From Synechococcus sp. CCY 9618 (GTDB taxonomy: Bacteria > Cyanobacteriota > Cyanobacteriia > PCC-6307 > Cyanobiaceae), in assembly GCF_019038415.1 (NCBI RefSeq), contig NZ_JAFKRG010000009.1:248001-312000 (forward strand): a stretch of DNA of 64,000 nucleotides, given 5' to 3'. The notes under the pieces were generated by a model. The model was not told where the DNA came from, made no database searches, and worked only from the letters and a program-made list of their open reading frames with translations. Positions 1 to 64,000 of the stretch are shown piece after piece (positions within the stretch are counted from its first letter, which is position 1; every line of letters starts with the position of its first letter). A program made the translations under genes and the position numbers.

Positions 1-2157
1 CATCAGCAGCAGCAGGGCATCGATGCTGCCGACCCGGGTCAGTTTCTGGAACCAGGCGTTCTCGCCGTAGATGAGCTGGATCAGGGCCGCCTCCGCTTCC
101 CGGGCCGACAGCACGAAATGCAGGCCCAGCAGGGGATAGCCCGCCTGCAGTGTGGTTCGGACCAGCCGCACCGGCATGCAGAGGTTGTACTGGGGAACCC
201 GCAGCATGCCGTCGGCATGGGCGTTGGCGCTGCTGCCAAAGGGGCCCGTCGTGGTGAGCAGCAGGCCGGCGCCGTGCTCGGAAACGTCGTTGGTGACACC
301 CCAGTACTCCTTCCCATCCATTTCGAGACAGGCGATCAGCTCCAGGGGGAAGCGGTCGGCCTGACGCCGCACCGGCTTGTCGATGCAGGCGAGCAGGCAG
401 ATGAACATCAGCAGGACGTTGTACACGTTCCAGGCGAGCATCAGGCTTTCCCCTTCGAAGATCGGCCGCGCCCAGCGAACGTCCAGCAGCGGCAGCAGGT
501 AACGCACCAGCAGGCCCACGGAGAAAAGCGCCAGGTAGGCGAGAAAGGGCCAGACCAGGGATCGATCGAAATGCTGGCGCGGATGGTGCACCGCCTTGTT
601 CGTGACCAGCCCGCCGACGGTCCGGAACGGACGGAAGATCAGCTGGGAGAGTCGTTTCAGGGCCGGAAAGCAGAACAGGGATTCATGGACTTCTGTCCAG
701 TAATGGAAGTAATGGCCATTGGTCTGCCAGCTGGGAAGGAAATACAGCAGGATCACGAAGGGCAGGCCATAGGCGAGATACTCCACGGGTGGGGCGGCGA
801 TCAGCGTGAAGCCGACCAGCATCGAGAGGAGCGGGAAGATGATGTAGACGGCGCGGAATAGGGGTGCCCAGAAAGTCAGATAGAGATTGACGTAGAAAAT
901 CTTTTGCCAGAAACCAAGTGCTTTCCAGATGGGCATTTCCCTCGGTGAGGCAAACACCTGCATGTTTCCTTGCATCCACCGCAGCCGCTGGTCGAGATAG
1001 TCGCGGAAGCTGCGCGGAACTTCGCCGAGGCTGAGGATTTCGTCGAGGTACACCATCCGCCAGCCTCTGGTGAGCAGCCGTGTTCCCGTCTGATTGTCCT
1101 CGATGATGCAATGGGTCACGTAGCCGCCGATCTGCTCGAGGGCGGAACGCCTGGCCACGTAGGAGGTGCCACAGCACACCACCGCATTGAAGCGGTCGCG
1201 CAACACCTGGACATAGTGAAAGAAATAGTCCATGTCATCGGGGACAAGGACGTCGAGTCCTAGGTTGCGGTTGTGGAAGTCGGCGTTGAAATAGTGCTGG
1301 GGCGTCTGAACCAGGGCGACCTCGGGATCGCTGAAAAATCCCACCGTGCGGGTGAGGAAGCGGCTGAAGGGGATGAAATCGCAATCGAAGACCGCGATCA
1401 GATCACCACTCGATTGGGCCAGGGCGTAATTCAGGTTGCCGGCCTTGCGATAGAGGTTGTCAGGTCGACTCAGGTACTTCACCCCCAGTTCCGCCGCCAG
1501 GGCCGCCACCGATGGACGATGCCCGTCATCGAGCACGTAGATCGTCTTGTTCGCATAGGGGATGTTGCTGCAGGCCAGGATGCAGCGGCGCACCAGCCGC
1601 TCCGGTTCGTTGTAGGTGGGGATCCAGATGTCCACGCTGGGCTGATGTTGTTCAGTCCAGGCCATCAGCTGATCGGCTTGCCGCCGCCGCTGCTCGGGCT
1701 GGAAGCGGATGGCCGGATAGAACTGCAGCGCCGTGGTCAGCAGATAGCTGGCTTCACAGAGCAAGAAGATCAGACTCAGCGCGAGGCTGATCGGATGGCT
1801 GTGATTCAGCGTGGTGGCGCGCCAGAGGAAATAGCGCAGCGTGAACAGGGCAAGGATCAGGGAGGTGAGCAGATAGGCCGATGGTCGCCGGGGCAGATGA
1901 TTCACCCCCAGGCAGATGGCCACCGCGACGCACACCGGCAGCATCACATCCATCCACATGTCCCTGATCTGCCATGTCTCGGGCAGGACGCGGAAGGCCA
2001 GAGGATTGAGGATCCCCGTGGCCACCCCGGAAAACTGGAGATTCGCCAGCAGCAGGGCCGCCACCAGGGCCGTCACGGAAAGGATCAGCAGGTTCCACAC
2101 CCAGGGCGACACCCGCCTGGAGCCCCCCGGCACCGCGAGCGAATCGAGGCTTCTCAT
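1..2157 (-). CDS. Cellulose-synthase-like GT2 glycosyltransferase with PilZ domain (3' end cut by window)
   Basis: Processive inner-membrane beta-glycan synthase of the BcsA/CesA type. Reading the minus strand from the ATG at 2157 gives 719 codons with no stop before the window edge. The N-terminal part has hydrophobic membrane segments. The GT2 core shows LDDGHRP (near 1535), FDCDF (near 1385), the IIEDNQTG acceptor motif (near 1110) and QRLRWMQG, the QxxRW product-channel motif (near 985). More membrane segments follow, then a PilZ domain with both cyclic-di-GMP motifs, RQADR (RxxxR) and DVSEHG (DxSxxG), near 270-365. The start overlaps the stop of the HlyD-like gene (ATGA), so the two are probably co-translated. 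No BcsB-like gene is visible here. Cellulose is the default product guess, but another beta-glucan or mixed polymer is possible. Confidence 0.9.
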   Translation of the reverse strand, partial: MRSLDSLAVPGGSRRVSPWVWNLLILSVTALVAALLLANLQFSGVATGILNPLAFRVLPETWQIRDMWMDVMLPVCVAVAICLGVNHLPRRPSAYLLTSLILALFTLRYFLWRATTLNHSHPISLALSLIFLLCEASYLLTTALQFYPAIRFQPEQRRRQADQLMAWTEQHQPSVDIWIPTYNEPERLVRRCILACSNIPYANKTIYVLDDGHRPSVAALAAELGVKYLSRPDNLYRKAGNLNYALAQSSGDLIAVFDCDFIPFSRFLTRTVGFFSDPEVALVQTPQHYFNADFHNRNLGLDVLVPDDMDYFFHYVQVLRDRFNAVVCCGTSYVARRSALEQIGGYVTHCIIEDNQTGTRLLTRGWRMVYLDEILSLGEVPRSFRDYLDQRLRWMQGNMQVFASPREMPIWKALGFWQKIFYVNLYLTFWAPLFRAVYIIFPLLSMLVGFTLIAAPPVEYLAYGLPFVILLYFLPSWQTNGHYFHYWTEVHESLFCFPALKRLSQLIFRPFRTVGGLVTNKAVHHPRQHFDRSLVWPFLAYLALFSVGLLVRYLLPLLDVRWARPIFEGESLMLAWNVYNVLLMFICLLACIDKPVRRQADRFPLELIACLEMDGKEYWGVTNDVSEHGAGLLLTTTGPFGSSANAHADGMLRVPQYNLCMPVRLVRTTLQAGYPLLGLHFVLSAREAEAALIQLIYGENAWFQKLTRVGSIDALLLLM

Positions 2158-3473
2158 CGCTCGAAGCTGACCCGGGCCGAAAAACCCACGTAGCAGAATT
2201 CCCCCGGAGGCGCCGGAAAGTCGTTGAGGATGCGCACCTTCACCTGGCTCTCCCGGGCCAGATTGATCGGCACGGGCACTGGGGCCTCCTCACCGAGCTG
2301 AACCCGGCCGAGGCCGGAACGGATGGCGATCACCTCGCCGCGCAGCCGCTGCGGGCTGCCCAGCAGCGAGATGCTGGCCTTGCTGCCCAGGCGGATCCGC
2401 TGGAGATCGCTTTCCGCCACCGTGGTGGTCAGCCAGCGCTGGTTGCAATCGATCAGCTGCACCACCTTCTGCTGTGCTGTGACCGAGTCCCCCTTCTGGG
2501 CTTCCAGCTGCCAGACCACGGCGCGCCGGGGGCTGATCAGAAGGGCACGGTTGCGCTCCTGCCATTCCCGTCGGGCCACCGTCAGCTGGCGTTTGAGGCC
2601 TTCGATCTGATATCCCTGCGTCCGCAGTTCTCCTTCGGCCTTCTCCAGCGCCAGGGCTGCCTCCTGGAGGCGGACCACCGGATCGGAACCGCTGCGGTTG
2701 TTGCGCAGGGTCAGATCGTTGATGGAGGCCTGCAAGACGGCGGACTGGCCGGCCAACTGGGATTCCAGTCCCCGGACTTCCCGCGCCCGCTGCAGTTCGG
2801 TGGTGCGCGCCCGGTCCACCACGTTGGCGGCCACGGCGCCGGCCCGGAACAACTCCTCCTGCCGCTGCGTCTCCCGGCGGGCGAAGGCCAGTTCCTTCCT
2901 GGCCCGGTCGAGACTGAAGCCGATATCGTCACGGTCGCTGCGGTTGCGGCGGATTTCGAGGGAGCGCTGCCGCTCCACATCCCGGCCGAGCCTGGCGACA
3001 AGCTTCTGCTGCAGATCGCGCCGGTCCCGAAGATCCCTCAGGCGTCCGTTGGCGGTTTCCACCTCGGTTTCGAGGGCGGCGAGCTGATCGCGCCGTGCCA
3101 TCGGGTTGGCGACCATAGCCAGCTGTTGCCCGGCGGCGACTTCCGTGCCGGCGCGGACGGAGAGGGCCGTGAGGGTGCCGCTGACCGGGCTGCTGAGCAC
3201 GATGGGAGTGGCGTTAATGACCGCATCACGGGACCGTGCCGTGAAGAAATTGATGACGATGGCCGCCGCGGCGAAGAGCAGGCCGGCGGAGACCATCAGG
3301 ATCGTCAGATCGGCACGGCGCGAGCGGGGAATGGCGTCTTCAGAAGACTCCGTCCCGTCATCGAACGCTTGCGGGGCGACGACCCCACTCGACAGCGGTT
3401 TGAATTCAAGGGCGCGACTTTCCAGCTCCGAAGGTGGCGTTGCCTGGATCGCGCCGGTGGATGGAGGGGCCAA
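2154..3473 (-). CDS. HlyD-like membrane-fusion / periplasmic adaptor protein
   Basis: 439 residues. A cytoplasmic N-terminal tail of about 70 residues precedes one membrane segment (about 74-96). A biotinyl-lipoyl-like half-motif, a long coiled-coil region (about 140-300, rich in R/E/L/Q) and the second half-motif with a C-terminal beta-barrel follow, which is the HlyD/EmrA adaptor order. It is the first gene of a two-gene unit and its TGA overlaps the ATG of the glycosyltransferase. Work on Thermosynechococcus proposed that a cyanobacterial cellulose synthase exports its glucan with an HlyD-like adaptor and a TolC-type outer-membrane protein rather than BcsB/BcsC, and this pair fits that pattern. 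No TolC gene is in the window. The roughly 135 bp upstream, before the glycosidase stop, is the likely promoter region. Confidence 0.85.
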   Translation of the reverse strand: MAPPSTGAIQATPPSELESRALEFKPLSSGVVAPQAFDDGTESSEDAIPRSRRADLTILMVSAGLLFAAAAIVINFFTARSRDAVINATPIVLSSPVSGTLTALSVRAGTEVAAGQQLAMVANPMARRDQLAALETEVETANGRLRDLRDRRDLQQKLVARLGRDVERQRSLEIRRNRSDRDDIGFSLDRARKELAFARRETQRQEELFRAGAVAANVVDRARTTELQRAREVRGLESQLAGQSAVLQASINDLTLRNNRSGSDPVVRLQEAALALEKAEGELRTQGYQIEGLKRQLTVARREWQERNRALLISPRRAVVWQLEAQKGDSVTAQQKVVQLIDCNQRWLTTTVAESDLQRIRLGSKASISLLGSPQRLRGEVIAIRSGLGRVQLGEEAPVPVPINLARESQVKVRILNDFPAPPGEFCYVGFSARVSFER

Positions 3474-3608
3474 ATCTACGTTTCGCGTCTTTGATCGATG
3501 GTATGCATCTTGCTTGGTATCTGTATTAACGCTGCATGGGGTTTCAACTCGACTTCAACGACGGAAAGGCTCTGATCGGCTTGGCTTAGCGGTGAGGTTT
3601 GGCTCGCT

Positions 3609-4676
3609 TCACTTCCTGAGGAGCGCCGCCTGGATCGCCGCGGTCGCCGGTTTGGTTGCATCTCGGTTGTTGAAGGGGAGGGGTCGTTGCGGCAACCCAT
3701 CGGCCCGCGGAAAGAATTGATTCAGCCAGGTGAAGCGATCACTCAATCCCCAGCCGGTGATCAGCTTCAACCGCGGCTCCGGCAGCACCGCCGCCAGGAA
3801 GCCGGCGTAGACCCCCGCTACCCGCGCGTCCCGTTCGGGGATGGCTGCCGGCAGCTCCCGGTCGTTGACGTCCAGTTCGGTGACGAAGATGTCCAGATCC
3901 AGGGCGGCCAGGTCCCGCAGAAAGGCCGGCAGGCTGGCGAAGGTGGTGGGGCCACTGCCGTTGGCATAGAGGTGGCCCTGGAGCCCCACGGCATGGAGGG
4001 GGACGCCGCGCCGGCGCAGGTCCCGGAGCAGGGTCAGGAAGCTCTGCCGTTTGCGGGCGGTTTTGGGGTCATCTCCCTCCAGCCCGTACTCGTTGATCAC
4101 CAGCACCGCGCCTGGATCGGCCCGGTGGGCCAGGGTCAGGGCCCTGGCGATGTAGTCGGGGCCGAGCCGTTCCAGCCAGAGATCGCGGCGCAGGCCGGAA
4201 CCGTCATCGGCGATCGGTTCATTGACCACGTCCCACGATTGCAACTGCCCGCGGTAGTGCCCCACCACGGTGCTGATGTAGGTCGCCAGGGCCCGGTCCA
4301 GCTCCTCGGCGGGCAACGTCTGCACCCAGTCCGGCAACTGCTGGTGCCACACCAGGGTGTGGCCGCGCATGGCCAGCCCGTGCTCGCGGGCGAAGCCCAG
4401 CAGCCGGTCGGGGGCGCTGAAGTCGAAACGGCCTGGTGTGGCCTCCAGCCCATCCCACTTCATCTCCGACTCCGGCACGATCAGCCCCGCCTGCGTGGTG
4501 ACCAGATTCCGGAAGCCGGGGTCCTGCAGCTGCGCGTTGGTGACGGCGGCGCCCCAGCGCAGCCCCCGGGCGGCGGCCAGGGCCTGGAGGGTCGGCGTCC
4601 CCGGCGGCAGGGCCCGGGCCACCCCCCAGCCCAGCACCGCCACCAGGCTGCCGAGGATCAGTTGCCGTCGTCGCAT
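3609..4676 (-). CDS. GH10 family endo-beta-1,4-xylanase-like glycoside hydrolase
   Basis: 355 residues, the length of a single-domain GH10 enzyme. The N-terminus RRRQLILG followed by a hydrophobic stretch and an alanine-rich cleavage region looks like a Tat-type or Sec signal, so export is expected. GH10 hallmarks are all present: HTLVWH (106-111), WDVVNEP with the acid/base Glu153, INEYGLE (195-200), GLQGHLY (231-237) and VTELDV with the nucleophile Glu267. The family retains configuration and cleaves beta-1,4-xylan, and some members act on cellulose-like substrates. It lies on the same strand just upstream of the HlyD and cellulose-synthase-like pair. A role in trimming or releasing the exported glycan is therefore plausible, but that is inferred from position. 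The substrate cannot be read from sequence. Confidence 0.9.
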   Translation of the reverse strand: MRRRQLILGSLVAVLGWGVARALPPGTPTLQALAAARGLRWGAAVTNAQLQDPGFRNLVTTQAGLIVPESEMKWDGLEATPGRFDFSAPDRLLGFAREHGLAMRGHTLVWHQQLPDWVQTLPAEELDRALATYISTVVGHYRGQLQSWDVVNEPIADDGSGLRRDLWLERLGPDYIARALTLAHRADPGAVLVINEYGLEGDDPKTARKRQSFLTLLRDLRRRGVPLHAVGLQGHLYANGSGPTTFASLPAFLRDLAALDLDIFVTELDVNDRELPAAIPERDARVAGVYAGFLAAVLPEPRLKLITGWGLSDRFTWLNQFFPRADGLPQRPLPFNNRDATKPATAAIQAALLRK

Positions 4677-4760
4677 GGTTCCGGGCGGAGTCGGGCCAGT
4701 CCCACTCTGGGTGGCCGGTCAGGATTCGCCCAGGCCATGGGAGCCTGACGGCGGTGGCCG

Positions 4761-6842
<2,082 letters not shown>

Positions 6843-7265
6843 TCAGGCGGCTGCCAGCCGGGTGATGCGATCCACCCGCCAGCTCTCCTCCACCTTCACG
6901 AAGGTGAAGTCGAGGGGCAGCTCCTCCTTGCCGTCGGTCTTCAGCTTCACCGTGAGGATCACCTGGCCCTCCTGCAGTCGCGGCCGGCCGGACTTGAGGT
7001 TGCGGTACTTGTTGAGCTGCAGTCCGGCCAGGAAGCGGATGAACTGCTGGCGGTTGACGTGGGAGCGGTAGTTGCGGGTGGTGAGCAGGTAAGCCCCGTC
7101 CACCTGACCGGAGGCCACCTGGGTGAAGAACTGCTTGATCAGCGGATTGATGCCCCGGGCGCTGAGCACCAGCCGGACCGCCGAGATGGTCCAGTACAGA
7201 AGCAAGCCGCCGGCTCCTGCCAGCAGCAGCTTGGAGCCGATGTCGCGGGCCAGTACCCAGTCCAT
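6843..7265 (-). CDS. Conserved hypothetical protein with one N-terminal membrane segment
   Basis: 140 residues from the ATG at 7265. An upstream extension of the same frame would run antisense into the SprT-like gene and is rejected. One hydrophobic segment (about 10-30) is followed by a soluble domain with alternating strands (VILTVKLKT, LPLDFTFVKVEESWRVDRI). That resembles small alpha+beta folds of the NTF2/DUF4864 kind, but I cannot assign a family firmly. It lies immediately upstream of ligA with a 3-base gap and divergent from the SprT-like gene. No function is proposed. Confidence 0.7.
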   Translation of the reverse strand: MDWVLARDIGSKLLLAGAGGLLLYWTISAVRLVLSARGINPLIKQFFTQVASGQVDGAYLLTTRNYRSHVNRQQFIRFLAGLQLNKYRNLKSGRPRLQEGQVILTVKLKTDGKEELPLDFTFVKVEESWRVDRITRLAAA

Positions 7266-7326
7266 GGTGGTCGCATCCGTTCGCAGCGTTGCAGAGTCTG
7301 ACGGACGACCCCACAAGAATGGGCCG

Positions 7327-7869
7327 ATGCCTCTGGAACCGCTGCTGCCCCTGTTCCACCGGCTCAATCGCGAGCACTTCGACGGCCAGCTGGCCACAGG
7401 CGGGCGGCCCCTGCTGGACCTGCGCTGGAGCGATGGCCGGCTCACCCGCACCGCCGGTCTCTACCGGCGCGGGCGCCTGGCGGATGGCCGCGACCTCTGC
7501 GAGATCGTTCTCTCCCGACCCCTGCTGGAACCGCTGCCGCGGCAGGCGACGCTGAGCACCCTGTGTCACGAGATGATCCACGCCTGGGTGGACAGGATCC
7601 TGGGGGTTCAGGAGGTCCACGGCCCCCGCTTCCGCGAGCGCATGGAGCGGATCAACCGCTCCCAGGACGACTTCACGGTGAACCTGCGGCACCGCTATCC
7701 CCTGCCCGTGGCCGCCAGCCGCTGGATCGCCCGCTGCCCGAGCTGCGACCGTCGGGCCCCCTACCAGCGCCGCCGCCAGGGACTGGCCTGCCGCCCCTGC
7801 TGCGAACGGCTCCATGGCGGCCAGTGGCATGCGAGCTGCCTGCTGGTGTTCGAACGCAACACCGACTAG
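7327..7869 (+). CDS. SprT-like zinc metallopeptidase family protein
   Basis: 180 residues. The sequence begins with the SprT pattern (LFHRLNREHFDGQL) and holds a zinc-protease motif, HEMIH (81-85), with the family's spacing to RERMERIN. The C-terminal part has a zinc-ribbon-like set of cysteines (CPSC near 138, CRPCC near 157). SprT-like proteins are related to SPRTN proteases, and the bacterial role is poorly defined. The ATG at 7327 fits the conserved N-terminus. It is divergent from the membrane-anchored gene upstream, with about 60 bp between them, and is followed after 24 bases by a tiny ORF on the same strand. Confidence 0.88.
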   Translation: MPLEPLLPLFHRLNREHFDGQLATGGRPLLDLRWSDGRLTRTAGLYRRGRLADGRDLCEIVLSRPLLEPLPRQATLSTLCHEMIHAWVDRILGVQEVHGPRFRERMERINRSQDDFTVNLRHRYPLPVAASRWIARCPSCDRRAPYQRRRQGLACRPCCERLHGGQWHASCLLVFERNTD

Positions 7870-7893
7870 GTTCCGGGGCAGGAGTCAGGGCCG

Positions 7894-7989
7894 ATGGCGA
7901 CATTTCTTTGGGCCCTGGAGTGGGGCGGTCTCACCATCGCCCTGGTGGGCCTGGGCAGGGAGCACTGGCTCTCCGGGCGGCGCCGCTAA
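7894..7989 (+). CDS. Possible 31-residue single-span membrane peptide
   Basis: ATG at 7894 to TAA at 7987-7989 encodes 31 residues: a hydrophobic core (FLWALEWGGLTIALVGLG) and a positively charged tail ending RRR. A Shine-Dalgarno-like GGAG stands about 9 bases upstream. The ORF fits neatly between the SprT-like gene and the next gene, 9 bases before that start. Cyanobacteria have many 30-40 residue membrane subunits of photosynthetic complexes, but this does not match PetG, PetL, PetN or PsbI as I know them. Support is only the ribosome site, hydrophobicity and position. Confidence 0.4.
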   Translation: MATFLWALEWGGLTIALVGLGREHWLSGRRR

Positions 7990-7998
7990 CATCGAATA

Positions 7999-8688
7999 AT
8001 GGATTCGATGGATCAGAGCCCCCGGCGCTCCAGGGAGGGGCGTCAGCACGACTTCCACGAACGGGATCTCCGCCCAAGGGAGCCAGGAGAACGGGAGCGG
8101 GGCGGCCGTGCCGGAAGCGATCCCCTCGACCAGAGGGTGGATCGCTGGATGACGGCCGGCCGTCAGTTCGTCGAGGGGGTGTCCGGCTCCCGGCCGGGGA
8201 CGCGTCGTCCGGCGCCCCGGGGCGAAGGCCGTGCCCCCCTGAGGCCGCGACTCGATGACCTGGGCCGCTGGGTGGAGGACCGCCTCGACTGGCTGCTCGA
8301 GGATGGCGATGACTGGCGCGAGCCCTGGCAGGAGGAGGGGCGCAGCGGGCCGTCCCCCTCCCCCGCGCCCCGGTCCCGCCGCCAGGGACTGGAGGCGGTC
8401 TCCCGCCGCGGGCGGGAGGGGGCCGCGACGACGTCCCAGCCGCCGTTTCTCCAGCCTCCGTCTCTCCAGCCCCCTTCTTTCCAGCCTCCGGCCCCCCTGG
8501 CTCCCCCCGCCGCGGCCGCGGGTGGGGTCGAGGACAGCGAATGGCCCGATGACGCCAGCTTCAGCCTTCCCCGCTGGCAGCGTCCGGACCGCCCCGAGCG
8601 CCGGGAGGCCACCGGCCCCCGGGAGTCCGATCCCCCCGTCGTCCCTGGCTCCCGTCCCCTGCCGCGCTCCAGTCGCCGCCGTCCCTGA
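7999..8688 (+). CDS. Hypothetical low-complexity basic protein with FLQPP-type repeats
   Basis: 229 residues from the ATG at 7999 (a second ATG lies three codons in). The protein is rich in R, P, G, D and E and largely disordered in appearance. The most ordered-looking part is about 85-115 (RLDDLGRWVEDRLDWLLEDGDDW), an amphipathic acidic helix. Residues 150-164 are three five-residue repeats, FLQPP, SLQPP and SFQPP, from a 15-bp tandem repeat at 8446-8490. No known domain is recognised. Codon use and position between same-strand genes support it as real. I cannot suggest a function. Confidence 0.6.
   Translation: MDSMDQSPRRSREGRQHDFHERDLRPREPGERERGGRAGSDPLDQRVDRWMTAGRQFVEGVSGSRPGTRRPAPRGEGRAPLRPRLDDLGRWVEDRLDWLLEDGDDWREPWQEEGRSGPSPSPAPRSRRQGLEAVSRRGREGAATTSQPPFLQPPSLQPPSFQPPAPLAPPAAAAGGVEDSEWPDDASFSLPRWQRPDRPERREATGPRESDPPVVPGSRPLPRSSRRRP
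8446..8490 (+). repeat. Three-unit 15-bp tandem repeat in coding sequence
   Basis: Three adjacent 15-base units (8446-8460, 8461-8475, 8476-8490) differ at a few positions and encode FLQPP, SLQPP and SFQPP in frame. Copy-number change would stay in frame and only lengthen or shorten a proline-rich linker. Confidence 0.8.
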
Positions 8689-8744
8689 CCGGCGACACCC
8701 CGCCCCGGCAGAATCTGGGTTAGGACGAGGCCTTCCACGCAACG

Positions 8745-9275
8745 ATGTCGGCCATGAGCAGCTTGGTGGTGGTGGGTTTCCCTTCCTTCGAGGAGGCTGA
8801 TGAGGTCCGGCGTCAGCTGGTGGACATCCAGAAGGAGGAGCTGATCGCCCTCGAGGACGCCGTGGTGGTGGAAAACGAGCCGGATGGCAAGGTGCGACTG
8901 CACCAGTCGCTCAACCTCACCACCGCTGGCGCCCTCGGTGGCGGCTTCTGGGGCACCCTGGTGGGCCTGCTGTTCCTCAACCCCCTGCTCGGAGCGGCGG
9001 TGGGCGCCGGACTGGGAGCCGCTTCAGGCTCCCTCTCCGATCTGGGCATCAACGACGGATTCATGCGTGAGGTGGGAGAAACCCTGGCCCCCGGCAGTGC
9101 AGCCCTCTGTCTGCTCCTTCGCGACGCCACCCCTGACCGGCTGATCGAGCGCCTGCGGACCCATGCCCCCAACGCCAGGCTGCTGCGAACCAACCTCAGC
9201 CACACGGACGAAGATCGGCTGCGTCAGATGCTCGAGCAGGCGAGCAAGCAGGCCCAGGCGTTGCGGTTGTCCTGA
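8745..9275 (+). CDS. DUF1269-type protein with glycine-rich membrane hairpin
   Basis: 176 residues. The N-terminal VVVGFPSFEEADEVRRQL, the central LVDIQKEELIALEDAVVV and the glycine-rich hydrophobic hairpin GGGFWGTLVGLLF ... AAVGAGLGAASGSLSDLGI are the pattern of the DUF1269 family. It ends in an alpha/beta segment with LCLLLRDATPDRLIERL. Members are small and partly membrane-associated, with no settled function. The start may be the ATG at 8745 or the second ATG at 8754. Its last 80 bases overlap the convergent gene ending at 9196. Confidence 0.8.
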   Translation: MSAMSSLVVVGFPSFEEADEVRRQLVDIQKEELIALEDAVVVENEPDGKVRLHQSLNLTTAGALGGGFWGTLVGLLFLNPLLGAAVGAGLGAASGSLSDLGINDGFMREVGETLAPGSAALCLLLRDATPDRLIERLRTHAPNARLLRTNLSHTDEDRLRQMLEQASKQAQALRLS

Positions 9276-9714
9276 GCTTCGGGCTCACGCGGAAGCTGCA
9301 GCCCCGCTGGCGCAGTTCCCGGTTCACCGGTTTCACCAGATCGTGGGGGATGTCGTCGGCCATTTCCTCGGCTGAAACGCTGATGGCCGGCGACCCCTGC
9401 AGCAGGGCACTGATCAGATCAGCCCAGAGGCTCACTATTGTGCGCTGGGCCTGGGGCACCAGACCCAGCCGTTCCAGATGGGGGGCACAGCCCTGGTGCA
9501 GCCAGAGGCTGGCCTGGTGATGACCAGGCTGGGGACGAATGGCCAGACCGGCCGCCAGGGCCTCGGCCGTGGGTTCACCGCTGCTGCGGCGCAGACCGGC
9601 GGTCACCAGGAGCCTGCCGGTGTGGACGGCGGAGACCCCGTAGCGGCGGCCCAGGTCGGTGAGGGTGAGCCACTCCCCTGGGGGGGGGGCCTTGGCGCTG
9701 TGGTGGCTGCTCAT
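9196..9714 (-). CDS. Conserved hypothetical protein with helix-turn-helix-like N-terminus
   Basis: 172 residues. Residues 15-45 (EWLTLTDLGRRYGVSAVHTGRLLVTAGL) read like a winged-helix or MerR-like recognition motif, and about 110-140 (VSAEEMADDIPHDLVKPVNREL) look like a second helical block. No family is recognised. Codons 9-12 contain a run of ten cytosines (G10 on the plus strand at 9680-9689), where slippage would cause a frameshift. The last 27 codons overlap the end of the convergent DUF1269 gene. The C-terminal tail after CSFRV looks low in constraint, so the ancestral protein may have been shorter. Confidence 0.55.
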   Translation of the reverse strand: MSSHHSAKAPPPGEWLTLTDLGRRYGVSAVHTGRLLVTAGLRRSSGEPTAEALAAGLAIRPQPGHHQASLWLHQGCAPHLERLGLVPQAQRTIVSLWADLISALLQGSPAISVSAEEMADDIPHDLVKPVNRELRQRGCSFRVSPKLRTTATPGPACSPARASDAADLRPCG

Positions 9715-9791
9715 GATCCGGTGTCGAGTAAATGAATCCTGGCCTCATACCCAAAAGCGTCAATTCGTCAACAGGAAACCGCCACACGGCG

Positions 9792-10403
9792 TTACCGAAT
9801 TGATGAGTCTTTACGAACAAACCCGGCGTCGGCCGGCCCCAGCCAGCGTTCGAGGGCCGGGGAGAACACTTCCCGGATCACCGTGAGCTCCCGGCCCTGG
9901 CGAAAGAAACGGTAGTGGCGGCTCCAGAAGGGGCCGGCGCAGCCGAAGCGATCCTCCAGCCAGGGTTCCTGCACCTGGCCGAAGCCATCCACTTCCCGGA
10001 ACAGCTCCGCCCTCCCGGCGGTGAGGCTGCGCCAGATCGGCAGTCGGCGATCCTGCAGATGGGCCTCCGCCTCGGCCTGGTTCCACCAGCTCTCCGCCCA
10101 GCCCAGGGTCTTGTCGCCGCAGGCCAGCCACACCTGGCGTCGCAGCAGCGGTTCCGCCAGGTGGGCCACCTGCGGCGGCGCACCGGCACAGCCGGCCGGT
10201 TCCGCGGCCATGGCGATCAGCTCGATCTCCACCGGGAACCCGGTGAGCAGCTGCAGATGCCGGGTCGGGCTGCCGTCCCCCAGCAGGAGCAGCTTCCAGG
10301 GGCCGGTGAGCTCCCGCTCGGCCGACCTGGCCAGTTCCTCGGAAGCGCTCGTCTCCCAGAGAAAACCTGGAGACCGCAGCAGGCTGCCGGACGTCGGCTT
10401 CAT
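9792..10403 (-). CDS. Chorismate lyase-like protein (cyanobacterial Ycf21/DUF98 type)
   Basis: 203 residues. The order of motifs, LLLGDGSPTRHLQLLTGFPVEI, then RRQVWLACGDKTLGWAESWW, then RELFREVDGFG-like and a C-terminal RHYRFFRQGRELTVIREVFSPAL, is that of the DUF98/Ycf21 family. Its Synechocystis member Sll1797 converts chorismate to 4-hydroxybenzoate for plastoquinone synthesis. The WLACGDKTLGWAESWW segment corresponds to the UbiC-like core. It is followed on the same strand by no obvious quinone gene and lies downstream of the GspC-like gene with a 19-base gap, so an operon is possible. Confidence 0.85.
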   Translation of the reverse strand: MKPTSGSLLRSPGFLWETSASEELARSAERELTGPWKLLLLGDGSPTRHLQLLTGFPVEIELIAMAAEPAGCAGAPPQVAHLAEPLLRRQVWLACGDKTLGWAESWWNQAEAEAHLQDRRLPIWRSLTAGRAELFREVDGFGQVQEPWLEDRFGCAGPFWSRHYRFFRQGRELTVIREVFSPALERWLGPADAGFVRKDSSIR

Positions 10404-10422
10404 GGGCGGCAGGGGGCGTGGG

Positions 10423-11265
10423 TCAGTAGCCGTTGCTGATCGAGATCCGCCGCACTTCTCCGCCCCGTTCGATCAGGGCGGCGTCCCCCTCGGCCGAGCG
10501 CAGACGCCAGCCGCTGCCCCCGATCGCTTCACCGACGCTGACGCTCGTGGAGGTGCCCCCCATCTGGAAGATGGCCGAAGCGGGGCGGCCCGCCGATCCC
10601 ACCACCCCCACCAGTTCCGGCGCGGCGGCACCACCCCCTGAAGCAGCGCGCCCGGAGGCAGCGACCCCATTGACGCTGGCGGGGGGAGCGGCGGCGGCCA
10701 GTTTCGGGCTCACCGGCACCCGCAGGACCGGGGCCTGGGATCCGGCCTGCTGGGGCAGCTGGGACAGCTGCTGCATCCAGGGTTCCTCGGGGGGAGGCGG
10801 CAGCTGGTCGCCCGTCAGGGGCAGGACGGGTTGATCGCCGGTGGCCAGGTTGGTGCCGGTGCCGGAGCCGATGGGGGTCGGATTGGCGGGTCCGAGGCTG
10901 CGCAGGCGTTCGACCAGCAGCAGGCTGCGCTCCTGGCTGAGGGCCTGCTGCATGCGGCTGGAGTGGGTCAGATAGAGGACGGAACTGGCCACGCTGACCA
11001 TGCAGACCCCGCCCATGGCGGTGAGCAGCAGGGTGTTGCGGTCGGCGCGGGCCGGTGGGTGAGCCGGTGGGGCCGGGCGGGCCCGGAGCCTGGGGACGGG
11101 GGCGGGTGCCGGCAGGGGCCGGGCCGGAGCGGCCTCCGCCTCCACATCCAGATCAATGGTCGCCTCCGGGTCGAACACCCGGTTCATCATCTGCTCGGCC
11201 TTCAACTCCCAGTAGGCACGAGACGTGGGGATGCCACGCAGGGGGCGCCGGGGAGAGGGGCTCAA
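10423..11265 (-). CDS. Membrane-anchored protein with GspC/PilP-like C-terminal domain
   Basis: 280 residues. A cytoplasmic N-terminus contains a block near residues 16-32 (SRAYWELKAEQMMNRVFDP). One membrane segment follows at about 78-100, then a long proline/alanine linker. The C-terminal domain of about 65 residues (ELVGVVGS ... ASAIFQM ... SVGEAIGGSGWRL ... ALIERGGEVRRI) has the layout of the GspC homology region or PilP: a small beta-barrel with a ligand-like 'no residue lost' VGE turn. In type II secretion and type IV pilus systems this domain meets the secretin, so a role in pilus or secretion assembly is possible. The start chosen is TTG at 11265; an alternative is the ATG pair at codons 26-27. 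Confidence 0.6.
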   Translation of the reverse strand: MSPSPRRPLRGIPTSRAYWELKAEQMMNRVFDPEATIDLDVEAEAAPARPLPAPAPVPRLRARPAPPAHPPARADRNTLLLTAMGGVCMVSVASSVLYLTHSSRMQQALSQERSLLLVERLRSLGPANPTPIGSGTGTNLATGDQPVLPLTGDQLPPPPEEPWMQQLSQLPQQAGSQAPVLRVPVSPKLAAAAPPASVNGVAASGRAASGGGAAAPELVGVVGSAGRPASAIFQMGGTSTSVSVGEAIGGSGWRLRSAEGDAALIERGGEVRRISISNGY

Positions 11266-11291
11266 TTGCAGTCCTCGGCGTCAGGCGTGCG

Positions 11292-13247
11292 TCAGCTTAA
11301 CGATGGTTCCGGACTCTGACGAGGGCTGGGCCGGCTGCGGCGCCGGTCCAGTTCGAGCCAGAGCAGCAGGGCGTTGACGTCGGCGGGGCTGACACCTGGG
11401 ATCCGGGAGGCCTGGCCCAGGGTGCCGGGCTGGACGGCCGCCAGTTTCTCCCGGGCCTCGGCCGAGAGGGTGCCGATGGCCGCGTAATCGATCCCGGCCG
11501 GGATCGGCCGCCCCTGCCCGCGGCGGACCCGTTCGATCTGTTGCTCCTGGCGGGCCAGGTAGCCGCTGTACTTGATGTCAATCTCGGCGCCGTCACGCAC
11601 GTCGGCCGCCAGGTGGGGATCGATGAGCCCCAGGCGCACCAGATCCTCGCCGTGCAGGCCAGGCCGGCGCAGCAGATCGGCCAGGGTGATGGAGCCGTTG
11701 ATGCCGGCGCCGGTGGCGGCGGCCACGGCGGTGGCGGCGGGGTCGGAGCCCTTGAGCCGCACGGTCTCCAGCCGCTGTTTCTCCCCATCGATCGCCTCCT
11801 GTTTCTGCTGGAAGAGCCGCCAGCGGCGGTCATCGATCAGACCCAGCCGGTGGCCCAGCGGGGTGAGCCGGCGGTCGGCGTTGTCGCCGCGCAGCACCAG
11901 CCGGTATTCGCTGCGGCTGGTGAGCACCCGGTAGGGCTCCTTCAGGTCCTGGGTCACCAGGTCGTCGATGAGGGTGCCGATGTAGCTGCCTTCCCGGGGG
12001 AAGTGCACCGGCTCCTGGCCCCCCAGCAGCCGGGCCGCGTTGAGGCCGGCCACCAGACCCTGGGCGGCGGCCTCCTCGTAGCCGGTGGTGCCGTTCAGCT
12101 GGCCTGCGGAGAACAGCCCCCGGATCCGCTTGGTCTCCAGCGATGGGGTCAGCTGGGTGGCGGGCAGGATGTCGTAATCGACGGCGTAGGCGGGGCGCAG
12201 CATCACGCAGGCCTTGAGGCCGGGCAGGGTGCGCAGCAGGGCCAGCTGGAGCGCCTCGGGCAGGCCGGTGGAGAAGCCCTGGACATAGAGCTCGGGGGTG
12301 TCGCGTCCTTCCGGCTCCAGGAAGATCTGGTGGCTCTCCTTGTCGGCGAAGCGCACGATCTTGTCCTCGATCGACGGGCAGTAGCGGGGGCCCTTGCTGT
12401 CAATGAAGCCGCCGTAGATTGGCGTGAGATGCAGGTTGTCGCGGATTAGCCGGTGGGTGGCCGCCGTGGTGCGGGTGATGTGGCAGGCCATCTGCTCACC
12501 GCTCACCCGGGCGCTGGGATCGAAGCTGAAGAAGCGATCGGCCGCGTCGCTGGGCTGTTCCTCCAGGCGGTCGAGGGCCACACTGCGGCGGTCGACCCGT
12601 GGCGGGGTGCCGGTCTTGAGGCGGTCGGTGCGGAAACCCAGCTCCCGCAGGGCCTCGGTGAGTCCCTCCGCCGGCTGCTCCCCTGCCCGGCCCGCCGCCA
12701 TCGAGCGGTTGCCCACCCAGATCCGGCCCCCCAGGAAGGTGCCCGTGGTCAGCACCACGGCCCCGGCGCCGTAGACGCTGCCGAAGTAGGTGCGGACGCC
12801 GATCACCCGGGCTCCGCCCCGGTCGGCATCGTCGGGATCCCCCTCGATCTCCAGGCCGGTCACCATCGCTTCGCGCAGGGCGAGGTTGGGGGTGTGCTGC
12901 AGCAGCTGCAGCATCTGGCGGGCGTACTGGCGCTTGTCCGTCTGGGCCCGCAGGGCCCAGACGGCGGGTCCGCGGCTGGCGTTGAGCAGCCGTTTCTGCA
13001 GGGTGGTGGCGTCGGCCAGCCGGCCGATCACGCCGCCGAGGGCATCCACCTCGTGCACCAGCTGACTCTTGGCCGGCCCGCCCACGGCCGGGTTGCAGGG
13101 CTGCCAGGCGATGCGATCGAGGTTGAGGCTGAACAGGGCCGTGGACACACCCAGCCGGGCGGCGGTGAGGGCCGCCTCACAGCCGGCGTGGCCGCCGCCG
13201 ACCACGATCAGGTCGAACCGTTCGGTGGGATCTGCGCTCAGGGCCAT
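11292..13247 (-). CDS. mnmG: tRNA uridine-5-carboxymethylaminomethyl modification enzyme MnmG (GidA)
   Basis: 651 residues, the usual MnmG size. The FAD-binding [10 protein letters not shown] (17-26) is present, with CNPAVGG, the central [14 protein letters not shown] block, and the C-terminal MnmE-binding helical domain ([17 protein letters not shown] ... [30 protein letters not shown]-type pattern). With MnmE it makes the 5-carboxymethylaminomethyl group on U34 of several tRNAs, using FAD, NADH and methylene-tetrahydrofolate. The ATG at 13247 precedes the Rossmann motif by 16 residues, as expected. The gene lies 26 bp upstream of the GspC-like gene. Confidence 0.97.
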
Positions 13248-13292
13248 GGAGGAAGGGGGCCGCGTCAGCGGGCCGGGGCTGTGGGGGGGGGG

Positions 13293-14096
13293 TCAGGCGC
13301 CCCTGGCCGCTGTCATTGTGCCTGGGGGGAGCGGGGCCACGCTTCCCCCCGTGCTCACGCTGGCCCCGTAGTCGGGGTCCTCGGTGCCCAGCAGCCGGTC
13401 CCAGAAGGTGAAGTAGAGGCCGAAGTGCACCCCGTGGCGGCGGTGATGAAGCGAATGGTGGGCCGGACCGATCATCCAGCGCCCCAGCCAGTGATGGGGA
13501 AATCCCAGGGGCAAATGGTCGGGTCCGAGGTGGTTCACGATCGCCCAGACGGTCATGGTGGTGAGCACGGCCATGAGGGTGATGAAGTGCAGCGGCAGCA
13601 CCAGCACAACGGCCACCAGGAAGAGAGCCTGCAGCAGGGCTTCAAGGGGATCGAAGGCGAAGGAGGTCCAGGGCGTGGGGGGGCGGGAGCGGTGGTGGCC
13701 CCGATGGAACCAGGGGAAGAGGGCTGGGCGGTGCAGCAGCCGGTGGGTGACATAGAACCAGCCGTCCTGGAGCACGAGCACGGCGGCGTAGCTCAGCCCC
13801 AGATACCACCAGGGATGATCCTGGACCCGGCCGTAGAGCTGGGTCATGCCCCGGTCCTGGAACATCATCACGGCGGCGGTGGCCAGGGCGAACACCACCG
13901 TGGAGACCACCGAAAGCCGGATGTCCTCCCGCATGGCGGCGCTGCTGGGAGCCTGGACATCCGGGCGGCCAGCAACGGCACTCCCTCCGGTGCGGAGATA
14001 CACCAGCCAGTAGGCGAAACCTGCCATCAGGATGTAGCGAATGAGGATAATCGCGAAGAATGCAAATCCGTAGTACAAGAAAGAATGATGCCCCAC
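13293..14096 (-). CDS. Sterol desaturase / fatty acid hydroxylase superfamily membrane enzyme
   Basis: 267 residues with several membrane segments. Three histidine clusters define this di-iron family: HRLLH (118-122), HRGHH (131-135) and HHSLHH (213-218), with an extra conserved NHLGPDH near 188-194. Cyanobacterial members include carotenoid and fatty-acid hydroxylases, and which substrate applies here cannot be told. A run of ten G lies between its stop and the mnmG start. The 180 bp upstream (14097-14278) is AT-richer than its surroundings and probably carries the promoter. Confidence 0.85.
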   Translation of the reverse strand: MGHHSFLYYGFAFFAIILIRYILMAGFAYWLVYLRTGGSAVAGRPDVQAPSSAAMREDIRLSVVSTVVFALATAAVMMFQDRGMTQLYGRVQDHPWWYLGLSYAAVLVLQDGWFYVTHRLLHRPALFPWFHRGHHRSRPPTPWTSFAFDPLEALLQALFLVAVVLVLPLHFITLMAVLTTMTVWAIVNHLGPDHLPLGFPHHWLGRWMIGPAHHSLHHRRHGVHFGLYFTFWDRLLGTEDPDYGASVSTGGSVAPLPPGTMTAARGA

Positions 14097-14278
14097 TGAT
14101 TGCGCCCCACACCGTTGATCTCGTTCCCCATCCTACTCCCGTCCTGCATGGGGTCGTCTTTCCAGGGGAATAACGACAGAATTAAAACCGATCAATCCTC
14201 TTGAAATCCATCACATGGTGGAACTTCAGTCACTGAGAAGCAGGATGCTGCGAGTGTACTTTCGCCGGGATCCCTTGC

Positions 14279-15685
14279 CTATGCCGCCAGATTGCGGAAG
14301 CGGGTGAACTGGGGTTCGAACAGCAACTTGACAGTGCCCACCGGGCCGTTGCGGTGCTTGGTGACGATGACTTCGGTGATGCCCCGGTCGGCGGTTTCCG
14401 GGTTGTAGTACTCATCGCGGTAGATCATCAACACCAGGTCGGCGTCCTGCTCGATCGAGCCCGATTCCCGCAGGTCGCTCAGCATGGGGCGCTTGTTGGT
14501 GCGGGACTCGACGCCGCGGCTGAGCTGGGAGAGGGCGATCACGGGCACGTGCAGTTCCCGGGCCATGCCCTTGAGGCCCCGGGTGATGCGGGAGAGCTCC
14601 TGGACCCGGTTGTCGGGGGTGGAGCCCTCCATCAGCTGCAGGTAGTCGATCACGATCAGGCCCAGCTCCTTGCCCTGCTCGGCCATCAGGCGGCGGCAGA
14701 GGGAGCGCATCTCCAGCACGCCGGAATTGGGCTTGTCGTCGATGAACAGGGGCAGCTGGCCGAGGCTGTTGATGCCCTGGCCCAGCAGGGGCCACTCCTC
14801 CTGCTGCAGCCGGCCGGTGCGCAGACGGCCGCTCTCGATGCCCACCTCCATCGACAGCAGGCGGTAGGTGAGCTGCTCCTTGCTCATCTCCAGGCTGAAC
14901 ACGCAGACCGGCAGCTGGTGCAGCTGGGCCACGTTCTTGGCGATGTTGAGCACAATTGAGGTCTTGCCCATGGCGGGGCGCCCGGCCACGATGATGAGAT
15001 CGCTGCGCTGCAGCCCCTGGGTGATGGCGTCGAGGTCGTAGAAGTTGACCGGGATGCCCGCTACGGCGGTGCCGAGGGAGCGGCTCTCGATCTCGTTGAA
15101 GGTGCTGGTGAGGATCTCGGCTGTTGGGGTGAGGCCGGCGGTGGGCTTTTCCTGGCTGATGGCGAAGATCTTCTGCTCGGCCTCGTCCAGCACCTGCTCC
15201 ATGGGCTTGCTCTGATCGAAGCCCAGCCGGATCACGTCGTTGCCGGAGCGGATCAGCTGACGGCGCAGGTGCTTGTCCATGACCAGGCGGGCCACCTGGT
15301 CGATGGAGGCGGTGGAGAGGGTGCGGTCGACCAGCTCCACTAGCCGGGCGCTGCCGCCCACCTTCTCCAGCTGGCCGGTGTCGGCGAGCCAGGCCGCCAT
15401 GGCCGTGAGATCGGTGGGCTTGCCCTGGCTGTGCAGCATCAGGGCGGTGCGGTAGATCTCCCGATGGGCGCCGAGGTAGAAGGCCTCAGGGCGCAGCACA
15501 TCGGCGACCCGGCCGATGGCGTCGGGATCCAGCAGGATGCCCCCGAGAACCGACTCTTCCGCCTCCAGGTTCTGGGGCGGAACAGAATCGGGCAGCGCCT
15601 CGAAACCGGCCTGCTCGGCACGGGCAGTGGATCGGCGAGCCCCCTCGAGGGGGGCATCCGATCCCGCCAGGGGCACGCTCACCAT
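14279..15685 (-). CDS. dnaB: Replicative DNA helicase DnaB
   Basis: 468 residues. The N-terminal DnaG-interacting domain (PPQNLEAEESVLGGILLDPDAI) is followed by a linker and the RecA-type helicase core. The core has Walker A GRPAMGKTS (235-243, Lys241), Walker B LIVIDYLQLM, the SQLSRGVESR motif and DLRESGSIEQDADLV. DnaB is the hexameric 5'-3' helicase that opens the fork. No intein is present, unlike some cyanobacterial dnaB genes. It follows rplI on the same strand, an arrangement common in bacteria, with a hairpin in the 118-bp gap. Confidence 0.97.
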   Translation of the reverse strand: MVSVPLAGSDAPLEGARRSTARAEQAGFEALPDSVPPQNLEAEESVLGGILLDPDAIGRVADVLRPEAFYLGAHREIYRTALMLHSQGKPTDLTAMAAWLADTGQLEKVGGSARLVELVDRTLSTASIDQVARLVMDKHLRRQLIRSGNDVIRLGFDQSKPMEQVLDEAEQKIFAISQEKPTAGLTPTAEILTSTFNEIESRSLGTAVAGIPVNFYDLDAITQGLQRSDLIIVAGRPAMGKTSIVLNIAKNVAQLHQLPVCVFSLEMSKEQLTYRLLSMEVGIESGRLRTGRLQQEEWPLLGQGINSLGQLPLFIDDKPNSGVLEMRSLCRRLMAEQGKELGLIVIDYLQLMEGSTPDNRVQELSRITRGLKGMARELHVPVIALSQLSRGVESRTNKRPMLSDLRESGSIEQDADLVLMIYRDEYYNPETADRGITEVIVTKHRNGPVGTVKLLFEPQFTRFRNLAA

Positions 15686-15740
15686 GGACTGGGCTCCATT
15701 ACGGGACGCAGGGGAAAGGGCGCCGGATCGGTCGGGATCC

Positions 15741-15770
15741 GGCCCCGGAGTGGTGAATCACTCTGGGGCC
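15741..15770 (-). terminator. Hairpin between rplI and dnaB
   Basis: A 12-bp stem (15741-15752 with 15759-15770, one G-U type pair) closes a six-base loop. It lies downstream of rplI and upstream of dnaB on their strand. There is no following T-tract on either strand, so it may only attenuate rplI-to-dnaB transcription or mark processing. Confidence 0.45.
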
Positions 15771-15803
15771 CGGGACGGAATGTTTCGGTTCGCGGCTGGC
15801 CGA

Positions 15804-16265
15804 TCAGTAGCTGACCACTTCGAGGTTGACGTCGGCGATGACATCGGGATGGAGCTTCACCTGCACCTTGTAGGAGCCGGTGCGGTGGATCTCGGGAACG
15901 GTGATGGAGCGCCGGTCGACCTCCTTCTTGGTGGCGGCCTCAATGGCTTCGGCCACATCGCCGTTGGTGACGGTGCCGAAGAGCACGTCGTCGCCGCCGG
16001 TCTGCTTCTTGACGGTGAAGCGGCCGATGGTGTCGAGGGCGGTGCGGAAGGCGACGGCCTCGGCCTTCAGGGCCGCCTGACGCTCCGCCTCCTTGGCGCG
16101 GCGGTGCTCCACCTGGCGCAGGACAGCGGCGGTGACGGCCAGGGCCTTGCCTGTGGGCAGGAGGTAGTTGCGGGCGTAGCCGGGGGCCACGTCCACCAGA
16201 TCACCGTCCTTGCCCAGGGAAAGGATGTCCTCGCTGAGGACCACCTGCACACGCTTCTTGACCAT
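15804..16265 (-). CDS. rplI: 50S ribosomal protein L9
   Basis: 153 residues, typical for L9. The N-terminal domain begins [14 protein letters not shown] and contains the signature-like [13 protein letters not shown] (about 30-42). The long linking helix ([21 protein letters not shown]) leads to the C-terminal domain, which ends [10 protein letters not shown]. It binds 23S rRNA domain V near the L1 stalk. It lies upstream of dnaB, as in many bacteria, and about 43 bases after the stop of the desaturase gene on the same strand. Confidence 0.97.
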
Positions 16266-16307
16266 GACGACGCCTCGGCTGAGCCGACTGAAATCCGATC
16301 GACAAGC

Positions 16308-17294
16308 CTACGACACGGTCCCGGAGGGAGCTGCTGCCAGGGGCAGACGCACCCGGGTGGCCAGGCCCAGGGCCCGCATCAGCCTGATGTGCTGCCAGGT
16401 GAGGTCGAACTGGCGGGGGCCGAAGCCGTGGCGGGCCGAATGGGGGAAGGCATGGTGGTTGTTGTGCCAGCCCTCACCGAAGGTGAGCGCCGCCACCCAG
16501 GGGTTGTTCTTCGACCTGTCGCCGCTCTCGTGCACGGTCTCGCCCCACATGTGGGTGGCCGAATTGACCAGCCAGGTGCAGTGATAGACGATCACCAGGC
16601 GCAGGGGGATGCCCCACAGCACCAGGGCCCAGCCGCCGGCCCCGGTGACGCTGCCGATCCAGAAGAGCAGCAGGCCCAGGGGCAGCTGCAGCAGCAGGAA
16701 ACCCTTGTTCAGCCAGCGGTAGTAGGGGTCGGCGGCCAGGTCGCCCGTGAGCCGGGGCACGGCGGCCATGGCCGGGATCTCCTCGAACATCCAGGCCATG
16801 TGGGACCACCAGAAGCCCTTGTTGCTGTCGTGGTGATCGACTTCCGTATCGGAGAACTTGTGGTGGTGGCGGTGCAGGCCGACCCAGTCGATCGGGCCGT
16901 GCTGACAGCTGAGGGCACCGCAGGTGGCGAAGATGCGCTCCAGCCAGAGGGGCACCCGAAAGGAGCGGTGGCAGAGCAGGCGGTGGTACCCGATCGTCAC
17001 GCCCAGGCAGGCGGTGACCCAGTACATCACCAGCAGGGCACCGACCGCCTCCAGGCTCCAGAAGCGGGGCAGCAGGGCCACCACCGCGAGGATGTGGATG
17101 AGCACCATGAAGCCGATGGTGCCCCAGCGGGTGCCCTTGGGAGAGACGCCGCGGGGCTCGCCGCGGCGGGGTTCGTGCAGGCCCCTGGCCCTGCGGAGGG
17201 CATCGGCCCCCTGGTTGATGGCCGCCGGCTGGCGGGTGTGGCGGGCGGCGGGGCCGCGACGCGAGCCGGGGCGGGGGAAGGTTGTGGCGGCCAT
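16308..17294 (-). CDS. Acyl-lipid/acyl-CoA delta-9-type fatty acid desaturase (DesC-like), copy 1
   Basis: 328 residues. The three histidine boxes of the delta-9 group are intact: HRLLCH (104-109), HRHHH (141-145, within GLHRHHHKFSDTEVDHHD) and HNNHH (in GEGWHNNHHAFP). Two pairs of membrane segments flank them. The family inserts the first double bond in membrane acyl chains using ferredoxin in cyanobacteria. A basic, disordered N-terminus of about 55 residues precedes the first membrane helix. It is divergent from the unknown gene at 17351 and close kin to the second desaturase at 18171-19214. Which one is the main DesC is unclear. Confidence 0.9.
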   Translation of the reverse strand: MAATTFPRPGSRRGPAARHTRQPAAINQGADALRRARGLHEPRRGEPRGVSPKGTRWGTIGFMVLIHILAVVALLPRFWSLEAVGALLVMYWVTACLGVTIGYHRLLCHRSFRVPLWLERIFATCGALSCQHGPIDWVGLHRHHHKFSDTEVDHHDSNKGFWWSHMAWMFEEIPAMAAVPRLTGDLAADPYYRWLNKGFLLLQLPLGLLLFWIGSVTGAGGWALVLWGIPLRLVIVYHCTWLVNSATHMWGETVHESGDRSKNNPWVAALTFGEGWHNNHHAFPHSARHGFGPRQFDLTWQHIRLMRALGLATRVRLPLAAAPSGTVS

Positions 17295-17350
17295 GGAGGA
17301 CCGTGCTCCTGATCAGTCGTTAGGATGGTAGCAATACGAATCCAGATCGC

Positions 17351-18163
17351 GTGGGGTATCGAGACGAACTCGCATCCGGTCGGGTTGCCTTCGCCCATCT
17401 GATCCGGGTCTGGCATGAGCGCAACGGCTGGTCCCACCGGGTCCTGCCCGTGCTGGCGGAGGCCCTCGACCTGGGCCGGGTGCACAATTCCCAGCTCTCC
17501 ATGCTGCGCAACGGCAAGCTGGCCTCCCCCGGGCCGGAGGTGTTCCTGGCCCTGGGCAACGTCAACCTCTGGCTTGCCGCCCAGGCCCCCGCCGGGCGGC
17601 TGGAGCCGGACCGGGCCGAGACCCTGCTGGCCGACCACCCCGAACTGTTCGAGGCCCTGCGCAGCTCGGCCCTGCCCGTGCGGGATGAGCACCAGCGGGT
17701 GCTGGGTCCGGGGTCCCTGCTTGAGGTGTTCGTCGGCTTCCGGGAGCCGCCGGCCAGTTTCGATCTGCGCATCGGCGAGGCGGAGGCGGCCGGCCTCAGC
17801 GCCGCCCTGGCCCATCTGCTCACCGCCGGTGGTTCCTGGCGCGACTGCCGCGACCAGCTGATGGCGGCGTACCCGGCGGCAAAGCGGCAGCGCCGCGAGC
17901 GGTTTGCCGAAGTGATCGCCGGCCAGCGCGATTACTCGGCGGTGGAACTGGATACGGAGCTACCTGAACTGCGCCGGACCCTGGCGGTGCTGGGGGCGGC
18001 CGGGGAGGAGGAGCTCGGTCCCGACCGGTTCCTGGAGCTGCTGCGCCAGCAGGCCCGCCGGCTGCAGGGCGGGGGGGAAGACCAGGGACCGGTGGACCTG
18101 GCGGCGGCGATCCGCCGGGAAATCGGAGCCTCCCTGCCCGCGGTGGGTTCCGGGGAGGGCTGA
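17351..18163 (+). CDS. Conserved hypothetical protein (cyanobacterial)
   Basis: 270 residues from GTG at 17351, 56 bp from the divergent desaturase start. The N-terminal 80 residues (FAHLIRVWHERNGWSHRVLPVLAEALDLGRVHNSQLSMLRNGKL) are helical and read somewhat like a degenerate helix-turn-helix fold. The middle and C-terminus are helical with acidic segments. No domain is recognised. Its place between two delta-9 desaturases that face it from both sides suggests that the trio may travel together, but no function follows from that. Confidence 0.7.
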   Translation: MGYRDELASGRVAFAHLIRVWHERNGWSHRVLPVLAEALDLGRVHNSQLSMLRNGKLASPGPEVFLALGNVNLWLAAQAPAGRLEPDRAETLLADHPELFEALRSSALPVRDEHQRVLGPGSLLEVFVGFREPPASFDLRIGEAEAAGLSAALAHLLTAGGSWRDCRDQLMAAYPAAKRQRRERFAEVIAGQRDYSAVELDTELPELRRTLAVLGAAGEEELGPDRFLELLRQQARRLQGGGEDQGPVDLAAAIRREIGASLPAVGSGEG

Positions 18164-18170
18164 ACCCGGC

Positions 18171-19214
18171 TCAGGCGCTGGCGGCCGCGTCGCCGCGGTG
18201 GCCGAAGACCGGCGCGATCCGCACCCGCCGGGCCAACCCAAGGGCCCGCAGGGCCCGGATGTGCTGCCAGGTGATGTCGAACTCGAACCAGCGCAGCCCG
18301 TGGCGGGCGGAGTGGGGGTAGGCGTGGTGGTTGTTGTGCCAGCCCTCACCGAAGGTGAGAATCGCCACCCACCAGCAGTTGCGGGAGCGGTCGGGGCAGT
18401 CGAAGTTGCGGTAGCCGAAGGCGTGGGTGGCTGAATTCACCAGCCAGGTGACGTGATACACGAGCACCAGGCGCAGGGGAATCCCCCAGAGCACCAGCCC
18501 CAGGCCGCCGCCATGGACACCGGCCCAGTTGCCGTACCAGTAGAGGGCGGCCCCCAGGGGCAGCTGCAGCAGCAGGAACCAGCGGTCGAGCCAGCGGTAG
18601 AGGGGATCCTTCTCCATGTCGCCGGTGAAGCGATGGATCTCGCTCAGGGCGGGGATCTGGTGCAGCATCCACTCGCTGTGGGCCCACCAGAGACCCCGGG
18701 CGGCGTCGTGGTGGTCGTTGGGCTGGTCGGAGAAAAGGTGATGGTGCCGGTGCAGGCCCACCCACTCGATCGGTCCGCTCTGGCAGGCCAGGGTGCCCAT
18801 CAGCACCAGCAGCCGCTCCACCCAGCGGGGCGCTTCAAAGCCCCGGTGGGCCACCAGCCGGTGCAGGCCCAGGGTCACCCCCAGCACCGTGGCCCAGTAC
18901 AGGACCACCAGCACGATCACCCCCTGCGGGCTCCAGAAGCGGGGCAGAAGGGCGAAGACGGCGCCCACATGGATCGCCAGCATGAAGCCGGTGGTGCCGG
19001 CCTTGAATTTGCGCTGGCGGGCCGGCAGCTTCGGCCTGGGCCCCTCCATGGCCGCCAGCAGCTGGGCTTTCTTGCGGGAGTGGGGCTGCTCCCTGGAGGG
19101 AATGGAGACGATGCGGGAGGGCTGGGCGGAGGGGAAGGGCTCGGAGCGGGCAACCAAGGGTGTCTCCGGGGGGGACAGGAACGGCAGGGACCCGTTGGCG
19201 GCGGGTGGCCCCAT
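18171..19214 (-). CDS. Acyl-lipid/acyl-CoA delta-9-type fatty acid desaturase (DesC-like), copy 2
   Basis: 347 residues as called. The histidine boxes are HRLVAH, HRHHH (in GLHRHHHLFSDQPNDHHD) and HNNHH (in GEGWHNNHHAYP). It keeps the delta-9 pattern but diverges from copy 1 in the second box neighbourhood and the C-terminus. The first 70 residues are basic and low in complexity, so the true start may be a later ATG, for example the methionine before EGPRPKLPARQ. Its stop lies 7 bases from the convergent stop of the unknown gene. Two desaturases may differ in sn-position or temperature response, as in other Synechococcus (known of the group, not shown here). Confidence 0.88.
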   Translation of the reverse strand: MGPPAANGSLPFLSPPETPLVARSEPFPSAQPSRIVSIPSREQPHSRKKAQLLAAMEGPRPKLPARQRKFKAGTTGFMLAIHVGAVFALLPRFWSPQGVIVLVVLYWATVLGVTLGLHRLVAHRGFEAPRWVERLLVLMGTLACQSGPIEWVGLHRHHHLFSDQPNDHHDAARGLWWAHSEWMLHQIPALSEIHRFTGDMEKDPLYRWLDRWFLLLQLPLGAALYWYGNWAGVHGGGLGLVLWGIPLRLVLVYHVTWLVNSATHAFGYRNFDCPDRSRNCWWVAILTFGEGWHNNHHAYPHSARHGLRWFEFDITWQHIRALRALGLARRVRIAPVFGHRGDAAASA

Positions 19215-19441
19215 CCTGACCCACGCAACCGGGCGGTGGCGGGGATGCTGGCGCCGCTGGAATGAGGCTGCGGGGTGGCCGGATCAGTCAACGGCTTGGG
19301 CAGCCGCGTTCAGCGCGTTGCCTGGATGTTCCCGATCGTTGGGTGGCGGAGCGATGTCAACTTTCGGCTTCCATGAGGTAGGGCAGGCGGAAGGGGATTG
19401 CCGGCCCGGGGACTGCAAGGTGATGCCGCCCGGAATCCAGT

Positions 19442-20782
19442 TTGACCCTTCGGACGCTGCTGCAGGATCGCCTTTCCTCTCGGGCCCAGGTCATGGATGC
19501 TTCCGCCAATGGCTCTGAGGAATTCGGTGCCGAGCGAGTGGCCGAAGCCCTGAGGCTGCTGGCACCGATGGCCGCCGTGCGCACCGCCGGGGTGCGTCTC
19601 AGGCTGGCAAGGGTGCTGGAGGCCTTCAGTGCCGAGCGGCTGGGGGTGCACCACTTCGCCTCGGTCAGCGGCTACGGCCATGGGGATCTCGGCCGGGAGG
19701 TGCTCGATCGGGTCTTCGCGCGGGTGCTGCAGGCCGAGGCCGCCGCCGTGCGGCTCCAGTTCGTCAGCGGCACCCACGCCATCACCGCCGCCCTGTTCGG
19801 CGTGTTGCGGCCTGGTGACCGGCTGCTGGCCATCACCGGCCGCCCCTACGACACCCTCGAAGAGGTGATCGGGCTGCGGGGCCGGGGGCAGGGATCCCTG
19901 GCTGAATTCGGCATCACCTACGACGAGCTGCCGCTCACGGCCGATGGCCAGGTGGATGAGGCGGGCCTGGAGGACGCGCTTGCCCCCGAGACCCGCATGG
20001 TGCTGATCCAGCGCAGCTGCGGCTACAGCTGGCGCCCGTCCCTGCCGGTGGCCACCATCGGCCGCCTCTGCGAGCGGGTCAAAGGGTTGCGGCCCGGCTG
20101 CGTCTGCTTCGTCGACAACTGCTACGGCGAGCTGGTCCAGGACCTGGAGCCCACCGCGGTGGGGGCCGATCTGATCGCCGGCTCCCTGATCAAGAATCTG
20201 GGCGGCACCATCGCCCCCACCGGTGGCTACGTGGCCGGCCGTCGTGATCTGGTGGAGATGGCCTGCTGCCGGCTCACCGCACCGGGTATCGGCAGCGAGG
20301 GGGGCACCGGCTTCGACCTGCACCGGCTGCTGTTCCAGGGCCTGTTCCTGGCCCCCCAGATGGTGGCCGAGGCCCTGATCGGTGCCGATCTGGTGGCCCA
20401 GGTGTTCAGCGATCTCGGCTATCCGGTGAATCCGGCGCCCGGGGCCGAGCGCAGCGATGTGATCCAGGCGGTGCAGCTCGGTTGCCCCGAACGGCTGATC
20501 GCCGTCTGCCGGGCCTTTCAGCAGGTGTCACCCGTGGGGGCCTACCTCGATCCGGTGCCGGCCCCCATGCCCGGCTACGCCAGCGACCTGGTGATGGCCG
20601 GGGGCACGTTCATCGATGGCAGCACCAGCGAGTTCTCCGCCGATGGACCGCTGCGGGAGCCCTTCGTGCTCTACGCCCAGGGAGGCACCCACCACCTCCA
20701 TGTGGCCCTGGCCCTGGAGCGGGCCCTGGCCGCTCTGGAGGCCATGGGGGATGGGCCGGCTTCGGTCGCTCGGTCAGACTGA
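19442..20782 (+). CDS. PLP-dependent methionine gamma-lyase / 'aluminium resistance' family protein
   Basis: 446 residues from TTG at 19442; the ATG at 19493 is an alternative start. The fold-type I PLP pattern is clear. It includes HHFASVSGYGHGD, RLQFVSGTHAITAALFGVLRPGD, VFVDNCYGE-like (CFVDNCYGELVQ) and the PLP-lysine context SLIKNLGG. These match the PF06838 family, which is annotated as aluminium resistance protein or methionine gamma-lyase-like. Its reaction is not well established. It stands 27 bases before gcvH on the same strand, so transcription with the glycine cleavage genes is likely. Confidence 0.85.
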   Translation: MTLRTLLQDRLSSRAQVMDASANGSEEFGAERVAEALRLLAPMAAVRTAGVRLRLARVLEAFSAERLGVHHFASVSGYGHGDLGREVLDRVFARVLQAEAAAVRLQFVSGTHAITAALFGVLRPGDRLLAITGRPYDTLEEVIGLRGRGQGSLAEFGITYDELPLTADGQVDEAGLEDALAPETRMVLIQRSCGYSWRPSLPVATIGRLCERVKGLRPGCVCFVDNCYGELVQDLEPTAVGADLIAGSLIKNLGGTIAPTGGYVAGRRDLVEMACCRLTAPGIGSEGGTGFDLHRLLFQGLFLAPQMVAEALIGADLVAQVFSDLGYPVNPAPGAERSDVIQAVQLGCPERLIAVCRAFQQVSPVGAYLDPVPAPMPGYASDLVMAGGTFIDGSTSEFSADGPLREPFVLYAQGGTHHLHVALALERALAALEAMGDGPASVARSD

Positions 20783-20809
20783 TCCCGCCTCCTCCGCTCT
20801 GCTCCGGCC

Positions 20810-21199
20810 TTGGCGCACTCCTTCCCCGACGACTGCCGCTATTCCGAAAGCCACGAATATGTGCGTCCGGAAGGTGACCTGGTGCGCCTCGGCATCAGCG
20901 CCTTCGCCGTCGACCAGCTCGGGGACATTGTTTTCGTCGAGTTGCCGGCGGTGGGGGCCTCCCTGGTGCGGGGCACGAGCTTCGGCAGCGTGGAATCGGT
21001 GAAGGCGGTGGAGGATCTGATGGCTCCGGTGAGCGGCTCGGTGGAGGCCCGCAACGAGGCTGTGCTGGCCAGCCCCGAGGAGCTTCAGAACGATCCCTAT
21101 GGCGAAGGCTGGCTGCTGCTGGTCAGGCTGGGGGCGCCGGATGAGCTGGCGGAGCTGATGGATGCCGGCACCTACGGGGCCAAGGTGCAGGCCGCCTGA
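20810..21199 (+). CDS. gcvH: Glycine cleavage system H protein
   Basis: 129 residues from TTG at 20810. The lipoyl-lysine motif [11 protein letters not shown] gives Lys65, and the C-terminal [14 protein letters not shown] is the family hallmark. GcvH carries the aminomethyl group between the P, T and L proteins during glycine cleavage, which in cyanobacteria is part of photorespiration. It lies between the PLP enzyme and gcvP on one strand. No gcvT is in the window. Confidence 0.95.
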
Positions 21200-21218
21200 G
21201 CCGGAGGGGAGGGCGGCA

Positions 21219-21238
21219 CCAGGGGGCGATCCCCCTGG
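21219..21238. other. Perfect 8-bp-stem hairpin between gcvH and gcvP
   Basis: An inverted repeat with 8-bp arms and the loop CGAT lies in the 80-bp gcvH-gcvP gap. No T-tract follows, so full termination is doubtful. It could protect mRNA or adjust the gcvH to gcvP ratio. I see no glycine riboswitch in this short gap. Confidence 0.5.
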
Positions 21239-21279
21239 GGAATGTCCTTAGGATCCCGCCACTTCCTCTCACCGCGCCC

Positions 21280-24252
21280 GTGTCCGCCTCCTTCCTGGTC
21301 CGGCATCTGGGGCCGGACCCCGAAGATCAGCAACGGATGCTGGCCGAACTCGGTCTCGCTTCCCTCGACCAGCTGGCGGCCGAGGTGGTTCCCGCCGATA
21401 TCCTGCTCACGGCCTCCGAAGCCGACGTCGGCCTTCCCCCCGCCTGCTGCGAGGCGCAGGCCCTGGCGGAACTGGCCGGGCTGGCCTCCCGCAACCGGGT
21501 GCTGCGCAGTCTGATCGGCCTGGGGTACCACGGCACCGCCACGCCGGCCCTGATCCAGCGCCATGTGCTCGAAAATCCCTGCTGGTACACGGCCTACACC
21601 CCCTATCAGGCGGAGATTGCCCAGGGGCGGCTGGAGGCCCTGCTCAACTTCCAGACCCTGGTCAGCGAGCTGACGGGCCTGCCCATCGCCAATGCCTCCC
21701 TGCTGGATGAGGCCACCGCCGCCGCCGAGGCGATGGCGATGGCGGCGGCGGTGACCCCGCGCCGCGGGGCCCGGCGCTTCCTGGTCGACCGGGCCGTCCT
21801 TCCCCAGACCCTCGCCGTGCTGCGCACCCGGGCCGAGCCCCTGGGCATCGTCATCGAGACCATCGAGGCGGAAGCCCTCAGCGCCGCCCTTGGCCAGGAC
21901 TCCATCGACGGGCCTGACGCCGCGGATGCCCTTGACCATGACGTCTTCGGTCTGCTGATTCAGCTGCCGGGCACCGCAGGCCGGCTCTGGGATCCCTCCC
22001 CCCTGCTGGCGGCGGCCCGCTCCCGCGAGGTGATCAGCACGGTGGCCGTCGATCCCCTGGCCCAGGTGCTGCTGGCACCGGTGGGTGACCTGGGTGCTGA
22101 CATCGCCGTGGGCAGCCTGCAGCGTTACGGGGTGCCGATGGGCTTCGGCGGCCCCCATGCGGCCTTCTTCGCCACCCGGGAGGCCTACAAACGGCAGATC
22201 CCCGGTCGCCTGGTGGGGCAATCCAGGGATGCGGAAGGGAATCCCGCCCTGCGGCTGGCCCTGCAGACCAGGGAGCAGCACATCCGCCGCGACAAGGCCA
22301 CCAGCAACATCTGCACCGCCCAGGTGCTCCTGGCTGTGATGGCGAGCTTCTACGCGGTGCACCACGGACCCGAGGGCCTCGAAGCCATCGCTCGCCGCAT
22401 CCTTCGCCTGCGGCAGGGTCTGGTGCTGGGCCTGGCCGCCCTGGGCCTGGATGTCGAGCCGGGAGCCGCCTTCGACACCGTCGTGGTGCGCACCGCAGCC
22501 GCCGTTCCCCTGCGCGAGCAGGCCGAGGCCGCGGGATTCAACCTGCGCTGCGGCCTCCGCGGCGACGACGGCGAGGCGGCGCTGGCCATCAGCCTGGATG
22601 AGCTCTCCACGGCGGAGGAACTGGAGGCCCTGCTGGCGTCGCTGGCCACCGAGCACGGCACCGGCGACGTGGCGCGCGCCGCCCTTCGGGCTGCTCTGAT
22701 CGCCCTGGAGGGCGAGCCCCTGGCGGAGGCACTCGAGGGCGTGCCCCTGCGGCAGAAGCCCTGGCTGCGCCAGGAGGTGTTTCATCGCTACCGCAGCGAA
22801 ACCGAGCTGTTGCGCTATATCCAGCGGCTCGTCAGCAAGGATCTGTCCCTTGTCCACGGGATGATCCCCCTGGGCAGCTGCACCATGAAGCTCAACGCCG
22901 CCGCGGAACTGGCGCCGGTGAGCTGGCCGGCCTTCGCCCAGATCCACCCCTTCGCCCCTGCTGATCAGACCGGTGGCTACGCCGCCCTCGCGGCCGATCT
23001 GGAGGCCTGGCTGGGGGCGATCACCGGCTTCGCGGGGGTGTCCCTGCAGCCGAACGCCGGCTCCCAGGGGGAATATGCCGGCCTGATGGTGATCCGGGCC
23101 TGGCATCGGAGCCGGGGGGAGGGCCATCGTCAGGTGTGCCTGATCCCCACCAGCGCCCACGGCACCAACCCGGCCAGTGCCGTGATGGCGGGGATGCGCG
23201 TGGTGGCGGTGGCCTGCGATGGCCAGGGCAACATCGACATCGACGACCTGGAAGCCAAGGCCGAGGCCCACGCCGGCGACCTGGCCGCCCTGATGGTCAC
23301 CTACCCCTCCACCCACGGGGTGTTCGAGACGGGCATCCGCCGCATCTGCCGCATCGTTCACGACCATGGCGGCCAGGTGTATCTGGACGGCGCCAACCTC
23401 AACGCCCAGGTGGGCCTCTGCAAACCGGGGCTGTACGGAGCCGACGTCTGCCACCTCAACCTGCACAAGACCTTCTGCATTCCCCACGGCGGCGGTGGCC
23501 CCGGCGTGGGACCGATCGGCGTGGCGGCCCATCTGGTGCCTTTCCTGCCGTCCCATCCCCTGGCCGCCGCTGGCCATGGCCCGGGCCAGGCCATCGGCCC
23601 GGTGTCGGCGGCGCCCCTGGGCAGCGCCGGCATCCTGCCGATCAGCTGGATGTACATCCGCATGATGGGCGGCGCCGGCCTGCGCACGGCCAGCCAGGTG
23701 GCCCTGCTGGCGGCCAACCTGATCGCCGAGCGACTCGAACCCCATTTCCCCGTGCTCTACCGGGGCAGTGGCGGTCGGGTGGCCCATGAGTGCATCCTCG
23801 ATCTGCGGCCCCTCAAGCGCAGCTGTGGCCTGGAGGTGGACGATCTCGCCAAACGTCTGATGGATTACGGCTTCCATGCCCCCACCGTCAGCTGGCCGGT
23901 GGCCGGCACGGTGATGGTGGAGCCCACCGAGAGTGAATCCCTGGCGGAGATCGATCGGTTCTGCACCGCTATGGCGGCGATCCGCTGCGAGGCCCGCGCC
24001 ATCGAGACCGGCAGCGCCGATCCTCTCGACAATCCGCTCAAGCAGGCGCCCCATACCCTGGCGGCCGTCACCGCCGACCGCTGGGAGCGCGCCTACAGCC
24101 GCAGCGAGGCGGCGTTCCCCGCCGGGGATGGTCAGCGGCAGACGAAATTCTGGCCGGCGGTCGCCCGTATCGATAACGCCTACGGGGATCGGAACCTTGT
24201 CTGCACCTGTCCCAGTGTCGAGGAGGTGGCAATTCCCGAACTGGTCGCCTGA
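21280..24252 (+). CDS. gcvP: Glycine dehydrogenase (decarboxylating), P protein
   Basis: 990 residues from GTG at 21280, the full length of the single-chain P protein. It contains both half-domains. The N-terminal half has the [21 protein letters not shown] region. The C-terminal half has GSCTMKLN, the glycine-rich loops and the PLP-binding HKTF with Lys730, next to [16 protein letters not shown]. It decarboxylates glycine and passes the aminomethyl group to GcvH. Both partners are adjacent, gcvH being 80 bp upstream. The long open frame on the opposite strand (21172-24054) is a GC-driven shadow. Confidence 0.97.
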
Positions 24253-24337
24253 CTGTTCCTGGGGTACCTTTCCTCCCTGAGATGCCGCATCATTGCCGTG
24301 CTGTCTCCTCGCGGCGATGGCCTCCGCCTTTCATCAC

Positions 24338-24571
24338 ATGGGGTCCATGAACGGCAACGACAGTTCAGGTGGTGAGCCCGGTGCGAGTGACCGTTCCCCG
24401 GGAGGGCTGGAGGCGAGTCAGCGGGTGGATGGCACCAATGTGGTGAGGGTTCCCTTCGGCGTGCGTCGGGCCAGGCGGCGGCGGCCCGAGCGTCCCGACC
24501 ACTGGGCCACGCTGGTGCTCCCCTTCCAGGCGGGTGGTGGTGGTTCTCCAACCCCGCCCCACGCTGCCTGA
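24338..24571 (+). CDS. Possible small basic hypothetical protein
   Basis: A 77-residue frame from the ATG at 24338, with starts also possible at 24293 and 24347. Its most protein-like part is a basic segment (RVPFGVRRARRRRPERPDHWATLVLPF). The gene would sit between gcvP and the convergent flv1 stop at 24588. No ribosome site of note and no recognised domain. It may equally be non-coding. Confidence 0.35.
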   Translation: MGSMNGNDSSGGEPGASDRSPGGLEASQRVDGTNVVRVPFGVRRARRRRPERPDHWATLVLPFQAGGGGSPTPPHAA

Positions 24572-24587
24572 GCCCCCCCCGCGGGGA

Positions 24588-26405
24588 TCAGTAGCTGGCG
24601 CCACTGCGCCGCTGGTGGACGGCGGTGGTGGCAGCCGCATCGAGCAGGTCGCCGCAGCGGGCCTCGGCGTAGAGCAGCCAGTGGTCCCCACACTCCATCC
24701 GCTGGCTCACCCGGGCCTCCAGCCAGGCCAGGGCCTCCGGCAGCAGGGGCTGGCCGCCGGGGCTGGTCTCCAGCTCCAGTCCCGCCAGCCGGTCGGTCCC
24801 GGGGGGGAAGGGCTGCAGGAACCGCTTCATGGGGCCGCTCTCCCGTCCCTGAGCCAGCACGTTGAGGGTGAAGACGTCGCCCACATGGAGCAGGCTCTCC
24901 ATCGCCCGGTCCTTGGCCACGGCAACAGTGAAGCCAGGCGGACTGAAGCTGGCCTGGCTGACCCAGCTGGCCACCATCGCCCCCCCAGGGGTGTCAGGGC
25001 CCTCCCCCTTGCGGGCCATCACCACACACAGGGCTCCCACCACCCGGCCCAGGGCCTGGATCGCGGGATTGGTACGGCTTTCGCTGAGGCCCCCGACGCT
25101 GCTGCGTCGCTGGGCCTGGCGGTGCTGGTTGCGCAGCCGGCGGCCCAGGGCGGTGCCGGTTTCCTCCAGGGTCCGCAGGCTGGCCAGATCCGGGCTGAAC
25201 TTCACCCGGATCGGTTCGAAGGCGAACTGGAAACCGCCATCGCGCAGTTTGCTTTCAAGCAGATCGATCGCCTCACCGCTCCAGCCGAAACTGCCGAACA
25301 CACCCACCGGCTTGGTCCGGTCGCCTTCTGCCAGCACGGTCCCCAGGGCCGAGACGATCGGTGTGGGGGCATGGCCTCCCAGGGTGGGGGAGCCGATCAG
25401 CAGGGCGTCGCAGGCCTTGATCGCCGCCAGCAGTTGCTCGGGGGGAGCGAATTCGCAGTTGATGCTCTCCACGCGCACACCGCTGCGGGCCACCCCCTGG
25501 GACAGGGCGTCGGCGATGGCCGCCGTGTTGCCGTAGGCGCTCGCATACATGAGGGCAACCGACAGGCTGGCGTTCTCCTGGCTTTCCCCCCAGCGGCGAT
25601 AGTCGGCCAGCAGGCTGCGCCAGCTCTGGGCGATGGCCGGCCCGTGTCCCGGGGCGATCGTGCGGATCGGCAGCTCGTCGAGCCGGTCGACCACCGTCTC
25701 CACCTGCCGGGCCATCGGCGCCATCAGGCAGTCGTAGTAGTAGCGGCGGTCCTCCTCGGTGCTGCTGCGGTTCGCCTCGGCGAAGACCTCGGTGCAGAGG
25801 TGGGCGGCGAAGAACTTGCCGCTCATCAGCAGGCCGGTGTTGGCCTCGAACGCCATCAGGCCCCCGGGCCAGCGGGGAGTTGGGGTGGGAATCAGGGTGA
25901 GCTCCTGGCCGCCCGAGAGGGTGCGGCTGGTTTCCTGCTTGACGACCTCGATGGGCGGCAGGGGGACCACCGGCTCGGCCGTCTCCTGACTGCCCGGAGG
26001 TGACGGCCTGCGCTGGTCCCAGAGCTCGCCGAGCACCTGCGCCCCAGGATTCGAGGCCACCAGCACCGTGGCCGGCCAGCCGGCGGCCAGCTGGCGGAGC
26101 AGGGCCACCCGGTTGGGATTGATGTGGCCTGCCACCACCTTCAGGGGGGCGTCGGCTGGGACCAGCCGGGCCAGCTGTTCCAGGAAGGGTGCGGCGAAGG
26201 AGGCCCCCGGGGGATGCACCAACACCGGAGCGCCTCCGCTGGCGCCCGGCAGGAAGAGGAAGCTGTTGGCAGTGGTGCCGCGCTCCAGCCCGTACTCCAC
26301 CTCGAAACGCAGCCGTCTGGGGCTCAGGCCGCGCAGGCAGAGCAGGCCCGGTTCGATCGGCAGGGAGATGACACGGCGATCGGTCTCGGTCGGGGTGCCC
26401 GTCAT
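24588..26405 (-). CDS. flv1: Flavodiiron protein Flv1-type (degenerate di-iron site)
   Basis: 605 residues in three modules: metallo-beta-lactamase-like (1-250), flavodoxin-like (about 265-410) and a C-terminal NAD(P)H:flavin-reductase-like domain (about 440-600), as in class C cyanobacterial flavodiiron proteins. The canonical HxExDH ligand set reads H94-I-N96-P-N98-R99 here, so the Glu, Asp and second His are replaced, as is known for Flv1 partners. Its ATG shares one base with the TGA of the upstream flv3 (TGATG), implying translational coupling. With Flv3 it forms a heteromer that reduces O2 to water downstream of photosystem I. The assignment as Flv1 rather than Flv4 or Flv2 rests on the degenerate site plus the Flv3-like partner. 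Confidence 0.9.
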   Translation of the reverse strand: MTGTPTETDRRVISLPIEPGLLCLRGLSPRRLRFEVEYGLERGTTANSFLFLPGASGGAPVLVHPPGASFAAPFLEQLARLVPADAPLKVVAGHINPNRVALLRQLAAGWPATVLVASNPGAQVLGELWDQRRPSPPGSQETAEPVVPLPPIEVVKQETSRTLSGGQELTLIPTPTPRWPGGLMAFEANTGLLMSGKFFAAHLCTEVFAEANRSSTEEDRRYYYDCLMAPMARQVETVVDRLDELPIRTIAPGHGPAIAQSWRSLLADYRRWGESQENASLSVALMYASAYGNTAAIADALSQGVARSGVRVESINCEFAPPEQLLAAIKACDALLIGSPTLGGHAPTPIVSALGTVLAEGDRTKPVGVFGSFGWSGEAIDLLESKLRDGGFQFAFEPIRVKFSPDLASLRTLEETGTALGRRLRNQHRQAQRRSSVGGLSESRTNPAIQALGRVVGALCVVMARKGEGPDTPGGAMVASWVSQASFSPPGFTVAVAKDRAMESLLHVGDVFTLNVLAQGRESGPMKRFLQPFPPGTDRLAGLELETSPGGQPLLPEALAWLEARVSQRMECGDHWLLYAEARCGDLLDAAATTAVHQRRSGASY

Positions 26406-28231
26406 CAGTAGTGGTTGCCCACCTTGCGGTGATGCACGGCCGTGGCCGCGGTGGTGTCGGCCACGTTGCCCTCTTCCACCACGGCGTAGATGATCCAGTG
26501 GTCAGGCCCTTCCATGCGCTGGAGCACCCGGCAGCCGAGAAAGGCCAGAGCATCCCCCAGCACCGGCCCTCCGGCGGCGGCCCCTTCGAGAGTGTTGACG
26601 CCGGCGAACCGATCGGCCCCCGGGGGGAAGCGGCGCAGGAAGTGGCGCAGCAACGGCTGGTGGTTGTCCTCCCTCAGCACGTTGAGGACGAACCGGTCGC
26701 CCACCTGCATCAGGGCCTCGATGGCGCGATCCTTCGCCACCGCCACGGTGAGGCCGGGTGGCTCGAAGCTGGCCTGGCTCACCCAGCTGGCCACCATGGC
26801 GCCGCTGCGGACCCCGGCCTCATCCTGCTGGCGGGCCGTCACGATGTAGAGGCCGCCGCTGAGGCGACCCAGGGCCTTGTCCAGATCGCCGTCGAGGGCC
26901 TTCATGGCCGCGATGGTCTTCTCTCTGGTGAGCAGCTGGCCCAGGTCGGTGCCGGCCTCTTCGCAGCGCTGATAGTCGGCTCCGCTCGGCACCTGGCGGA
27001 TGCGCAGCGGTTCGAAGGCCCATTTCTGGCCCAGGTTGCGCAACTGGCCGGCCAGGGTGTCGATCGGTTCGTCGTTGCCGCCGAAGGCGTCGTAGCAGCC
27101 CACCCACTGCTTGGGGTGCAGGGCCGCCAGCAGGGTGCCGATCGCCTTCTGCAGGTCGGCGTCGGGGCTGGCCGGCCAGGTGGGCACCACCACGGCGCTG
27201 GCCTCGCCGATCAGGGCGGCCAGCTCCTGGGGGTCGGTGGCCCGCAGGTCGACGAGCTGCACCTGGCCGGAGGCCTTGCCGACCCCATGGGCGATGGCCT
27301 GGCTGAGGCGGTCGCAGAAGCCGTACTGGCTGATGTAGCACACAGCAGCGTAGGCCTCCCCGGCGCTGCGCTGGCCGCTCCAGTCGCGGTAGTCCCCGAT
27401 CCAGAGGGGCAGGTGCTCCCTCAGCAGGGGGCCATGGCCCACGGCGATCGTGGTGATCTCCGGCAGCCCGTCCATCCGCTTGAGGGCCTGCAGCACGCTG
27501 CGGGCATTGGGGGCCATCAGGCAGTCGTAGTAGAAGCGGAAGTCCGGAGCGATCGCGCCGGGGTCGACGTCGAAGAGATCCTCTGAGCAGTAGTGAAGGC
27601 CGAAGGCATCGCAGGTGTAGAGGATGCCGGTGCCGTGGTCGAAGGAAAAAATCGTGTCGGGCCAGTGCAGGTTGGGGGCGCTGAGGAAGCTGAAGCGGTG
27701 CCCGACCCCACTTTCCGGGTTGGTGCCGAGGTCGAGCTCCTCGCCGCTCTTCACCGCCCGGCTGCGGAAGGGGCGATGGACCTGGTCCTGCAGGAACTGG
27801 ATCGCCACCTTGGAGCCGACGATTTCGATATCGGGATGGCGGTCGATCAGGTCGCCGATCAGGCCGGAGTGGTCCGGCTCGGTGTGGGACACGATCAGGT
27901 GGTCGATGGCCGTGGGATCGATCTGACCCTCCAGCAGAGGCAGCCAGGAGTCGCGGAACTTGGCGTGGCTGGTGTCGACCAGGGCCGTGCGCTCGCCACG
28001 GATCAGAAAGGCGTTGTAGGTGGTGCCGTTGCGGAGCCCGAACTCGATGTCGAAGCGGCTGCGATCCCAGTCGAGGGAGCGGATCGCCGTGGTGTCCGGG
28101 GCGATGGACGCGCACTGAAGGCTGAGGCGGGAGGGCTGAGCCCCGGCCCCGGGCGCCTGGGTGGACGGTGTGCTGGAGAGGGGGCTGACGCTGGTGCTGC
28201 TCATGGTGTCCATCTCCTTCCGCAGGCTCAT
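26405..28231 (-). CDS. flv3: Flavodiiron protein Flv3-type (intact di-iron site)
   Basis: 608 residues with the same three modules as the downstream gene. The di-iron motif is intact: H116-T-E118-P-D120-H121 in SHTEPDHSG. The flavodoxin-like part begins with AAVCYISQYG. The C-terminal flavin reductase domain ends in a WIIYAVVEEGNV pattern. Flv1/Flv3 pairs carry out the Mehler-like reaction, protecting photosystem I under fluctuating light. Several ATG codons near the start (28231, 28210) leave the exact N-terminus open. The 104-bp gap to the divergent PilZ-like gene is the likely promoter region. Confidence 0.92.
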   Translation of the reverse strand: MSLRKEMDTMSSTSVSPLSSTPSTQAPGAGAQPSRLSLQCASIAPDTTAIRSLDWDRSRFDIEFGLRNGTTYNAFLIRGERTALVDTSHAKFRDSWLPLLEGQIDPTAIDHLIVSHTEPDHSGLIGDLIDRHPDIEIVGSKVAIQFLQDQVHRPFRSRAVKSGEELDLGTNPESGVGHRFSFLSAPNLHWPDTIFSFDHGTGILYTCDAFGLHYCSEDLFDVDPGAIAPDFRFYYDCLMAPNARSVLQALKRMDGLPEITTIAVGHGPLLREHLPLWIGDYRDWSGQRSAGEAYAAVCYISQYGFCDRLSQAIAHGVGKASGQVQLVDLRATDPQELAALIGEASAVVVPTWPASPDADLQKAIGTLLAALHPKQWVGCYDAFGGNDEPIDTLAGQLRNLGQKWAFEPLRIRQVPSGADYQRCEEAGTDLGQLLTREKTIAAMKALDGDLDKALGRLSGGLYIVTARQQDEAGVRSGAMVASWVSQASFEPPGLTVAVAKDRAIEALMQVGDRFVLNVLREDNHQPLLRHFLRRFPPGADRFAGVNTLEGAAAGGPVLGDALAFLGCRVLQRMEGPDHWIIYAVVEEGNVADTTAATAVHHRKVGNHY

Positions 28232-28335
28232 GACTGTAGGGAGGGCGGGGTGGCTTTCGGTCTGCTAAACATGCGGCGTCGAACCTTGCGTGGGGGCGGA
28301 CAATGGTCAGGCAACTTCAGATGGGAAATACATAG

Positions 28336-28701
28336 GTGGCAACTGGTGACTTGGAACGGTTCCGGGATGCTTTCCGCCGCCTGGAAAAGCGCCTGAAGGA
28401 AGCCTCCCGTTCAACTCGCTTTAAGCCACCATCCGACCTGGCCATTGCCCGCGTTCACCTTAAATCCACTCTTTCTTCAGATGGCCTGCTGGGCGAGGTT
28501 CTTGATCTCAGTCTGGACGGAATGAAGATCGCCATCGAGGCCGGCCAGGACATCGAGGTCGGCGAGCACTGCCATGTGGCGGTGGGTGATGGAGAGGGTG
28601 AAACCTATGCTCTGGCGGGCACCGTTCGCTGGATTGAAGACTCCAGTTACATCACAGTGTTCGGCCTTTCCCTCGATTCGGCCGACCGTATCGAGGAGTG
28701 A
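28336..28701 (+). CDS. PilZ-like single-domain protein
   Basis: 121 residues from GTG at 28336. The core contains GEVLDLSLDGMKIAI, matching the DxSxxG element of PilZ, followed by a beta-barrel pattern with VRWIEDSSYITVFGLSL near the end. The RxxxR element is not clear: arginines at SRSTRF and IARVHL stand nearby but at non-standard spacing. Cyclic-di-GMP binding is therefore uncertain. An N-terminal basic helix (about 5-28) could be an interaction segment. It could connect to the cyclic-di-GMP traits elsewhere in the window. Confidence 0.65.
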   Translation: MATGDLERFRDAFRRLEKRLKEASRSTRFKPPSDLAIARVHLKSTLSSDGLLGEVLDLSLDGMKIAIEAGQDIEVGEHCHVAVGDGEGETYALAGTVRWIEDSSYITVFGLSLDSADRIEE

Positions 28702-28778
28702 TCGAGGGCCCCGGCCCAGGCGCCGGAACGTGTCGGCATGTCTGGACCGGGGCGAGGTGGAGGCTGTCAGTGGGGCTG

Positions 28779-29231
28779 TCAGTCCGCCAGCTTCACGCTG
28801 ACGGTCGTGAGCGACTGGGCCTTGGGAGCGGTCACGGTGAGCAGCCCATCGCGGTAGTGGGCTTCCAGGGCATCCCTCTGGATCCCGCCGGGGAAGCGGA
28901 AACTGCGGCTCCAGGTGCCGTAGCGGAATTCGCTCAGCAGGGGGGCGCTGCGGCTGCCTTCCTCGTTGTCGGTTTTGCTGGCGGCACCGTTGACCTCGGC
29001 CGCCCCTGCGCCGCTGACCGACCGCTGGAGGCGGCGCTCCGCGGTGATCATCAAGGAGCGGTCGGTGGCCTTCACGTCGATGGAGGAGCGATCCACCCCG
29101 GGCAGTTCCAGGGCGATGGCATAGGCGCCGTCGGTCTCGTGAATCTCGGCGGCGGGAACCCGTTCGGCGGTCTGGAGCTGCTGCTCCAGCCGATCGAAGA
29201 GGTCGAAGGGGGAAGGATGGAGGTTTCGCAT
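28779..29231 (-). CDS. Small heat shock protein (Hsp20 / alpha-crystallin family)
   Basis: 150 residues from the ATG at 29231, whose N-terminus MRNLHPSPFDLFDRLEQQL is typical. A 20-residue extension upstream is possible but less likely. The alpha-crystallin domain runs from about 50 to 140 with VPAAEIHETDGAYAIALELPGVDRSSIDVKA-type start and the DGLLTVTAPKA end motif. An insertion of low-complexity residues (about 88-108) lies between the two halves of the domain. It is an ATP-independent holdase chaperone. Convergent with the PilZ-like gene. Confidence 0.88.
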   Translation of the reverse strand: MRNLHPSPFDLFDRLEQQLQTAERVPAAEIHETDGAYAIALELPGVDRSSIDVKATDRSLMITAERRLQRSVSGAGAAEVNGAASKTDNEEGSRSAPLLSEFRYGTWSRSFRFPGGIQRDALEAHYRDGLLTVTAPKAQSLTTVSVKLAD

Positions 29232-29370
29232 GGTGTGATGAGTCCGAAGGGGGGCCGGACTTGCCGTCTGACGACGGAGTTGTCCGGTCACGAGTTGTGA
29301 GGGTGGGGAATCACCCGCCTTGCCAATCTGCGCGGTTCAACTGATCGGTCCTGGGGGGAGAACCGACGGT

Positions 29371-29946
29371 TCAGGTTCGGCGCCCAAGCCAGGGTTCGGC
29401 CCCTTCGCCACCCGGGGGGGGAGAACCGGAACGGGTCTCCGCCAGCCACCACCAGCTGGCGAAGCTGGCGGCCTGCCCCCAGACCGGGCCATCGGGATCC
29501 CGCAGGGTCCAGAGGCGGGCGTTCTCGATGCGGAAGGGCCGGCCGGCACTGTCGATGCGGACACCTCCATAGCCCCGCAGGGCCTCGGATCGGCGTGCCT
29601 GCTCGAGGGCGACGGCCCGGCCGTGGCGCTCAGCCGGCGCTGCGGTGAGGCGGGAGGGCAGGCCCACCATCGCCCGCCAGCGACGGCGCCACAGCCGCAG
29701 GGCGGCCCGGTTGGCATAGATCAGCCGCGGATCGGCGCCGCCGTCATGGGCCAGCACCACCTCGGCGGCGACGAACAGTTCCTGGGCCGCCTGGAGGGGG
29801 GAGCGGCCGGTCTCGACGCCGGCCAGCAGCGGCCGGCCGAAGGCGAGGCGATGGGAGCGGAGGATCAGGCCCGCCGTGGCGATGGCCGCGTCGTTCAGCC
29901 AGCCAGCCCGCTCAGGTGAAGGGCGCCATTCAGGAGGAGTTTCCAT
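29371..29946 (-). CDS. MEKHLA domain protein (PAS-like)
   Basis: 191 residues from the ATG at 29946; 29982 is an alternative. The MEKHLA-domain order is readable: ILRSHRLAFGRPLL near the start, FVAAEVVLAHDGGADPRLIYANRAALRLW in the middle, a LPSRLTAAPAERHGRA segment and the GYGGVRIDSAGRPFRIENARLW block. MEKHLA is a PAS-related module found in cyanobacteria and at the C-terminus of plant HD-ZIP III factors, and no ligand is known in bacteria. It lies 191 bases downstream of the SWIM gene on the same strand. Confidence 0.8.
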   Translation of the reverse strand: METPPEWRPSPERAGWLNDAAIATAGLILRSHRLAFGRPLLAGVETGRSPLQAAQELFVAAEVVLAHDGGADPRLIYANRAALRLWRRRWRAMVGLPSRLTAAPAERHGRAVALEQARRSEALRGYGGVRIDSAGRPFRIENARLWTLRDPDGPVWGQAASFASWWWLAETRSGSPPPGGEGAEPWLGRRT

Positions 29947-30137
29947 GGCGACCTGCCCCTGTGGTCCCGGAGGAATGGCCATCCTGCCCAGGCCCGGCCC
30001 ATCCCCGATCGGTGGGCTGCAGGCGATGGCCAACCACGGGCCGACTCGACCACGGGCCCACGGCGGCGGACCACCGAGGCGCTCCAGGCTCCGTCGACGA
30101 GGCATCCAGGCATGGCGCTCCCGCCGGTGCTGTTCCC

Positions 30138-31004
30138 TCAGCCTTCCTGGTCGGAGCCGGTGGCCATGGCCCGGGCCATGGCCTGCTGGCCCATCACGGC
30201 CCCGTGCGCCTTCAGCTGCTCCAGGAACAGGCGGTTGGCCTCCGGGAAGCGAGGCTCCTCGGCCAGGGGCAGGGGGCCCGCACCATCGAGGCCAGATTCC
30301 CCTTCCATCGCCGGTGTGATCACCACCAGGTCGGGATCGAGGGGGGCGTCGTAGCGCCACCAACGGGCCGGATCGCCGATGGCGGGATGGATCGGATGGG
30401 GGGCATGCTCCACCGGTGCCACCACCCCCGCCCGGCGCCGTTGGGCCAGATCCGCCAGCAGCTGGCTGCGGGTGCGACCCCGCAGCTGGAACAGCACGAA
30501 GGGATCCTCGCTGAACCGATCCCCCATCAGGTAGTACACCGCGCTGATGTGCTTGCAGGGATTGGCCTTGTCCGGGCAGCTGCACTCGCTGCGCACTTCT
30601 TGCAGCTTGAAGGGGAAGAGACGCTTGCCGCTGGCGGCGAAGGCCCGCTCGATGTCCGCCGGCATGATCCCCGCCAGCAGCTGGGCCGACCAGCGGGCCT
30701 TCTGGCTGAGGGCCTCCAGCACGTAGCCCCAGTCCTCGTCGTTGAGGACGTCGAGCCAGAGCTTCACCTTGTAGGGGTCGGGTTCGGTGCCCTGCACCCG
30801 GGCATGGACCCGCCGCCCCTCGAAGCGGATCGAAACCACATTCCCCTCGCGGGCGTAGCTCCAGGCACGCTCCAGGCGCTTCTTGAAGCGGTAGGAGTGG
30901 ATCAGTTCCATCCACTGCTCCACCCACCAGGGCTGCTGGCCCAGGCCCTGCTGGCCCAGCTGGGTGGTGATGGCGCCGCTGGCGCCGGGGAAGGAGCTGG
31001 TCAT
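30138..31004 (-). CDS. SWIM zinc-finger protein
   Basis: 288 residues. The SWIM motif CxCx(n)CxH is intact as Cys141, Cys143, Cys150 and His152 in CSCPDKANPCKH. The N-terminal part (WWVEQWMELIHSYRFKKRLERAWSYAREGNVVSI) is the usual leader of SWIM proteins found beside SNF2 helicases. After the finger comes the helical YYLMGDRFSEDPFVLFQLRGR. In many bacteria such a gene forms an operon with a SNF2 helicase, and together they are thought to act on DNA (known association; function not established). Here the helicase gene lies upstream on the same strand, but a desaturase gene on the other strand sits between. Confidence 0.85.
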   Translation of the reverse strand: MTSSFPGASGAITTQLGQQGLGQQPWWVEQWMELIHSYRFKKRLERAWSYAREGNVVSIRFEGRRVHARVQGTEPDPYKVKLWLDVLNDEDWGYVLEALSQKARWSAQLLAGIMPADIERAFAASGKRLFPFKLQEVRSECSCPDKANPCKHISAVYYLMGDRFSEDPFVLFQLRGRTRSQLLADLAQRRRAGVVAPVEHAPHPIHPAIGDPARWWRYDAPLDPDLVVITPAMEGESGLDGAGPLPLAEEPRFPEANRLFLEQLKAHGAVMGQQAMARAMATGSDQEG

Positions 31005-31108
31005 GCTGCCGGCCTAGCGCCCTCCATCCTGACGCCTGCCCGCTTCCATGCCATGGTCTGGTGCCCCGGTTGTCCGGGCCACTGGCGTAGGTTGTCCCGA
31101 CGCAGGGC

Positions 31109-32290
31109 ATGGTGTCCTTGAATCGCAACACGTTGAATCACATCACGTTCAGCCCCGGCGACGGTTTCCACAGTCTTCTTCGCAACAGGGTTCACGCCCA
31201 TTTCGATCACAACGGTCTGGACCGGCGTGATTCCGCCGCCATGGTGTTCAAATCCGCCGTGATCCTGGCCTGGTTCGTGATCACGTACTGGTTGCTGGTG
31301 TTCCAGGTGCGCAGCTGGTGGTGGGCGGTCCTCCTGTCGATCTCCCTCGGCCTGGCCATCGCCGCCATCGGCTTCAATATTCAGCACGATGGCGGCCATG
31401 GCGCCTACTCCCGCCATCGCTGGATCAACCGGGCTGCTGCCATGACCCTCGATCTGCTGGGCGGAAGTTCCCTGATCTGGGCCCACAAGCACAACGGCCT
31501 GCATCACACCTTCACCAATATCTCCGGCCATGACGATGACATCAACCTCGGGGTGATCGGTCGGCTCTCTCCCGACCAGCCCCATCGCTGGTGGCATCGC
31601 TGGCAGCATCTCTATCTCTGGCCCCTCTACGGGATGCTTCCCATCAAGTGGCAGTTCTTCGATGATTTCGCCGATCTCGCCGCCCGGGGCCGTGGCGACC
31701 GCTCCCTGCCCCGCCTCAAGGCGGCCGACTGGCTGGTGTTGCTGGCCGGCAAGCTGTTCTTCTTCACCTTTGCCTTCCTGGTGCCCCTGCAGGGCCATCC
31801 CTTCGCTGCGGTGATCGCCTGCTATCTGCTCGTGGCGATGGTGCAGGGCATCGTGCTGAGCGTGGTGTTCCAGCTGGCCCACTGCGTGGATGCAGCGGAT
31901 TTTCCCGGTTTCGATCCCTCGGGAGCGGGCTGGGGTCCCTGGGCCGATCACCAGCTGGCCACCACGGTCGATTTCAGCCGTTCCAACGGCCTGCTGAGCT
32001 GGCTGCTGGGAGGACTGAACTTCCAGGTGGAACATCACCTGTTCCCTCGCATCTGCCACGTCCACTATCCCCAGATCTCCCGCATCGTTGAGCAGACCTG
32101 CCGTGACTGCGGCGTTCCCTTCCGCACCCACCGCAGCTTCCTCTCGGGTGTGGCCTCCCACTATCGCTGGCTGCGGCGCATGGGCCGGGAGCCAGCGATT
32201 GTGGAATCCTCGTTCGGGGCCGTTCCGGTGCAAGGGATCGAGCAGCGGGCGTTGCAGCAACCCTCACGGGTTCCCCTGGCCCGCTCCTAA
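31109..32290 (+). CDS. Front-end-type acyl-lipid desaturase (delta-6/DesD-like)
   Basis: 393 residues with four or more membrane segments. The histidine boxes are HDGGH (93-97), HNGLHH (128-133) and QVEHH (306-310). Gln in place of the first His of the third box is diagnostic of front-end desaturases such as cyanobacterial delta-6 DesD and the linoleoyl-CoA desaturase group. No cytochrome b5 domain is fused, as in other cyanobacterial members. It could introduce a delta-6 double bond, but other regiochemistries exist in the group. Its stop overlaps the convergent SNF2 gene by four bases, and it interrupts the SWIM-SNF2 pair. Confidence 0.88.
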   Translation: MVSLNRNTLNHITFSPGDGFHSLLRNRVHAHFDHNGLDRRDSAAMVFKSAVILAWFVITYWLLVFQVRSWWWAVLLSISLGLAIAAIGFNIQHDGGHGAYSRHRWINRAAAMTLDLLGGSSLIWAHKHNGLHHTFTNISGHDDDINLGVIGRLSPDQPHRWWHRWQHLYLWPLYGMLPIKWQFFDDFADLAARGRGDRSLPRLKAADWLVLLAGKLFFFTFAFLVPLQGHPFAAVIACYLLVAMVQGIVLSVVFQLAHCVDAADFPGFDPSGAGWGPWADHQLATTVDFSRSNGLLSWLLGGLNFQVEHHLFPRICHVHYPQISRIVEQTCRDCGVPFRTHRSFLSGVASHYRWLRRMGREPAIVESSFGAVPVQGIEQRALQQPSRVPLARS

Positions 32291-35200
32291 CCGCCGTCCT
32301 CCAGGGCCACCAGGTCGCGCAGCTGGCCCACGTCGAGGCCGCCGAGCCATTCCTCGCCGCTGCCGATGATGTCGGCGGCCAGGCGGGACTTCTCCTCGAT
32401 CATGCGGTCGATCTTCTCCTCCACCGAACCGCTGGTGATGAACTTGTGCACCAGCACCCGGTTGGTCTGGCCGATCCGGTAGGCCCTGTCGGTGGCCTGG
32501 TTCTCCACGGCCGGGTTCCACCAGCGGTCGATGTGGAACACGTGGCTGGCCCGGGTGAGGTTGAGGCCGACCCCGCCGGCCTTGAGGGAGAGCAGGAATA
32601 GCTGGGGGCCGCGGGGATCCTCCTGGAAGCGGTCCACCATCGCCTGGCGGTCTGTCTTGCTGCTGCCCCCGTGCAGGAAGGGCACGTCCTGGCGCCAGCG
32701 CTTCTCCAGGTAGCCCTTGAGCAGGTGGCCCCATTCGGCGAACTGGGTGAACAGCAGGGCCCGATCGCCCGCTTCGATCACCTCCTCGAGAATCTCCTCC
32801 AGCCGCAGCAGCTTGGCGCTGCGGCTCGCGAAGCCGTTCTCGGCCCGCTCCTCCTTGAGGGCCAGGGCCGGGTGGTTGCAGATCTGCTTGAGCCGGGTGA
32901 GCAGGGCGAGCACCTGGCCGTGGCGCTGGCCGAGGGGGGCCCGGGCGATGGCATCGAGGCTGTCGTCGACCGTCTTGCGGTAGAGCTTCGTCTGCTCGCT
33001 CGAGAGGCCCACCCATTCGCGCAGTTCCACCTTCTCCGGCAGGTCGGAGATGATCGAACGGTCGGTCTTGAGTCGCCGCAGGATGAATGGCCCCACCCGG
33101 GCCTTGAGGTCCCGCAGGGAGCTCATGTCGCCGTAGCGCTCGATCGGCAGTCGGTAGCGCTGACGGAAGAAGCCCTCCTCCCCCAGCACCCGGGGGTTGA
33201 GGAAGTCCATCAGGGCCCACAGTTCGCTGACCCGGTTCTCCACGGGGGTGCCGGTGAGGGCGATGCGGAAGCGGCCCTGCTTGCCGGGACGGGCCAGGTC
33301 GCGGGCCGCCTGGCTCTGTTTGGCCGAGGGGTTCTTGATCGCCTGGGCCTCATCGATCACCATCCCCTGCCAGTCGATGCTCTCCAGCAGTTCGCTGTCG
33401 CGCTGCAGCAGGCCGTAGCTGGTGAGAACGAGGTCGACCCCCTCCAGGGCCTTGGCCAGCCGCTCAGGCGTGGAGGGGCGGCGGGGTCCGTAGTGCTCCC
33501 GCACCTCCAGATCGGGGGTGAACGCCGCGGCCTCCCGCTTCCAGTTGGTGAGCACGGAGGTGGGCGCCACCAGCAGCACCGGCCGCTTCAGCTCCTGCTC
33601 CACCTTGAGGTGCTGCAGGAAGGCCAGCAGCTGGATCGTCTTGCCCAGGCCCATGTCGTCCGCCAGGCAGGCGCCCTGGTCGAAGCGGTGCAGAAAGGCC
33701 AGCCAGCCCAGACCCCGTTCCTGATAGGGCCGCAGCTGGCCGGCGAAGCCCTCGGGTGCCGGCAGGGGGTCGGGGGCCTTCTGCTGGTGGTACTGCTCCA
33801 GCACCGCTTGCAGCCGGGGCTGGGCGGTGAACCGGTGCACCGGCAGCCGCATCAGGGTGTCGCCGTCGCTGGCGGTCAGGCGCAGGGCGTCATCGAGGCT
33901 GAGGTTGGGGTCGGCCGCGCAGAAGCGCTCGGCATTCCTGAGGTCGCTGGGACGCAGCTCGATCCAGGCGCCCTTGTGCCGCACCAGGGGGCTGCGCTTG
34001 GCCGAGAGCCGCTCCAGGTCCTTCAGGGTCAGGGTGACGCCGCCGATCATCAGCTCCCAGCTCCAGTCGAGGCTCTCCCCCAGGGAGAAGCCGCGGGAGC
34101 GCTCCGGCAGCTCGGCCTCGATCGACAGGCCCAGTCGGCTGGCCAGGCCGCCGCTGAGGCTGGGGGGCAGCACCACCCCCACGCCCACATCGCGCAGCTG
34201 GGCAGCGGCGGTGCGCACCAGCACGAAGGCCTCGGCCGGGGTGAGCTGCATCGTTTCCGGCGCCGCCGCATCCAGGCCCCGTTCGATCGGCTCGAACACC
34301 TGCAGGGCCCGGCCCATGCCCTCCAGCAGCAGCTGGCCCGGTTCGGCCACTTCCACCTCCCCGAGCTGGAGCATGCCGTCACCGGCATTCCACACGGTGC
34401 GCGCCGGCACTCTCAGGCTGGGATCCGCCTCCGCCTGCAGGGAGAAGCGCAGCTCCCAGAGCTCCTCGCCCTCCTCCGGGGTGAACAGTTCCAGACAGGC
34501 CCGGGCCGGGGCGACGCGGCCGGCCACGGCTTCGCGCCAGTGCTGGGTGGCCACGGCCAGCCGCTCCCGCTCCTCCTCGTCGAGCTCCAGCCGCCCCTGG
34601 CCCGGGCCGAGGGCTTTCTGCCAGGCGCCCAGCAGGGGATCGAGGCCATCGGCCTGGGGTTTGAATCCGGAACGCAGCTGGCCGTCGAGCAGGGCCTCCA
34701 GCAGGCTCGCCACCCGCAGCCGGCCGCTGCCGGGACGGCGGCAGGCCAGGGCCCCCTCCCCCGAGGCCCCGGCGGCCATGGCGCAGGTGGCCACCTGGGG
34801 CAGCCGGATCGCCAGCTCCTCAAGGCGTTGCCGGTCCCCTTCCCGGTTGAGCAGGGGTAGCCAGCGGGCCCGATCCTCCTCCACCTGGGGCAGCCAGCGG
34901 CCCCGGGCGATCAGGCTCAGGGCCCAGCGTTCCAGGTGACTCCACCAGCGCAGGTCGTCTGCCAGACCCGGATCGTCTCCGGAGAGGGGCAGGCCGGAGA
35001 GCCATTCAGCCGCCCCGGCCGGATCGAGGGCCAGCCCCTCCACCCGCCAGGGCCACCACTGCACGTCTTTCGGAATCGGTTCGCCGGCCTGGAGCGGCAG
35101 GCCGCTCCAGGCCGCCAGGCCCTCGCTGGCCGCCTTGCGACGGCCCCTGGCCCCCTGGCTGCGGCTGGGCAGGGTGAGCTGGGCCTCCGCCGGCCGGAAG

Positions 35201-35388
35201 GCTTCCGACCAGAGGCCATGGTCATCCAGCCAGGCGCCGAGATCGTCGACGTTCAGCGCCAGGGGGTGGTCGGGGACGGTGCGCAGCGGTGCCACCGGCG
35301 TGGCGACCCTCCAGGTGTCGGCCCACAGCAGCAGCCGCCCACCGGGCCCTTCGGGCGGGAACAGCCAGGTGGCGTGCAGGAGGCTCAT
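32287..35388 (-). CDS. SNF2/Rad54-family helicase with SNF2-associated N-terminal domain
   Basis: 1033 residues from the ATG at 35388, whose frame continues the usual leader MSLLHATWLFPPEG. Residues about 1-530 are a SNF2-associated domain with little motif identity. The ATPase follows: CLADDMGLGKT (Walker A, near 580), VIDEAQAIKN (the DEAQ form of motif II), LTGTPVENRVSELW (motif III), then in the second lobe LFTQFAEWGHLL, FLHGGSSKTDRQ, LLSLKAGGVGLNLTRA and DRWWNPAVENQATDRAYRIGQ. It is a DNA translocase that remodels protein-DNA complexes. The start overlaps the stop of the small membrane gene upstream (ATGA). Confidence 0.93.
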   Translation of the reverse strand: MSLLHATWLFPPEGPGGRLLLWADTWRVATPVAPLRTVPDHPLALNVDDLGAWLDDHGLWSEAFRPAEAQLTLPSRSQGARGRRKAASEGLAAWSGLPLQAGEPIPKDVQWWPWRVEGLALDPAGAAEWLSGLPLSGDDPGLADDLRWWSHLERWALSLIARGRWLPQVEEDRARWLPLLNREGDRQRLEELAIRLPQVATCAMAAGASGEGALACRRPGSGRLRVASLLEALLDGQLRSGFKPQADGLDPLLGAWQKALGPGQGRLELDEEERERLAVATQHWREAVAGRVAPARACLELFTPEEGEELWELRFSLQAEADPSLRVPARTVWNAGDGMLQLGEVEVAEPGQLLLEGMGRALQVFEPIERGLDAAAPETMQLTPAEAFVLVRTAAAQLRDVGVGVVLPPSLSGGLASRLGLSIEAELPERSRGFSLGESLDWSWELMIGGVTLTLKDLERLSAKRSPLVRHKGAWIELRPSDLRNAERFCAADPNLSLDDALRLTASDGDTLMRLPVHRFTAQPRLQAVLEQYHQQKAPDPLPAPEGFAGQLRPYQERGLGWLAFLHRFDQGACLADDMGLGKTIQLLAFLQHLKVEQELKRPVLLVAPTSVLTNWKREAAAFTPDLEVREHYGPRRPSTPERLAKALEGVDLVLTSYGLLQRDSELLESIDWQGMVIDEAQAIKNPSAKQSQAARDLARPGKQGRFRIALTGTPVENRVSELWALMDFLNPRVLGEEGFFRQRYRLPIERYGDMSSLRDLKARVGPFILRRLKTDRSIISDLPEKVELREWVGLSSEQTKLYRKTVDDSLDAIARAPLGQRHGQVLALLTRLKQICNHPALALKEERAENGFASRSAKLLRLEEILEEVIEAGDRALLFTQFAEWGHLLKGYLEKRWRQDVPFLHGGSSKTDRQAMVDRFQEDPRGPQLFLLSLKAGGVGLNLTRASHVFHIDRWWNPAVENQATDRAYRIGQTNRVLVHKFITSGSVEEKIDRMIEEKSRLAADIIGSGEEWLGGLDVGQLRDLVALEDGG

Positions 35389-35819
35389 GGCCGCAGGGCA
35401 GGCAGCAGGCGTTGGGCCCCCTGCAGCAGCAGGGCACTGCCGATCAGGGGAAGCCAGAGCGGCAGCCAGCCGCGGATCAGTTCGATCATCGCTGCTGCGG
35501 GCAGTGCCAGCGAAGGAAGGGCCAGCGGGGCCCCCAGGCTGCGGATGCCGCACACCGCACCCACCAGCCCGGCGGCCAGGTGGCTGTCGTCGGGATCGAC
35601 CCGCTGCAGGTGAAAGGCCAGCAGTCCGTAGAAGAAGCCGCAACCGGCCGACCGGAGGCCGCCGTCCAGTCCCGTGGCCAGGCCCATCAGCCCCGCGGCC
35701 ACGGCGGCCAGCACAGCCCAGCAGACGGACTGCAGGCGCAGCCGGGCACGGGAATCGTCGGACGCCTGGATCAACGGCAAGGTCAGGGCCATGGCGATGG
35801 CCCGATCATGCCTGGCCAT
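35385..35819 (-). CDS. Small hydrophobic membrane protein coupled to SNF2 gene
   Basis: 144 residues from the ATG at 35819. The same frame could be read from further upstream, but that would enter the divergent promoter. Hydrophobic segments at roughly 30-48, 78-110 and 117-135 suggest two or three membrane spans or hairpins. No family is recognised. Its TGA overlaps the SNF2 ATG (ATGA), so translation of the two is probably coupled, which is odd for a membrane protein and a helicase. Confidence 0.6.
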   Translation of the reverse strand: MARHDRAIAMALTLPLIQASDDSRARLRLQSVCWAVLAAVAAGLMGLATGLDGGLRSAGCGFFYGLLAFHLQRVDPDDSHLAAGLVGAVCGIRSLGAPLALPSLALPAAAMIELIRGWLPLWLPLIGSALLLQGAQRLLPALRP

Positions 35820-35938
35820 GGGCGGTCCTACCTTATCGAGAGGGAGATGGCCAGGCCAGGTGCCGATTGGCGCGGTCCGCCACGGGCCAGCCTCCTCTCC
35901 AGGGAATCCGGTCTCCCTGTCCCGGCCCACACCCAACC

Positions 35939-37747
35939 TTGACCGCCGCCCTTCCGCCACCACACGGCTCCGACACCCTCCAGGCGCGCAGAGCGTTGCC
36001 GGAGATGCTCCAGATCGCCACGGCCATCAGCGGTGCGGCCGGTCTCCCTGACCTGCTGCGCCAGATCCTCTCCAGCGCCAGGGACCTCACCCTCAGCGAC
36101 GCCGGCAGCATCTATCTGGTGGAGGAGCAGAAGGAGGAGAAGCGGCTGTGGTTCTCGGCTTTCCAGAACAGCACCCTGGCGACCCGGGGGGCGGGCATCG
36201 ACCCCGAGCTGCTGGACGTGCGCTTCCCGATCACCCCCGAGCGGCTGGTGGGCTGGAGTGCGCTCCACGGGGAGGTCATCAACCTGAGCGATGTCTACGC
36301 GATCCCCCCCGACCTCCCCTACCGCTTCGATGCGGAGATGGATCGGCGCATGGGCTACCGGGCGGTGTCGATGCTGGTGGTGCCGCTGCGGACCTTCACC
36401 GGTGATGTGGTGGGGGTGATGCAGCTGATCAACAGGAAGCGGGAGGCGTCATCGCTGCTCACCCCCGAGACGGCGGCGTCCCTGGTGCGCCCTTTTGATG
36501 CCGCTGACGAGCAGCTGATCGAGGCCCTGGCCTCACTGGCGGCAGTCAGTGTGGAGCGCACCAAGGCCCTGGAGGGCCAGCAGCGCCAGATCGATTCGAT
36601 GATCGGCCTGCTGGCGGGGGCGATCGATGCCCGCAGCCCCCACACGGGCCGCCACTGCTCGCGGGTGCCGGAGCTGGCCCTTTTGCTGGCGGCGGCGGCG
36701 GAAGCCGCCGAGGAGGGCCCCCTGGCCGCCTTCCGCTTCACCGGTGAGGCCCAGCGCCGGGAGTTCCGCACGGCGGCCTGGCTGCACGACTGCGGCAAGA
36801 TCGTGACCCCCGAGGCGGTGGTGGACAAGGCCACCAAGCTGGACGCCCCGGTCAACCGCATCCACGAGATCCGCACCCGCTTCGAGGTGCTGCTGAGGGA
36901 TGGCCGCATCGCCATGCTGGAGGGCCTGCTGGCGGGCGGCGATCCCGGAAGCCTGCGGCGGCGCTACGAGGAGCTGGCCCAGGACCTGCAGCGCGATTTC
37001 GCCTGTGTGGCCCGTTGCAACCTGGGATCCGAAGCCACCGCGCCGGAGGATCTGGAGCATCTGCAACGGCTGGCGGCGCGCCCCTGGTGGCGCCATTTCG
37101 ATGATCGCCTCGGCCTCGGCTGGGAGGAGCAGGCTCGACGCTCCGGTCCACCGCCCGCCCTGCCGGCCCCCGAGACGCTGCTCAGCGACGCCCCCCACCA
37201 CCGCATCCCCAGGCCCGCCGATGAGGTGCCCGATGCCAGCTGGGGCTTCAATCTGGAGGTGCCGGAGCTGCTCTACAACCGGGGTGAGCTCCACAACCTC
37301 TCGGTTGGGAAGGGCACCCTCACCCGCGAGGAGATCTACAAGATCCGCGAGCACATGGTCCACACGATCGTGATGCTCGAGAGCATGGCCTTGCCGCCGT
37401 CCATGGCCCGGGTGGCCGAGATCGCCGGCGGCCATCACGAAACCCTCGACGGCCGGGGCTACCCCCGGGGGCTGACGGCGGAGCAGCTGTCGATCCCGGC
37501 GCGGATCATGGCCATCGCCGACATCTTCGAGGCCCTCACCGCCGCCGACCGTCCCTACAAGCAGGGGATGCCCCTGTCCCAGTCCCTGGCGATCCTGGCG
37601 GACCTGCGGGATCGGGGGCGCATCGATGCGGATCTGTTCGAGGTGTTCGTGCGCTCCGGGGTGTACCTCAGCTTCGCGGAGCGATTCCTGGCCCCCGGGC
37701 AGATCGACGCGGTGGATCGGGACGGCCTGCTGGTGCCAAGGCCGTAG
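35939..37747 (+). CDS. GAF - HD-GYP cyclic-di-GMP phosphodiesterase-like protein with an inserted segment
   Basis: About 602 residues from TTG at 35939; the ATG at 36005 is an alternative start. A GAF domain (about 25-205) begins LPDLLRQILSSARDLTLSDAGSIYL and ends with VVGVMQLINRK. The HD-GYP domain keeps the first metal cluster HDCGK (in WLHDCGKIVTP) and the signature HHETLDGRGYP. In usual HD-GYP domains these motifs are about 60 residues apart. Here they are about 216 apart, because a charged segment of roughly 145 residues is inserted after HDCGK. The HD-GYP class hydrolyses cyclic-di-GMP to GMP. The signature tripeptide GYP is intact, so activity is likely. Divergent from the membrane-SNF2 pair. 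Confidence 0.85.
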   Translation: MTAALPPPHGSDTLQARRALPEMLQIATAISGAAGLPDLLRQILSSARDLTLSDAGSIYLVEEQKEEKRLWFSAFQNSTLATRGAGIDPELLDVRFPITPERLVGWSALHGEVINLSDVYAIPPDLPYRFDAEMDRRMGYRAVSMLVVPLRTFTGDVVGVMQLINRKREASSLLTPETAASLVRPFDAADEQLIEALASLAAVSVERTKALEGQQRQIDSMIGLLAGAIDARSPHTGRHCSRVPELALLLAAAAEAAEEGPLAAFRFTGEAQRREFRTAAWLHDCGKIVTPEAVVDKATKLDAPVNRIHEIRTRFEVLLRDGRIAMLEGLLAGGDPGSLRRRYEELAQDLQRDFACVARCNLGSEATAPEDLEHLQRLAARPWWRHFDDRLGLGWEEQARRSGPPPALPAPETLLSDAPHHRIPRPADEVPDASWGFNLEVPELLYNRGELHNLSVGKGTLTREEIYKIREHMVHTIVMLESMALPPSMARVAEIAGGHHETLDGRGYPRGLTAEQLSIPARIMAIADIFEALTAADRPYKQGMPLSQSLAILADLRDRGRIDADLFEVFVRSGVYLSFAERFLAPGQIDAVDRDGLLVPRP

Positions 37748-37842
37748 CAGGGCTGGGGCAGGAACCCACGAAAGCCTGTTCAGTGGCATGGTGGAACGCG
37801 ACGCCATGAAAGACAGCTACTTCTGGTAACTGTCGTTACTTA

Positions 37843-39759
37843 ATGCCAGACCTTTCCCGACCAGGTCCCCTGCTTGCTTCTCCGCCGCCCGATCTGCCGA
37901 TGCAGGGGCCCGATCGCCACCCCAATGTGATCCAGGAGCTGCTCGGGGAGCTCTACGACACGTTTTCAGACGTCAGGGACGGTCGGGTGGCGGACTACAT
38001 CCCTGAGCTGGCAAAGGCATGCCCTGATGATTTCGGCATCGTCATCGCCACCTCGGGAGGGCGGATCTACGAGATCGGCGACACGCGCAAGGAATTCACC
38101 ATCCAATCGATCTCGAAGCCATTCATCTATGCGTTGGCGCTGAAGATGCTCTCGCTGGATTTCATGGCCAGCAAGATCGATGTGGAGCCTTCCGGGGAGG
38201 CCTTCAATGCCATCAGTCTGGATTCGGAGTCGGGAAAGCCGCGCAACCCGATGATCAACGCGGGCGCCATCGCCGCTTCCGCTCAGATCTGCGATGCCAA
38301 TCCGGCGGGTGCCGTTGATCTGCTGCTCGATTATTTCGAGGAGCTGGCCGGCCGGAGGCTGACCGTCAATGAGGCCGTCTACCGGTCGGAAAAGGAGACG
38401 GGCCACCGCAACCGGGCCATCGGCCACCTGCTGCGCAACTTCAACATCATCGAGTCCGACCCTGAGCCGGCCCTCGATCTCTATTTCCAGCAGTGCGCCA
38501 TCTCCGTCACCTGCCACGACCTGGCCGTGATGGCCGCCACCCTGGCCTGTCAGGGGCGCAATCCCTTCACCGGCGGCCAGCCCCTCTCCCATGACATCAC
38601 GGTCCGGGTGCTGGCCCTGATGGGAACCTGCGGGATGTATGACTTCGCCGGCCAGTGGCTCCACGATGTGGGCATCCCGGCCAAGAGCGGTGTCGCCGGC
38701 GGGGTGATGGCGGTGATTCCCGGGCGGCTCGGCATCGCCACCTATTCCCCACCCCTCGACAACTTCGGCAACAGCGTGCGTGGGGTGGCCGTCTGTCGCC
38801 AGCTCTCGGCGGGGGTGGGCCTGAGCCTGTTCAACCAGTACTTCCAGACCGATGCCACGATCCGCCGCTCCTACCAGGGTTCCCAACGCAAATCCCGCCG
38901 CTGGCGCAGCGAGCGGGAGCTGCGGATCCTCGCCCCCCACCGTGACGAAGTGCGCATCATCCACGCCCAGGGGGTGCTCGATTTCGGGGGTATCGAACAA
39001 CTGGCCGCCGAACTGGTGCGGCTCAGCAACGACGTACGCATCCTCATCCTGGATCTGGCCCATGTGACCGAGTGCCCGCTGGAATCCTCGGGGCTGCTGG
39101 ATCGCCAGCTGTGTGCGATGGAGGACGAGGGAGTTGAGATCATTCTCTCGCGGGCGGGACGGCTGCCCCTGGTCTCCATGCCCGACTGGAAGATCACCGA
39201 TCGGGTTGATGCCTACGACCACCTGGACTCCGCCCTGGAGGCGGCCGAGGATCTGCTGCTGGCCTGGTATGACGCGGCTGGCGAAGGAACCGATGGCAGC
39301 GGCCCTGGGACACTCGAGGATCAGGGGCTGCTCCAGCCGCTCGCGGCAGAGCATCGGCGGATCCTGGCCGAGAGGATGTCCCTGCGGTCCTTCGCGGCCG
39401 GGGATTTCGTGCTTCGCCGGGGCGATCCCGGTGACGAACTGTTCCTGGTGCGCTCCGGTGCCTTCGACATCGCCCTCGATGTCAAGACCGGGGATGGACT
39501 CTGCCATTCCACCCGGCTTGCCACCTTCGGCCCCGGGCTCTGTTTCGGCGAGATCGGCTTCGTGGCCCAGACCCCCCGCACCGCCGACATCATCGCCACC
39601 CAGCCGGGGGAGTGCTGGGTGCTGCACCGCCAGGGGTTCGAAGACCTCAGCCAGAGCCACCCCGAGGTGGTGATCGCCCTGCTCACGGCGCTCACCTGCG
39701 ACATCGGCGCCAAGCTCAGCCAGACCAGCGTCCAGCTCACCCTGATGGAGCACTACTGA
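37843..39759 (+). CDS. Glutaminase fused to STAS and cyclic-nucleotide-binding domains
   Basis: 638 residues, about twice a plain glutaminase. Residues 24-330 form a serine-dependent glutaminase: SISK (Ser89, Lys92), NPMINAGAI (Asn139 region), ETGHRNRAIG and GVAGGVMAVIPG. About 345-455 is a STAS domain (VRIIHAQGVLDFGGIEQLA, ILILDLAHVTECP). About 475-620 is a cyclic-nucleotide-binding domain with phosphate-binding cassette FGEIGF...PRTADI, retaining the Glu and Arg that contact the nucleotide. The enzyme would convert glutamine to glutamate plus ammonia, with activity likely tuned by a cyclic nucleotide; that is inferred. An MscS gene follows 36 bases downstream. Confidence 0.9.
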   Translation: MPDLSRPGPLLASPPPDLPMQGPDRHPNVIQELLGELYDTFSDVRDGRVADYIPELAKACPDDFGIVIATSGGRIYEIGDTRKEFTIQSISKPFIYALALKMLSLDFMASKIDVEPSGEAFNAISLDSESGKPRNPMINAGAIAASAQICDANPAGAVDLLLDYFEELAGRRLTVNEAVYRSEKETGHRNRAIGHLLRNFNIIESDPEPALDLYFQQCAISVTCHDLAVMAATLACQGRNPFTGGQPLSHDITVRVLALMGTCGMYDFAGQWLHDVGIPAKSGVAGGVMAVIPGRLGIATYSPPLDNFGNSVRGVAVCRQLSAGVGLSLFNQYFQTDATIRRSYQGSQRKSRRWRSERELRILAPHRDEVRIIHAQGVLDFGGIEQLAAELVRLSNDVRILILDLAHVTECPLESSGLLDRQLCAMEDEGVEIILSRAGRLPLVSMPDWKITDRVDAYDHLDSALEAAEDLLLAWYDAAGEGTDGSGPGTLEDQGLLQPLAAEHRRILAERMSLRSFAAGDFVLRRGDPGDELFLVRSGAFDIALDVKTGDGLCHSTRLATFGPGLCFGEIGFVAQTPRTADIIATQPGECWVLHRQGFEDLSQSHPEVVIALLTALTCDIGAKLSQTSVQLTLMEHY

Positions 39760-39795
39760 GAGCTCCTAGGCTGGGCGGCGGTTCTGGGTGGATCG

Positions 39796-41493
39796 ATGGG
39801 CCTGATCGGGTCGCAGGCTCCACGGGGCGGAAGGGGTGCCGGCCCATGGATCGCCGGGGCCATCCTCGCCGCTCTGCTGCTGCTCCTGGTCGTCTCTCCC
39901 TTCCCCAGGGGCCTGGCCAGTGAATCCGCCCCCGCCACCTCCCCCGCCACTGCCACTGCCCCAGCCCCAGCCCCCACCGCGCGGGCGGGGGCGCCGGTGG
40001 TTCTGGCCGGCAGGAACCTGTTCTCCATCCAGGCCGACATCGGTTCCTTCTCCCCGGAGTTCCGGGCCCGGGTGGTGAGCGAGCGCATCGACCAGCTGGC
40101 CCGGGAGCGGGACGTGCCCCTGGATCAGCTCAACATCGTCGTCAACGAAGCCGCCGACACCGTCGACATCCGCTCAGGCCGCAGGGTGCTGCTCACGGTG
40201 GCGGCCGTGGACGCGGTGGCGGCGGGCAAGAGCCAGCAGGCCCTTGCCCTGGCCCATGTCAAGACCATCCGGGAGGCCGTGGGGGAGTACCGGGACGCCC
40301 ACCGCCTTTCCAGCATCCTGCGCGGGCTGCTGTACTCCTTCATCGCCACGGGGGTGCTGATCGCCCTGATGGTGGCGGTGCTGCGCTCGGCTCCGAAGCT
40401 CACCCGCCGGCTGGTGCGCTGGCGCGGTACGCGGATCCGCGCCCTGACGATCCTGGGCACGGAGGTGCTGTCCGCCGGCCGGGTGGTCGACCTGCTGACG
40501 GAGATCATCCGGGTGGTTCGGTTGACGATCCTGGTGATTCTGTGTCTGGTCTATATCAACTTCGTCCTCAGCTTTTTCCCCTGGACCCTGGGCTTCAGTC
40601 GAATTCTGGTCAGGTACATCCAGACGGCGGCGGCAACGCTTGGATCTTCGTTGCTCTCCTATCTGCCGAATTTGTTCTTTCTGGCCATCATCACGCTGGT
40701 CACCAGTTATATCCTCAAGATTTTTAAGTTCATCTCGTCGGAGATCGCGAACGGCACCATTGTCTTCGCCGGCTTCCATGCCGATTGGGCACGGCCCACC
40801 TACAAGCTGGTGCAGTTCCTGGTGTTCGCCTTCGCCGCCACCATCGCCTTCCCCTATCTGCCGGGAGCCGGCACACCCGCCTTCCAGGGGATTTCCATCT
40901 TTCTGGGTGTGCTGGTATCCCTGGGCTCCTCCTCGGCGATTTCAAACATCGTGGCCGGGGTGATCCTGGTCTACACCCGTTCGTTTCAGCCCGGGGATCG
41001 GGTCCAGATCTCTGACACGGTGGGCGATGTGGTGGGCCGAAACCTGTTCGTCACGCGCCTGCGCAGCATCAAGAACGTGGTCATCTCCATCCCCAATGCC
41101 GCCGTGCTTGGAAGCCATGTGATCAACTACAGCTCCGCCGCCAATGACCCGGAAACACCGCCCCTGATTCTCTACACCACCGTCACCATCGGCTATGACG
41201 TCCCCTGGCGTCAGGTGCATGAGGTTCTGATCCAGGCGGCCCTGGCTGTGCCGGATATCCTGCGGGACCCGAGGCCATTCATTCTGCAGACCAGTCTTGA
41301 CGACTTCTTTGTCAGTTATCAGCTGAATGCCTATACCGATCGGCCCGGAGTCATGGCCAGCATCTATTCAGATATTCATCAGAACATCCAGGATTTCTGC
41401 GCCAGAGCCGACATCGAAATCCTCTCCCCCCACTACCGTGCCATGCGCAATGGCAATCCCAGCACCATCCCGGCTGAGGTCCCCCCGCCCTGA
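39796..41493 (+). CDS. MscS-family mechanosensitive ion channel
   Basis: 565 residues. A signal-like hydrophobic segment (about 17-36) precedes a periplasmic region with a FSIQADIGSFSPEFRARVVSERI-like stretch. Four or five membrane segments follow (about 175-195, 237-262, 275-312, 335-355, 360-395). The last carries the pore-lining MscS pattern GVLVSLGSSSAISNIVAGVILVYTRSFQPGD, followed by the beta-domain signature GDVVGRNLFVTRLRSIKNVVISIPN. Such channels release solutes on osmotic down-shock. The gene lies 36 bases after the glutaminase fusion and is probably in its operon, which suggests a connection to glutamate or osmotic balance. Confidence 0.92.
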   Translation: MGLIGSQAPRGGRGAGPWIAGAILAALLLLLVVSPFPRGLASESAPATSPATATAPAPAPTARAGAPVVLAGRNLFSIQADIGSFSPEFRARVVSERIDQLARERDVPLDQLNIVVNEAADTVDIRSGRRVLLTVAAVDAVAAGKSQQALALAHVKTIREAVGEYRDAHRLSSILRGLLYSFIATGVLIALMVAVLRSAPKLTRRLVRWRGTRIRALTILGTEVLSAGRVVDLLTEIIRVVRLTILVILCLVYINFVLSFFPWTLGFSRILVRYIQTAAATLGSSLLSYLPNLFFLAIITLVTSYILKIFKFISSEIANGTIVFAGFHADWARPTYKLVQFLVFAFAATIAFPYLPGAGTPAFQGISIFLGVLVSLGSSSAISNIVAGVILVYTRSFQPGDRVQISDTVGDVVGRNLFVTRLRSIKNVVISIPNAAVLGSHVINYSSAANDPETPPLILYTTVTIGYDVPWRQVHEVLIQAALAVPDILRDPRPFILQTSLDDFFVSYQLNAYTDRPGVMASIYSDIHQNIQDFCARADIEILSPHYRAMRNGNPSTIPAEVPPP

Positions 41494-41544
41494 AAGGGCG
41501 CTGGGTCATCATGCCCCTGAAGGACCACCGCTCCCTTCCGTCTG

Positions 41545-44241
41545 ATGGCCGCTGTCGTGACCACCCCCTCCCCCGGCCCGTCTCCGCGCAGCGGGGCAGA
41601 AATTCGCAGCGCCTTCCTGGGGTTCTACGAGCAGCGCGGCCACCGGCCGATGGCCAGCGCCTCCCTGGTGCCCGACGATCCCACGGTGCTGCTCACCATC
41701 GCCGGCATGCTGCCCTTCAAGCCGGTGTTCCTCGGCCAGGCGGAGCCGCCGGCGCCGCGGGCCACCAGCAGCCAGAAGTGCATCCGCACCAACGACATCG
41801 AGAACGTGGGCCGCACGGCGCGGCACCACACCTACTTCGAGATGCTGGGGAACTTCTCCTTCGGCGACTACTTCAAGGAGCAGGCGATCCGCTGGGCCTG
41901 GGAGCTCACCACCGGGATTTTCGGGCTGGATCCGGACCGCCTGGTGGTCAGCGTCTTCCGGGAGGACGACGAGGCGGCGGCCATCTGGCGTGATGGTGTG
42001 GGCGTGAACCCGCAGCGGATCATCCGCCTGGATGAGGCCGACAACTTCTGGGCCTCCGGCCCCACCGGCCCCTGTGGCCCCTGTTCGGAGCTCTATTACG
42101 ACTTCCATCCCGAGCGGGGGGATGACGGCATCGATCTGGAGGACGACAGCCGCTTCATCGAGTTCTACAACCTGGTGTTCATGCAGTACAACCGCGATGG
42201 GGACGGCACGCTCACGCCCCTGACCCGGCGCAGCATCGACACCGGCATGGGCCTGGAGCGCATGGCCCAGATCCTCCAGGGGGTGCCGAACAACTACGAA
42301 ACCGATCTCATCTACCCCCTGATCGAAACGGCCGCTGCCCTGGCGGGCGTCGATTACCACGCCCTTGACGGCCGGGGCCAGACCTCCCTCAAGGTGATCG
42401 GTGACCACAGCAGGGCCATCACCCAGCTGATCGGTGACGGGGTCAGCGCCTCCAACCTGGGCCGCGGCTACGTGCTGCGTCGCCTGCTGCGGCGGGTGGT
42501 GCGCCACGGCCGGCTGCTGGGCATCGATCGCCCCTTCCTGGCGGCAATGGGCGAGGCGGCGATTGCCCTGATGGCGCCGACCTACCCCCAGCTGCTGGAG
42601 CGGCGGGAGCTGATCCTGGCCGAGCTGGTGAGGGAGGAGGCCCGCTTCCTGGAAACCCTGGAGCGGGGCGAGAAGCTGCTGGCCGAGGTGCTCGCCACCC
42701 GGCCCGCGTGCATCAGCGGCGAGGCCGCCTTCGAGCTCTACGACACCTACGGCTTCCCCCTGGAGCTCACCGAGGAGATTGCCGAAGAGCACGGGCTGCG
42801 GGTGGATGCCGAGGGCTTCGAGGCGGCCATGGAACGGCAGCGGCAGCGGGCCAAGGCGGCGGCCGTGAGCATCGACCTCACCCTGCAGGGGGCGATCGAC
42901 CGGCTGGCGGCCGAACTGGAACCGACCCGCTTCCGGGGCTACGAGGCCCTCGACCAGACCGCCTGCGTGCTTGCCCTGGTGGTGAACGGCGAACCGGCCA
43001 CTGCCGCCTCGGCCGGTGACACCGTTCAGATCGTGCTCGACAGCACGCCCTTCTACGGGGAATCGGGCGGCCAGGTAGGGGACCGTGGCGTTCTCCTGGC
43101 CGGGGGCGAAGCGGACGGCGTGGCCGGCGGGGTGATCGTGCGGATCGATGCGGTGAGCCGCAACCGCAGCGTGTTCGTGCACGGCGGCCGCATCGAGCGC
43201 GGCAGTCTGCGGGTGGGCGAAGTGGTGCAGGCCCGGGTGGATCGCACCTGCCGCCGCCGCGCCCAGGCCCACCACACCGCCACCCACCTGCTGCAGGCCG
43301 CCCTCAAGCAGGTGGTCGATGAAGGGGTCTCCCAGGCGGGATCCCTGGTGGATTTCGACCGGCTGCGGTTCGACTTCCACTGCCCACGGGCCCTGAGCAC
43401 GGACGAGCTGGAGCGGATCGAGGACCTGGTCAACGGCTGGATCGCTGAGGCCCACCCCCTGGAGGTGCGCGAGATGGAACTGGAGCGGGCCCGGGCCGCC
43501 GGGGCCGTGGCGATGTTCGGCGAGAAGTACGCCGATGTGGTGCGGGTGGTGGATGTGCCCAATGTCTCGATGGAGCTGTGCGGCGGCACCCACGTGGCCA
43601 ACACCGCCGAGATCGGACTGTTCCGCATCGTCACCGAGACGGGGGTGGCGGCGGGGATCCGCCGCATCGAGGCGGTGGCGGGTCCGGCCCTGCTGCCCTA
43701 TCTGAGGGAGCGGGACCGGGTGGTGCGTGAGCTGGCGGATCGCTTCAAGGCCCAGCCGGGGGAGATCGTCGATCGCGTCGCTGCCCTGGCCGACGAACTC
43801 AAGGCCAGCGCCAAGGCCCTGACGGCGGCGCGGGGCGCGCTGGCGGCGGCCAAGGCCAGCGCCCTGGCGGAGCGAGCCGAGGCGGTCGGCTCCCATCGGC
43901 TGCTGGTGCAGCGGCTGGATGGGGTGGAGGGTGCAGGGCTGCAGGAGGCAGCGCAGCAACTGCAGCAGCAGCTCGGCGACGGGGCGGCGGTGGTGCTCGG
44001 TGGACTGCCGGATCCGGAGGACCTGGGCAAGGTGGTGCTGGTGGCGGCCTTCGGGCCTGCGGTGGTGGCCGCCGGCGCCAAGGCCGGCGCCTTCATCGGC
44101 GGCATCGCCCGGCTCTGCGGCGGCGGCGGCGGTGGCCGGCCCCAGCTGGCCCAGGCCGGCGGGCGCAACGGGCGTGCCCTCGACGATGCCCTGGTGGAGG
44201 CGCGTCGGCTGCTGGAGCAGGAGCTCAGAACCGGTAGTTGA
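41545..44241 (+). CDS. alaS: Alanine--tRNA ligase
   Basis: 898 residues, a normal AlaRS length. The N-terminal catalytic core includes [42 protein letters not shown] and the class II motif 2 area [19 protein letters not shown]. The editing domain holds the [11 protein letters not shown] and CGGTHV zinc-binding pair. The C-terminal oligomerisation region closes with the glycine-rich [15 protein letters not shown]. It charges tRNA-Ala and clears Ser- or Gly-tRNA-Ala. Its last 17 bases overlap the convergent TpsB gene. The antisense frame covering 41509-43959 is a shadow. Confidence 0.97.
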
Positions 44242-45925
44242 GCCTGGTGTAGAGCCCCTGGCTCAGCAGCCAGTCGTTCCAGGGGCCCAGATTGTCGTTG
44301 GTGAAGAAGGGCTTCACCCAGCCCAGCTCCAGGGCCCAGTTGTTGCCGGCCAGCCAGCGCACCAGCACCCCGCCGGCGCCCACGGTGTCCCTGAAGCTGC
44401 CGCCCGGGAAGCTGCTGCGGATGCCGCCGGCTCCCAGGAAAGGGACAAGCTGCAGGGCGTTGCGCTTGTCGTTCCAGAACGTCCAGACCGTTTCGCCGCT
44501 GGCCAGCCAGCCGCTGTCGCCGCTGACCAGCTGGCCGGGCAGGCCGCGCAGCCCCACATCGGAGCCCAGGGTGAACTGCATCGAGGAGGTGAGCGGCGCC
44601 AGGGCCACCTGGCCGGCGGTGCGCAGGTTGACCTGCCAGCGGGGCGCGGCGTTCCAGGAGGCCGACAGCAGGCCGCCCAGGGCGGTGGCCCGGCCTGGAG
44701 CGATGCCGGCCAGGGCCAGCTCCTGACGCTGCACGGCAGGGGTGGCGGCGGCAACCCCCTGCAGCACGAAGAGACCGCCACTCCAGCCACCGGAGCGGGA
44801 CAGCCCACTGCCGCTCGCCCCCAGCCGCAGGTAGCCGTTGCTGGGGCGACTCACGCTGTCCGGCACCGTTCCGGGCAGGGCGGCGCCCTGGAAATAGGTG
44901 TTGCTGCGGCTGGCGCTGTACCCGGCGAAGAGGCTCCAGCGCTGACTGAGGGATTCACCCACCAGCCACTCCAGCTGGACCACCCCCTGGTACTGGCTCG
45001 TGGCGAAGCCGTCGGCCGGCGCCGGCAGCTCGACCAGATTGCGGCGGCTGTAGCCGAAACCGGTGGTGAGGCTGAGTTGATCGCTGAAGGGCAGGGTGTA
45101 GCTGAAGGAGGTGATGGCCGCCCCCAGCTCGCTGGAGCCGGTGGCGTCGAGTTCGCCGTAGAGCAGCAGCGTGTCGCCCCGGCGCAGCAGGCCGGGCTTC
45201 AGCAGGGTGGCCACGCCGCGGAACTGGCCCGAACCGCTGTTGCCGTCATTGCGGAGGGAGAGGTCACCCTGCCAGGGCTGGTGGCCTGGTTCCACGGCCA
45301 CCCGCAACACCCCCTCGGCGGGATCGCTGCCCAGGCGGGTGAGGGTGCCCCGCACGCTCTCGATGCCCGGCTGCCGTTTCAGCAGTTGCAACTGCCCCTC
45401 CACCGCCGAGAGCCGCAGAATCCGGCCCCGCAGGGGCCCCAGCAGGCGCTCCACCCGGCGGTTGAGCCAGGGATCGCTGCCGGACGCCTGGATGCCGACC
45501 ACCCGCCCTTCCACCACCTCCAGATACCCAGGCGCCGGTTCGTCGACCACGTACACCCGGCTGCTCACGTAACCGTCGAACACCAGCTGGGTGCTGAGGG
45601 CGACGGCGCAGGCCTTCAGCCGTTCAGCGGGATCGGCGATGGTGCTGCAGGCGGCAAGAAAGCGCCGCAGCTGGGCGGCGTTGTAGAGCGTCAGTCCGCG
45701 CACCTCAGGCATGGCTCCGGCTGAAGGTGCCAGGGGAGCGGCGGGTGTGGCAGGGGGGGCGCTTTCGATCGGAGGGGTGGTGGGCTCCAGGGGGCCGCTG
45801 TCGAGGCTCGGAGCCGGGGCCGTCTCCGTGGGGAGCGGTCGTTCCCGCAACGGCACCGGGGCCGGCAGCCGCACCGGGCCGTTCTGCAGGGGGGGGGCCA
45901 CCAACTGGGCTAGCAGGACGAGCAT
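44225..45925 (-). CDS. ShlB/FhaC/HecB-family outer-membrane transporter (TpsB)
   Basis: 566 residues. A signal-like N-terminus is followed by a proline-rich segment, and then two POTRA-type domains at about 70-235. The first has [19 protein letters not shown], the second [13 protein letters not shown]...[24 protein letters not shown]. The C-terminal beta-barrel has alternating strands and ends in aromatic Phe (RLNYRF). TpsB proteins export one TpsA partner across the outer membrane, and the divergent gene at 46075 is a matching TpsA. A C9 run (plus-strand G9 at 45889-45897) lies in codons 10-13. The start ATG at 45925 gives a weak signal peptide, so the N-terminus is less certain. Confidence 0.88.
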
Positions 45926-45992
45926 GGTGGGTGGCCTGCTTTCCCTGAGGAAAGGACTGGTAGGGTATGAGAGTTAAGGCGAAATTTAAAGG

Positions 45993-46008
45993 ATTCCCCA
46001 TGGGGAAT
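45993..46008. promoter_or_regulatory. Perfect 16-bp palindrome in the tpsB-tpsA divergent promoter region
   Basis: A 16-base perfect palindrome centred on CCATGG lies in the 149-bp gap between two divergent genes, in an AT-richer patch of the gap (for example the AAATTTAAA at 45982-45990). It is placed to bind a dimeric regulator for both genes. No matching regulator gene is obvious nearby. Confidence 0.45.
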
Positions 46009-46074
46009 TCACAGCGTTTCTTCGCGTAACGCTTAGGTCCACACCCGCCAGACCATACCCCTGCGACGACGTCC

Positions 46075-49000
46075 ATGGTCGGCAAATCTGGTCTCGGTCG
46101 TTACCAATTTTTCCTGCAACAGCTGCGCCCTGGTCCCTGGGCCATGCTGGTGGCTCTTTCTGCTGCGCTGGCCGGAGGGTCGGCCCCTGCCAGAGCCGGT
46201 GAGATCACGGCCACCTCCGGGGCAAAGGGCCTGGGCAGTCAGGTCAACGGGGTCCCTGGCGGCAGCTGCCTCAGCGGGCGCTGCGCCATTCAGGGAGGGA
46301 CCGGCGCCGGCGCCAACCTCTTCCACCGTTTCTCGGCCTTCGACACCCGCGGCGGCATCACCGGTGTGAATCTCGACGTGGGCCGATACCGCAACGTGAT
46401 CCTGGGCGTCACCCATTCCCAGGGCAGCTTCATCGACCGATCCATCGCCCTCAGCGCGCCGGCGAATCTTGTCTGGTTGTCCCCGGGCGGCATTCGGCTG
46501 GAGGGCGGGGGTGGCTTCACCAATGCCCGCCATCTCACCTTGAGCACGGCCACAGGCCTGCGGATCGGAGACGGCGTTTTCGATGTGTTCGGCACCGGTG
46601 CTGCCGCCGCCAGGGGTCTGACGGGTTCCCCCGACCTGAGCCGCTCCGGGCTGCGCACCGATCCGCTCACCCTGGGGCAGCTGGGACTGAGCGCCCAGGG
46701 GGACCTGTCCCTCGACGGCGGTCTGCTCACGGTCGACAGTGGTCTGCTGATCGATGCCCAGGGCGGTCACCTCCTCCTTGGCGGCTCGCGGCTCACGGCT
46801 CCCGGGGGCGAGGTCGACCTGCACGGTCAGCAGGTGATGCTGACCGACAGCACGGTGGATGTCTCCTCCCCCGGCGGGGCCGGAGGGGCCATCACGGTGG
46901 CTGGTGGCAAGGTGACGCTGGCAGCGACCCGGCTGCTCGCCTCAGGCGGCGGCGGCGGCGGCAGTGTGCGTGTCGGCGGAGGCCTGCGGGGAGCCGATCC
47001 GGCGACTCTGAATGCTCTCGAGACCACGGTGGATGAGGCCTCCAGTCTGCGCGCCGATGCGACGGTGAAGGGGCATGGCGGGCAGGTGGTGGTGTACGCC
47101 AGCGGACACGCCAGGGTCAATGGGGATCTGGGCGCCCGCGGTGGACCTGCCGGCGGCGACGGCGGTCTGGTGGAAACCTCGGCCGCGGTGCTTGAGCTGA
47201 CCTCCACGCCCGATCTGGCGGCGGTGGCCGGCCGGGGGGGCACCTGGCTGATCGATCCGATCAACATCGAGATCTTCGATCCCAGCCTTCCGCCGGCCTC
47301 GATGGGGAGCGACTCGATCTCCAGGCTGAACATCAACAACCTCAACGCCTGTCTCAACTCGGGTTGTCAGCTGCAGCTGGACACCAATCAGGCGGGTCCA
47401 CAGGCAGGCAATATCTACGTGAACGCCGGCTTCAACAAGGTCTCCGGGACGACTTCGGAGATCCAGTTGCGCGCCGATCGGAACATCTTCATCAACGTGC
47501 CGGGCAGCGCTGCCCTGGCCTTTTCGAACACCTCCACCGCCGGCGGTCTCAGCGTTTCCCTTCGCCATGGGCAATTCAGCTCGGGTCTCCAGGGCCCCGG
47601 TGCCGCCTACTGGCAGAACGGTGACATTGCCCTGGGCAGCGGCAATTTCAACATCACCCAGGGGGCGGCCAACGCTCCTGGCGCTCTTGTCCTGGCCGGA
47701 GACGGCAACCCCCTCACCCTGCGCTCTGGAAGCTTGCGGACAGGTTCGCTGCGCTGGGAGCCGGGCTTTGCTTCGGGCCTCCAGATCGGGGCCGGCGGCA
47801 GCGATGCCACTCTTCTGGTTGGGGTCCTTTCCACCAGCCAGGCGTCAACGATCCGGCTCCAGGGATCAGGCGCATCCAGCCTCAACATCGCGTCCTCCAC
47901 CTTTCTCAATAGAGGTCTGATCGGTGGCAGCGGGATCATCACCGTCGGCAACGGGGCAGGACGCTTCAGCAACGGGAGCGGGGTGGCGCCGGCCGGCTCC
48001 GTGATCCTTTCCCCGGAGGGCGACCTTCAGATCCGTGCCGGACAGATGCTCTTCGGCGACGACAGCCAACTGCGGCTGGATCTCGGCAGGAACGATCAGC
48101 TCACCGTTTTCGGCGATGCGGTGCTGGGGGGCGGCCTGCTGGTGTCCTCTCCCCCCACCTTGAATGGGGTCACTGGCCTCGATCTGGTGCGTGCCCAGCA
48201 GATCCGCGGGGGGTTCGCCCCCGGTGCCGTCAGCCTGCCGCCGCTTGTCCGGCTCGACGGGATCACGCAGACGACGGATCCGCTTCTGCCGGCGGTTTTC
48301 CGGGGAGAGGCGCTGCCGCTCCTGCCAGCCCCTTCACCACCGAGCCCTTCACCACCGGGGCTTTCAGCATCGGGGCCTTCATCGCCCCGGCCTTCATCGC
48401 CCCGGCCTTCAGCACCTCCACTTTCAGCATCTGCACCTGAACCACCTGCGGCCGCAGCCCCAACCCCTTCCGCCCCGCTGCGGGCAGCGGCGACACGCCT
48501 GCTCAGCATCCCTGATCTGGCCTACCAGATCTTCCCCGGCACCCAGACCTCACCGGCGGGCTCGTCCCTGGGCGGCAGGGATGACGGAGAAGGCTCCGAT
48601 GCGCTGGCCGTCAACCTCTCCGAGGCCGATTTCAGGCTGGAGGCCGCTGGGTCGGGGAGGCTTCCCGGTCCCCTGACCACCACCACCTCCACCATGGGCG
48701 CCGATCAGGTGGCCATCGCCATCTCCGAGGGCGATCAACAGCGCAGCGAGGACGTCAGGCGTTCCCTTGGGGATGTGGGCCCACCGGACGATGCCCCGGG
48801 GAGTCTGCGGGTTGATGAGTTGCAGAGGTTGCTGCAGGAAGCCTCCCGGAAGGGGGACGGCGATGACGAGCGCTTCAACCCAGCGGTGCTGATGGTGGCA
48901 TTCACCGAAGCGAAGGGCTCGGCCGCCCGTCCCTCCGGCGGCTCGCCATCGAAGGCAGCCAATTCCTTTCTGGACCTGATTCTGCTGAGCCGTCAAGGAG

Positions 49001-50007
49001 AGCCCCTGGGTCAGCGGGTGGAACTCTCCAGGGAACAGTTCGGCGCCCAGCTGCGGGCGCTCTACCGGCAGCTGGCACGCCTCGAGCCCCTCCAGGTGGA
49101 GAATCCCGACTCACCCTCCAGACAGCTCCATCGCGCCATCATCGGCCCGGTGGCCGAGGAACTCCAGCGTCGGGGCATCACCACCCTTGTGATCGTCGCC
49201 GACCGGGGGCTCCAGGCGCTGCCGTTTGCGGCCCTGCACGATGGCAGGAGCTACTTCGGCGACCGTTACGGCTTCGCGCTCACCCCGTCCCTGAATCTCA
49301 CATCCTTGGCCCCTCCCCGTCAGACCCGAGGGCGGGTGCTGGCGGCCGGGGCCTCCGAGTTCGACAGCCTCAGCCCCCTGCCTCTGGTGAACAAGGAACT
49401 GGCGGGGATTCCCGAAGGTGTCGGCGTCGATCGCTACCTCAACCGCTCCTTCACCCCAGCGGTCCTGCTCACCCAGGCCGCCGACAGTCGCTACGAGCGT
49501 CTGCACGTGGCCACCCATGCGGAATTCCTCCCCGGCGGGCCGGCCCAGGCCCGGATCTACACGGGCACCGGCCCGGTCAGCCTCAAGGACTTCTCCCGAC
49601 TGCGCCAGCAGCGCAGCGGCAGTCCCCTGGAGCTCTTCGTGCTCAGTGCCTGCCGCACAGCCCTGGGGGACGCCGACAGCGAAATGGGCTTCGCTGGCCT
49701 GGCCCTGCAGGCGGGGTCACGCAGCGCCATCGGAACCCTCTGGTACGTCGATGACGTCGCCACCTCCGCCTATTTCCTGCAGCTCTATCGCTATCTCGAC
49801 CAGGGCCTGCAGAAATCGGAAGCCCTCAGGGCCACCCGCCGGGCCATGGCCACTGGCACCCTCCGGCTTCAGGGCGATAAGGTCGTTTCATCCGACGGCG
49901 TTCCCCTGCTGACCGGTCTTTCTCCTTCCCAGCAACGTCGCATCGCGCGAGGAATGAACCATCCCTATTTCTGGGCTGGGGTGCAATTGATCGGAACGCC
50001 CTGGTGA
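46075..50007 (+). CDS. TpsA-type secreted protein with C-terminal CHAT (caspase-like) protease domain
   Basis: 1310 residues. A signal peptide ends near residue 42 (SAPARA-GEI). Then a TPS/filamentous-haemagglutinin N-terminal domain (about 43-330) has FHRFSAFDTRGGITGVNLD, ANLVWLSPGGIRLEGGG (the NPNGI position) and beta-helix-like GG repeats. A beta-rich region and a proline-rich pentapeptide repeat (753-787) follow. The last 350 residues form a CHAT domain: ITTLVIVADRGLQALPFAALHDG, the catalytic His1148 in VATHAEF and Cys1193 in LSACRTALGDAD. CHAT proteases are clan CD, caspase-like enzymes. Export by the divergent TpsB would place the protease on or outside the cell. DUF3307 and DUF928 genes follow. 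Confidence 0.9.
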   Translation: MVGKSGLGRYQFFLQQLRPGPWAMLVALSAALAGGSAPARAGEITATSGAKGLGSQVNGVPGGSCLSGRCAIQGGTGAGANLFHRFSAFDTRGGITGVNLDVGRYRNVILGVTHSQGSFIDRSIALSAPANLVWLSPGGIRLEGGGGFTNARHLTLSTATGLRIGDGVFDVFGTGAAAARGLTGSPDLSRSGLRTDPLTLGQLGLSAQGDLSLDGGLLTVDSGLLIDAQGGHLLLGGSRLTAPGGEVDLHGQQVMLTDSTVDVSSPGGAGGAITVAGGKVTLAATRLLASGGGGGGSVRVGGGLRGADPATLNALETTVDEASSLRADATVKGHGGQVVVYASGHARVNGDLGARGGPAGGDGGLVETSAAVLELTSTPDLAAVAGRGGTWLIDPINIEIFDPSLPPASMGSDSISRLNINNLNACLNSGCQLQLDTNQAGPQAGNIYVNAGFNKVSGTTSEIQLRADRNIFINVPGSAALAFSNTSTAGGLSVSLRHGQFSSGLQGPGAAYWQNGDIALGSGNFNITQGAANAPGALVLAGDGNPLTLRSGSLRTGSLRWEPGFASGLQIGAGGSDATLLVGVLSTSQASTIRLQGSGASSLNIASSTFLNRGLIGGSGIITVGNGAGRFSNGSGVAPAGSVILSPEGDLQIRAGQMLFGDDSQLRLDLGRNDQLTVFGDAVLGGGLLVSSPPTLNGVTGLDLVRAQQIRGGFAPGAVSLPPLVRLDGITQTTDPLLPAVFRGEALPLLPAPSPPSPSPPGLSASGPSSPRPSSPRPSAPPLSASAPEPPAAAAPTPSAPLRAAATRLLSIPDLAYQIFPGTQTSPAGSSLGGRDDGEGSDALAVNLSEADFRLEAAGSGRLPGPLTTTTSTMGADQVAIAISEGDQQRSEDVRRSLGDVGPPDDAPGSLRVDELQRLLQEASRKGDGDDERFNPAVLMVAFTEAKGSAARPSGGSPSKAANSFLDLILLSRQGEPLGQRVELSREQFGAQLRALYRQLARLEPLQVENPDSPSRQLHRAIIGPVAEELQRRGITTLVIVADRGLQALPFAALHDGRSYFGDRYGFALTPSLNLTSLAPPRQTRGRVLAAGASEFDSLSPLPLVNKELAGIPEGVGVDRYLNRSFTPAVLLTQAADSRYERLHVATHAEFLPGGPAQARIYTGTGPVSLKDFSRLRQQRSGSPLELFVLSACRTALGDADSEMGFAGLALQAGSRSAIGTLWYVDDVATSAYFLQLYRYLDQGLQKSEALRATRRAMATGTLRLQGDKVVSSDGVPLLTGLSPSQQRRIARGMNHPYFWAGVQLIGTPW
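48331..48435 (+). repeat. Seven-unit 15-bp in-frame repeat in TpsA-CHAT linker
   Basis: Seven 15-base units encode PSPPS, PSPPG, LSASG, PSSPR, PSSPR, PSAPP and LSASA (residues 753-787). Two adjacent units, PSSPR, are identical in DNA. It forms a flexible proline-rich linker between the beta-rich and CHAT parts. Confidence 0.9.
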
Positions 50008-50103
50008 GGCCATCACCCATTCCTTCATCATCTGCGTCGGCGGAGCCATCCCGATTCCCGACCCGCCCGACGCCTGCGCCCGCCCATCCCCCATCCCCTG
50101 CCA

Positions 50104-50463
50104 GTGCCTGATCTCGCAGCGTCCTTCAACGTCTTTCTGATGCTGTCGATGGCACACTTCCTCGGCGATTTCGCTCTTCAGAGCGACCGCATGGCCCGGG
50201 AGAAGTGTCCAGGTTGCGGCGTCACCCTCGGCTGGGGCTGGTGGCTCACCGCCCACGCCGCCATCCACGGATTTCTTGTGGCGGCGGTGACCCAGATGCC
50301 CCTGCTGGGTGTGGCAGAATGGCTGGTGCATCTGCTAATTGACGTAGGCAAATGCCGACGTCTCTGGAGCCTTCCCTTCGATCAGGCTCTTCACATCATC
50401 ACCAAGGCCCTCTGGGCCTGGCTGGCCATCAGCCTGGCCACCCGACCCCTCTGGCTGCAATGA
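50104..50463 (+). CDS. DUF3307-type small membrane protein
   Basis: 119 residues from GTG at 50104. The motif AHFLGDFALQSDRMAREK near residue 18 and later LTAHAAIHGFLVAAV are the DUF3307 hallmark. The protein has three or four hydrophobic segments and a conserved HLLIDVGKCR region. The function is unknown. It follows the TpsA-CHAT gene by 96 bp on the same strand and precedes the DUF928 gene by 22 bases. Confidence 0.8.
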   Translation: MPDLAASFNVFLMLSMAHFLGDFALQSDRMAREKCPGCGVTLGWGWWLTAHAAIHGFLVAAVTQMPLLGVAEWLVHLLIDVGKCRRLWSLPFDQALHIITKALWAWLAISLATRPLWLQ

Positions 50464-50485
50464 AGAAACCTCGGCTGCAGCCACG

Positions 50486-51202
50486 ATGAACACCCTTCCT
50501 CCGCCTGGCCTCCGGCCACGATCCGGCAGCGGTGCCCGGCCCCCGGGCCGCCGCGCTGCCTGCATGGTCGCCGCCGGGCTGCTCGCCTTCACCGCGCCTG
50601 GCCTCCAGGTCCCTGCGGCCCATGCCCAGAGCGATCTTCGCAAGACCTTTCCCGGACGCCGGGTGGGGGGTGGCACCAGGGACGAATGCTCCAGCCGCCT
50701 GCTGGCCCACCTGGTGCCCGCCAGCAGCGTCTTCGCCCCCGGCCAGGATCGCTACCTGGGGGTGCTTGAGGGTCCCAGTGCAAGCCCCAGCCCCCTGGAG
50801 CTCACCTTCCGTCCCCTCAGCGGCTGGGGCAGCGCGGGTGCCGCTGTCGCCACCGGCCAGCGGCGGGTCCTGCCGGCCTCCCAGCCCGGCATCACCCTGC
50901 TGACGCTCCCAGCGGTGAAGGTGCCGACGGTGTGGGAGTCGAACTACATCTGCCCGCAGGCGCCCGCCACCCCTGCCCAGACCGATCCCCTCAGCTTCGT
51001 GGCCACCGAGTCGCCTCCGGCCCTCAGCCTGCTGGTGATGGAGGCCTCCAAGGAGGATGGGGCCGTGAAGGCCGCTCTCGCCCTGCTGCAGCGCTCCTGC
51101 GGCGGGAGCGTCTCCCGTCAGGAGGCCCTCGACGCCTTCGGACTGTCTGATCTGATCACGGTCCGGTGGCCAGAGCGGATTCCGGTGCGCTGTCCCGCCT
51201 GA
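50486..51202 (+). CDS. DUF928-family exported protein
   Basis: 238 residues. A signal peptide of about 47 residues (hydrophobic AACMVAAGLLAFTAPGL then PAAHAQS) leads into the DUF928 start FPGRRVGGGTRDECSS. The body keeps the family's paired strands (LTLLTLPAVKVPTVWESNYIC-type) and ends with LQRSCGGSVSRQEALDAFGL. The function is unknown, and from memory the family is often encoded near CHAT and CHASE2 genes in cyanobacteria. Its last 47 bases overlap the convergent cyclase gene. Confidence 0.8.
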   Translation: MNTLPPPGLRPRSGSGARPPGRRAACMVAAGLLAFTAPGLQVPAAHAQSDLRKTFPGRRVGGGTRDECSSRLLAHLVPASSVFAPGQDRYLGVLEGPSASPSPLELTFRPLSGWGSAGAAVATGQRRVLPASQPGITLLTLPAVKVPTVWESNYICPQAPATPAQTDPLSFVATESPPALSLLVMEASKEDGAVKAALALLQRSCGGSVSRQEALDAFGLSDLITVRWPERIPVRCPA

Positions 51203-53108
51203 GGGAGCCGCGCAGCTCCCAGATCCGCAGCCGTTCGGCGCGGCCCTTCACGGCGATTGACCCCCAGTCGAGCCACTCCAGGGGCAGTCCCGCCGGCAGC
51301 AGATCCCGGGTGCTGGACGAGACCAGCACCCGGCAGAGGTTGGTCTGGCGCTCCTTCTGCAGGCTCTCCAGCCGCGAGGCGCAGTTCACCGCATCGCCGA
51401 TCACGGCGTATTCCAGCCGCTCAGTGCTGCCCATTGATCCCGCCAGCACGGCACCGGAATGCACCCCGATGCGCAGACCCATGGCCGGCAGTCCCTCCTG
51501 CTCGAGTTCCTGATTGAGGCGTGCCACATCGCGCTGGATGGCCAGGGCGGCGTCGACGGCGGCCTTGGCGTCGGCCTCCAGCCCGCTGCTCAGGGGGGCC
51601 CCGAAGACCGCCAGCAATCCGTCGCCGGTGAACTTGTTGACCATCCCGCCCCGCCGGGTGATCGCCGGAACGAACAGGGCCATGCCCCGGTTCAGCCAGG
51701 CCAGCAGCTCACCCGGGCTGAGGCGTTCCGACACGCTTGTGAACTGGCAGGTGTCGGACATCAGCACGGTGACCGGCAGCAGCCGACCCTCGAAGCGGCC
51801 ATCGCTGAGCAGACCATCCCGCTGGTTCCACAGCTGGCGGGCCACCGCCGGTGAGGTGGTCTGGCCGAGCAGCCGTTCGATCTGCTGGCGCTGCTTCTGG
51901 CTGGAGGCGCCCCGCCGCAGCCAGGCGGCCCCGGCCATCGTGATCAGTCCGATCAGGGGCATGCTCAGCCCGACCCAGACGAAGTTGTGGAGCAGTGCCA
52001 CGGCGCCCCCGACCATCAGGCCGGCCACCAGCCCCACCACGATCACACTGCGCCGCAGCAGGAGGAAGGCTTCCCCGAGCAGGAGGCCCAGCACCACCGC
52101 CAGCACTTCGGCCGTGCGCTCCAGCCAGCCCGGCAGGGTGCGCAGGCGGCGCGGATCGCTGGCTCGGTCGCGCTCCATCAGGGCCGCCAGGCGATGGGCG
52201 TGGATCTCCACACCGGGCACGAGTCGTTGACGAGCCCCCAGGCTGGATCGGGTCTGGGGCACCGAGAACAGATCCCGCAGGCTGGGGGCCGTGCTGCCGA
52301 TCAGCACGATGTGGCCGCGGATCTGGTCGCTGGGGATCGGCCGTCTGCCGAGCACGTCCTGGAGGCTCCAGAGGTGGAAACTGCCGAGCCGGTGGAAGGA
52401 CAGCATCTGCTGGAAGCCGGCGGCATCGAGGGCCTCGTAGCCCCCGGATTCCGGTTCCAGCCAGGGGCCGGGTTCGGTGCCCCTGTCGAGGCGCTGTCGC
52501 AGGTTGCGCTGGCCCGTGCCCACCTCCAGCAGGCGCAGGGGCAGGGAGACGGTGGCCTCGTCCTGGCCCGCCACGTGAACCAGGTCGCGACGCATGATCC
52601 CGTCGGGATCGACCACCAGGTCATTGAAGCCGCGTCGTTCCGGCGGGGTTCCCGGCACCGCACCGATGGCCTCGGCCACGTTGAAGATGGAGACGAGGCG
52701 GGGATTGCTGCGGAAGCGCTCGCGCAGGCAGCCCTGGTCGGGTCCCACGCCCTGGTCGCGGTAGATGTCGAGCCCGATTGCCACGGCCCCCCCGGCGTCG
52801 AGCCGATCGATCGCTTCACAGAGCACCTTGTCGTCGATGGGGAAGCCGTAGGTGGCCAGGTCCGATTCATCGATGCCGACGATCGTGATCGGCCTGTCCG
52901 TGCCCGGCGGCGCGGCGCGCAGGCTGGTGATCAGGTCGTAGAGCAGCAGGTTGAGGGTTTCGTTGATGGGGCTGCGCTGCAGGGCCAGCAGCAGCAGGGC
53001 GGCAGCCCCATAGGGAACCAGGGAGCGGGCCCCATCCGCCAGACGGCCGAGCCGCAGCCGGTCCCGCACGGACTTCGGGGGTGAGGCGCGGGCAGGTCCG
53101 TTGGCCAT
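51156..53108 (-). CDS. CHASE2-domain class III nucleotide cyclase
   Basis: 650 residues. An N-terminal membrane segment and a periplasmic CHASE2 sensor domain (about 60-315; TIVGIDESDLATYGFPIDD, AVAIGLDIYRD) are followed by three membrane segments (about 335-400) and a class III cyclase domain (about 435-620). Catalytic residues are intact: metal Asp in LMSDTCQF, KFTGDG with Lys and metal Asp, VIGDAVN with substrate-selecting Asp, and the transition-state Asn and Arg. Lys plus Asp at those two positions favours adenylate over guanylate cyclase. Its ATG overlaps the stop of the channel gene by one base (TGATG). The product would be expected to act on the neighbouring channel. Confidence 0.93.
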   Translation of the reverse strand: MANGPARASPPKSVRDRLRLGRLADGARSLVPYGAAALLLLALQRSPINETLNLLLYDLITSLRAAPPGTDRPITIVGIDESDLATYGFPIDDKVLCEAIDRLDAGGAVAIGLDIYRDQGVGPDQGCLRERFRSNPRLVSIFNVAEAIGAVPGTPPERRGFNDLVVDPDGIMRRDLVHVAGQDEATVSLPLRLLEVGTGQRNLRQRLDRGTEPGPWLEPESGGYEALDAAGFQQMLSFHRLGSFHLWSLQDVLGRRPIPSDQIRGHIVLIGSTAPSLRDLFSVPQTRSSLGARQRLVPGVEIHAHRLAALMERDRASDPRRLRTLPGWLERTAEVLAVVLGLLLGEAFLLLRRSVIVVGLVAGLMVGGAVALLHNFVWVGLSMPLIGLITMAGAAWLRRGASSQKQRQQIERLLGQTTSPAVARQLWNQRDGLLSDGRFEGRLLPVTVLMSDTCQFTSVSERLSPGELLAWLNRGMALFVPAITRRGGMVNKFTGDGLLAVFGAPLSSGLEADAKAAVDAALAIQRDVARLNQELEQEGLPAMGLRIGVHSGAVLAGSMGSTERLEYAVIGDAVNCASRLESLQKERQTNLCRVLVSSSTRDLLPAGLPLEWLDWGSIAVKGRAERLRIWELRGSLRRDSAPESALATGP

Positions 53109-54688
53109 CAGACTCCCTTGAAGGCGAAGAAGAGCCGTTTCATGGTGTCGAGCAGGGCATTGGAGCGTTCCGTCTGCTGTTCCCGGTCCAGGCTCTTGAG
53201 TTCGGCCTGACGCTCCTCCACCAGGGCAGCGAAACGCTCCAGCAGATCAGGGTTCTCCCCCAGCAGGCCCTTGATGCTGTCCCGGTCCACCTTCAGCAGC
53301 AGACATTCCTCGGTGGCCCGCACCGTCGCACTGCGGGGGGCGTCGAGAAACAGGGTCATCTCGCCGAACACCTCGCCGGGCCCCAGCTGGCGCACCGCCA
53401 CCGTGTGCCCCGGTTGCACCTCCTTGAGGATCTCCACCGTGCCCCGCAGCAGATGGAACATCGAGCGACCCTCGGCCCCCTCCTGCACCACCGCTTCGCC
53501 GGGGCCGTAGGAGACCAGGTGACTGCCCTCCACGAGCGTCTCCAGCTGCTCCCCGCTCAGGTCGGCGAAGATGCCCACGCTGGAGAGGGCCTGGCAGCAC
53601 AGCTGGGGGGAGGGGCGGTCGGCCTGCGGGGGGCGATCCCTGGAGCGTCGCGGCTGGATCTCGCGCACCGGGAAGGGAATGCTCTGGCCTTCCCGGGCCA
53701 GGGCGTACCAGATGTGCTCCAGCAGATCGCTGCGCAGGTCGCCGATGGCGCCGTCTCCCAGCTCCTTCTGCCACACCTGCAGCTCATAGGCGATCGAACT
53801 GTCCTGGAACTCCCTGACCCTGATGCGGGGTGCAGGTTCGCGCAGCACCCGTGGATGCTGCAGCACCACCTTCTCCAGGAGGGCCTTCGCCTGGGCAGGG
53901 GGCAGGTCGTAGTCCAGGCCGACGCTGAAGCGGTTGCTCACTGCCCCGGAGCGGCCCAGATTGCGCAGCACCTTCTCGGTGACCAGGCTGTTGGGCACCA
54001 CCACCAGGTGACCGTCCATGTTGCGGAGCATGGTGTCGCGCCAGGTCAGCCGCACCACCACGCCCCGCACGCCCTCGTCGACCTCCAGGAAATCCCCCTC
54101 GACGAAATCGTCTCCCAGCTGAAGCTCCAGACCGGAGAACAGATCCTTGAGGGATTCCTGGGCCGCCAGGCCGATGACGGCGGTCAGCACCGCGGAGGTG
54201 GTCACCAGGCCCACCAGGTCGAGCCGGGCCGACTGCCGCACCACCACCACCGTGGCCATGGCCCCGCTGCCCAGGGTGAGCAGCTGCATGAGCAGCTGGG
54301 GCGGCGGCCTCCACAGCCCCAGGTGGGCGGGCACCTCCAGCGCCGCCCAGAGGGCCATCAGAATGGCCGCATAGGTCAGCAGCAGATCGTCGGTGAGCCC
54401 CAGCCACACCCGGTAGCCGTCCGGAAGGGCCTGCAGCGGCAGGGAGCTGAGCACGGCCCAGGTCAGGACGGCGGCCAGGGGGAGCCGCATCGGCATGCCG
54501 GGCAGCTTTCTGCGCCGGCACACCCGGGCGAGCACGAGCAGTCCGGCCACGGCCACCAGGGCGACGATCCAGGTCTGGAGCAGGGCCAATGCGCACGCTT
54601 CGATGGCCCCATCCTGCCGCCGATCCTGGCCTGCGGCTTCGGGAGCGAGCAGGCTGGGAGCACTCGCTTCCGCCTGTGATGCGCCCAC
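53108..54688 (-). CDS. MscS-type channel with C-terminal cyclic-nucleotide-binding domain (bCNG-like)
   Basis: 526 residues. Five membrane segments lie at about 35-60, 73-95, 105-130, 148-170 and 178-200, the last leading into the MscS pore and beta domain (VLTAVIGLAAQESLKDLFSGLELQLGDDF, RLTWRDTMLRNMDGHLVVVPNSLV). The C-terminal cyclic-nucleotide-binding domain (about 365-500) has the phosphate cassette FGEMTLF...PRSATV with Glu and Arg intact, followed by the helix DRDSIKGLLGENPDL. This order is that of bacterial cyclic-nucleotide-gated channels of the MscS superfamily. The GTG start at 54688 overlaps the divergent SIMPL start by ten bases, so a later start is possible. It is co-translated with the cyclase gene. 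Confidence 0.92.
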   Translation of the reverse strand: MGASQAEASAPSLLAPEAAGQDRRQDGAIEACALALLQTWIVALVAVAGLLVLARVCRRRKLPGMPMRLPLAAVLTWAVLSSLPLQALPDGYRVWLGLTDDLLLTYAAILMALWAALEVPAHLGLWRPPPQLLMQLLTLGSGAMATVVVVRQSARLDLVGLVTTSAVLTAVIGLAAQESLKDLFSGLELQLGDDFVEGDFLEVDEGVRGVVVRLTWRDTMLRNMDGHLVVVPNSLVTEKVLRNLGRSGAVSNRFSVGLDYDLPPAQAKALLEKVVLQHPRVLREPAPRIRVREFQDSSIAYELQVWQKELGDGAIGDLRSDLLEHIWYALAREGQSIPFPVREIQPRRSRDRPPQADRPSPQLCCQALSSVGIFADLSGEQLETLVEGSHLVSYGPGEAVVQEGAEGRSMFHLLRGTVEILKEVQPGHTVAVRQLGPGEVFGEMTLFLDAPRSATVRATEECLLLKVDRDSIKGLLGENPDLLERFAALVEERQAELKSLDREQQTERSNALLDTMKRLFFAFKGV

Positions 54689-55383
54689 TCTCCGTGCCTC
54701 CCGTGGCCGTGCTTCTGTCCCTGGTGGCCACCGGTGCCTGGCCAGGGGCCGCCGCCGCCCAGGTGCAGCTGCGCTGCGACGGCACCCTGCTGGAAGCCCG
54801 AGGCAGCGCCGAACAGGAACGCCCCACCCGCCGGCTCGCCTTCTCCCTGTCGCTGGAGGCGGAGGCGGCCACGGCCGATGCTGCCCTCCAGACGCTTCAG
54901 GAGCGCCTGGCCGCCGTTCGCACGGCCCTGCAGGGGCAGCAGGTGGAAGAGCTGCGGGTCACCTCACCGAGCACCTGGCAGCGGCCCGCCGACCGCAACC
55001 GGCCGGCCGCGGTGATGGCCAGCCTCCAGGTCAGTGGCCGGCTGATGCCCCAGCGCCTGCAGGCCCTGATCCGGCAGGTGGGGGGCCTGGCGGGGGTGCG
55101 GCTGGCACCGGTGGGCACCGAAGCTGATCGGGCCCAGGACGCCGCGGTGCGGCGCGGGCTGCTGCGCGCCGCCTACCAGGATGCCCTCGCCCAGGCCAGG
55201 GAGGTGGCCGCTGCGGTGGGGCTCAATCAGCTCGCCCCCCTGGAGGTGCAGCTGGATGGCAATGAGCTGCGGCCGATGCTGATGCGGGCGAAGGCGGAGG
55301 ACGCCACGCCGCCCTTTGATCCCGCCGAACTGGCCCAGCCGAAGGATCGGCTCAGCCTGCTGGTGCGGTTCTGCGCCCGCTGA
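54679..55383 (+). CDS. SIMPL/DUF541-domain exported protein
   Basis: 234 residues from the ATG at 54679. The start opens a clear signal peptide (PPVAVLLSLVATGAWPGAAAA-Q). The body has the SIMPL order: LEARGSAEQERPTRRLAFSLSLEAEAATADAALQTLQ, an internal SLQVSGRL strand, and a long helix with AYQDALAQAREVAAAVGL. SIMPL proteins are periplasmic or outer-membrane associated and poorly understood. It is divergent from the channel gene, overlapping it by ten bases. Confidence 0.82.
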   Translation: MRPLSVPPVAVLLSLVATGAWPGAAAAQVQLRCDGTLLEARGSAEQERPTRRLAFSLSLEAEAATADAALQTLQERLAAVRTALQGQQVEELRVTSPSTWQRPADRNRPAAVMASLQVSGRLMPQRLQALIRQVGGLAGVRLAPVGTEADRAQDAAVRRGLLRAAYQDALAQAREVAAAVGLNQLAPLEVQLDGNELRPMLMRAKAEDATPPFDPAELAQPKDRLSLLVRFCAR

Positions 55384-55401
55384 CGGATCCCACGGCCTTT
55401 T

Positions 55402-55432
55402 GATGCGTTTCTCGGCGGTGCGGATGCGTTTC
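55402..55432. repeat. 10-bp direct repeat upstream of the FecR-like gene
   Basis: Two copies of GATGCGTTTC (55402-55411 and 55423-55432) have starts 21 bases apart, two helix turns, and lie just upstream of the FecR-like start. Such spacing could suit tandem protein binding. It may be chance. Confidence 0.35.
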
Positions 55433-55449
55433 CGGTCACGCTGAGCAGA

Positions 55450-56205
55450 ATGGGCCCGAATCGGTCCCGGAGTCTTCCGCGCATGCTCCCCCGCCGCCGC
55501 CTGCCCGGTCTGCCGGTGCTGCCGATCCTGGTGCTTCTCGTCGGTCCGCTTCCCGGGCCCCTGCCGGCGCGGGCGTCCGAGAGCGCCGTGGTGCAGGAAA
55601 TTCTCGACGGCAAGGAGCTCTACATCGACGGCAGGACCGCCCGGGTGAAGGAGAAGGCCAACGCCCCCCAGAAGCTCAGCACCCAGAACAGCCGGGGCCA
55701 GATCCGCTTCGACAGCGGCGCCGCCGGCCGCCTCAACCGCTTCTCCCAGCTGAAGCTGGGTCAGGGCTGCTTCCTGATCGAGAAGGGCCAGATCCTGGTG
55801 TCGGGCAAGCAGAGCGGCTGCACCCGCTCAGCACGGCTGAGTGTGCGGGGCACCAATTATCTGATCGACATCAACGAGGCAGGGGAGTCGGAGATCTCCG
55901 TGCTCGAAGGGTCGGTGGAGGTCGAGCCGCTGGCCGATGGGGAGCCCACCGGTCAGCCCGCCACCACGGTGGAGGCCGGCCAGAAGCTGCGGCTCTCGCC
56001 GGCGGGGGTGGTGATGGCGATTCTTGGGCTCACGGTGGGCGACTACAACGGCATCCTCGGCGGCCCCCTCTTCCAGGGGTTCCGGGTGCCGCTGCCGGCC
56101 TATGGGTCTCTGGAGGGCTACCTCCGCTCCAAGGTGCCGGGGGTGAATCTCCCCGTGCCGATCCCGGCGCCGTCCCTGCCGTTCGGTCTGCCGCGCTTCT
56201 TCTGA
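55450..56205 (+). CDS. FecR-domain exported protein
   Basis: 251 residues; the ATG at 55483 is an equally good start, directly before MLPRRR and the hydrophobic signal. After cleavage near ARAS the FecR-like beta domain runs about 48-200: VVQEILDGKELYIDGRTARVKEKA, RIRFDSGAAGRLN-type, VRGTNYLIDINEAGESEISVLEGSVEV. The C-terminal tail is proline-rich. Free-standing FecR domains without an anti-sigma helix are common in cyanobacterial periplasm. It lies 66 bp after the SIMPL gene on the same strand, and no FecI-type sigma factor is near. Confidence 0.82.
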   Translation: MGPNRSRSLPRMLPRRRLPGLPVLPILVLLVGPLPGPLPARASESAVVQEILDGKELYIDGRTARVKEKANAPQKLSTQNSRGQIRFDSGAAGRLNRFSQLKLGQGCFLIEKGQILVSGKQSGCTRSARLSVRGTNYLIDINEAGESEISVLEGSVEVEPLADGEPTGQPATTVEAGQKLRLSPAGVVMAILGLTVGDYNGILGGPLFQGFRVPLPAYGSLEGYLRSKVPGVNLPVPIPAPSLPFGLPRFF

Positions 56206-56309
56206 TCGGGGGATCGGGCCTGAGGTCGAGGGGTCGGACGCTTTTGGCCGGCGGGGGGGCCGTGACAAGGACTGGAACCTTGGAGCGACGGGACGAACGC
56301 TGCATCCCT

Positions 56310-56606
56310 GCCCAAGGTGTTGGCCCCGTATGGCCCACCCATGAGATCAACGGCTTTCTGGGCGAACTGCCCGGGTGGGGGGTGGTCGCTGGGGACCCTG
56401 TGTGCAAGGCCCGGAAGTTCCCGGATGTCAGCTCAGCCCGCCACTGGGTGCGCCATGCCGGAGCCATCCGTGAGGAGCAGGGGCACCATGCCGATGTCCC
56501 GCTGGGATGGGGTTAGGCGGAAGCCATCACCTACACCCACGATCCGGAGGGACTGACCCGCTCCGATGTGGTGCTGGCGGCGCATCGCCGGCAGCTTCCA
56601 ATGGCT
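56310..56606 (+). pseudogene. Relic of pterin-4a-carbinolamine dehydratase with in-frame TAG
   Basis: One reading frame shows the dehydratase pattern: EINGFLGELPGW, GDPVCKARKFPDVSSARHWV, EEQGHHADVPLGWG, then TAG at 56514-56516, then in the same frame AEAITYTHDPEGLTRSDVVLAAH. The parts before and after the stop are the two halves of the family's HHPD and THDxGGLT core. The start region is weak, with no good ribosome site. The enzyme recycles the pterin of aromatic hydroxylases; here the TAG should remove its end. Readthrough or a sequencing error are alternatives. Confidence 0.7.
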
Positions 56607-56624
56607 GACCCTCGTGCTGTGCCT

Positions 56625-57186
56625 GACTGGCAGGCGGTGATCGTCTCCATGGGCGTACCGCTGGTGCAGTGCTCCCGCGCCCTCCTGGCCACTGTCGTGG
56701 TCCTGTTCGGCACGACGACCTCGCCCTACCTCGTCTTCTGGCAGACCTCCCAGGAGGTGGAGGAACAGCGCGCGCTCGGCAAGTCAACGGCGCGTCAGCG
56801 CGAGGGCGCCACGAAGCAGGAACGGCGGGTGGCGTGCACCGACATCCTCACCGGGATGTTGTTCTCGAACGCGATGCTGTCCTTCATCATTCTCACCACC
56901 ACCGCCGCCACCCTGCACGCCCACCGCCGCGTCGGCGGCTTCATCGCCACCGGCAGGCTGGGGGGTACCCGTTCTGGCCGGTTCCGCGGCCTGAGCGGTG
57001 GCGGAGGCCCTCCACTGGCTCGGCCGCCTCGATAACCCTCCGCAGTTGTCCAGCTGCTTCTCCGGGGTTGGTTGCCGTGGCGATGCCTGCAGGGCCTGGC
57101 CCTGGATTCGCTCGGTCTCAACGCCGTCAAGAGGCTCTTCGCTTTCCGCCGTGCTCAACGGTGTGCTCGCGGCAGCCCTGGCTGGC
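56625..57186 (+). pseudogene. Frame-broken 3' part of an NRAMP-type metal transporter
   Basis: Translation matches the C-terminal half of NRAMP Mn/Fe transporters across several frames. The first part, in the frame of the dehydratase relic, has LLATVVVLFGTTTSPYLVFWQTSQEVEE, a TDILTGMLFSNAMLSFIILTTTAATLHAH stretch and a loop. Then a frame shift gives AEALHWLGRL, then LALDSLGLNAVKRLF in the first frame again, then SAVLNGVLAAALAG in the second. The N-terminal half is missing. At least three frame changes show decay. It abuts the glycogen-debranching gene. Confidence 0.72.
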
Positions 57187-57189
57187 CAC

Positions 57190-59310
57190 TCACTTCATGA
57201 TCAGTACGTCCACCCCCAGCGTGCGACCGCGGACCAGCACGCCCACATCGTGCTCGCTGCGGTGGAACTGAAGGTTGATCTCCTCCTCCCCCAGGCGCAG
57301 CCCATGGATGTCCAGCAGGTTGAGCCCCTTCGGCAGGCCGGGATTGCGCAGGCGCACCTGCACCCGGCCGCTGCCGTGGTCCCGCTCGATCGACATGCCC
57401 GTGACCGCCTCCAGCAGGCCGAACACGCTGGCGCTGGCCCAGGCCTGGGGGCTGCAGGCCACGGGGTAGTAGGTGGGCCCTTCCTCCTCTCGGCGCGGGA
57501 AACCGCAGAACAGCTCCGGTAACTGGAAGATCGGCACGGCACAGGCGGTTTCGAACAGGCCGGTCAGGATCTGCAGCGCTTCGGAGCGATGGCCATAGCG
57601 GGCCAGACCCATGCCGATCAGGGCATTGTCGTGGGGCCAGACGGAGCCGTTGTGATAGCTCATCGGGTTGTAGCGGCTCTCCCGTTCATCCAGTGTTCGA
57701 ATGCCCCAGCCGTTGAAGCTGGTGGGGGCCATCAGATGCCGGGCGATCGCAGATGCCGCCTGAGCGGTGGCGATGCCGGTCCAGAGGCAGTGTCCGGCAT
57801 TGGATGTCCGCACCTGGCAGGCCCGGCCTTCGCCATCGAGGGCAAGGGCGTAGGAATCGATCGCCGGCGTCCAGAAGGCTTTGTGGAAACGCTTCTGGAG
57901 AGCGGCGGCCTCGTCCAGCAGCGATTCGGCTTCACCATTTCGGCCCAGGTGGTGAAGAATCGAGGCGAGCGATCGGCGCGCGCCATAGGCATAGGCCTGC
58001 ACTTCACAGAGGGCGATCGAGCCCTCGGCCAAGCGGCCATCGGCGTGGTGGATGGAATCGTCGGAATCCTTCCAGCCCTGATTGCGCAGGCCGTTCTCAG
58101 CAACCCGCAGGTACCGGAGAAACCCATCGGCACTGGAGGCTTCTGCCCTGTGGATCCAGGCCATGGCCGCCTGAAGCTCAGGCAGCAGGCTGGCGATGAA
58201 GTCTCGATCATCACTGCGACAGAGATAGTCGCCCGCCAGCATCAGAAACAGTGGCGTGGAGTCGACGGCACCGTAATAACTGGAAAAGGGAACTTCTCCG
58301 AGCGCCGCCATCTCGCCCAGTCTTGATTCGTGCAGGATCTTGCCTGGCTCCTCGTCATGGGCGGGATCATCGACCATGGCCTGGTGGCTGGCCAGGTATC
58401 CCAGTACGCCCCGCGCCAGCCGTGGCTCCACCATCAGCATCTGGCGCGCCGTGATCAGACCGTCGCGGCCGAACGGACAGCTGAACCAGGGAACCCCGGC
58501 GTAGGGGTAGAGCCCATCCTCGACCTGGCTGGCCAGCAGGTGCACGTCCGAGAAGGAGCGCATCAACCAGCTGTTGAAGGCTGGGTTGTCGCTGACCACT
58601 GAAGCGGCGCTGCGCCGGGCGTCCCGGAACCGCTGGACCGTGGCGGCCATGGCAGCGGTGTAGTGCTCCTCCGCGCCCAGTGGCATGGAGACGGGGTGGA
58701 AGTCCAGCACCAGGAAGAGCCGTCGGGTCTGCCTGGGCTCCAGGGACATGATCAGCCCGATCTGTCCCTCACTCACGTACTGAACCGGATCGCTCAGGCG
58801 CAGGACCGTCACCCGGTCTTCCCCATCCAGCCCCCTGTAGACGAGCTCCAGGGTGCCGTCAATGCCTCGACGTACGCACTGGCCGCGCTCTGACCTGCGG
58901 TATCCCCTGACCTCAAAGATGTCGCGGAAGTCCGCATCCAGGCGCAGCGTCAGCGGCATCTGGACCGGCCGGTCCTCGTAGCTGGTGAAGCAGAACTGCT
59001 GCAGGCAGGCCGTGGCGGTCAGCACGGTGCTGCGCTCCAGATGGATCGTCATGGCCGCCGATCCACCGACAGCACCGCCATCGTCGTTGCTGAGATGGCT
59101 CACGAGCACTCCCACCGCCCCACGCTCGGTGGCGCTCAGCACCAGTGGCGGTCGCTCCCACAGCAGCGCCTGCAGACGGCTGACGTGACGGGTGCCGCGG
59201 TGGAAGATGCCGGCATCCTGCTGGCGGTCCGGGCAGATCTCGCCACGGGAATCCAGGATGGCGAAGGTTTCCTCGTTCTTGAGTACGAAGGAAGGCAAAG
59301 AATCAGGCAT
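57190..59310 (-). CDS. Glycogen-debranching / amylo-alpha-1,6-glucosidase-type enzyme
   Basis: 706 residues. The N-terminal beta domain (FAILDSRGEICPDRQQDAGIFHRGTRHVSRL) is that of bacterial glycogen-debranching enzymes of the GDE_N type. An (alpha/alpha)6-like toroid follows, with VPWFSCPFGRDGLITARQML (the GRDxL motif), ENGLRNQGWKDSDDSI and SYHNGSVWPHDNALIGMGLARYG. These belong to the amylo-alpha-1,6-glucosidase group, whose carboxylates act on branched glucans or sucrose-like substrates; which substrate applies here is unknown. The start overlaps the GT4 stop by eight bases on the same strand, so the pair is an operon. Confidence 0.88.
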   Translation of the reverse strand: MPDSLPSFVLKNEETFAILDSRGEICPDRQQDAGIFHRGTRHVSRLQALLWERPPLVLSATERGAVGVLVSHLSNDDGGAVGGSAAMTIHLERSTVLTATACLQQFCFTSYEDRPVQMPLTLRLDADFRDIFEVRGYRRSERGQCVRRGIDGTLELVYRGLDGEDRVTVLRLSDPVQYVSEGQIGLIMSLEPRQTRRLFLVLDFHPVSMPLGAEEHYTAAMAATVQRFRDARRSAASVVSDNPAFNSWLMRSFSDVHLLASQVEDGLYPYAGVPWFSCPFGRDGLITARQMLMVEPRLARGVLGYLASHQAMVDDPAHDEEPGKILHESRLGEMAALGEVPFSSYYGAVDSTPLFLMLAGDYLCRSDDRDFIASLLPELQAAMAWIHRAEASSADGFLRYLRVAENGLRNQGWKDSDDSIHHADGRLAEGSIALCEVQAYAYGARRSLASILHHLGRNGEAESLLDEAAALQKRFHKAFWTPAIDSYALALDGEGRACQVRTSNAGHCLWTGIATAQAASAIARHLMAPTSFNGWGIRTLDERESRYNPMSYHNGSVWPHDNALIGMGLARYGHRSEALQILTGLFETACAVPIFQLPELFCGFPRREEEGPTYYPVACSPQAWASASVFGLLEAVTGMSIERDHGSGRVQVRLRNPGLPKGLNLLDIHGLRLGEEEINLQFHRSEHDVGVLVRGRTLGVDVLIMK

Positions 59311-60373
59311 ACACCGGAGACCGGTGGGCGGGGCTTTGGCAGCGACGGGCCTGGATCAGATGCCGGTAGAGCTGTTCATAGTCCTCGGCTTGGCGACTGA
59401 CTGAGAAGCACACCTCGAAGTGGCTGCGGACCCGCGATCGCTCCAGCTGCTCCAGTCGGTGCACCGCGGCGGTTGCCTCTTCGATCGACGTCACCAGGAA
59501 GCCGTTGACCCCCTCCCGGATGACCTCAGGGGTCGAACCATTGCGCCACGCGATCACCGGGGTGCCGCAGGCATTGGCCTCAATCATCACCAGTCCGAAG
59601 GGTTCCGGCCAGTCGATCGGGAACAACAGGGCGAGTGCATGTCCCAGCAGATCCTGTTTGCCAACGTCATCCACTTCACCGACGAATTCAACCAAGGGAT
59701 TGTTCAGAAGAAGCGGTTCGATCTGGTCGTGAAAATAGGGGACATCGACATGATCGATCTTGGCAGCCACCTTCAGCGGCAGTCCCACGGCCGAGGCGAT
59801 CGCGATGGCACGATCCAGCCGTTTCTCCGGGGAGATGCGGCCGACGAAGGCCAGGTAAGGACTGGGGTTTGGCTGATAGCGATAGAGATCACTGGGCAGC
59901 CCATGGTAAACGGTTCCCAGCCAGTTGGCCCCTGGCACGGGTAGGCGCTGGCTTTCGGAGATCGATACCAGAGGTACCTGGCGGAAGTGGGCGTAGAGCA
60001 TTCTTTGCTCGGGCTCATGGAGGGGGCCGTGCACGGTGCTCAGATGGGGCACTCCGAGCAGGCTTGACAGCGGAAAATGGAAGTGGCCGTTGTGGAAATG
60101 GAGGATGTCGAAGTCATCGTGTTGTGCCACGACATGATCCAGCTGGATCACGTTGTGGACGGTGGAATCAACCACCTGGCCGCTTCTGCGCAAGGCCTCC
60201 GGTACGCACGGGCAGAGGTGGGCACTGGTCAGAGAGTCACCACTTGCAAAGAGAACAACCTCATGGCCGCGCCGAACCAGCTCTTCGGTGAGATAGTGAA
60301 CAACCCTTTCAGTTCCTCCATAGCCGATCGGCGGAACCCTCTCGTGGAGTGTTGAAATCTGCGCGATTCTCAT
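59303..60373 (-). CDS. GT4-family glycosyltransferase
   Basis: 356 residues. The GT-B pattern is clear. The N-terminal lobe has MRIAQISTLHERVPPIGYGGTERVV and a HEVVLFASGDS strand; the C-terminal lobe has VGRISPEKRLDRAI, the EPFGLVMIEANACGTPVIA motif (the E-x7-E element with Glu residues around 264-272) and a GVNGFLV end. GT4 enzymes transfer sugar from a nucleotide sugar with retention. The acceptor is unknown. Its position just before a debranching enzyme suggests a glycan metabolism operon. Good start: ATG at 60373. Confidence 0.9.
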   Translation of the reverse strand: MRIAQISTLHERVPPIGYGGTERVVHYLTEELVRRGHEVVLFASGDSLTSAHLCPCVPEALRRSGQVVDSTVHNVIQLDHVVAQHDDFDILHFHNGHFHFPLSSLLGVPHLSTVHGPLHEPEQRMLYAHFRQVPLVSISESQRLPVPGANWLGTVYHGLPSDLYRYQPNPSPYLAFVGRISPEKRLDRAIAIASAVGLPLKVAAKIDHVDVPYFHDQIEPLLLNNPLVEFVGEVDDVGKQDLLGHALALLFPIDWPEPFGLVMIEANACGTPVIAWRNGSTPEVIREGVNGFLVTSIEEATAAVHRLEQLERSRVRSHFEVCFSVSRQAEDYEQLYRHLIQARRCQSPAHRSPVYA

Positions 60374-61177
60374 GCCTTCACCTTCTGGACTCCTCTACTT
60401 CTGCTCTTTACAAGGTATCCAGAAATCGGTGGATGGTTGGCGATGGTGCAGATCTGCTGCGGCCGGCGAGGGGTGCTGAGGCAATCCGGCGAGATCTGGA
60501 TGGGGATGCACCTTCTCGGGCGGGGAGTATCGGGATCAATCGCTTAGGTAGCTCCCCCCCGCAAGTGCCTGAGGGGGCGTGGTGCGGAAGCAACGCCAAG
60601 CCTGGACAGCGGCTGAGCTGATTCAGCAAAAACGCTCCATGCCACGCCAGCCAATCCAGCCCATCATGAATTTTCCTCTCACACCGATCTGCCTTGGGCT
60701 CTCCAAATGACATCCACCCCAGCTCCCAATCCTTGCAGAGCAAAAAATCTGGGACGCATCGCCTCAATTCCTGTGCGTTCTGTCCTGAGACCTTGCACAA
60801 CAAACCCATGAGAATTGACATGAAGGCTCTACGTGTCGCACTCGTTTCGGTGGCAACTTCGCTGCAGGTCTTGGGTCGAGGCGTTGAAGCCCTCCCACGG
60901 CAGTCAACCCCCTGAGCGGCTGATGATTCCTGGTGAGGCCTGTCAGCAGCCGGCCTGCCCGGGGTTTCGGAACGTGCATCGCAGCTCAGCGCTCGTTTCT
61001 GCGTTCCCAGTGGCGGTGAGTGCAGCACCTCGTGGCCCTCACCCATCTTCAGCGGCATTCCGATCGGTGGGCCTCTCCCTTGGGTGTCGCTGGGCCCGCT
61101 GCCGTGTTCCAGCTTCGCAGCACCTCCGTCGTCGACCGGTAGCAGAGGTCGGCGACTGGTTGGCGCCGTCCGCTTGA
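60374..61177. other. 804-bp stretch without a supportable gene
   Basis: Base composition here (about 60380-60880) is visibly less GC-rich than the neighbours. Six-frame reading gives only short or low-complexity frames. A minus-strand frame at 60408-61058 is rich in Cys and Arg with no recognisable domain. A plus-strand peptide at 60811-60915 (34 residues) looks like a signal peptide (MKALRVALVSVATSLQVLG) but stops at once. It could hold a decayed gene or element, but no inverted repeats or transposase motifs are recognised. Confidence 0.5.
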
Positions 61178-63148
61178 GTGCCCATGGCCTCCTTCACCGA
61201 TGATGGCGTTCTGCTCGCGCTCCCACCGGCGCCACCGGGAGACTCCTTCGAGATGGCGCGTCCCCGAACGCTTTCCCTGCTCACCGGTGCCCTGCTGCTC
61301 TGGGTCGGCGTCACCGCCGGCTGGCCGGGTCCGCGCTGGCGGGTGGCCGAGCGGGGCCTGGAGGACCAGTTGGTGCGGCTGCGGGGGGCCCGCCTGCCGC
61401 CGGCCGGGCTGGTGCTGGTGACGGTGGACGATGCCACGCTCCAGCAGGGGAACTGGTTCGAGGGCAGCCGTCGGATCCCTGCCTGGGCCCAGGGGATGGG
61501 CAGCCTGCCCTGGCCCCGGGCCACCTATGGCCAGGTGGCGGAGGCAGTCCTCCAGGCCGGCGCCGCCGCCGTGGCCATCAACGTGGTGTTCGAGGGGCCC
61601 AGCGGCAAGGGACCGGCGGATGACGCCGCCTTCGCCACCGTTCTGCAGAGTCACCCGGGCCGCATCGCCCTGGCGGCGGAGATGCTCGAATCCAACGACA
61701 CCCAGGGGGCCGGGGCCCTCACCCTGGTACGCCCCGAGGCGTTCATGACCGCCCTGGGCGGGGCCGGTCCCCTGGGCCTCACCAACATCCTGGCCGGCAC
61801 CCCCGGCCAGCCCCTGCGTCACCCGGAGGCCTATGCCCGCGGCGTCCTGCCGGCCCAGGGGGCCCTCGGCCAGAGCGCCCTCTCCTCCACCCTGCTGCGC
61901 CTCGGTGGTCGCCGCAGCCGCCAGCACGACCCCGGCAGCGCTCTCAATCCCTATGGCCCCGAGGGAACTCTGCAGCGACTGCCTGCCTGGGAGGTGCTTG
62001 ACCCCGAGCGCTGGGCCCGCCATCCCCTGAGGCCCGCGCTGGCCGGGGCTGTGGTGCTGGTGGGTCCGGTGGTGGCCGAGGGCACCGACGGCTACCCCAC
62101 CCCGTTCGGCGCCCTGTCGGGGCTGGAGGTGCTGGGCACCGCCACCGCCAACTCCCTGGTGGGCGATGGGTTGCAGCCCTGGCCCCAGGAGGGCGTGTCC
62201 CGGGCCCTGCTGGCCCTGACGCCGCTGCTGCTGGTGCTGGCGGGGGCCCGGCTGCGCCCGGCCCTGCGCTGGCGGCTGGGGCTGGTGGTGCTGGCCCTGG
62301 CCCTCCAGTTCGGGGCGGGGATGGTGGCGCTCCAGGCCGCCCACCGCTGGCTGCCCCTGCTCACCCCCCTCACGGGGCTGGTGCTGCTCGGTCTGCTCTA
62401 CGGCGGCGATGCCTACGTGCGCGAGGGCCAGGAACGGCGCCGGCTGCGGCGCACCTTCGAGCGCTACGTGGCCCCTGGCGTGGTGGCGGAGATCCTTTCC
62501 GACCCGGAATCGGCCCAGGGGATCCTGCGGGGACGGCTGCTGGAGGTGACCGTGCTGATGACCGACCTCAAGGGCTTCACCACCCTCACCCAGCAACGCA
62601 GCGCGTCCGGGGAGAGCGAGCTGCACGTGCACCAGCTCAACGAGTACCTGGGGGCCATGGTGGAGGTGGTGACGGCCCATGGCGGCACCATCGACAAGTT
62701 CATCGGCGACGCCGTGATGGCCGTGTTCGGTTCGCCCGTGAGCCGCGGCGTGGCGGCGGAGGCCGGCCAGGCGGTGCGCTGCGCCATGGCCATGCGGGCG
62801 GCCCTGGCGGATCTCAACGCCGACTGGGCCCGGCGCGGCATCGCCACCCTCGACAACGGCGTGGGCCTGGCCAGCGGCCAGGTGATGGTGGGCCAGATCG
62901 GCAGCCCCAGGCGCATGGAGTTCACCGTGATCGGTGACACGGTGAACCTGGCCGCCCGCCTGGAGTCGGTGACCCGCCAGGTGGAGGCGGCGGTGCTGTT
63001 TGATCACGCCACCGCCGCTCTGCTGAGGGACGACCCGGGGCTTGTGGTCTCCTCCCTGGGTCCCCAGGCGGTCAAGAGCCTGGGGGAGGTGGAGGTGTTT
63101 ACGGCCGAGGCTGGGGGCCAGACGGCCCCGGTTCAGGCTTCCAGGTAG
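61178..63148 (+). CDS. CHASE2-domain class III nucleotide cyclase, second copy
   Basis: 656 residues as called from GTG at 61178. ATG at 61184 and ATG at 61253 (the latter with a GGGAG ribosome site about ten bases before) are alternatives. A membrane segment and a periplasmic CHASE2 domain (about 65-340; LVLVTVDDATLQQGNWF, AAVAINVVFEGP) are followed by three membrane segments (about 345-420) and the cyclase domain (about 455-640). Catalytic residues: Asp in LMTDLKGF, Lys and Asp in DKFIGDAV, VIGDTVN, plus the Asn-Arg pair in VNLAARLE. This is adenylate-cyclase-like, as in the first copy. It converges on speA with a 16-base overlap. Confidence 0.92.
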   Translation: MPMASFTDDGVLLALPPAPPGDSFEMARPRTLSLLTGALLLWVGVTAGWPGPRWRVAERGLEDQLVRLRGARLPPAGLVLVTVDDATLQQGNWFEGSRRIPAWAQGMGSLPWPRATYGQVAEAVLQAGAAAVAINVVFEGPSGKGPADDAAFATVLQSHPGRIALAAEMLESNDTQGAGALTLVRPEAFMTALGGAGPLGLTNILAGTPGQPLRHPEAYARGVLPAQGALGQSALSSTLLRLGGRRSRQHDPGSALNPYGPEGTLQRLPAWEVLDPERWARHPLRPALAGAVVLVGPVVAEGTDGYPTPFGALSGLEVLGTATANSLVGDGLQPWPQEGVSRALLALTPLLLVLAGARLRPALRWRLGLVVLALALQFGAGMVALQAAHRWLPLLTPLTGLVLLGLLYGGDAYVREGQERRRLRRTFERYVAPGVVAEILSDPESAQGILRGRLLEVTVLMTDLKGFTTLTQQRSASGESELHVHQLNEYLGAMVEVVTAHGGTIDKFIGDAVMAVFGSPVSRGVAAEAGQAVRCAMAMRAALADLNADWARRGIATLDNGVGLASGQVMVGQIGSPRRMEFTVIGDTVNLAARLESVTRQVEAAVLFDHATAALLRDDPGLVVSSLGPQAVKSLGEVEVFTAEAGGQTAPVQASR

Positions 63149-64000
63149 GTGGTCTGCTCCAGGCTGGCCCGCAGGTGGGCCATCAGGCGGCGGGCATCGC
63201 TGATGGCCAGGTCGCCCCGGCCGATGGCCTGCTCGCTGGCCTGGCGCAGCCGTTCCAGCAACAGGTCAGGGTCGTGCTCCATGGCTTCGAGCACCTCGGC
63301 GTTGGTGTTGCCTTTCACCACGTGGTCGATGCGGTAGCCGCCGCCGGCGGCGAGGCGGATGTGCACCGCGTTGGTGCTGCCGAACAGGTTGTGCAGGTTG
63401 CCCATCACCTCCTGGTAGGCGCCGCCCAGGAACAGGCCGATCCAGTAGGGCTCGCCGGGCCGCAGGCCGTGGAGCTCCAGCAGGGGCTTCACCTGGCCGC
63501 GATCGATGAAGCGGGCGATCTTGCCGTCCGAATCGCAGGTGAGGTCGGCGAAGCTGCCCAGCCGGGTGGGGCGTTCGTCGAGCCGGTGGATCGGCAGCAC
63601 CGGGAACAGCTGGTCGATCGCCCAGGTGTCCGGGGCGGAACGGAACACCGACAGGTTGGCGTAGTAGGTGCCGGCCAGGGCCGCCGCCAGGGCCTGGAGT
63701 TCCTGGGGGATAACGGTGCCGGGCGGGAGCTGGTCGAGCTGGCGGGCGATCGCCTGGCAGCTGGCCCATGTGAGCCGCTCGGCCGTGGCCCGCTCCGGCA
63801 GGCTCAGGTAGCCCAGCCGGAAGGCGTTGAGGGCGTCCTCCTTGAACTTGAGGGCGTCGTTCCAGGCCTCCTGCAGCCGCTCCACCACCCCCCGCATGTC
63901 CGGTTCATCCCCATCGCTGAGTGTGGCCGCGGCGACCGCCTCGACGGCGGCATGGGTGTCCCGCAGGTTGCGCAGGATCAGCGCCTCGCCATCCGCCGCC
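63133..64000 (-). CDS. speA: Biosynthetic arginine decarboxylase (3' part; 5' end beyond window)
   Basis: About 288 codons of the C-terminal part are visible. They match SpeA: LTWASCQAIARQLDQL, TYYANLSVFRSAPDTWAIDQLFPVLPIHRLDERPTRLGSFADLTCDSDGKIARFID, GEPYWIGLFLGGAYQEVMGNLHNLFGSTN and IDHVVKGNTNAEVLEAME. The Cys in DLTCDSDGKI contributes to the active site of the fold III PLP family. It makes agmatine from arginine for polyamines. The frame is open at the window edge. The convergent cyclase overlaps its end by 16 bases. Confidence 0.95.
   Translation of the reverse strand, partial: AADGEALILRNLRDTHAAVEAVAAATLSDGDEPDMRGVVERLQEAWNDALKFKEDALNAFRLGYLSLPERATAERLTWASCQAIARQLDQLPPGTVIPQELQALAAALAGTYYANLSVFRSAPDTWAIDQLFPVLPIHRLDERPTRLGSFADLTCDSDGKIARFIDRGQVKPLLELHGLRPGEPYWIGLFLGGAYQEVMGNLHNLFGSTNAVHIRLAAGGGYRIDHVVKGNTNAEVLEAMEHDPDLLLERLRQASEQAIGRGDLAISDARRLMAHLRASLEQTTYLEA

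Follow-up and report, generated by a model that had tools for sequence, protein, structure and literature searches.

Exoproteins of two-partner secretion such as FhaB, HMW1 and EtpA, which are served by transporters of the FhaC, HMW1B and EtpB type, combine a signal peptide, a TPS domain and a beta-helix with an adjacent TpsB gene, and the same layout is found in the protein described here, TpsA-CHAT of a freshwater cyanobacterium. As in FhaB, a proline-rich stretch lies ahead of the C-terminal moiety; unlike in FhaB, HMW1 and EtpA, the C-terminal domain is predicted to be a caspase-like protease. Separate proteases (SphB1, DegP and CtpA) cleave FhaB, and it is debated whether the C-terminal moiety of FhaB resides in the periplasm or on the surface (PMC13232309), which provides a precedent for the C-terminal moiety of TpsA-CHAT.

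The His and Cys residues of this C-terminal domain occupy motifs equivalent to those of separase and of CHAT proteases such as Craspase TPR-CHAT (Csx29), HetF and SAVED-CHAT, and the fold is shared with TPR-CHAT/Csx29 and separase over approximately 300-314 residues (Z 21-25). CHAT proteases are known chiefly from inside the cell, where TPR or CRISPR partners control them, and CHAT-fold proteases, separase and Csx29 among them, are usually narrow in specificity. Unlike TPR-CHAT and SAVED-CHAT, with identity just 11-18%, the domain studied here would be exported with a TPS beta-helix and lacks a cytosolic TPR or SAVED regulator. In the LepA/LepB pair of Pseudomonas aeruginosa a protease is likewise exported by two-partner secretion, LepA being a trypsin-like serine protease and not a CHAT protein. 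Gingipains are, like the predicted enzyme, caspase-fold cysteine proteases (Z ~19), secreted in their case through type IX secretion in Bacteroidota and predicted to be exported in ours. A search of the open literature, which is weak evidence of absence, returned no paper linking a CHAT domain to two-partner secretion or filamentous hemagglutinin, and related stand-alone and TPR-type plasmid genes carry no annotation beyond 'CHAT domain-containing protein'.

Domain architecture of TpsA-CHAT

The window, that is, the whole stretch of 64,000 nucleotides that was analyzed, contains at 46075-50007 on the forward strand a single open frame of 1310 aa (Table 1). Its N-terminus is signal-peptide-like and ends in ...LVALSAALAGGSAPARA|GE; an in-frame Met at aa 24 offers an alternative start, from which a signal peptide is likewise apparent. 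When the full-length protein was compared with Pfam at 0.01, no TPS match was obtained, and individual profiles remained below their cut-offs, PF05860 alone reaching 27.2 of 33.5 bits (E=4.5e-6, aa 30-460) and adhes_NPXG of NCBIfam 16.1 of the 29.1 bits needed. Despite these sub-threshold scores, the assignment is secured by the relatives, of which 26/42 match PF05860 (best E=3.5e-43), by a profile search of the PDB, which retrieved EtpA (E=1.5e-33) and HMW1 (E=1.2e-17), and by an AF2 model of aa 30-460 with a pLDDT of 94. Foldseek matched this model to the secretion domains of EtpA, HMW1, FHA and HpmA. On the basis of these profiles and the model, we assign the N-terminus to the TPS secretion domains.

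Table 1. Predicted features of TpsA-CHAT and of the adjoining genes in the window
Feature	Position	Strand	Evidence or remark
TpsB outer-membrane transporter (ShlB/FhaC type)	44225..45925	-	PF03865 E=1e-14; divergent to TpsA-CHAT
TpsA-CHAT, signal peptide	46075..46200	+	aa 1-42; sequence, signal-peptide-like by a simple rule
TpsA-CHAT, TPS secretion domain	46201..46740	+	aa 43-222; PF05860 sub-threshold, relatives, profile, model
TpsA-CHAT, beta-helical stalk	46741..48318	+	aa 223-748; AF2 model covers up to aa 460
TpsA-CHAT, proline-rich stretch	48319..48480	+	aa 749-802; sequence
TpsA-CHAT, linker	48481..48876	+	aa 803-934; contains helix ELQRLLQEASR
TpsA-CHAT, CHAT protease domain	48877..50007	+	aa 935-1310 and stop; PF12770, AF2, dyad
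Exported DUF928-related protein	50486..51202	+	signal-peptide-like; conserved cysteines; co-occurs with CHAT
CHASE2 sensor - adenylate/guanylate cyclase	51156..53108	-	PF05226 E=4e-46, PF00211 E=7e-18
MscS channel with cyclic-nucleotide-binding domain	53108..54688	-	PF00924, PF21082, PF00027; frequent neighbor

The C-terminal domain matches the Pfam CHAT family (PF12770, aa 1014-1307, E=3e-51), scoring 175 bits where the cut-off is 24. The AF2 model of residues 915-1310 (pLDDT 91) was aligned by VIA-align with Csx29 (Z 25.3, rmsd 3.3, 314 aligned), fungal separase (Z 24.9, rmsd 3.0, 299 aligned), the transmembrane anti-sigma factor DdvA (Z ~19.5) and gingipains R and K, so that both the profile and the model assign this domain to the CHAT fold. 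The putative dyad consists of His1148 within RLHVATHAEF (codon 49516-49518) and Cys1193 within LFVLSACRTALG (LSACRT; codon 49651-49653); the columns of both residues coincide with those of TPR-CHAT when the profiles are aligned, at a weak score, and the pair is kept in 85/85 aligned CHAT domains of the subfamily, which places the dyad at the level of sequence. The initial annotation had recognized the signal peptide, the TPS domain, the proline-rich stretch and a CHAT domain with His1148 and Cys1193 in one frame, all of which are borne out by sequence, profiles and models, and the comparison with separase and CHAT structures that it proposed agrees with a CHAT fold at Z ~25. A scarcity of cysteines was considered as a sign of export and rejected: additional cysteines average 0.05 in 19 control CHAT domains from outside the subfamily versus 0.11 in the family (Mann-Whitney p=0.74), and the argument was dropped because the controls are equally poor.

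Conservation differs along the protein. Compared with orthologues in seven other strains, the CHAT domain is 80-82% identical and the TPS domain 68-73%, which indicates that the architecture is real and far beyond chance, whereas the stalk, at 41-52% versus 81% for CHAT, is the least conserved part. The proline-rich stretch differs in length among strains. No strictly conserved cleavage motif was found in the linker across the family, and the linker itself differs between the Synechococcus and the filamentous groups.

Fused and split members of the CHAT subfamily

A genome search identified TpsA-CHAT as the holder of the only CHAT domain of its genome. The fusion, taken initially as singular, is nonetheless widespread, and its neighborhood is conserved beyond tpsB. 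With a presence threshold of E<=1e-60, the subfamily was detected in 93/291 cyanobacterial genomes and 59/112 genera of a phylum sample, often in several copies; a profile of the subfamily retrieved 469 related stretches from GTDB contigs, the best 79 of which, examined as loci, are all cyanobacterial except for one contig binned as Crocinitomicaceae (Bacteroidota). That contig (L134) carries CHAT, DUF928-like, CHASE2 and MscS genes in the order of marine Synechococcus and is probably mis-binned. Among viral contigs just 2 weak loci were found. The TPS-CHAT combination is thus a common cyanobacterial family, both halves of which are of known kinds.

The best 79 loci comprise 84 CHAT ORFs. A TPS domain was detected in fusion with 51 of them; 22 are short and 3 long with no such domain found, and the remaining 8 are cut off where the contig ends. 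Of the 22 short ORFs, 16 were taken as intact split genes. In L130, L133, L135, L136 and L137, a separate CHAT gene of 427-493 aa lies immediately behind a TPS exoprotein gene, with small gaps or overlaps at the junction and a divergent TpsB upstream. By the same simple rule as above, signal-peptide-like N-termini are present in 14/16 split CHATs; the corresponding share is 16% for other ORFs and 21% for shuffled N-termini. Mapping the fused or split label onto a quick tree of CHAT takes 5 changes, at least 4 of them forced by well-supported branches, and a split (L112) and a fused member (L113) are sisters. Where the operon is split in the Synechococcus group, TpsA stops just past the helix located ahead of CHAT in fused members, the C-terminus of these TpsA proteins corresponding to the linker helix ELQRLLQEASR (~aa 916-926, 48820-48852).

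The position of split CHATs behind TpsA, mostly with signal peptides of their own, the fused/split interchange and the end of TpsA after the helix together argue that the CHAT protease most likely acts in concert with TpsA at a site outside the cytoplasm, a reading drawn from sequence comparison. The extracellular or surface protease proposed in the initial annotation therefore stands in part: the split CHATs point to a place outside the cytoplasm, while the periplasm, not the surface, is the simplest location. Other split CHATs (L155, L163, L177 and a Nostoc plasmid gene) are remote from every TPS gene detected on the same contig, and CHAT may for this reason have other substrates as well.

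Several loci are rearranged or damaged. Two Oscillatoria genomes carry a tandem TPS-CHAT pair followed by a convergent TpsB (L171 3352-11032; L175 3261-11032). One genome has a TPS-CHAT gene whose CHAT is split by a frameshift (L100 4884-9273) and a further CHAT copy broken by stops (L147 10112-10972). In L109 (8631-11044), a TpsB without its first ~148 aa abuts a CHAT of 387 aa head to head, reflecting either a deletion of promoter, TPS domain and stalk or a gap-filling error, the contig name containing 'fgap'.

Exporter and genomic neighborhood

The export route presumed at the outset has a matching exporter, since the adjoining divergent gene encodes, as judged from its profile match, the cognate TpsB transporter. 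Downstream, the exported product of 50486-51202 is at most a distant DUF928 relative: hhalign aligned it with DUF928 over the N-terminal half only (95.7%, E=1e-8), and the plain name DUF928 was rejected because the curated Pfam cut-off is not reached, only 1/23 family members giving a match, itself below the cut-off (E=0.017). Of 28 long loci from the Synechococcus/Cyanobium group, 26 contain TpsB, 23 the DUF928-like gene, 24 the CHASE2-cyclase and 20 all three, and the order of these genes and CHAT in L143, L144, L146 and L148 differs from that in L102-L108. Across the genus, 26/42 genomes carry a subfamily CHAT (strong matches only; G002, at 36% identity, was left out) and TpsB with the DUF928-like gene occurs in 26/26 of them, whereas the 16 others contain one TpsB (G012) and one DUF928-like fragment (G007); as the genomes are related and many loci are close kin, these counts are not independent. 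Within the genus, CHAT thus travels with TpsB, the exported DUF928-like protein and the CHASE2-cyclase, and membership of the MscS channel in this module is uncertain. As a rule for the whole phylum the module is not supported, since TpsB and the other module genes mostly do not lie beside the fused gene of filamentous cyanobacteria.

Decay of the module is seen in L139 (8458-12560), where TpsB, CHAT and the DUF928-like gene are all truncated and the CHASE2 gene is shortened. The window itself is rich in cyclic-nucleotide genes (37843-39759, 51156-54688, 55450-56205), including a glutaminase-STAS-cNMP gene, the CHASE2-cyclase and the MscS-cNMP channel, plus a gene with a FecR domain.

Proposed function and alternatives

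Sequence comparison and models support the architecture, the export signals, the exporter, the fold, the conservation of the dyad and the fused/split interchange, and TpsA-CHAT looks like a real proteolytic system outside the cytoplasm. We tentatively favor, at somewhat less than even confidence, a TPS exoprotein whose CHAT domain serves as an on-board processing protease, maturing its TpsA carrier or setting it free, either at the surface or in the periplasm. Sec would export TpsA-CHAT, the TPS domain would dock on the neighboring TpsB, and the beta-helical stalk would be threaded to the surface, with CHAT held at the C-terminus by the proline-rich stretch and the helical linker and acting outside the cytoplasm. 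There it would cut its own carrier near the linker (~aa 920-935), freeing the stalk or releasing itself; in relatives, the separately exported CHAT encoded right after TpsA would do the same job. Since split TpsA ends just after the pre-CHAT helix, the products of a cleaved fused protein would resemble the split pair. For this carrier-processing role, we infer catalytic activity, the final location, the protein itself as substrate and the cleavage site. The role is further favored by the constant presence of TpsB in the genus genomes with a subfamily CHAT and by the conservation of CHAT and TPS over the stalk. It is weakened by the linker, in which no cleavage motif is strictly conserved, by the split CHATs remote from TPS genes, and by the filamentous loci, most of which lack TpsB and the other module genes beside the fused gene.

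The strongest rival, possible though on balance unlikely, is an envelope signaling module. The exported CHAT, for which the DUF928-like protein would be an inhibitor or cofactor, would cut a target in the periplasm or membrane, for example the DUF928-like protein itself or the CHASE2 sensor, and would thereby link a surface event sensed by the TpsA filament to a cyclic-nucleotide output and the cNMP-binding MscS channel. This is favored by the two gene orders in which the three partner genes accompany CHAT in 20/28 long loci, by the co-occurrence across the genus and by the fold match to the anti-sigma factor DdvA; it rests, however, on gene neighborhood among many closely related loci, and most filamentous cyanobacteria lack the module genes beside the family. 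A more specific version, in which an exported CHAT on or beside the TPS filament is checked by the DUF928-like periplasmic partner and feeds surface contact into the CHASE2-cyclase and the cNMP-binding channel, appears doubtful.

Rather unlikely, too, is a surface or secreted protease directed against matrix, prey or neighbors with an effect like that of LepA or gingipains; the exported architecture and the match to gingipains R and K (Z ~19) would suit it, but the usually narrow specificity of CHAT-fold proteases speaks against it, as do the split CHATs without a TPS domain, which most simply stop in the periplasm. In a contact-dependent (CDI-like) or polymorphic toxin, CHAT would be the toxin and the downstream DUF928-like protein its immunity protein. 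The order TpsB / TpsA-toxin / small downstream ORF resembles CDI, and in polymorphic toxins caspase-like domains are known as toxins or releasing peptidases (PMC3482391). The expected variable C-terminus behind a conserved scaffold is nevertheless reversed, which makes this reading very improbable: CHAT (81%) and TPS (70%) are conserved and the stalk (41-52%) is variable, the protein cast as immunity factor is exported as well, and CHAT is found repeatedly as an exported protein on its own. A catalytically dead CHAT serving as structural cap or docking module is hardly credible given that His and Cys are kept in 85/85 members.

If TpsA-CHAT is exported as predicted, caspase-like proteolysis would be extended to the envelope in a major phylum, with a reach that includes marine Synechococcus and relatives of Prochlorococcus. 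The adjoining exported DUF928-like and CHASE2-cyclase genes are candidate regulators or targets, and the recurrent interchange of fused and split forms makes the question of location and carrier processing directly testable.

Follow-up and report, generated by a model that had tools for sequence, protein, structure and literature searches.

Organization of the locus

The window, i.e., the whole stretch of 64,000 nucleotides that was analyzed, lies within contig C9 of the 2.93 Mb genome of a freshwater cyanobacterium, whose closest relatives are Cyanobium and Synechococcus strains. It carries a pair of genes encoding an MscS-type channel with a C-terminal cyclic-nucleotide-binding (CNB) domain and a CHASE2 class III nucleotide cyclase, surrounded by several conserved neighbors (Table 1).

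Table 1 Features of the cyclase-channel locus (window coordinates)
Feature	Coordinates	Strand	Remarks
MscS-type channel with C-terminal cyclic-nucleotide-binding domain	53108..54688	-	526 aa as listed, start uncertain
Phosphate-binding cassette of the channel	53321..53371	-	VFGEMTLFLDAPRSATV (Glu443, Arg452)
MscS beta and C-terminal domains of the channel	53687..54154	-	Pfam
CHASE2 class III nucleotide cyclase	51156..53108	-	650 aa; predicted adenylate cyclase
CHASE2 sensor domain of the cyclase	52083..53000	-	Pfam, PF05226
Class III catalytic domain of the cyclase	51234..51776	-	D452, K492, D496, A568, N575, R579
TGATG stop-start overlap of channel and cyclase	53106..53110	-	
orf238	50486..51202	+	Predicted secreted protein of no known family; found always with a window-type cyclase
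SIMPL-domain protein	54679..55383	+	Divergent from the channel; ATG at 54679 proposed, followed by a signal peptide
FecR-domain protein	55450..56205	+	Conserved neighbor
DUF3307 protein	50104..50463	+	Conserved neighbor
CHAT-domain protein	46075..50007	+	Conserved neighbor; weak haemagglutinin match at the N-terminus
Second CHASE2 cyclase of the same island	61178..63148	+	Signature DKDTNR

The host genome encodes three class III cyclases in total. Besides the two listed in Table 1, the third is found just past the window (C9:315748-316302), and the three together span approximately 17 kb. The starts of the divergent SIMPL and channel genes fall within about 10 bases of each other (54679-54688), with no space for ordinary promoters between them.

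Cyclase and its predicted substrate

The cyclase matches the Pfam models CHASE2 (residues 37-342, E 4e-46) and Guanylate_cyc (residues 445-625, E 7e-18), and it fits a CHASE2 receptor cyclase, in which the sensor domain and membrane helices precede the catalytic domain. Its structure model resembles CyaC and CyaB, with TM-scores by target of 0.90 and 0.91, respectively. Residues were assigned by alignment with CyaB (PDB ID: 3r5g) and Cya2 (PDB ID: 2w01). Both metal-binding Asp residues as well as the transition-state Asn and Arg, which define class III, are present. The first-pass annotation had credited the enzyme with all class III catalytic residues; this holds for catalysis (D452, D496, N575, and R579, together with K492) but not for specificity, where Ala568 is found, and hence for five of the six positions. 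From the adenylate-type purine pair (Lys plus Thr/Asp), the window cyclase has Lys492, while its second purine-recognition position, Ala568, corresponds to Thr in CyaB and Gly in Cya2. The D-K-D-A-N-R signature recurs in the intact relatives that were examined, distant ones among them; Gly instead of Ala occurs at the second purine position in 2 of 18 window-type cyclases.

Cya2 from Synechocystis is a CHASE2-regulated guanylate cyclase, and its E488K variant, which combines Lys with Gly, is ATP-specific (PMC5995499). As the window enzyme possesses Lys492, and as the E488K variant is specific for ATP despite its Gly, an adenylate cyclase is the best prediction, and the product is probably cAMP. 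Ala568 leaves the choice of substrate slightly open.

Channel and its cyclic-nucleotide-binding cassette

Pfam matches of the channel comprise MS_channel_2nd, MS_channel_3rd, and cNMP_binding (residues 392-478, E 1.5e-21). The protein therefore has the domain content of a bCNG channel, i.e., MscS beta and C-terminal domains and a C-terminal CNB domain with the cassette Glu and Arg. The cassette, previously described as intact, does contain both residues (Glu443 and Arg452 in the 526-aa numbering). Five membrane helices are predicted, and the structure model has five long helices ahead of the beta domain; it matches MscS and PKA-type CNB domains. The placement of domains within the model is unreliable due to its low overall pTM (0.34), and residues 1-24 are of low confidence. 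The listed translation start, a GTG at 54688, is also uncertain, since it overlaps with the beginning of the divergently oriented SIMPL gene. Glu and Arg are kept in all full-length channels examined from the window's family except a dCache-type channel in a genome of the window's genus (L165), where Ser replaces the Arg. Judging from its sequence, the window channel may bind cyclic nucleotides and be gated by them.

The host encodes a second MscS-CNB channel (C9:59730-61181, locus L163); its cassette is intact, and no cyclase is present in the 17 kb fetched around it. A separate clade of unpaired MscS-CNB channels carries Tyr or Cys at the position of the cassette Arg, with no cyclase domain in the fetched stretches (L136, L140, L141, L144, L148-L150, L157-L161, L184-L186, and L191).

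Gene overlap and selection

The shared base reported at TGATG was confirmed: the TGA of the channel and the ATG of the cyclase have the A at 53108 in common. TGATG at the channel stop occurs in 12 of 17 related loci. Among the 12 of these 17 loci that have an intact cyclase, the junction is TGATG in nine, the two genes start separately in two, and the cyclase starts a few bases later in one. In the remaining five, the cyclase is broken (L007), cut off soon after its start (L009), fragmented (L016), or absent (L014 and L017). The earlier suggestion that enzyme and receptor are made together is supported.

Both genes are under similar purifying selection in the window clade, with dN/dS of 0.177 for the cyclase and 0.169 for the channel. 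Chance open reading frames are ruled out by the strong domain matches and by the selection values, since every window-clade pair that was measured has a dN/dS under 0.25.

Gene linkage in the window's family

A survey of 251 genomes of the window's family revealed 57 places with a window-type cyclase (54 genomes) and 111 places with a channel (78 genomes); both genes are present in 46 genomes. Of the 57 cyclase places, 37 have a channel no more than 5 kb away, in three arrangements: channel then cyclase (21 cases, 16 of them within 200 bp), cyclase then channel (10), and convergent (6). At the other places the channel is 5-30 kb away (4), further off (1), or missing from the contig (15). The order of the two genes thus shifts, and their closeness persists through rearrangement.

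Channels with an intact cassette are kept without a window-type cyclase in L009, L014, L017, L166, L303, and L304, and the cyclase is kept without a channel nearby in L292 and L305 (L009 and L303 are very probably one contig). The occurrence of both situations argues against an obligate complex.

The cyclase is tracked more strictly by orf238 than by the channel. In tblastn searches of 49 family loci, of which L002 and L182 are one contig and L009 and L303 very probably another, orf238 was found in all 36 loci with a window-type cyclase and in none of the 12 without one; L007, with its broken cyclase, was left uncounted and retains part of orf238. The 3' ends of orf238 and the cyclase overlap by 47 bp, and this tail-to-tail layout is usual across the loci. 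The start of orf238 resembles a signal peptide, and searches with Pfam and NCBIfam profiles gave no match. It is proposed here as a candidate input to CHASE2. Given that orf238 accompanies the cyclase in every such locus, the channel might represent one output among several in a larger module.

Recurrence and separate origins of the pair

How often the two genes adjoin in other genomes was a question raised with the first-pass annotation; adjacency turns out to be recurrent and independently evolved. Class III cyclases are common in cyanobacteria (259 of 292 genomes, in a search that capped the number counted per genome). In these 292 genomes, the genomic context of 72 MscS-CNB channels was compared with that of 32 MscS hits lacking CNB coverage. 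Two of the latter, L223 and L224, turned out to contain a CNB domain and are counted with the MscS-CNB loci (72 + 2 = 74); no cyclase is found within 500 bp of either, and that of L224 is 3.5 kb away. At 22 of the 74 MscS-CNB loci, a class III cyclase on the same strand is located within 500 bp, versus none of the 30 MscS loci without CNB (Fisher p 3e-4, kinship not corrected for). Within 3 kb on either strand, the counts are 30 of 72 and 0 of 30. The link between cyclase and channel is well above chance.

The pair was assembled at least four times, as separated by the trees, in both gene orders and with two types of sensor. Channel then CHASE2 cyclase is the main order in the window's family. 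In many other families, a dCache-HAMP cyclase precedes the channel, often with an overlap, and bears a C-terminal globin in two cases; in L131, L137, L146, and L151 the gene upstream of the channel encodes a CHASE2 cyclase; and in three Roseomonadaceae (L020, L022, and L026) the channel is followed by a CHASE2 cyclase approximately 1.2 kb on. In the Roseicella locus L022, the only one inspected in this respect, a gene at 6222-6944 between the two encodes an OmpA-like protein, as read from its translation.

In the channel tree (calculated without 12 near-identical Cyanobium loci), the types of pair form distinct groups with good support, and unpaired channels branch between these groups. In the cyclase tree (calculated without those near-identical loci apart from L009, and without L028, L134, L154, L156, L188, and short rows), dCache, window-type, and Cya2-like enzymes stand apart, and window-type and Roseomonadaceae enzymes are weak sisters (93/87). 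A single ancestral operon behind all pairs was rejected, as trees and gene orders separate the cases; long branches, of which the tree program gave warning, leave some deep placements unsure. The repeated, separate assembly of enzyme-channel pairs suggests that the enzyme directly controls the channel.

Degenerate pairs of the dCache branch

The first survey yielded 17 channels of the dCache group, in each of which Ser replaces the cassette Arg; an essential residue is missing from 15 of the 17 cyclases. For a second draw, of 388 genomes, a Ser-type channel served as the query, and the set grew to 79 channels. The cassette Arg is present in none of these 79 (75 Ser, 4 Thr); since the channels form one clade (100/100), it was probably lost once at the base, so that 79 of 79 does not amount to 79 independent observations, and the alternative of many separate losses is the less likely one. 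An upstream cyclase-domain gene is found within 900 bp of 70 of the 79 channels; the nine exceptions include one at a contig end (L248) and one whose cyclase is 1446 bp off (L254). Of these 70 cyclases, 68 are short of an essential residue, and two keep both Asp residues, the Asn, and the Arg. The replacements are of many different kinds, so that the losses in the cyclases look repeated. Both genes are nevertheless under purifying selection (median dN/dS of 0.063 for the degenerate cyclases and 0.057 for the channels paired with them) and do not decay.

Channels linked to CHASE2 cyclases retain both Glu and Arg, and no catalytic residue has been lost from these cyclases, whose signatures are adenylate-like (window type and L137) or Cya2-like (L131, L146, and L151). 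By its sequence, the window pair forms the chemically intact counterpart to the dCache pairs.

That the pairing outlived the chemistry in the dCache branch argues for a functional bond between the two proteins and, in that branch, for contact or another ligand. Structural matches of the window channel model include cAMP-independent kinetoplastid PKA subunits, one of them solved with inosine, which suggests that a non-cyclic ligand is possible for the dCache channels. We tentatively propose, at somewhat less than even confidence, that the pairing is a recurrent design, a wire that can be rebuilt: the CHASE2 type would run on local cyclic nucleotide, maybe as a relay of three parts whose input is the secreted orf238, and the dCache type on contact or a non-cyclic ligand.

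The two cyclases with a C-terminal globin (L154:8701-11310 and L188:7822-10614) have dCache-HAMP sensors and degenerate cyclase domains and stand beside Ser-type MscS-CNB channels. They could possibly be haem- or gas-sensing receptors for the channel.

Proposed signaling relay and alternatives

The reading that we consider fairly probable is that the two genes encode one signaling relay from adenylate cyclase through cAMP to the channel. The CHASE2 domain of the membrane receptor cyclase would read a periplasmic state, the cyclase would convert ATP to cAMP, and the co-translated channel would take up that cAMP at its C-terminal domain and change its opening, with the stop-start overlap holding the amounts of both proteins in step. 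Such a relay is suggested by the domains, the intact sites, the conserved overlap, the linkage, the repeated assembly, and the similar selection on both genes. The cAMP would presumably act locally; a physical complex of cyclase and channel is possible and is not needed for the relay. The agreement between enzyme and cassette, both intact in CHASE2 pairs and both impaired in dCache pairs, counts for the relay, while the second MscS-CNB channel of the host, far from any cyclase in a genome with three of them, counts against it.

The pair is also part of a larger island that holds further cyclic-nucleotide-binding and secreted proteins, so that its linkage could be to the island. On this account, which we regard as unlikely yet the most serious of the alternatives, both genes belong to a mobile surface-protein/cAMP island, the channel senses a general cAMP pool supplied mostly by the second cyclase, and the overlap is ordinary packing. 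Indeed, CHAT, FecR, SIMPL, orf238, and the second CHASE2 cyclase are conserved nearby, the channel persists beside the second cyclase after the first has been lost (L009, L014, L017, and L166), and the relevant passages of PMC7522525 describe an island, Syn_GI122, where cyclases lie near CRP or a cAMP-regulated MscS channel. Against this account stand the pairs that recur outside the island, in other families, with other cyclase types, in the opposite order, and with tight overlaps, as well as the lack of any adjacent cyclase at the 30 MscS loci without CNB.

A relay through cAMP is also to be weighed against direct contact, in which the receptor cyclase and the channel form a complex and movement of the cyclase dimer, not its product, drives the channel. 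The dCache pairing, which survives under purifying selection with catalysis lost in 68 of 70 cyclases and the Arg lost in all 79 channels of the clade, is what contact would predict; the window branch, however, has an intact active site and an intact cassette, neither of which contact alone would require, and for the window pair this explanation appears improbable.

The Pycsar effector is a TIR protein or the transmembrane PycTM, and the product of the Pycsar cyclase is pyrimidine-specific. A Pycsar-like anti-phage system at the window locus would have a cyclic pyrimidine open a killing channel. The class III cyclase beside a CNB-domain effector is a shared feature, and there are hits of PycC models to the catalytic domain (E 1e-26) and of Pycsar TIR-effector models to the CNB region (E 2e-15); but sensor, substrate residue, effector, and genomic setting all differ. 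These PycC models hit the island's second cyclase as well, an enzyme with no fused or overlapping channel, so that the matches report class III kinship; the coupled cyclase has a CHASE2 sensor and the purine-type Lys492, its effector is an MscS channel rather than a TIR or short membrane protein (the PADLOC match being limited to the CNB region), and the locus is syntenic across the genus, not a variable defense island. On the strength of Lys492, CHASE2, the MscS effector, and the syntenic setting, Pycsar was rejected as the main reading and is very improbable.

Relation to known systems

Caldwell (2010) and Malcolm (2012), both cited in PMC4560390, reportedly studied bCNG channels, which belong to the MscS superfamily. 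The window channel has their order of MscS pore and beta domains followed by CNB and is coupled to a receptor cyclase. To our knowledge, bCNG channels have so far lacked an evident source of ligand. SthK and other six-helix bacterial CNG channels, found among the PDB matches, share the C-terminal CNB domain with the window channel but belong to a different pore family.

Cya2 (PDB ID: 2w01; PMC5995499) has CHASE2, membrane helices, and the class III fold in common with the window cyclase. It differs by Glu/Gly in place of Lys492/Ala568, from which ATP is the predicted substrate in the window. Cya2-like enzymes lie upstream of MscS-CNB channels in L131, L146, and L151.

bCNG channels and CHASE2 cyclases are known separately, and the neighborhood of cyclase and channel in picocyanobacteria is already in print: the relevant passages of PMC7522525 (2020), which deal with the island Syn_GI122 of marine Synechococcus/Cyanobium, place adenylate cyclases, together with CHAT proteins, close to CRP or a cAMP-regulated MscS channel. 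Adenylate cyclases near such a channel and CHAT proteins are thus shared with the window locus, whereas the overlap, the changes of gene order, the repeated origin, and the degenerate dCache pairs do not figure in those passages. In a search of the open literature, in which most papers were judged by title and subscription papers were out of scope, no account of the stop-start junction, of the recurrent assembly, or of degenerate pairs was recognized.

The repeated adjacency of bCNG channels and receptor cyclases provides testable enzyme-channel pairs, both intact and degenerate, with the same architecture. Comparison of the two kinds would tell whether the cyclase controls the channel by messenger, locality, or touch. 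The paired genes could also serve as compact parts that convert a sensor signal into ion flux.

Elsewhere in the window, a glutaminase fused to a CNB domain (37843-39759) is followed by an MscS channel without CNB (39796-41493); in L290 and L291, a homolog of this glutaminase-CNB protein adjoins an MscS-CNB channel.
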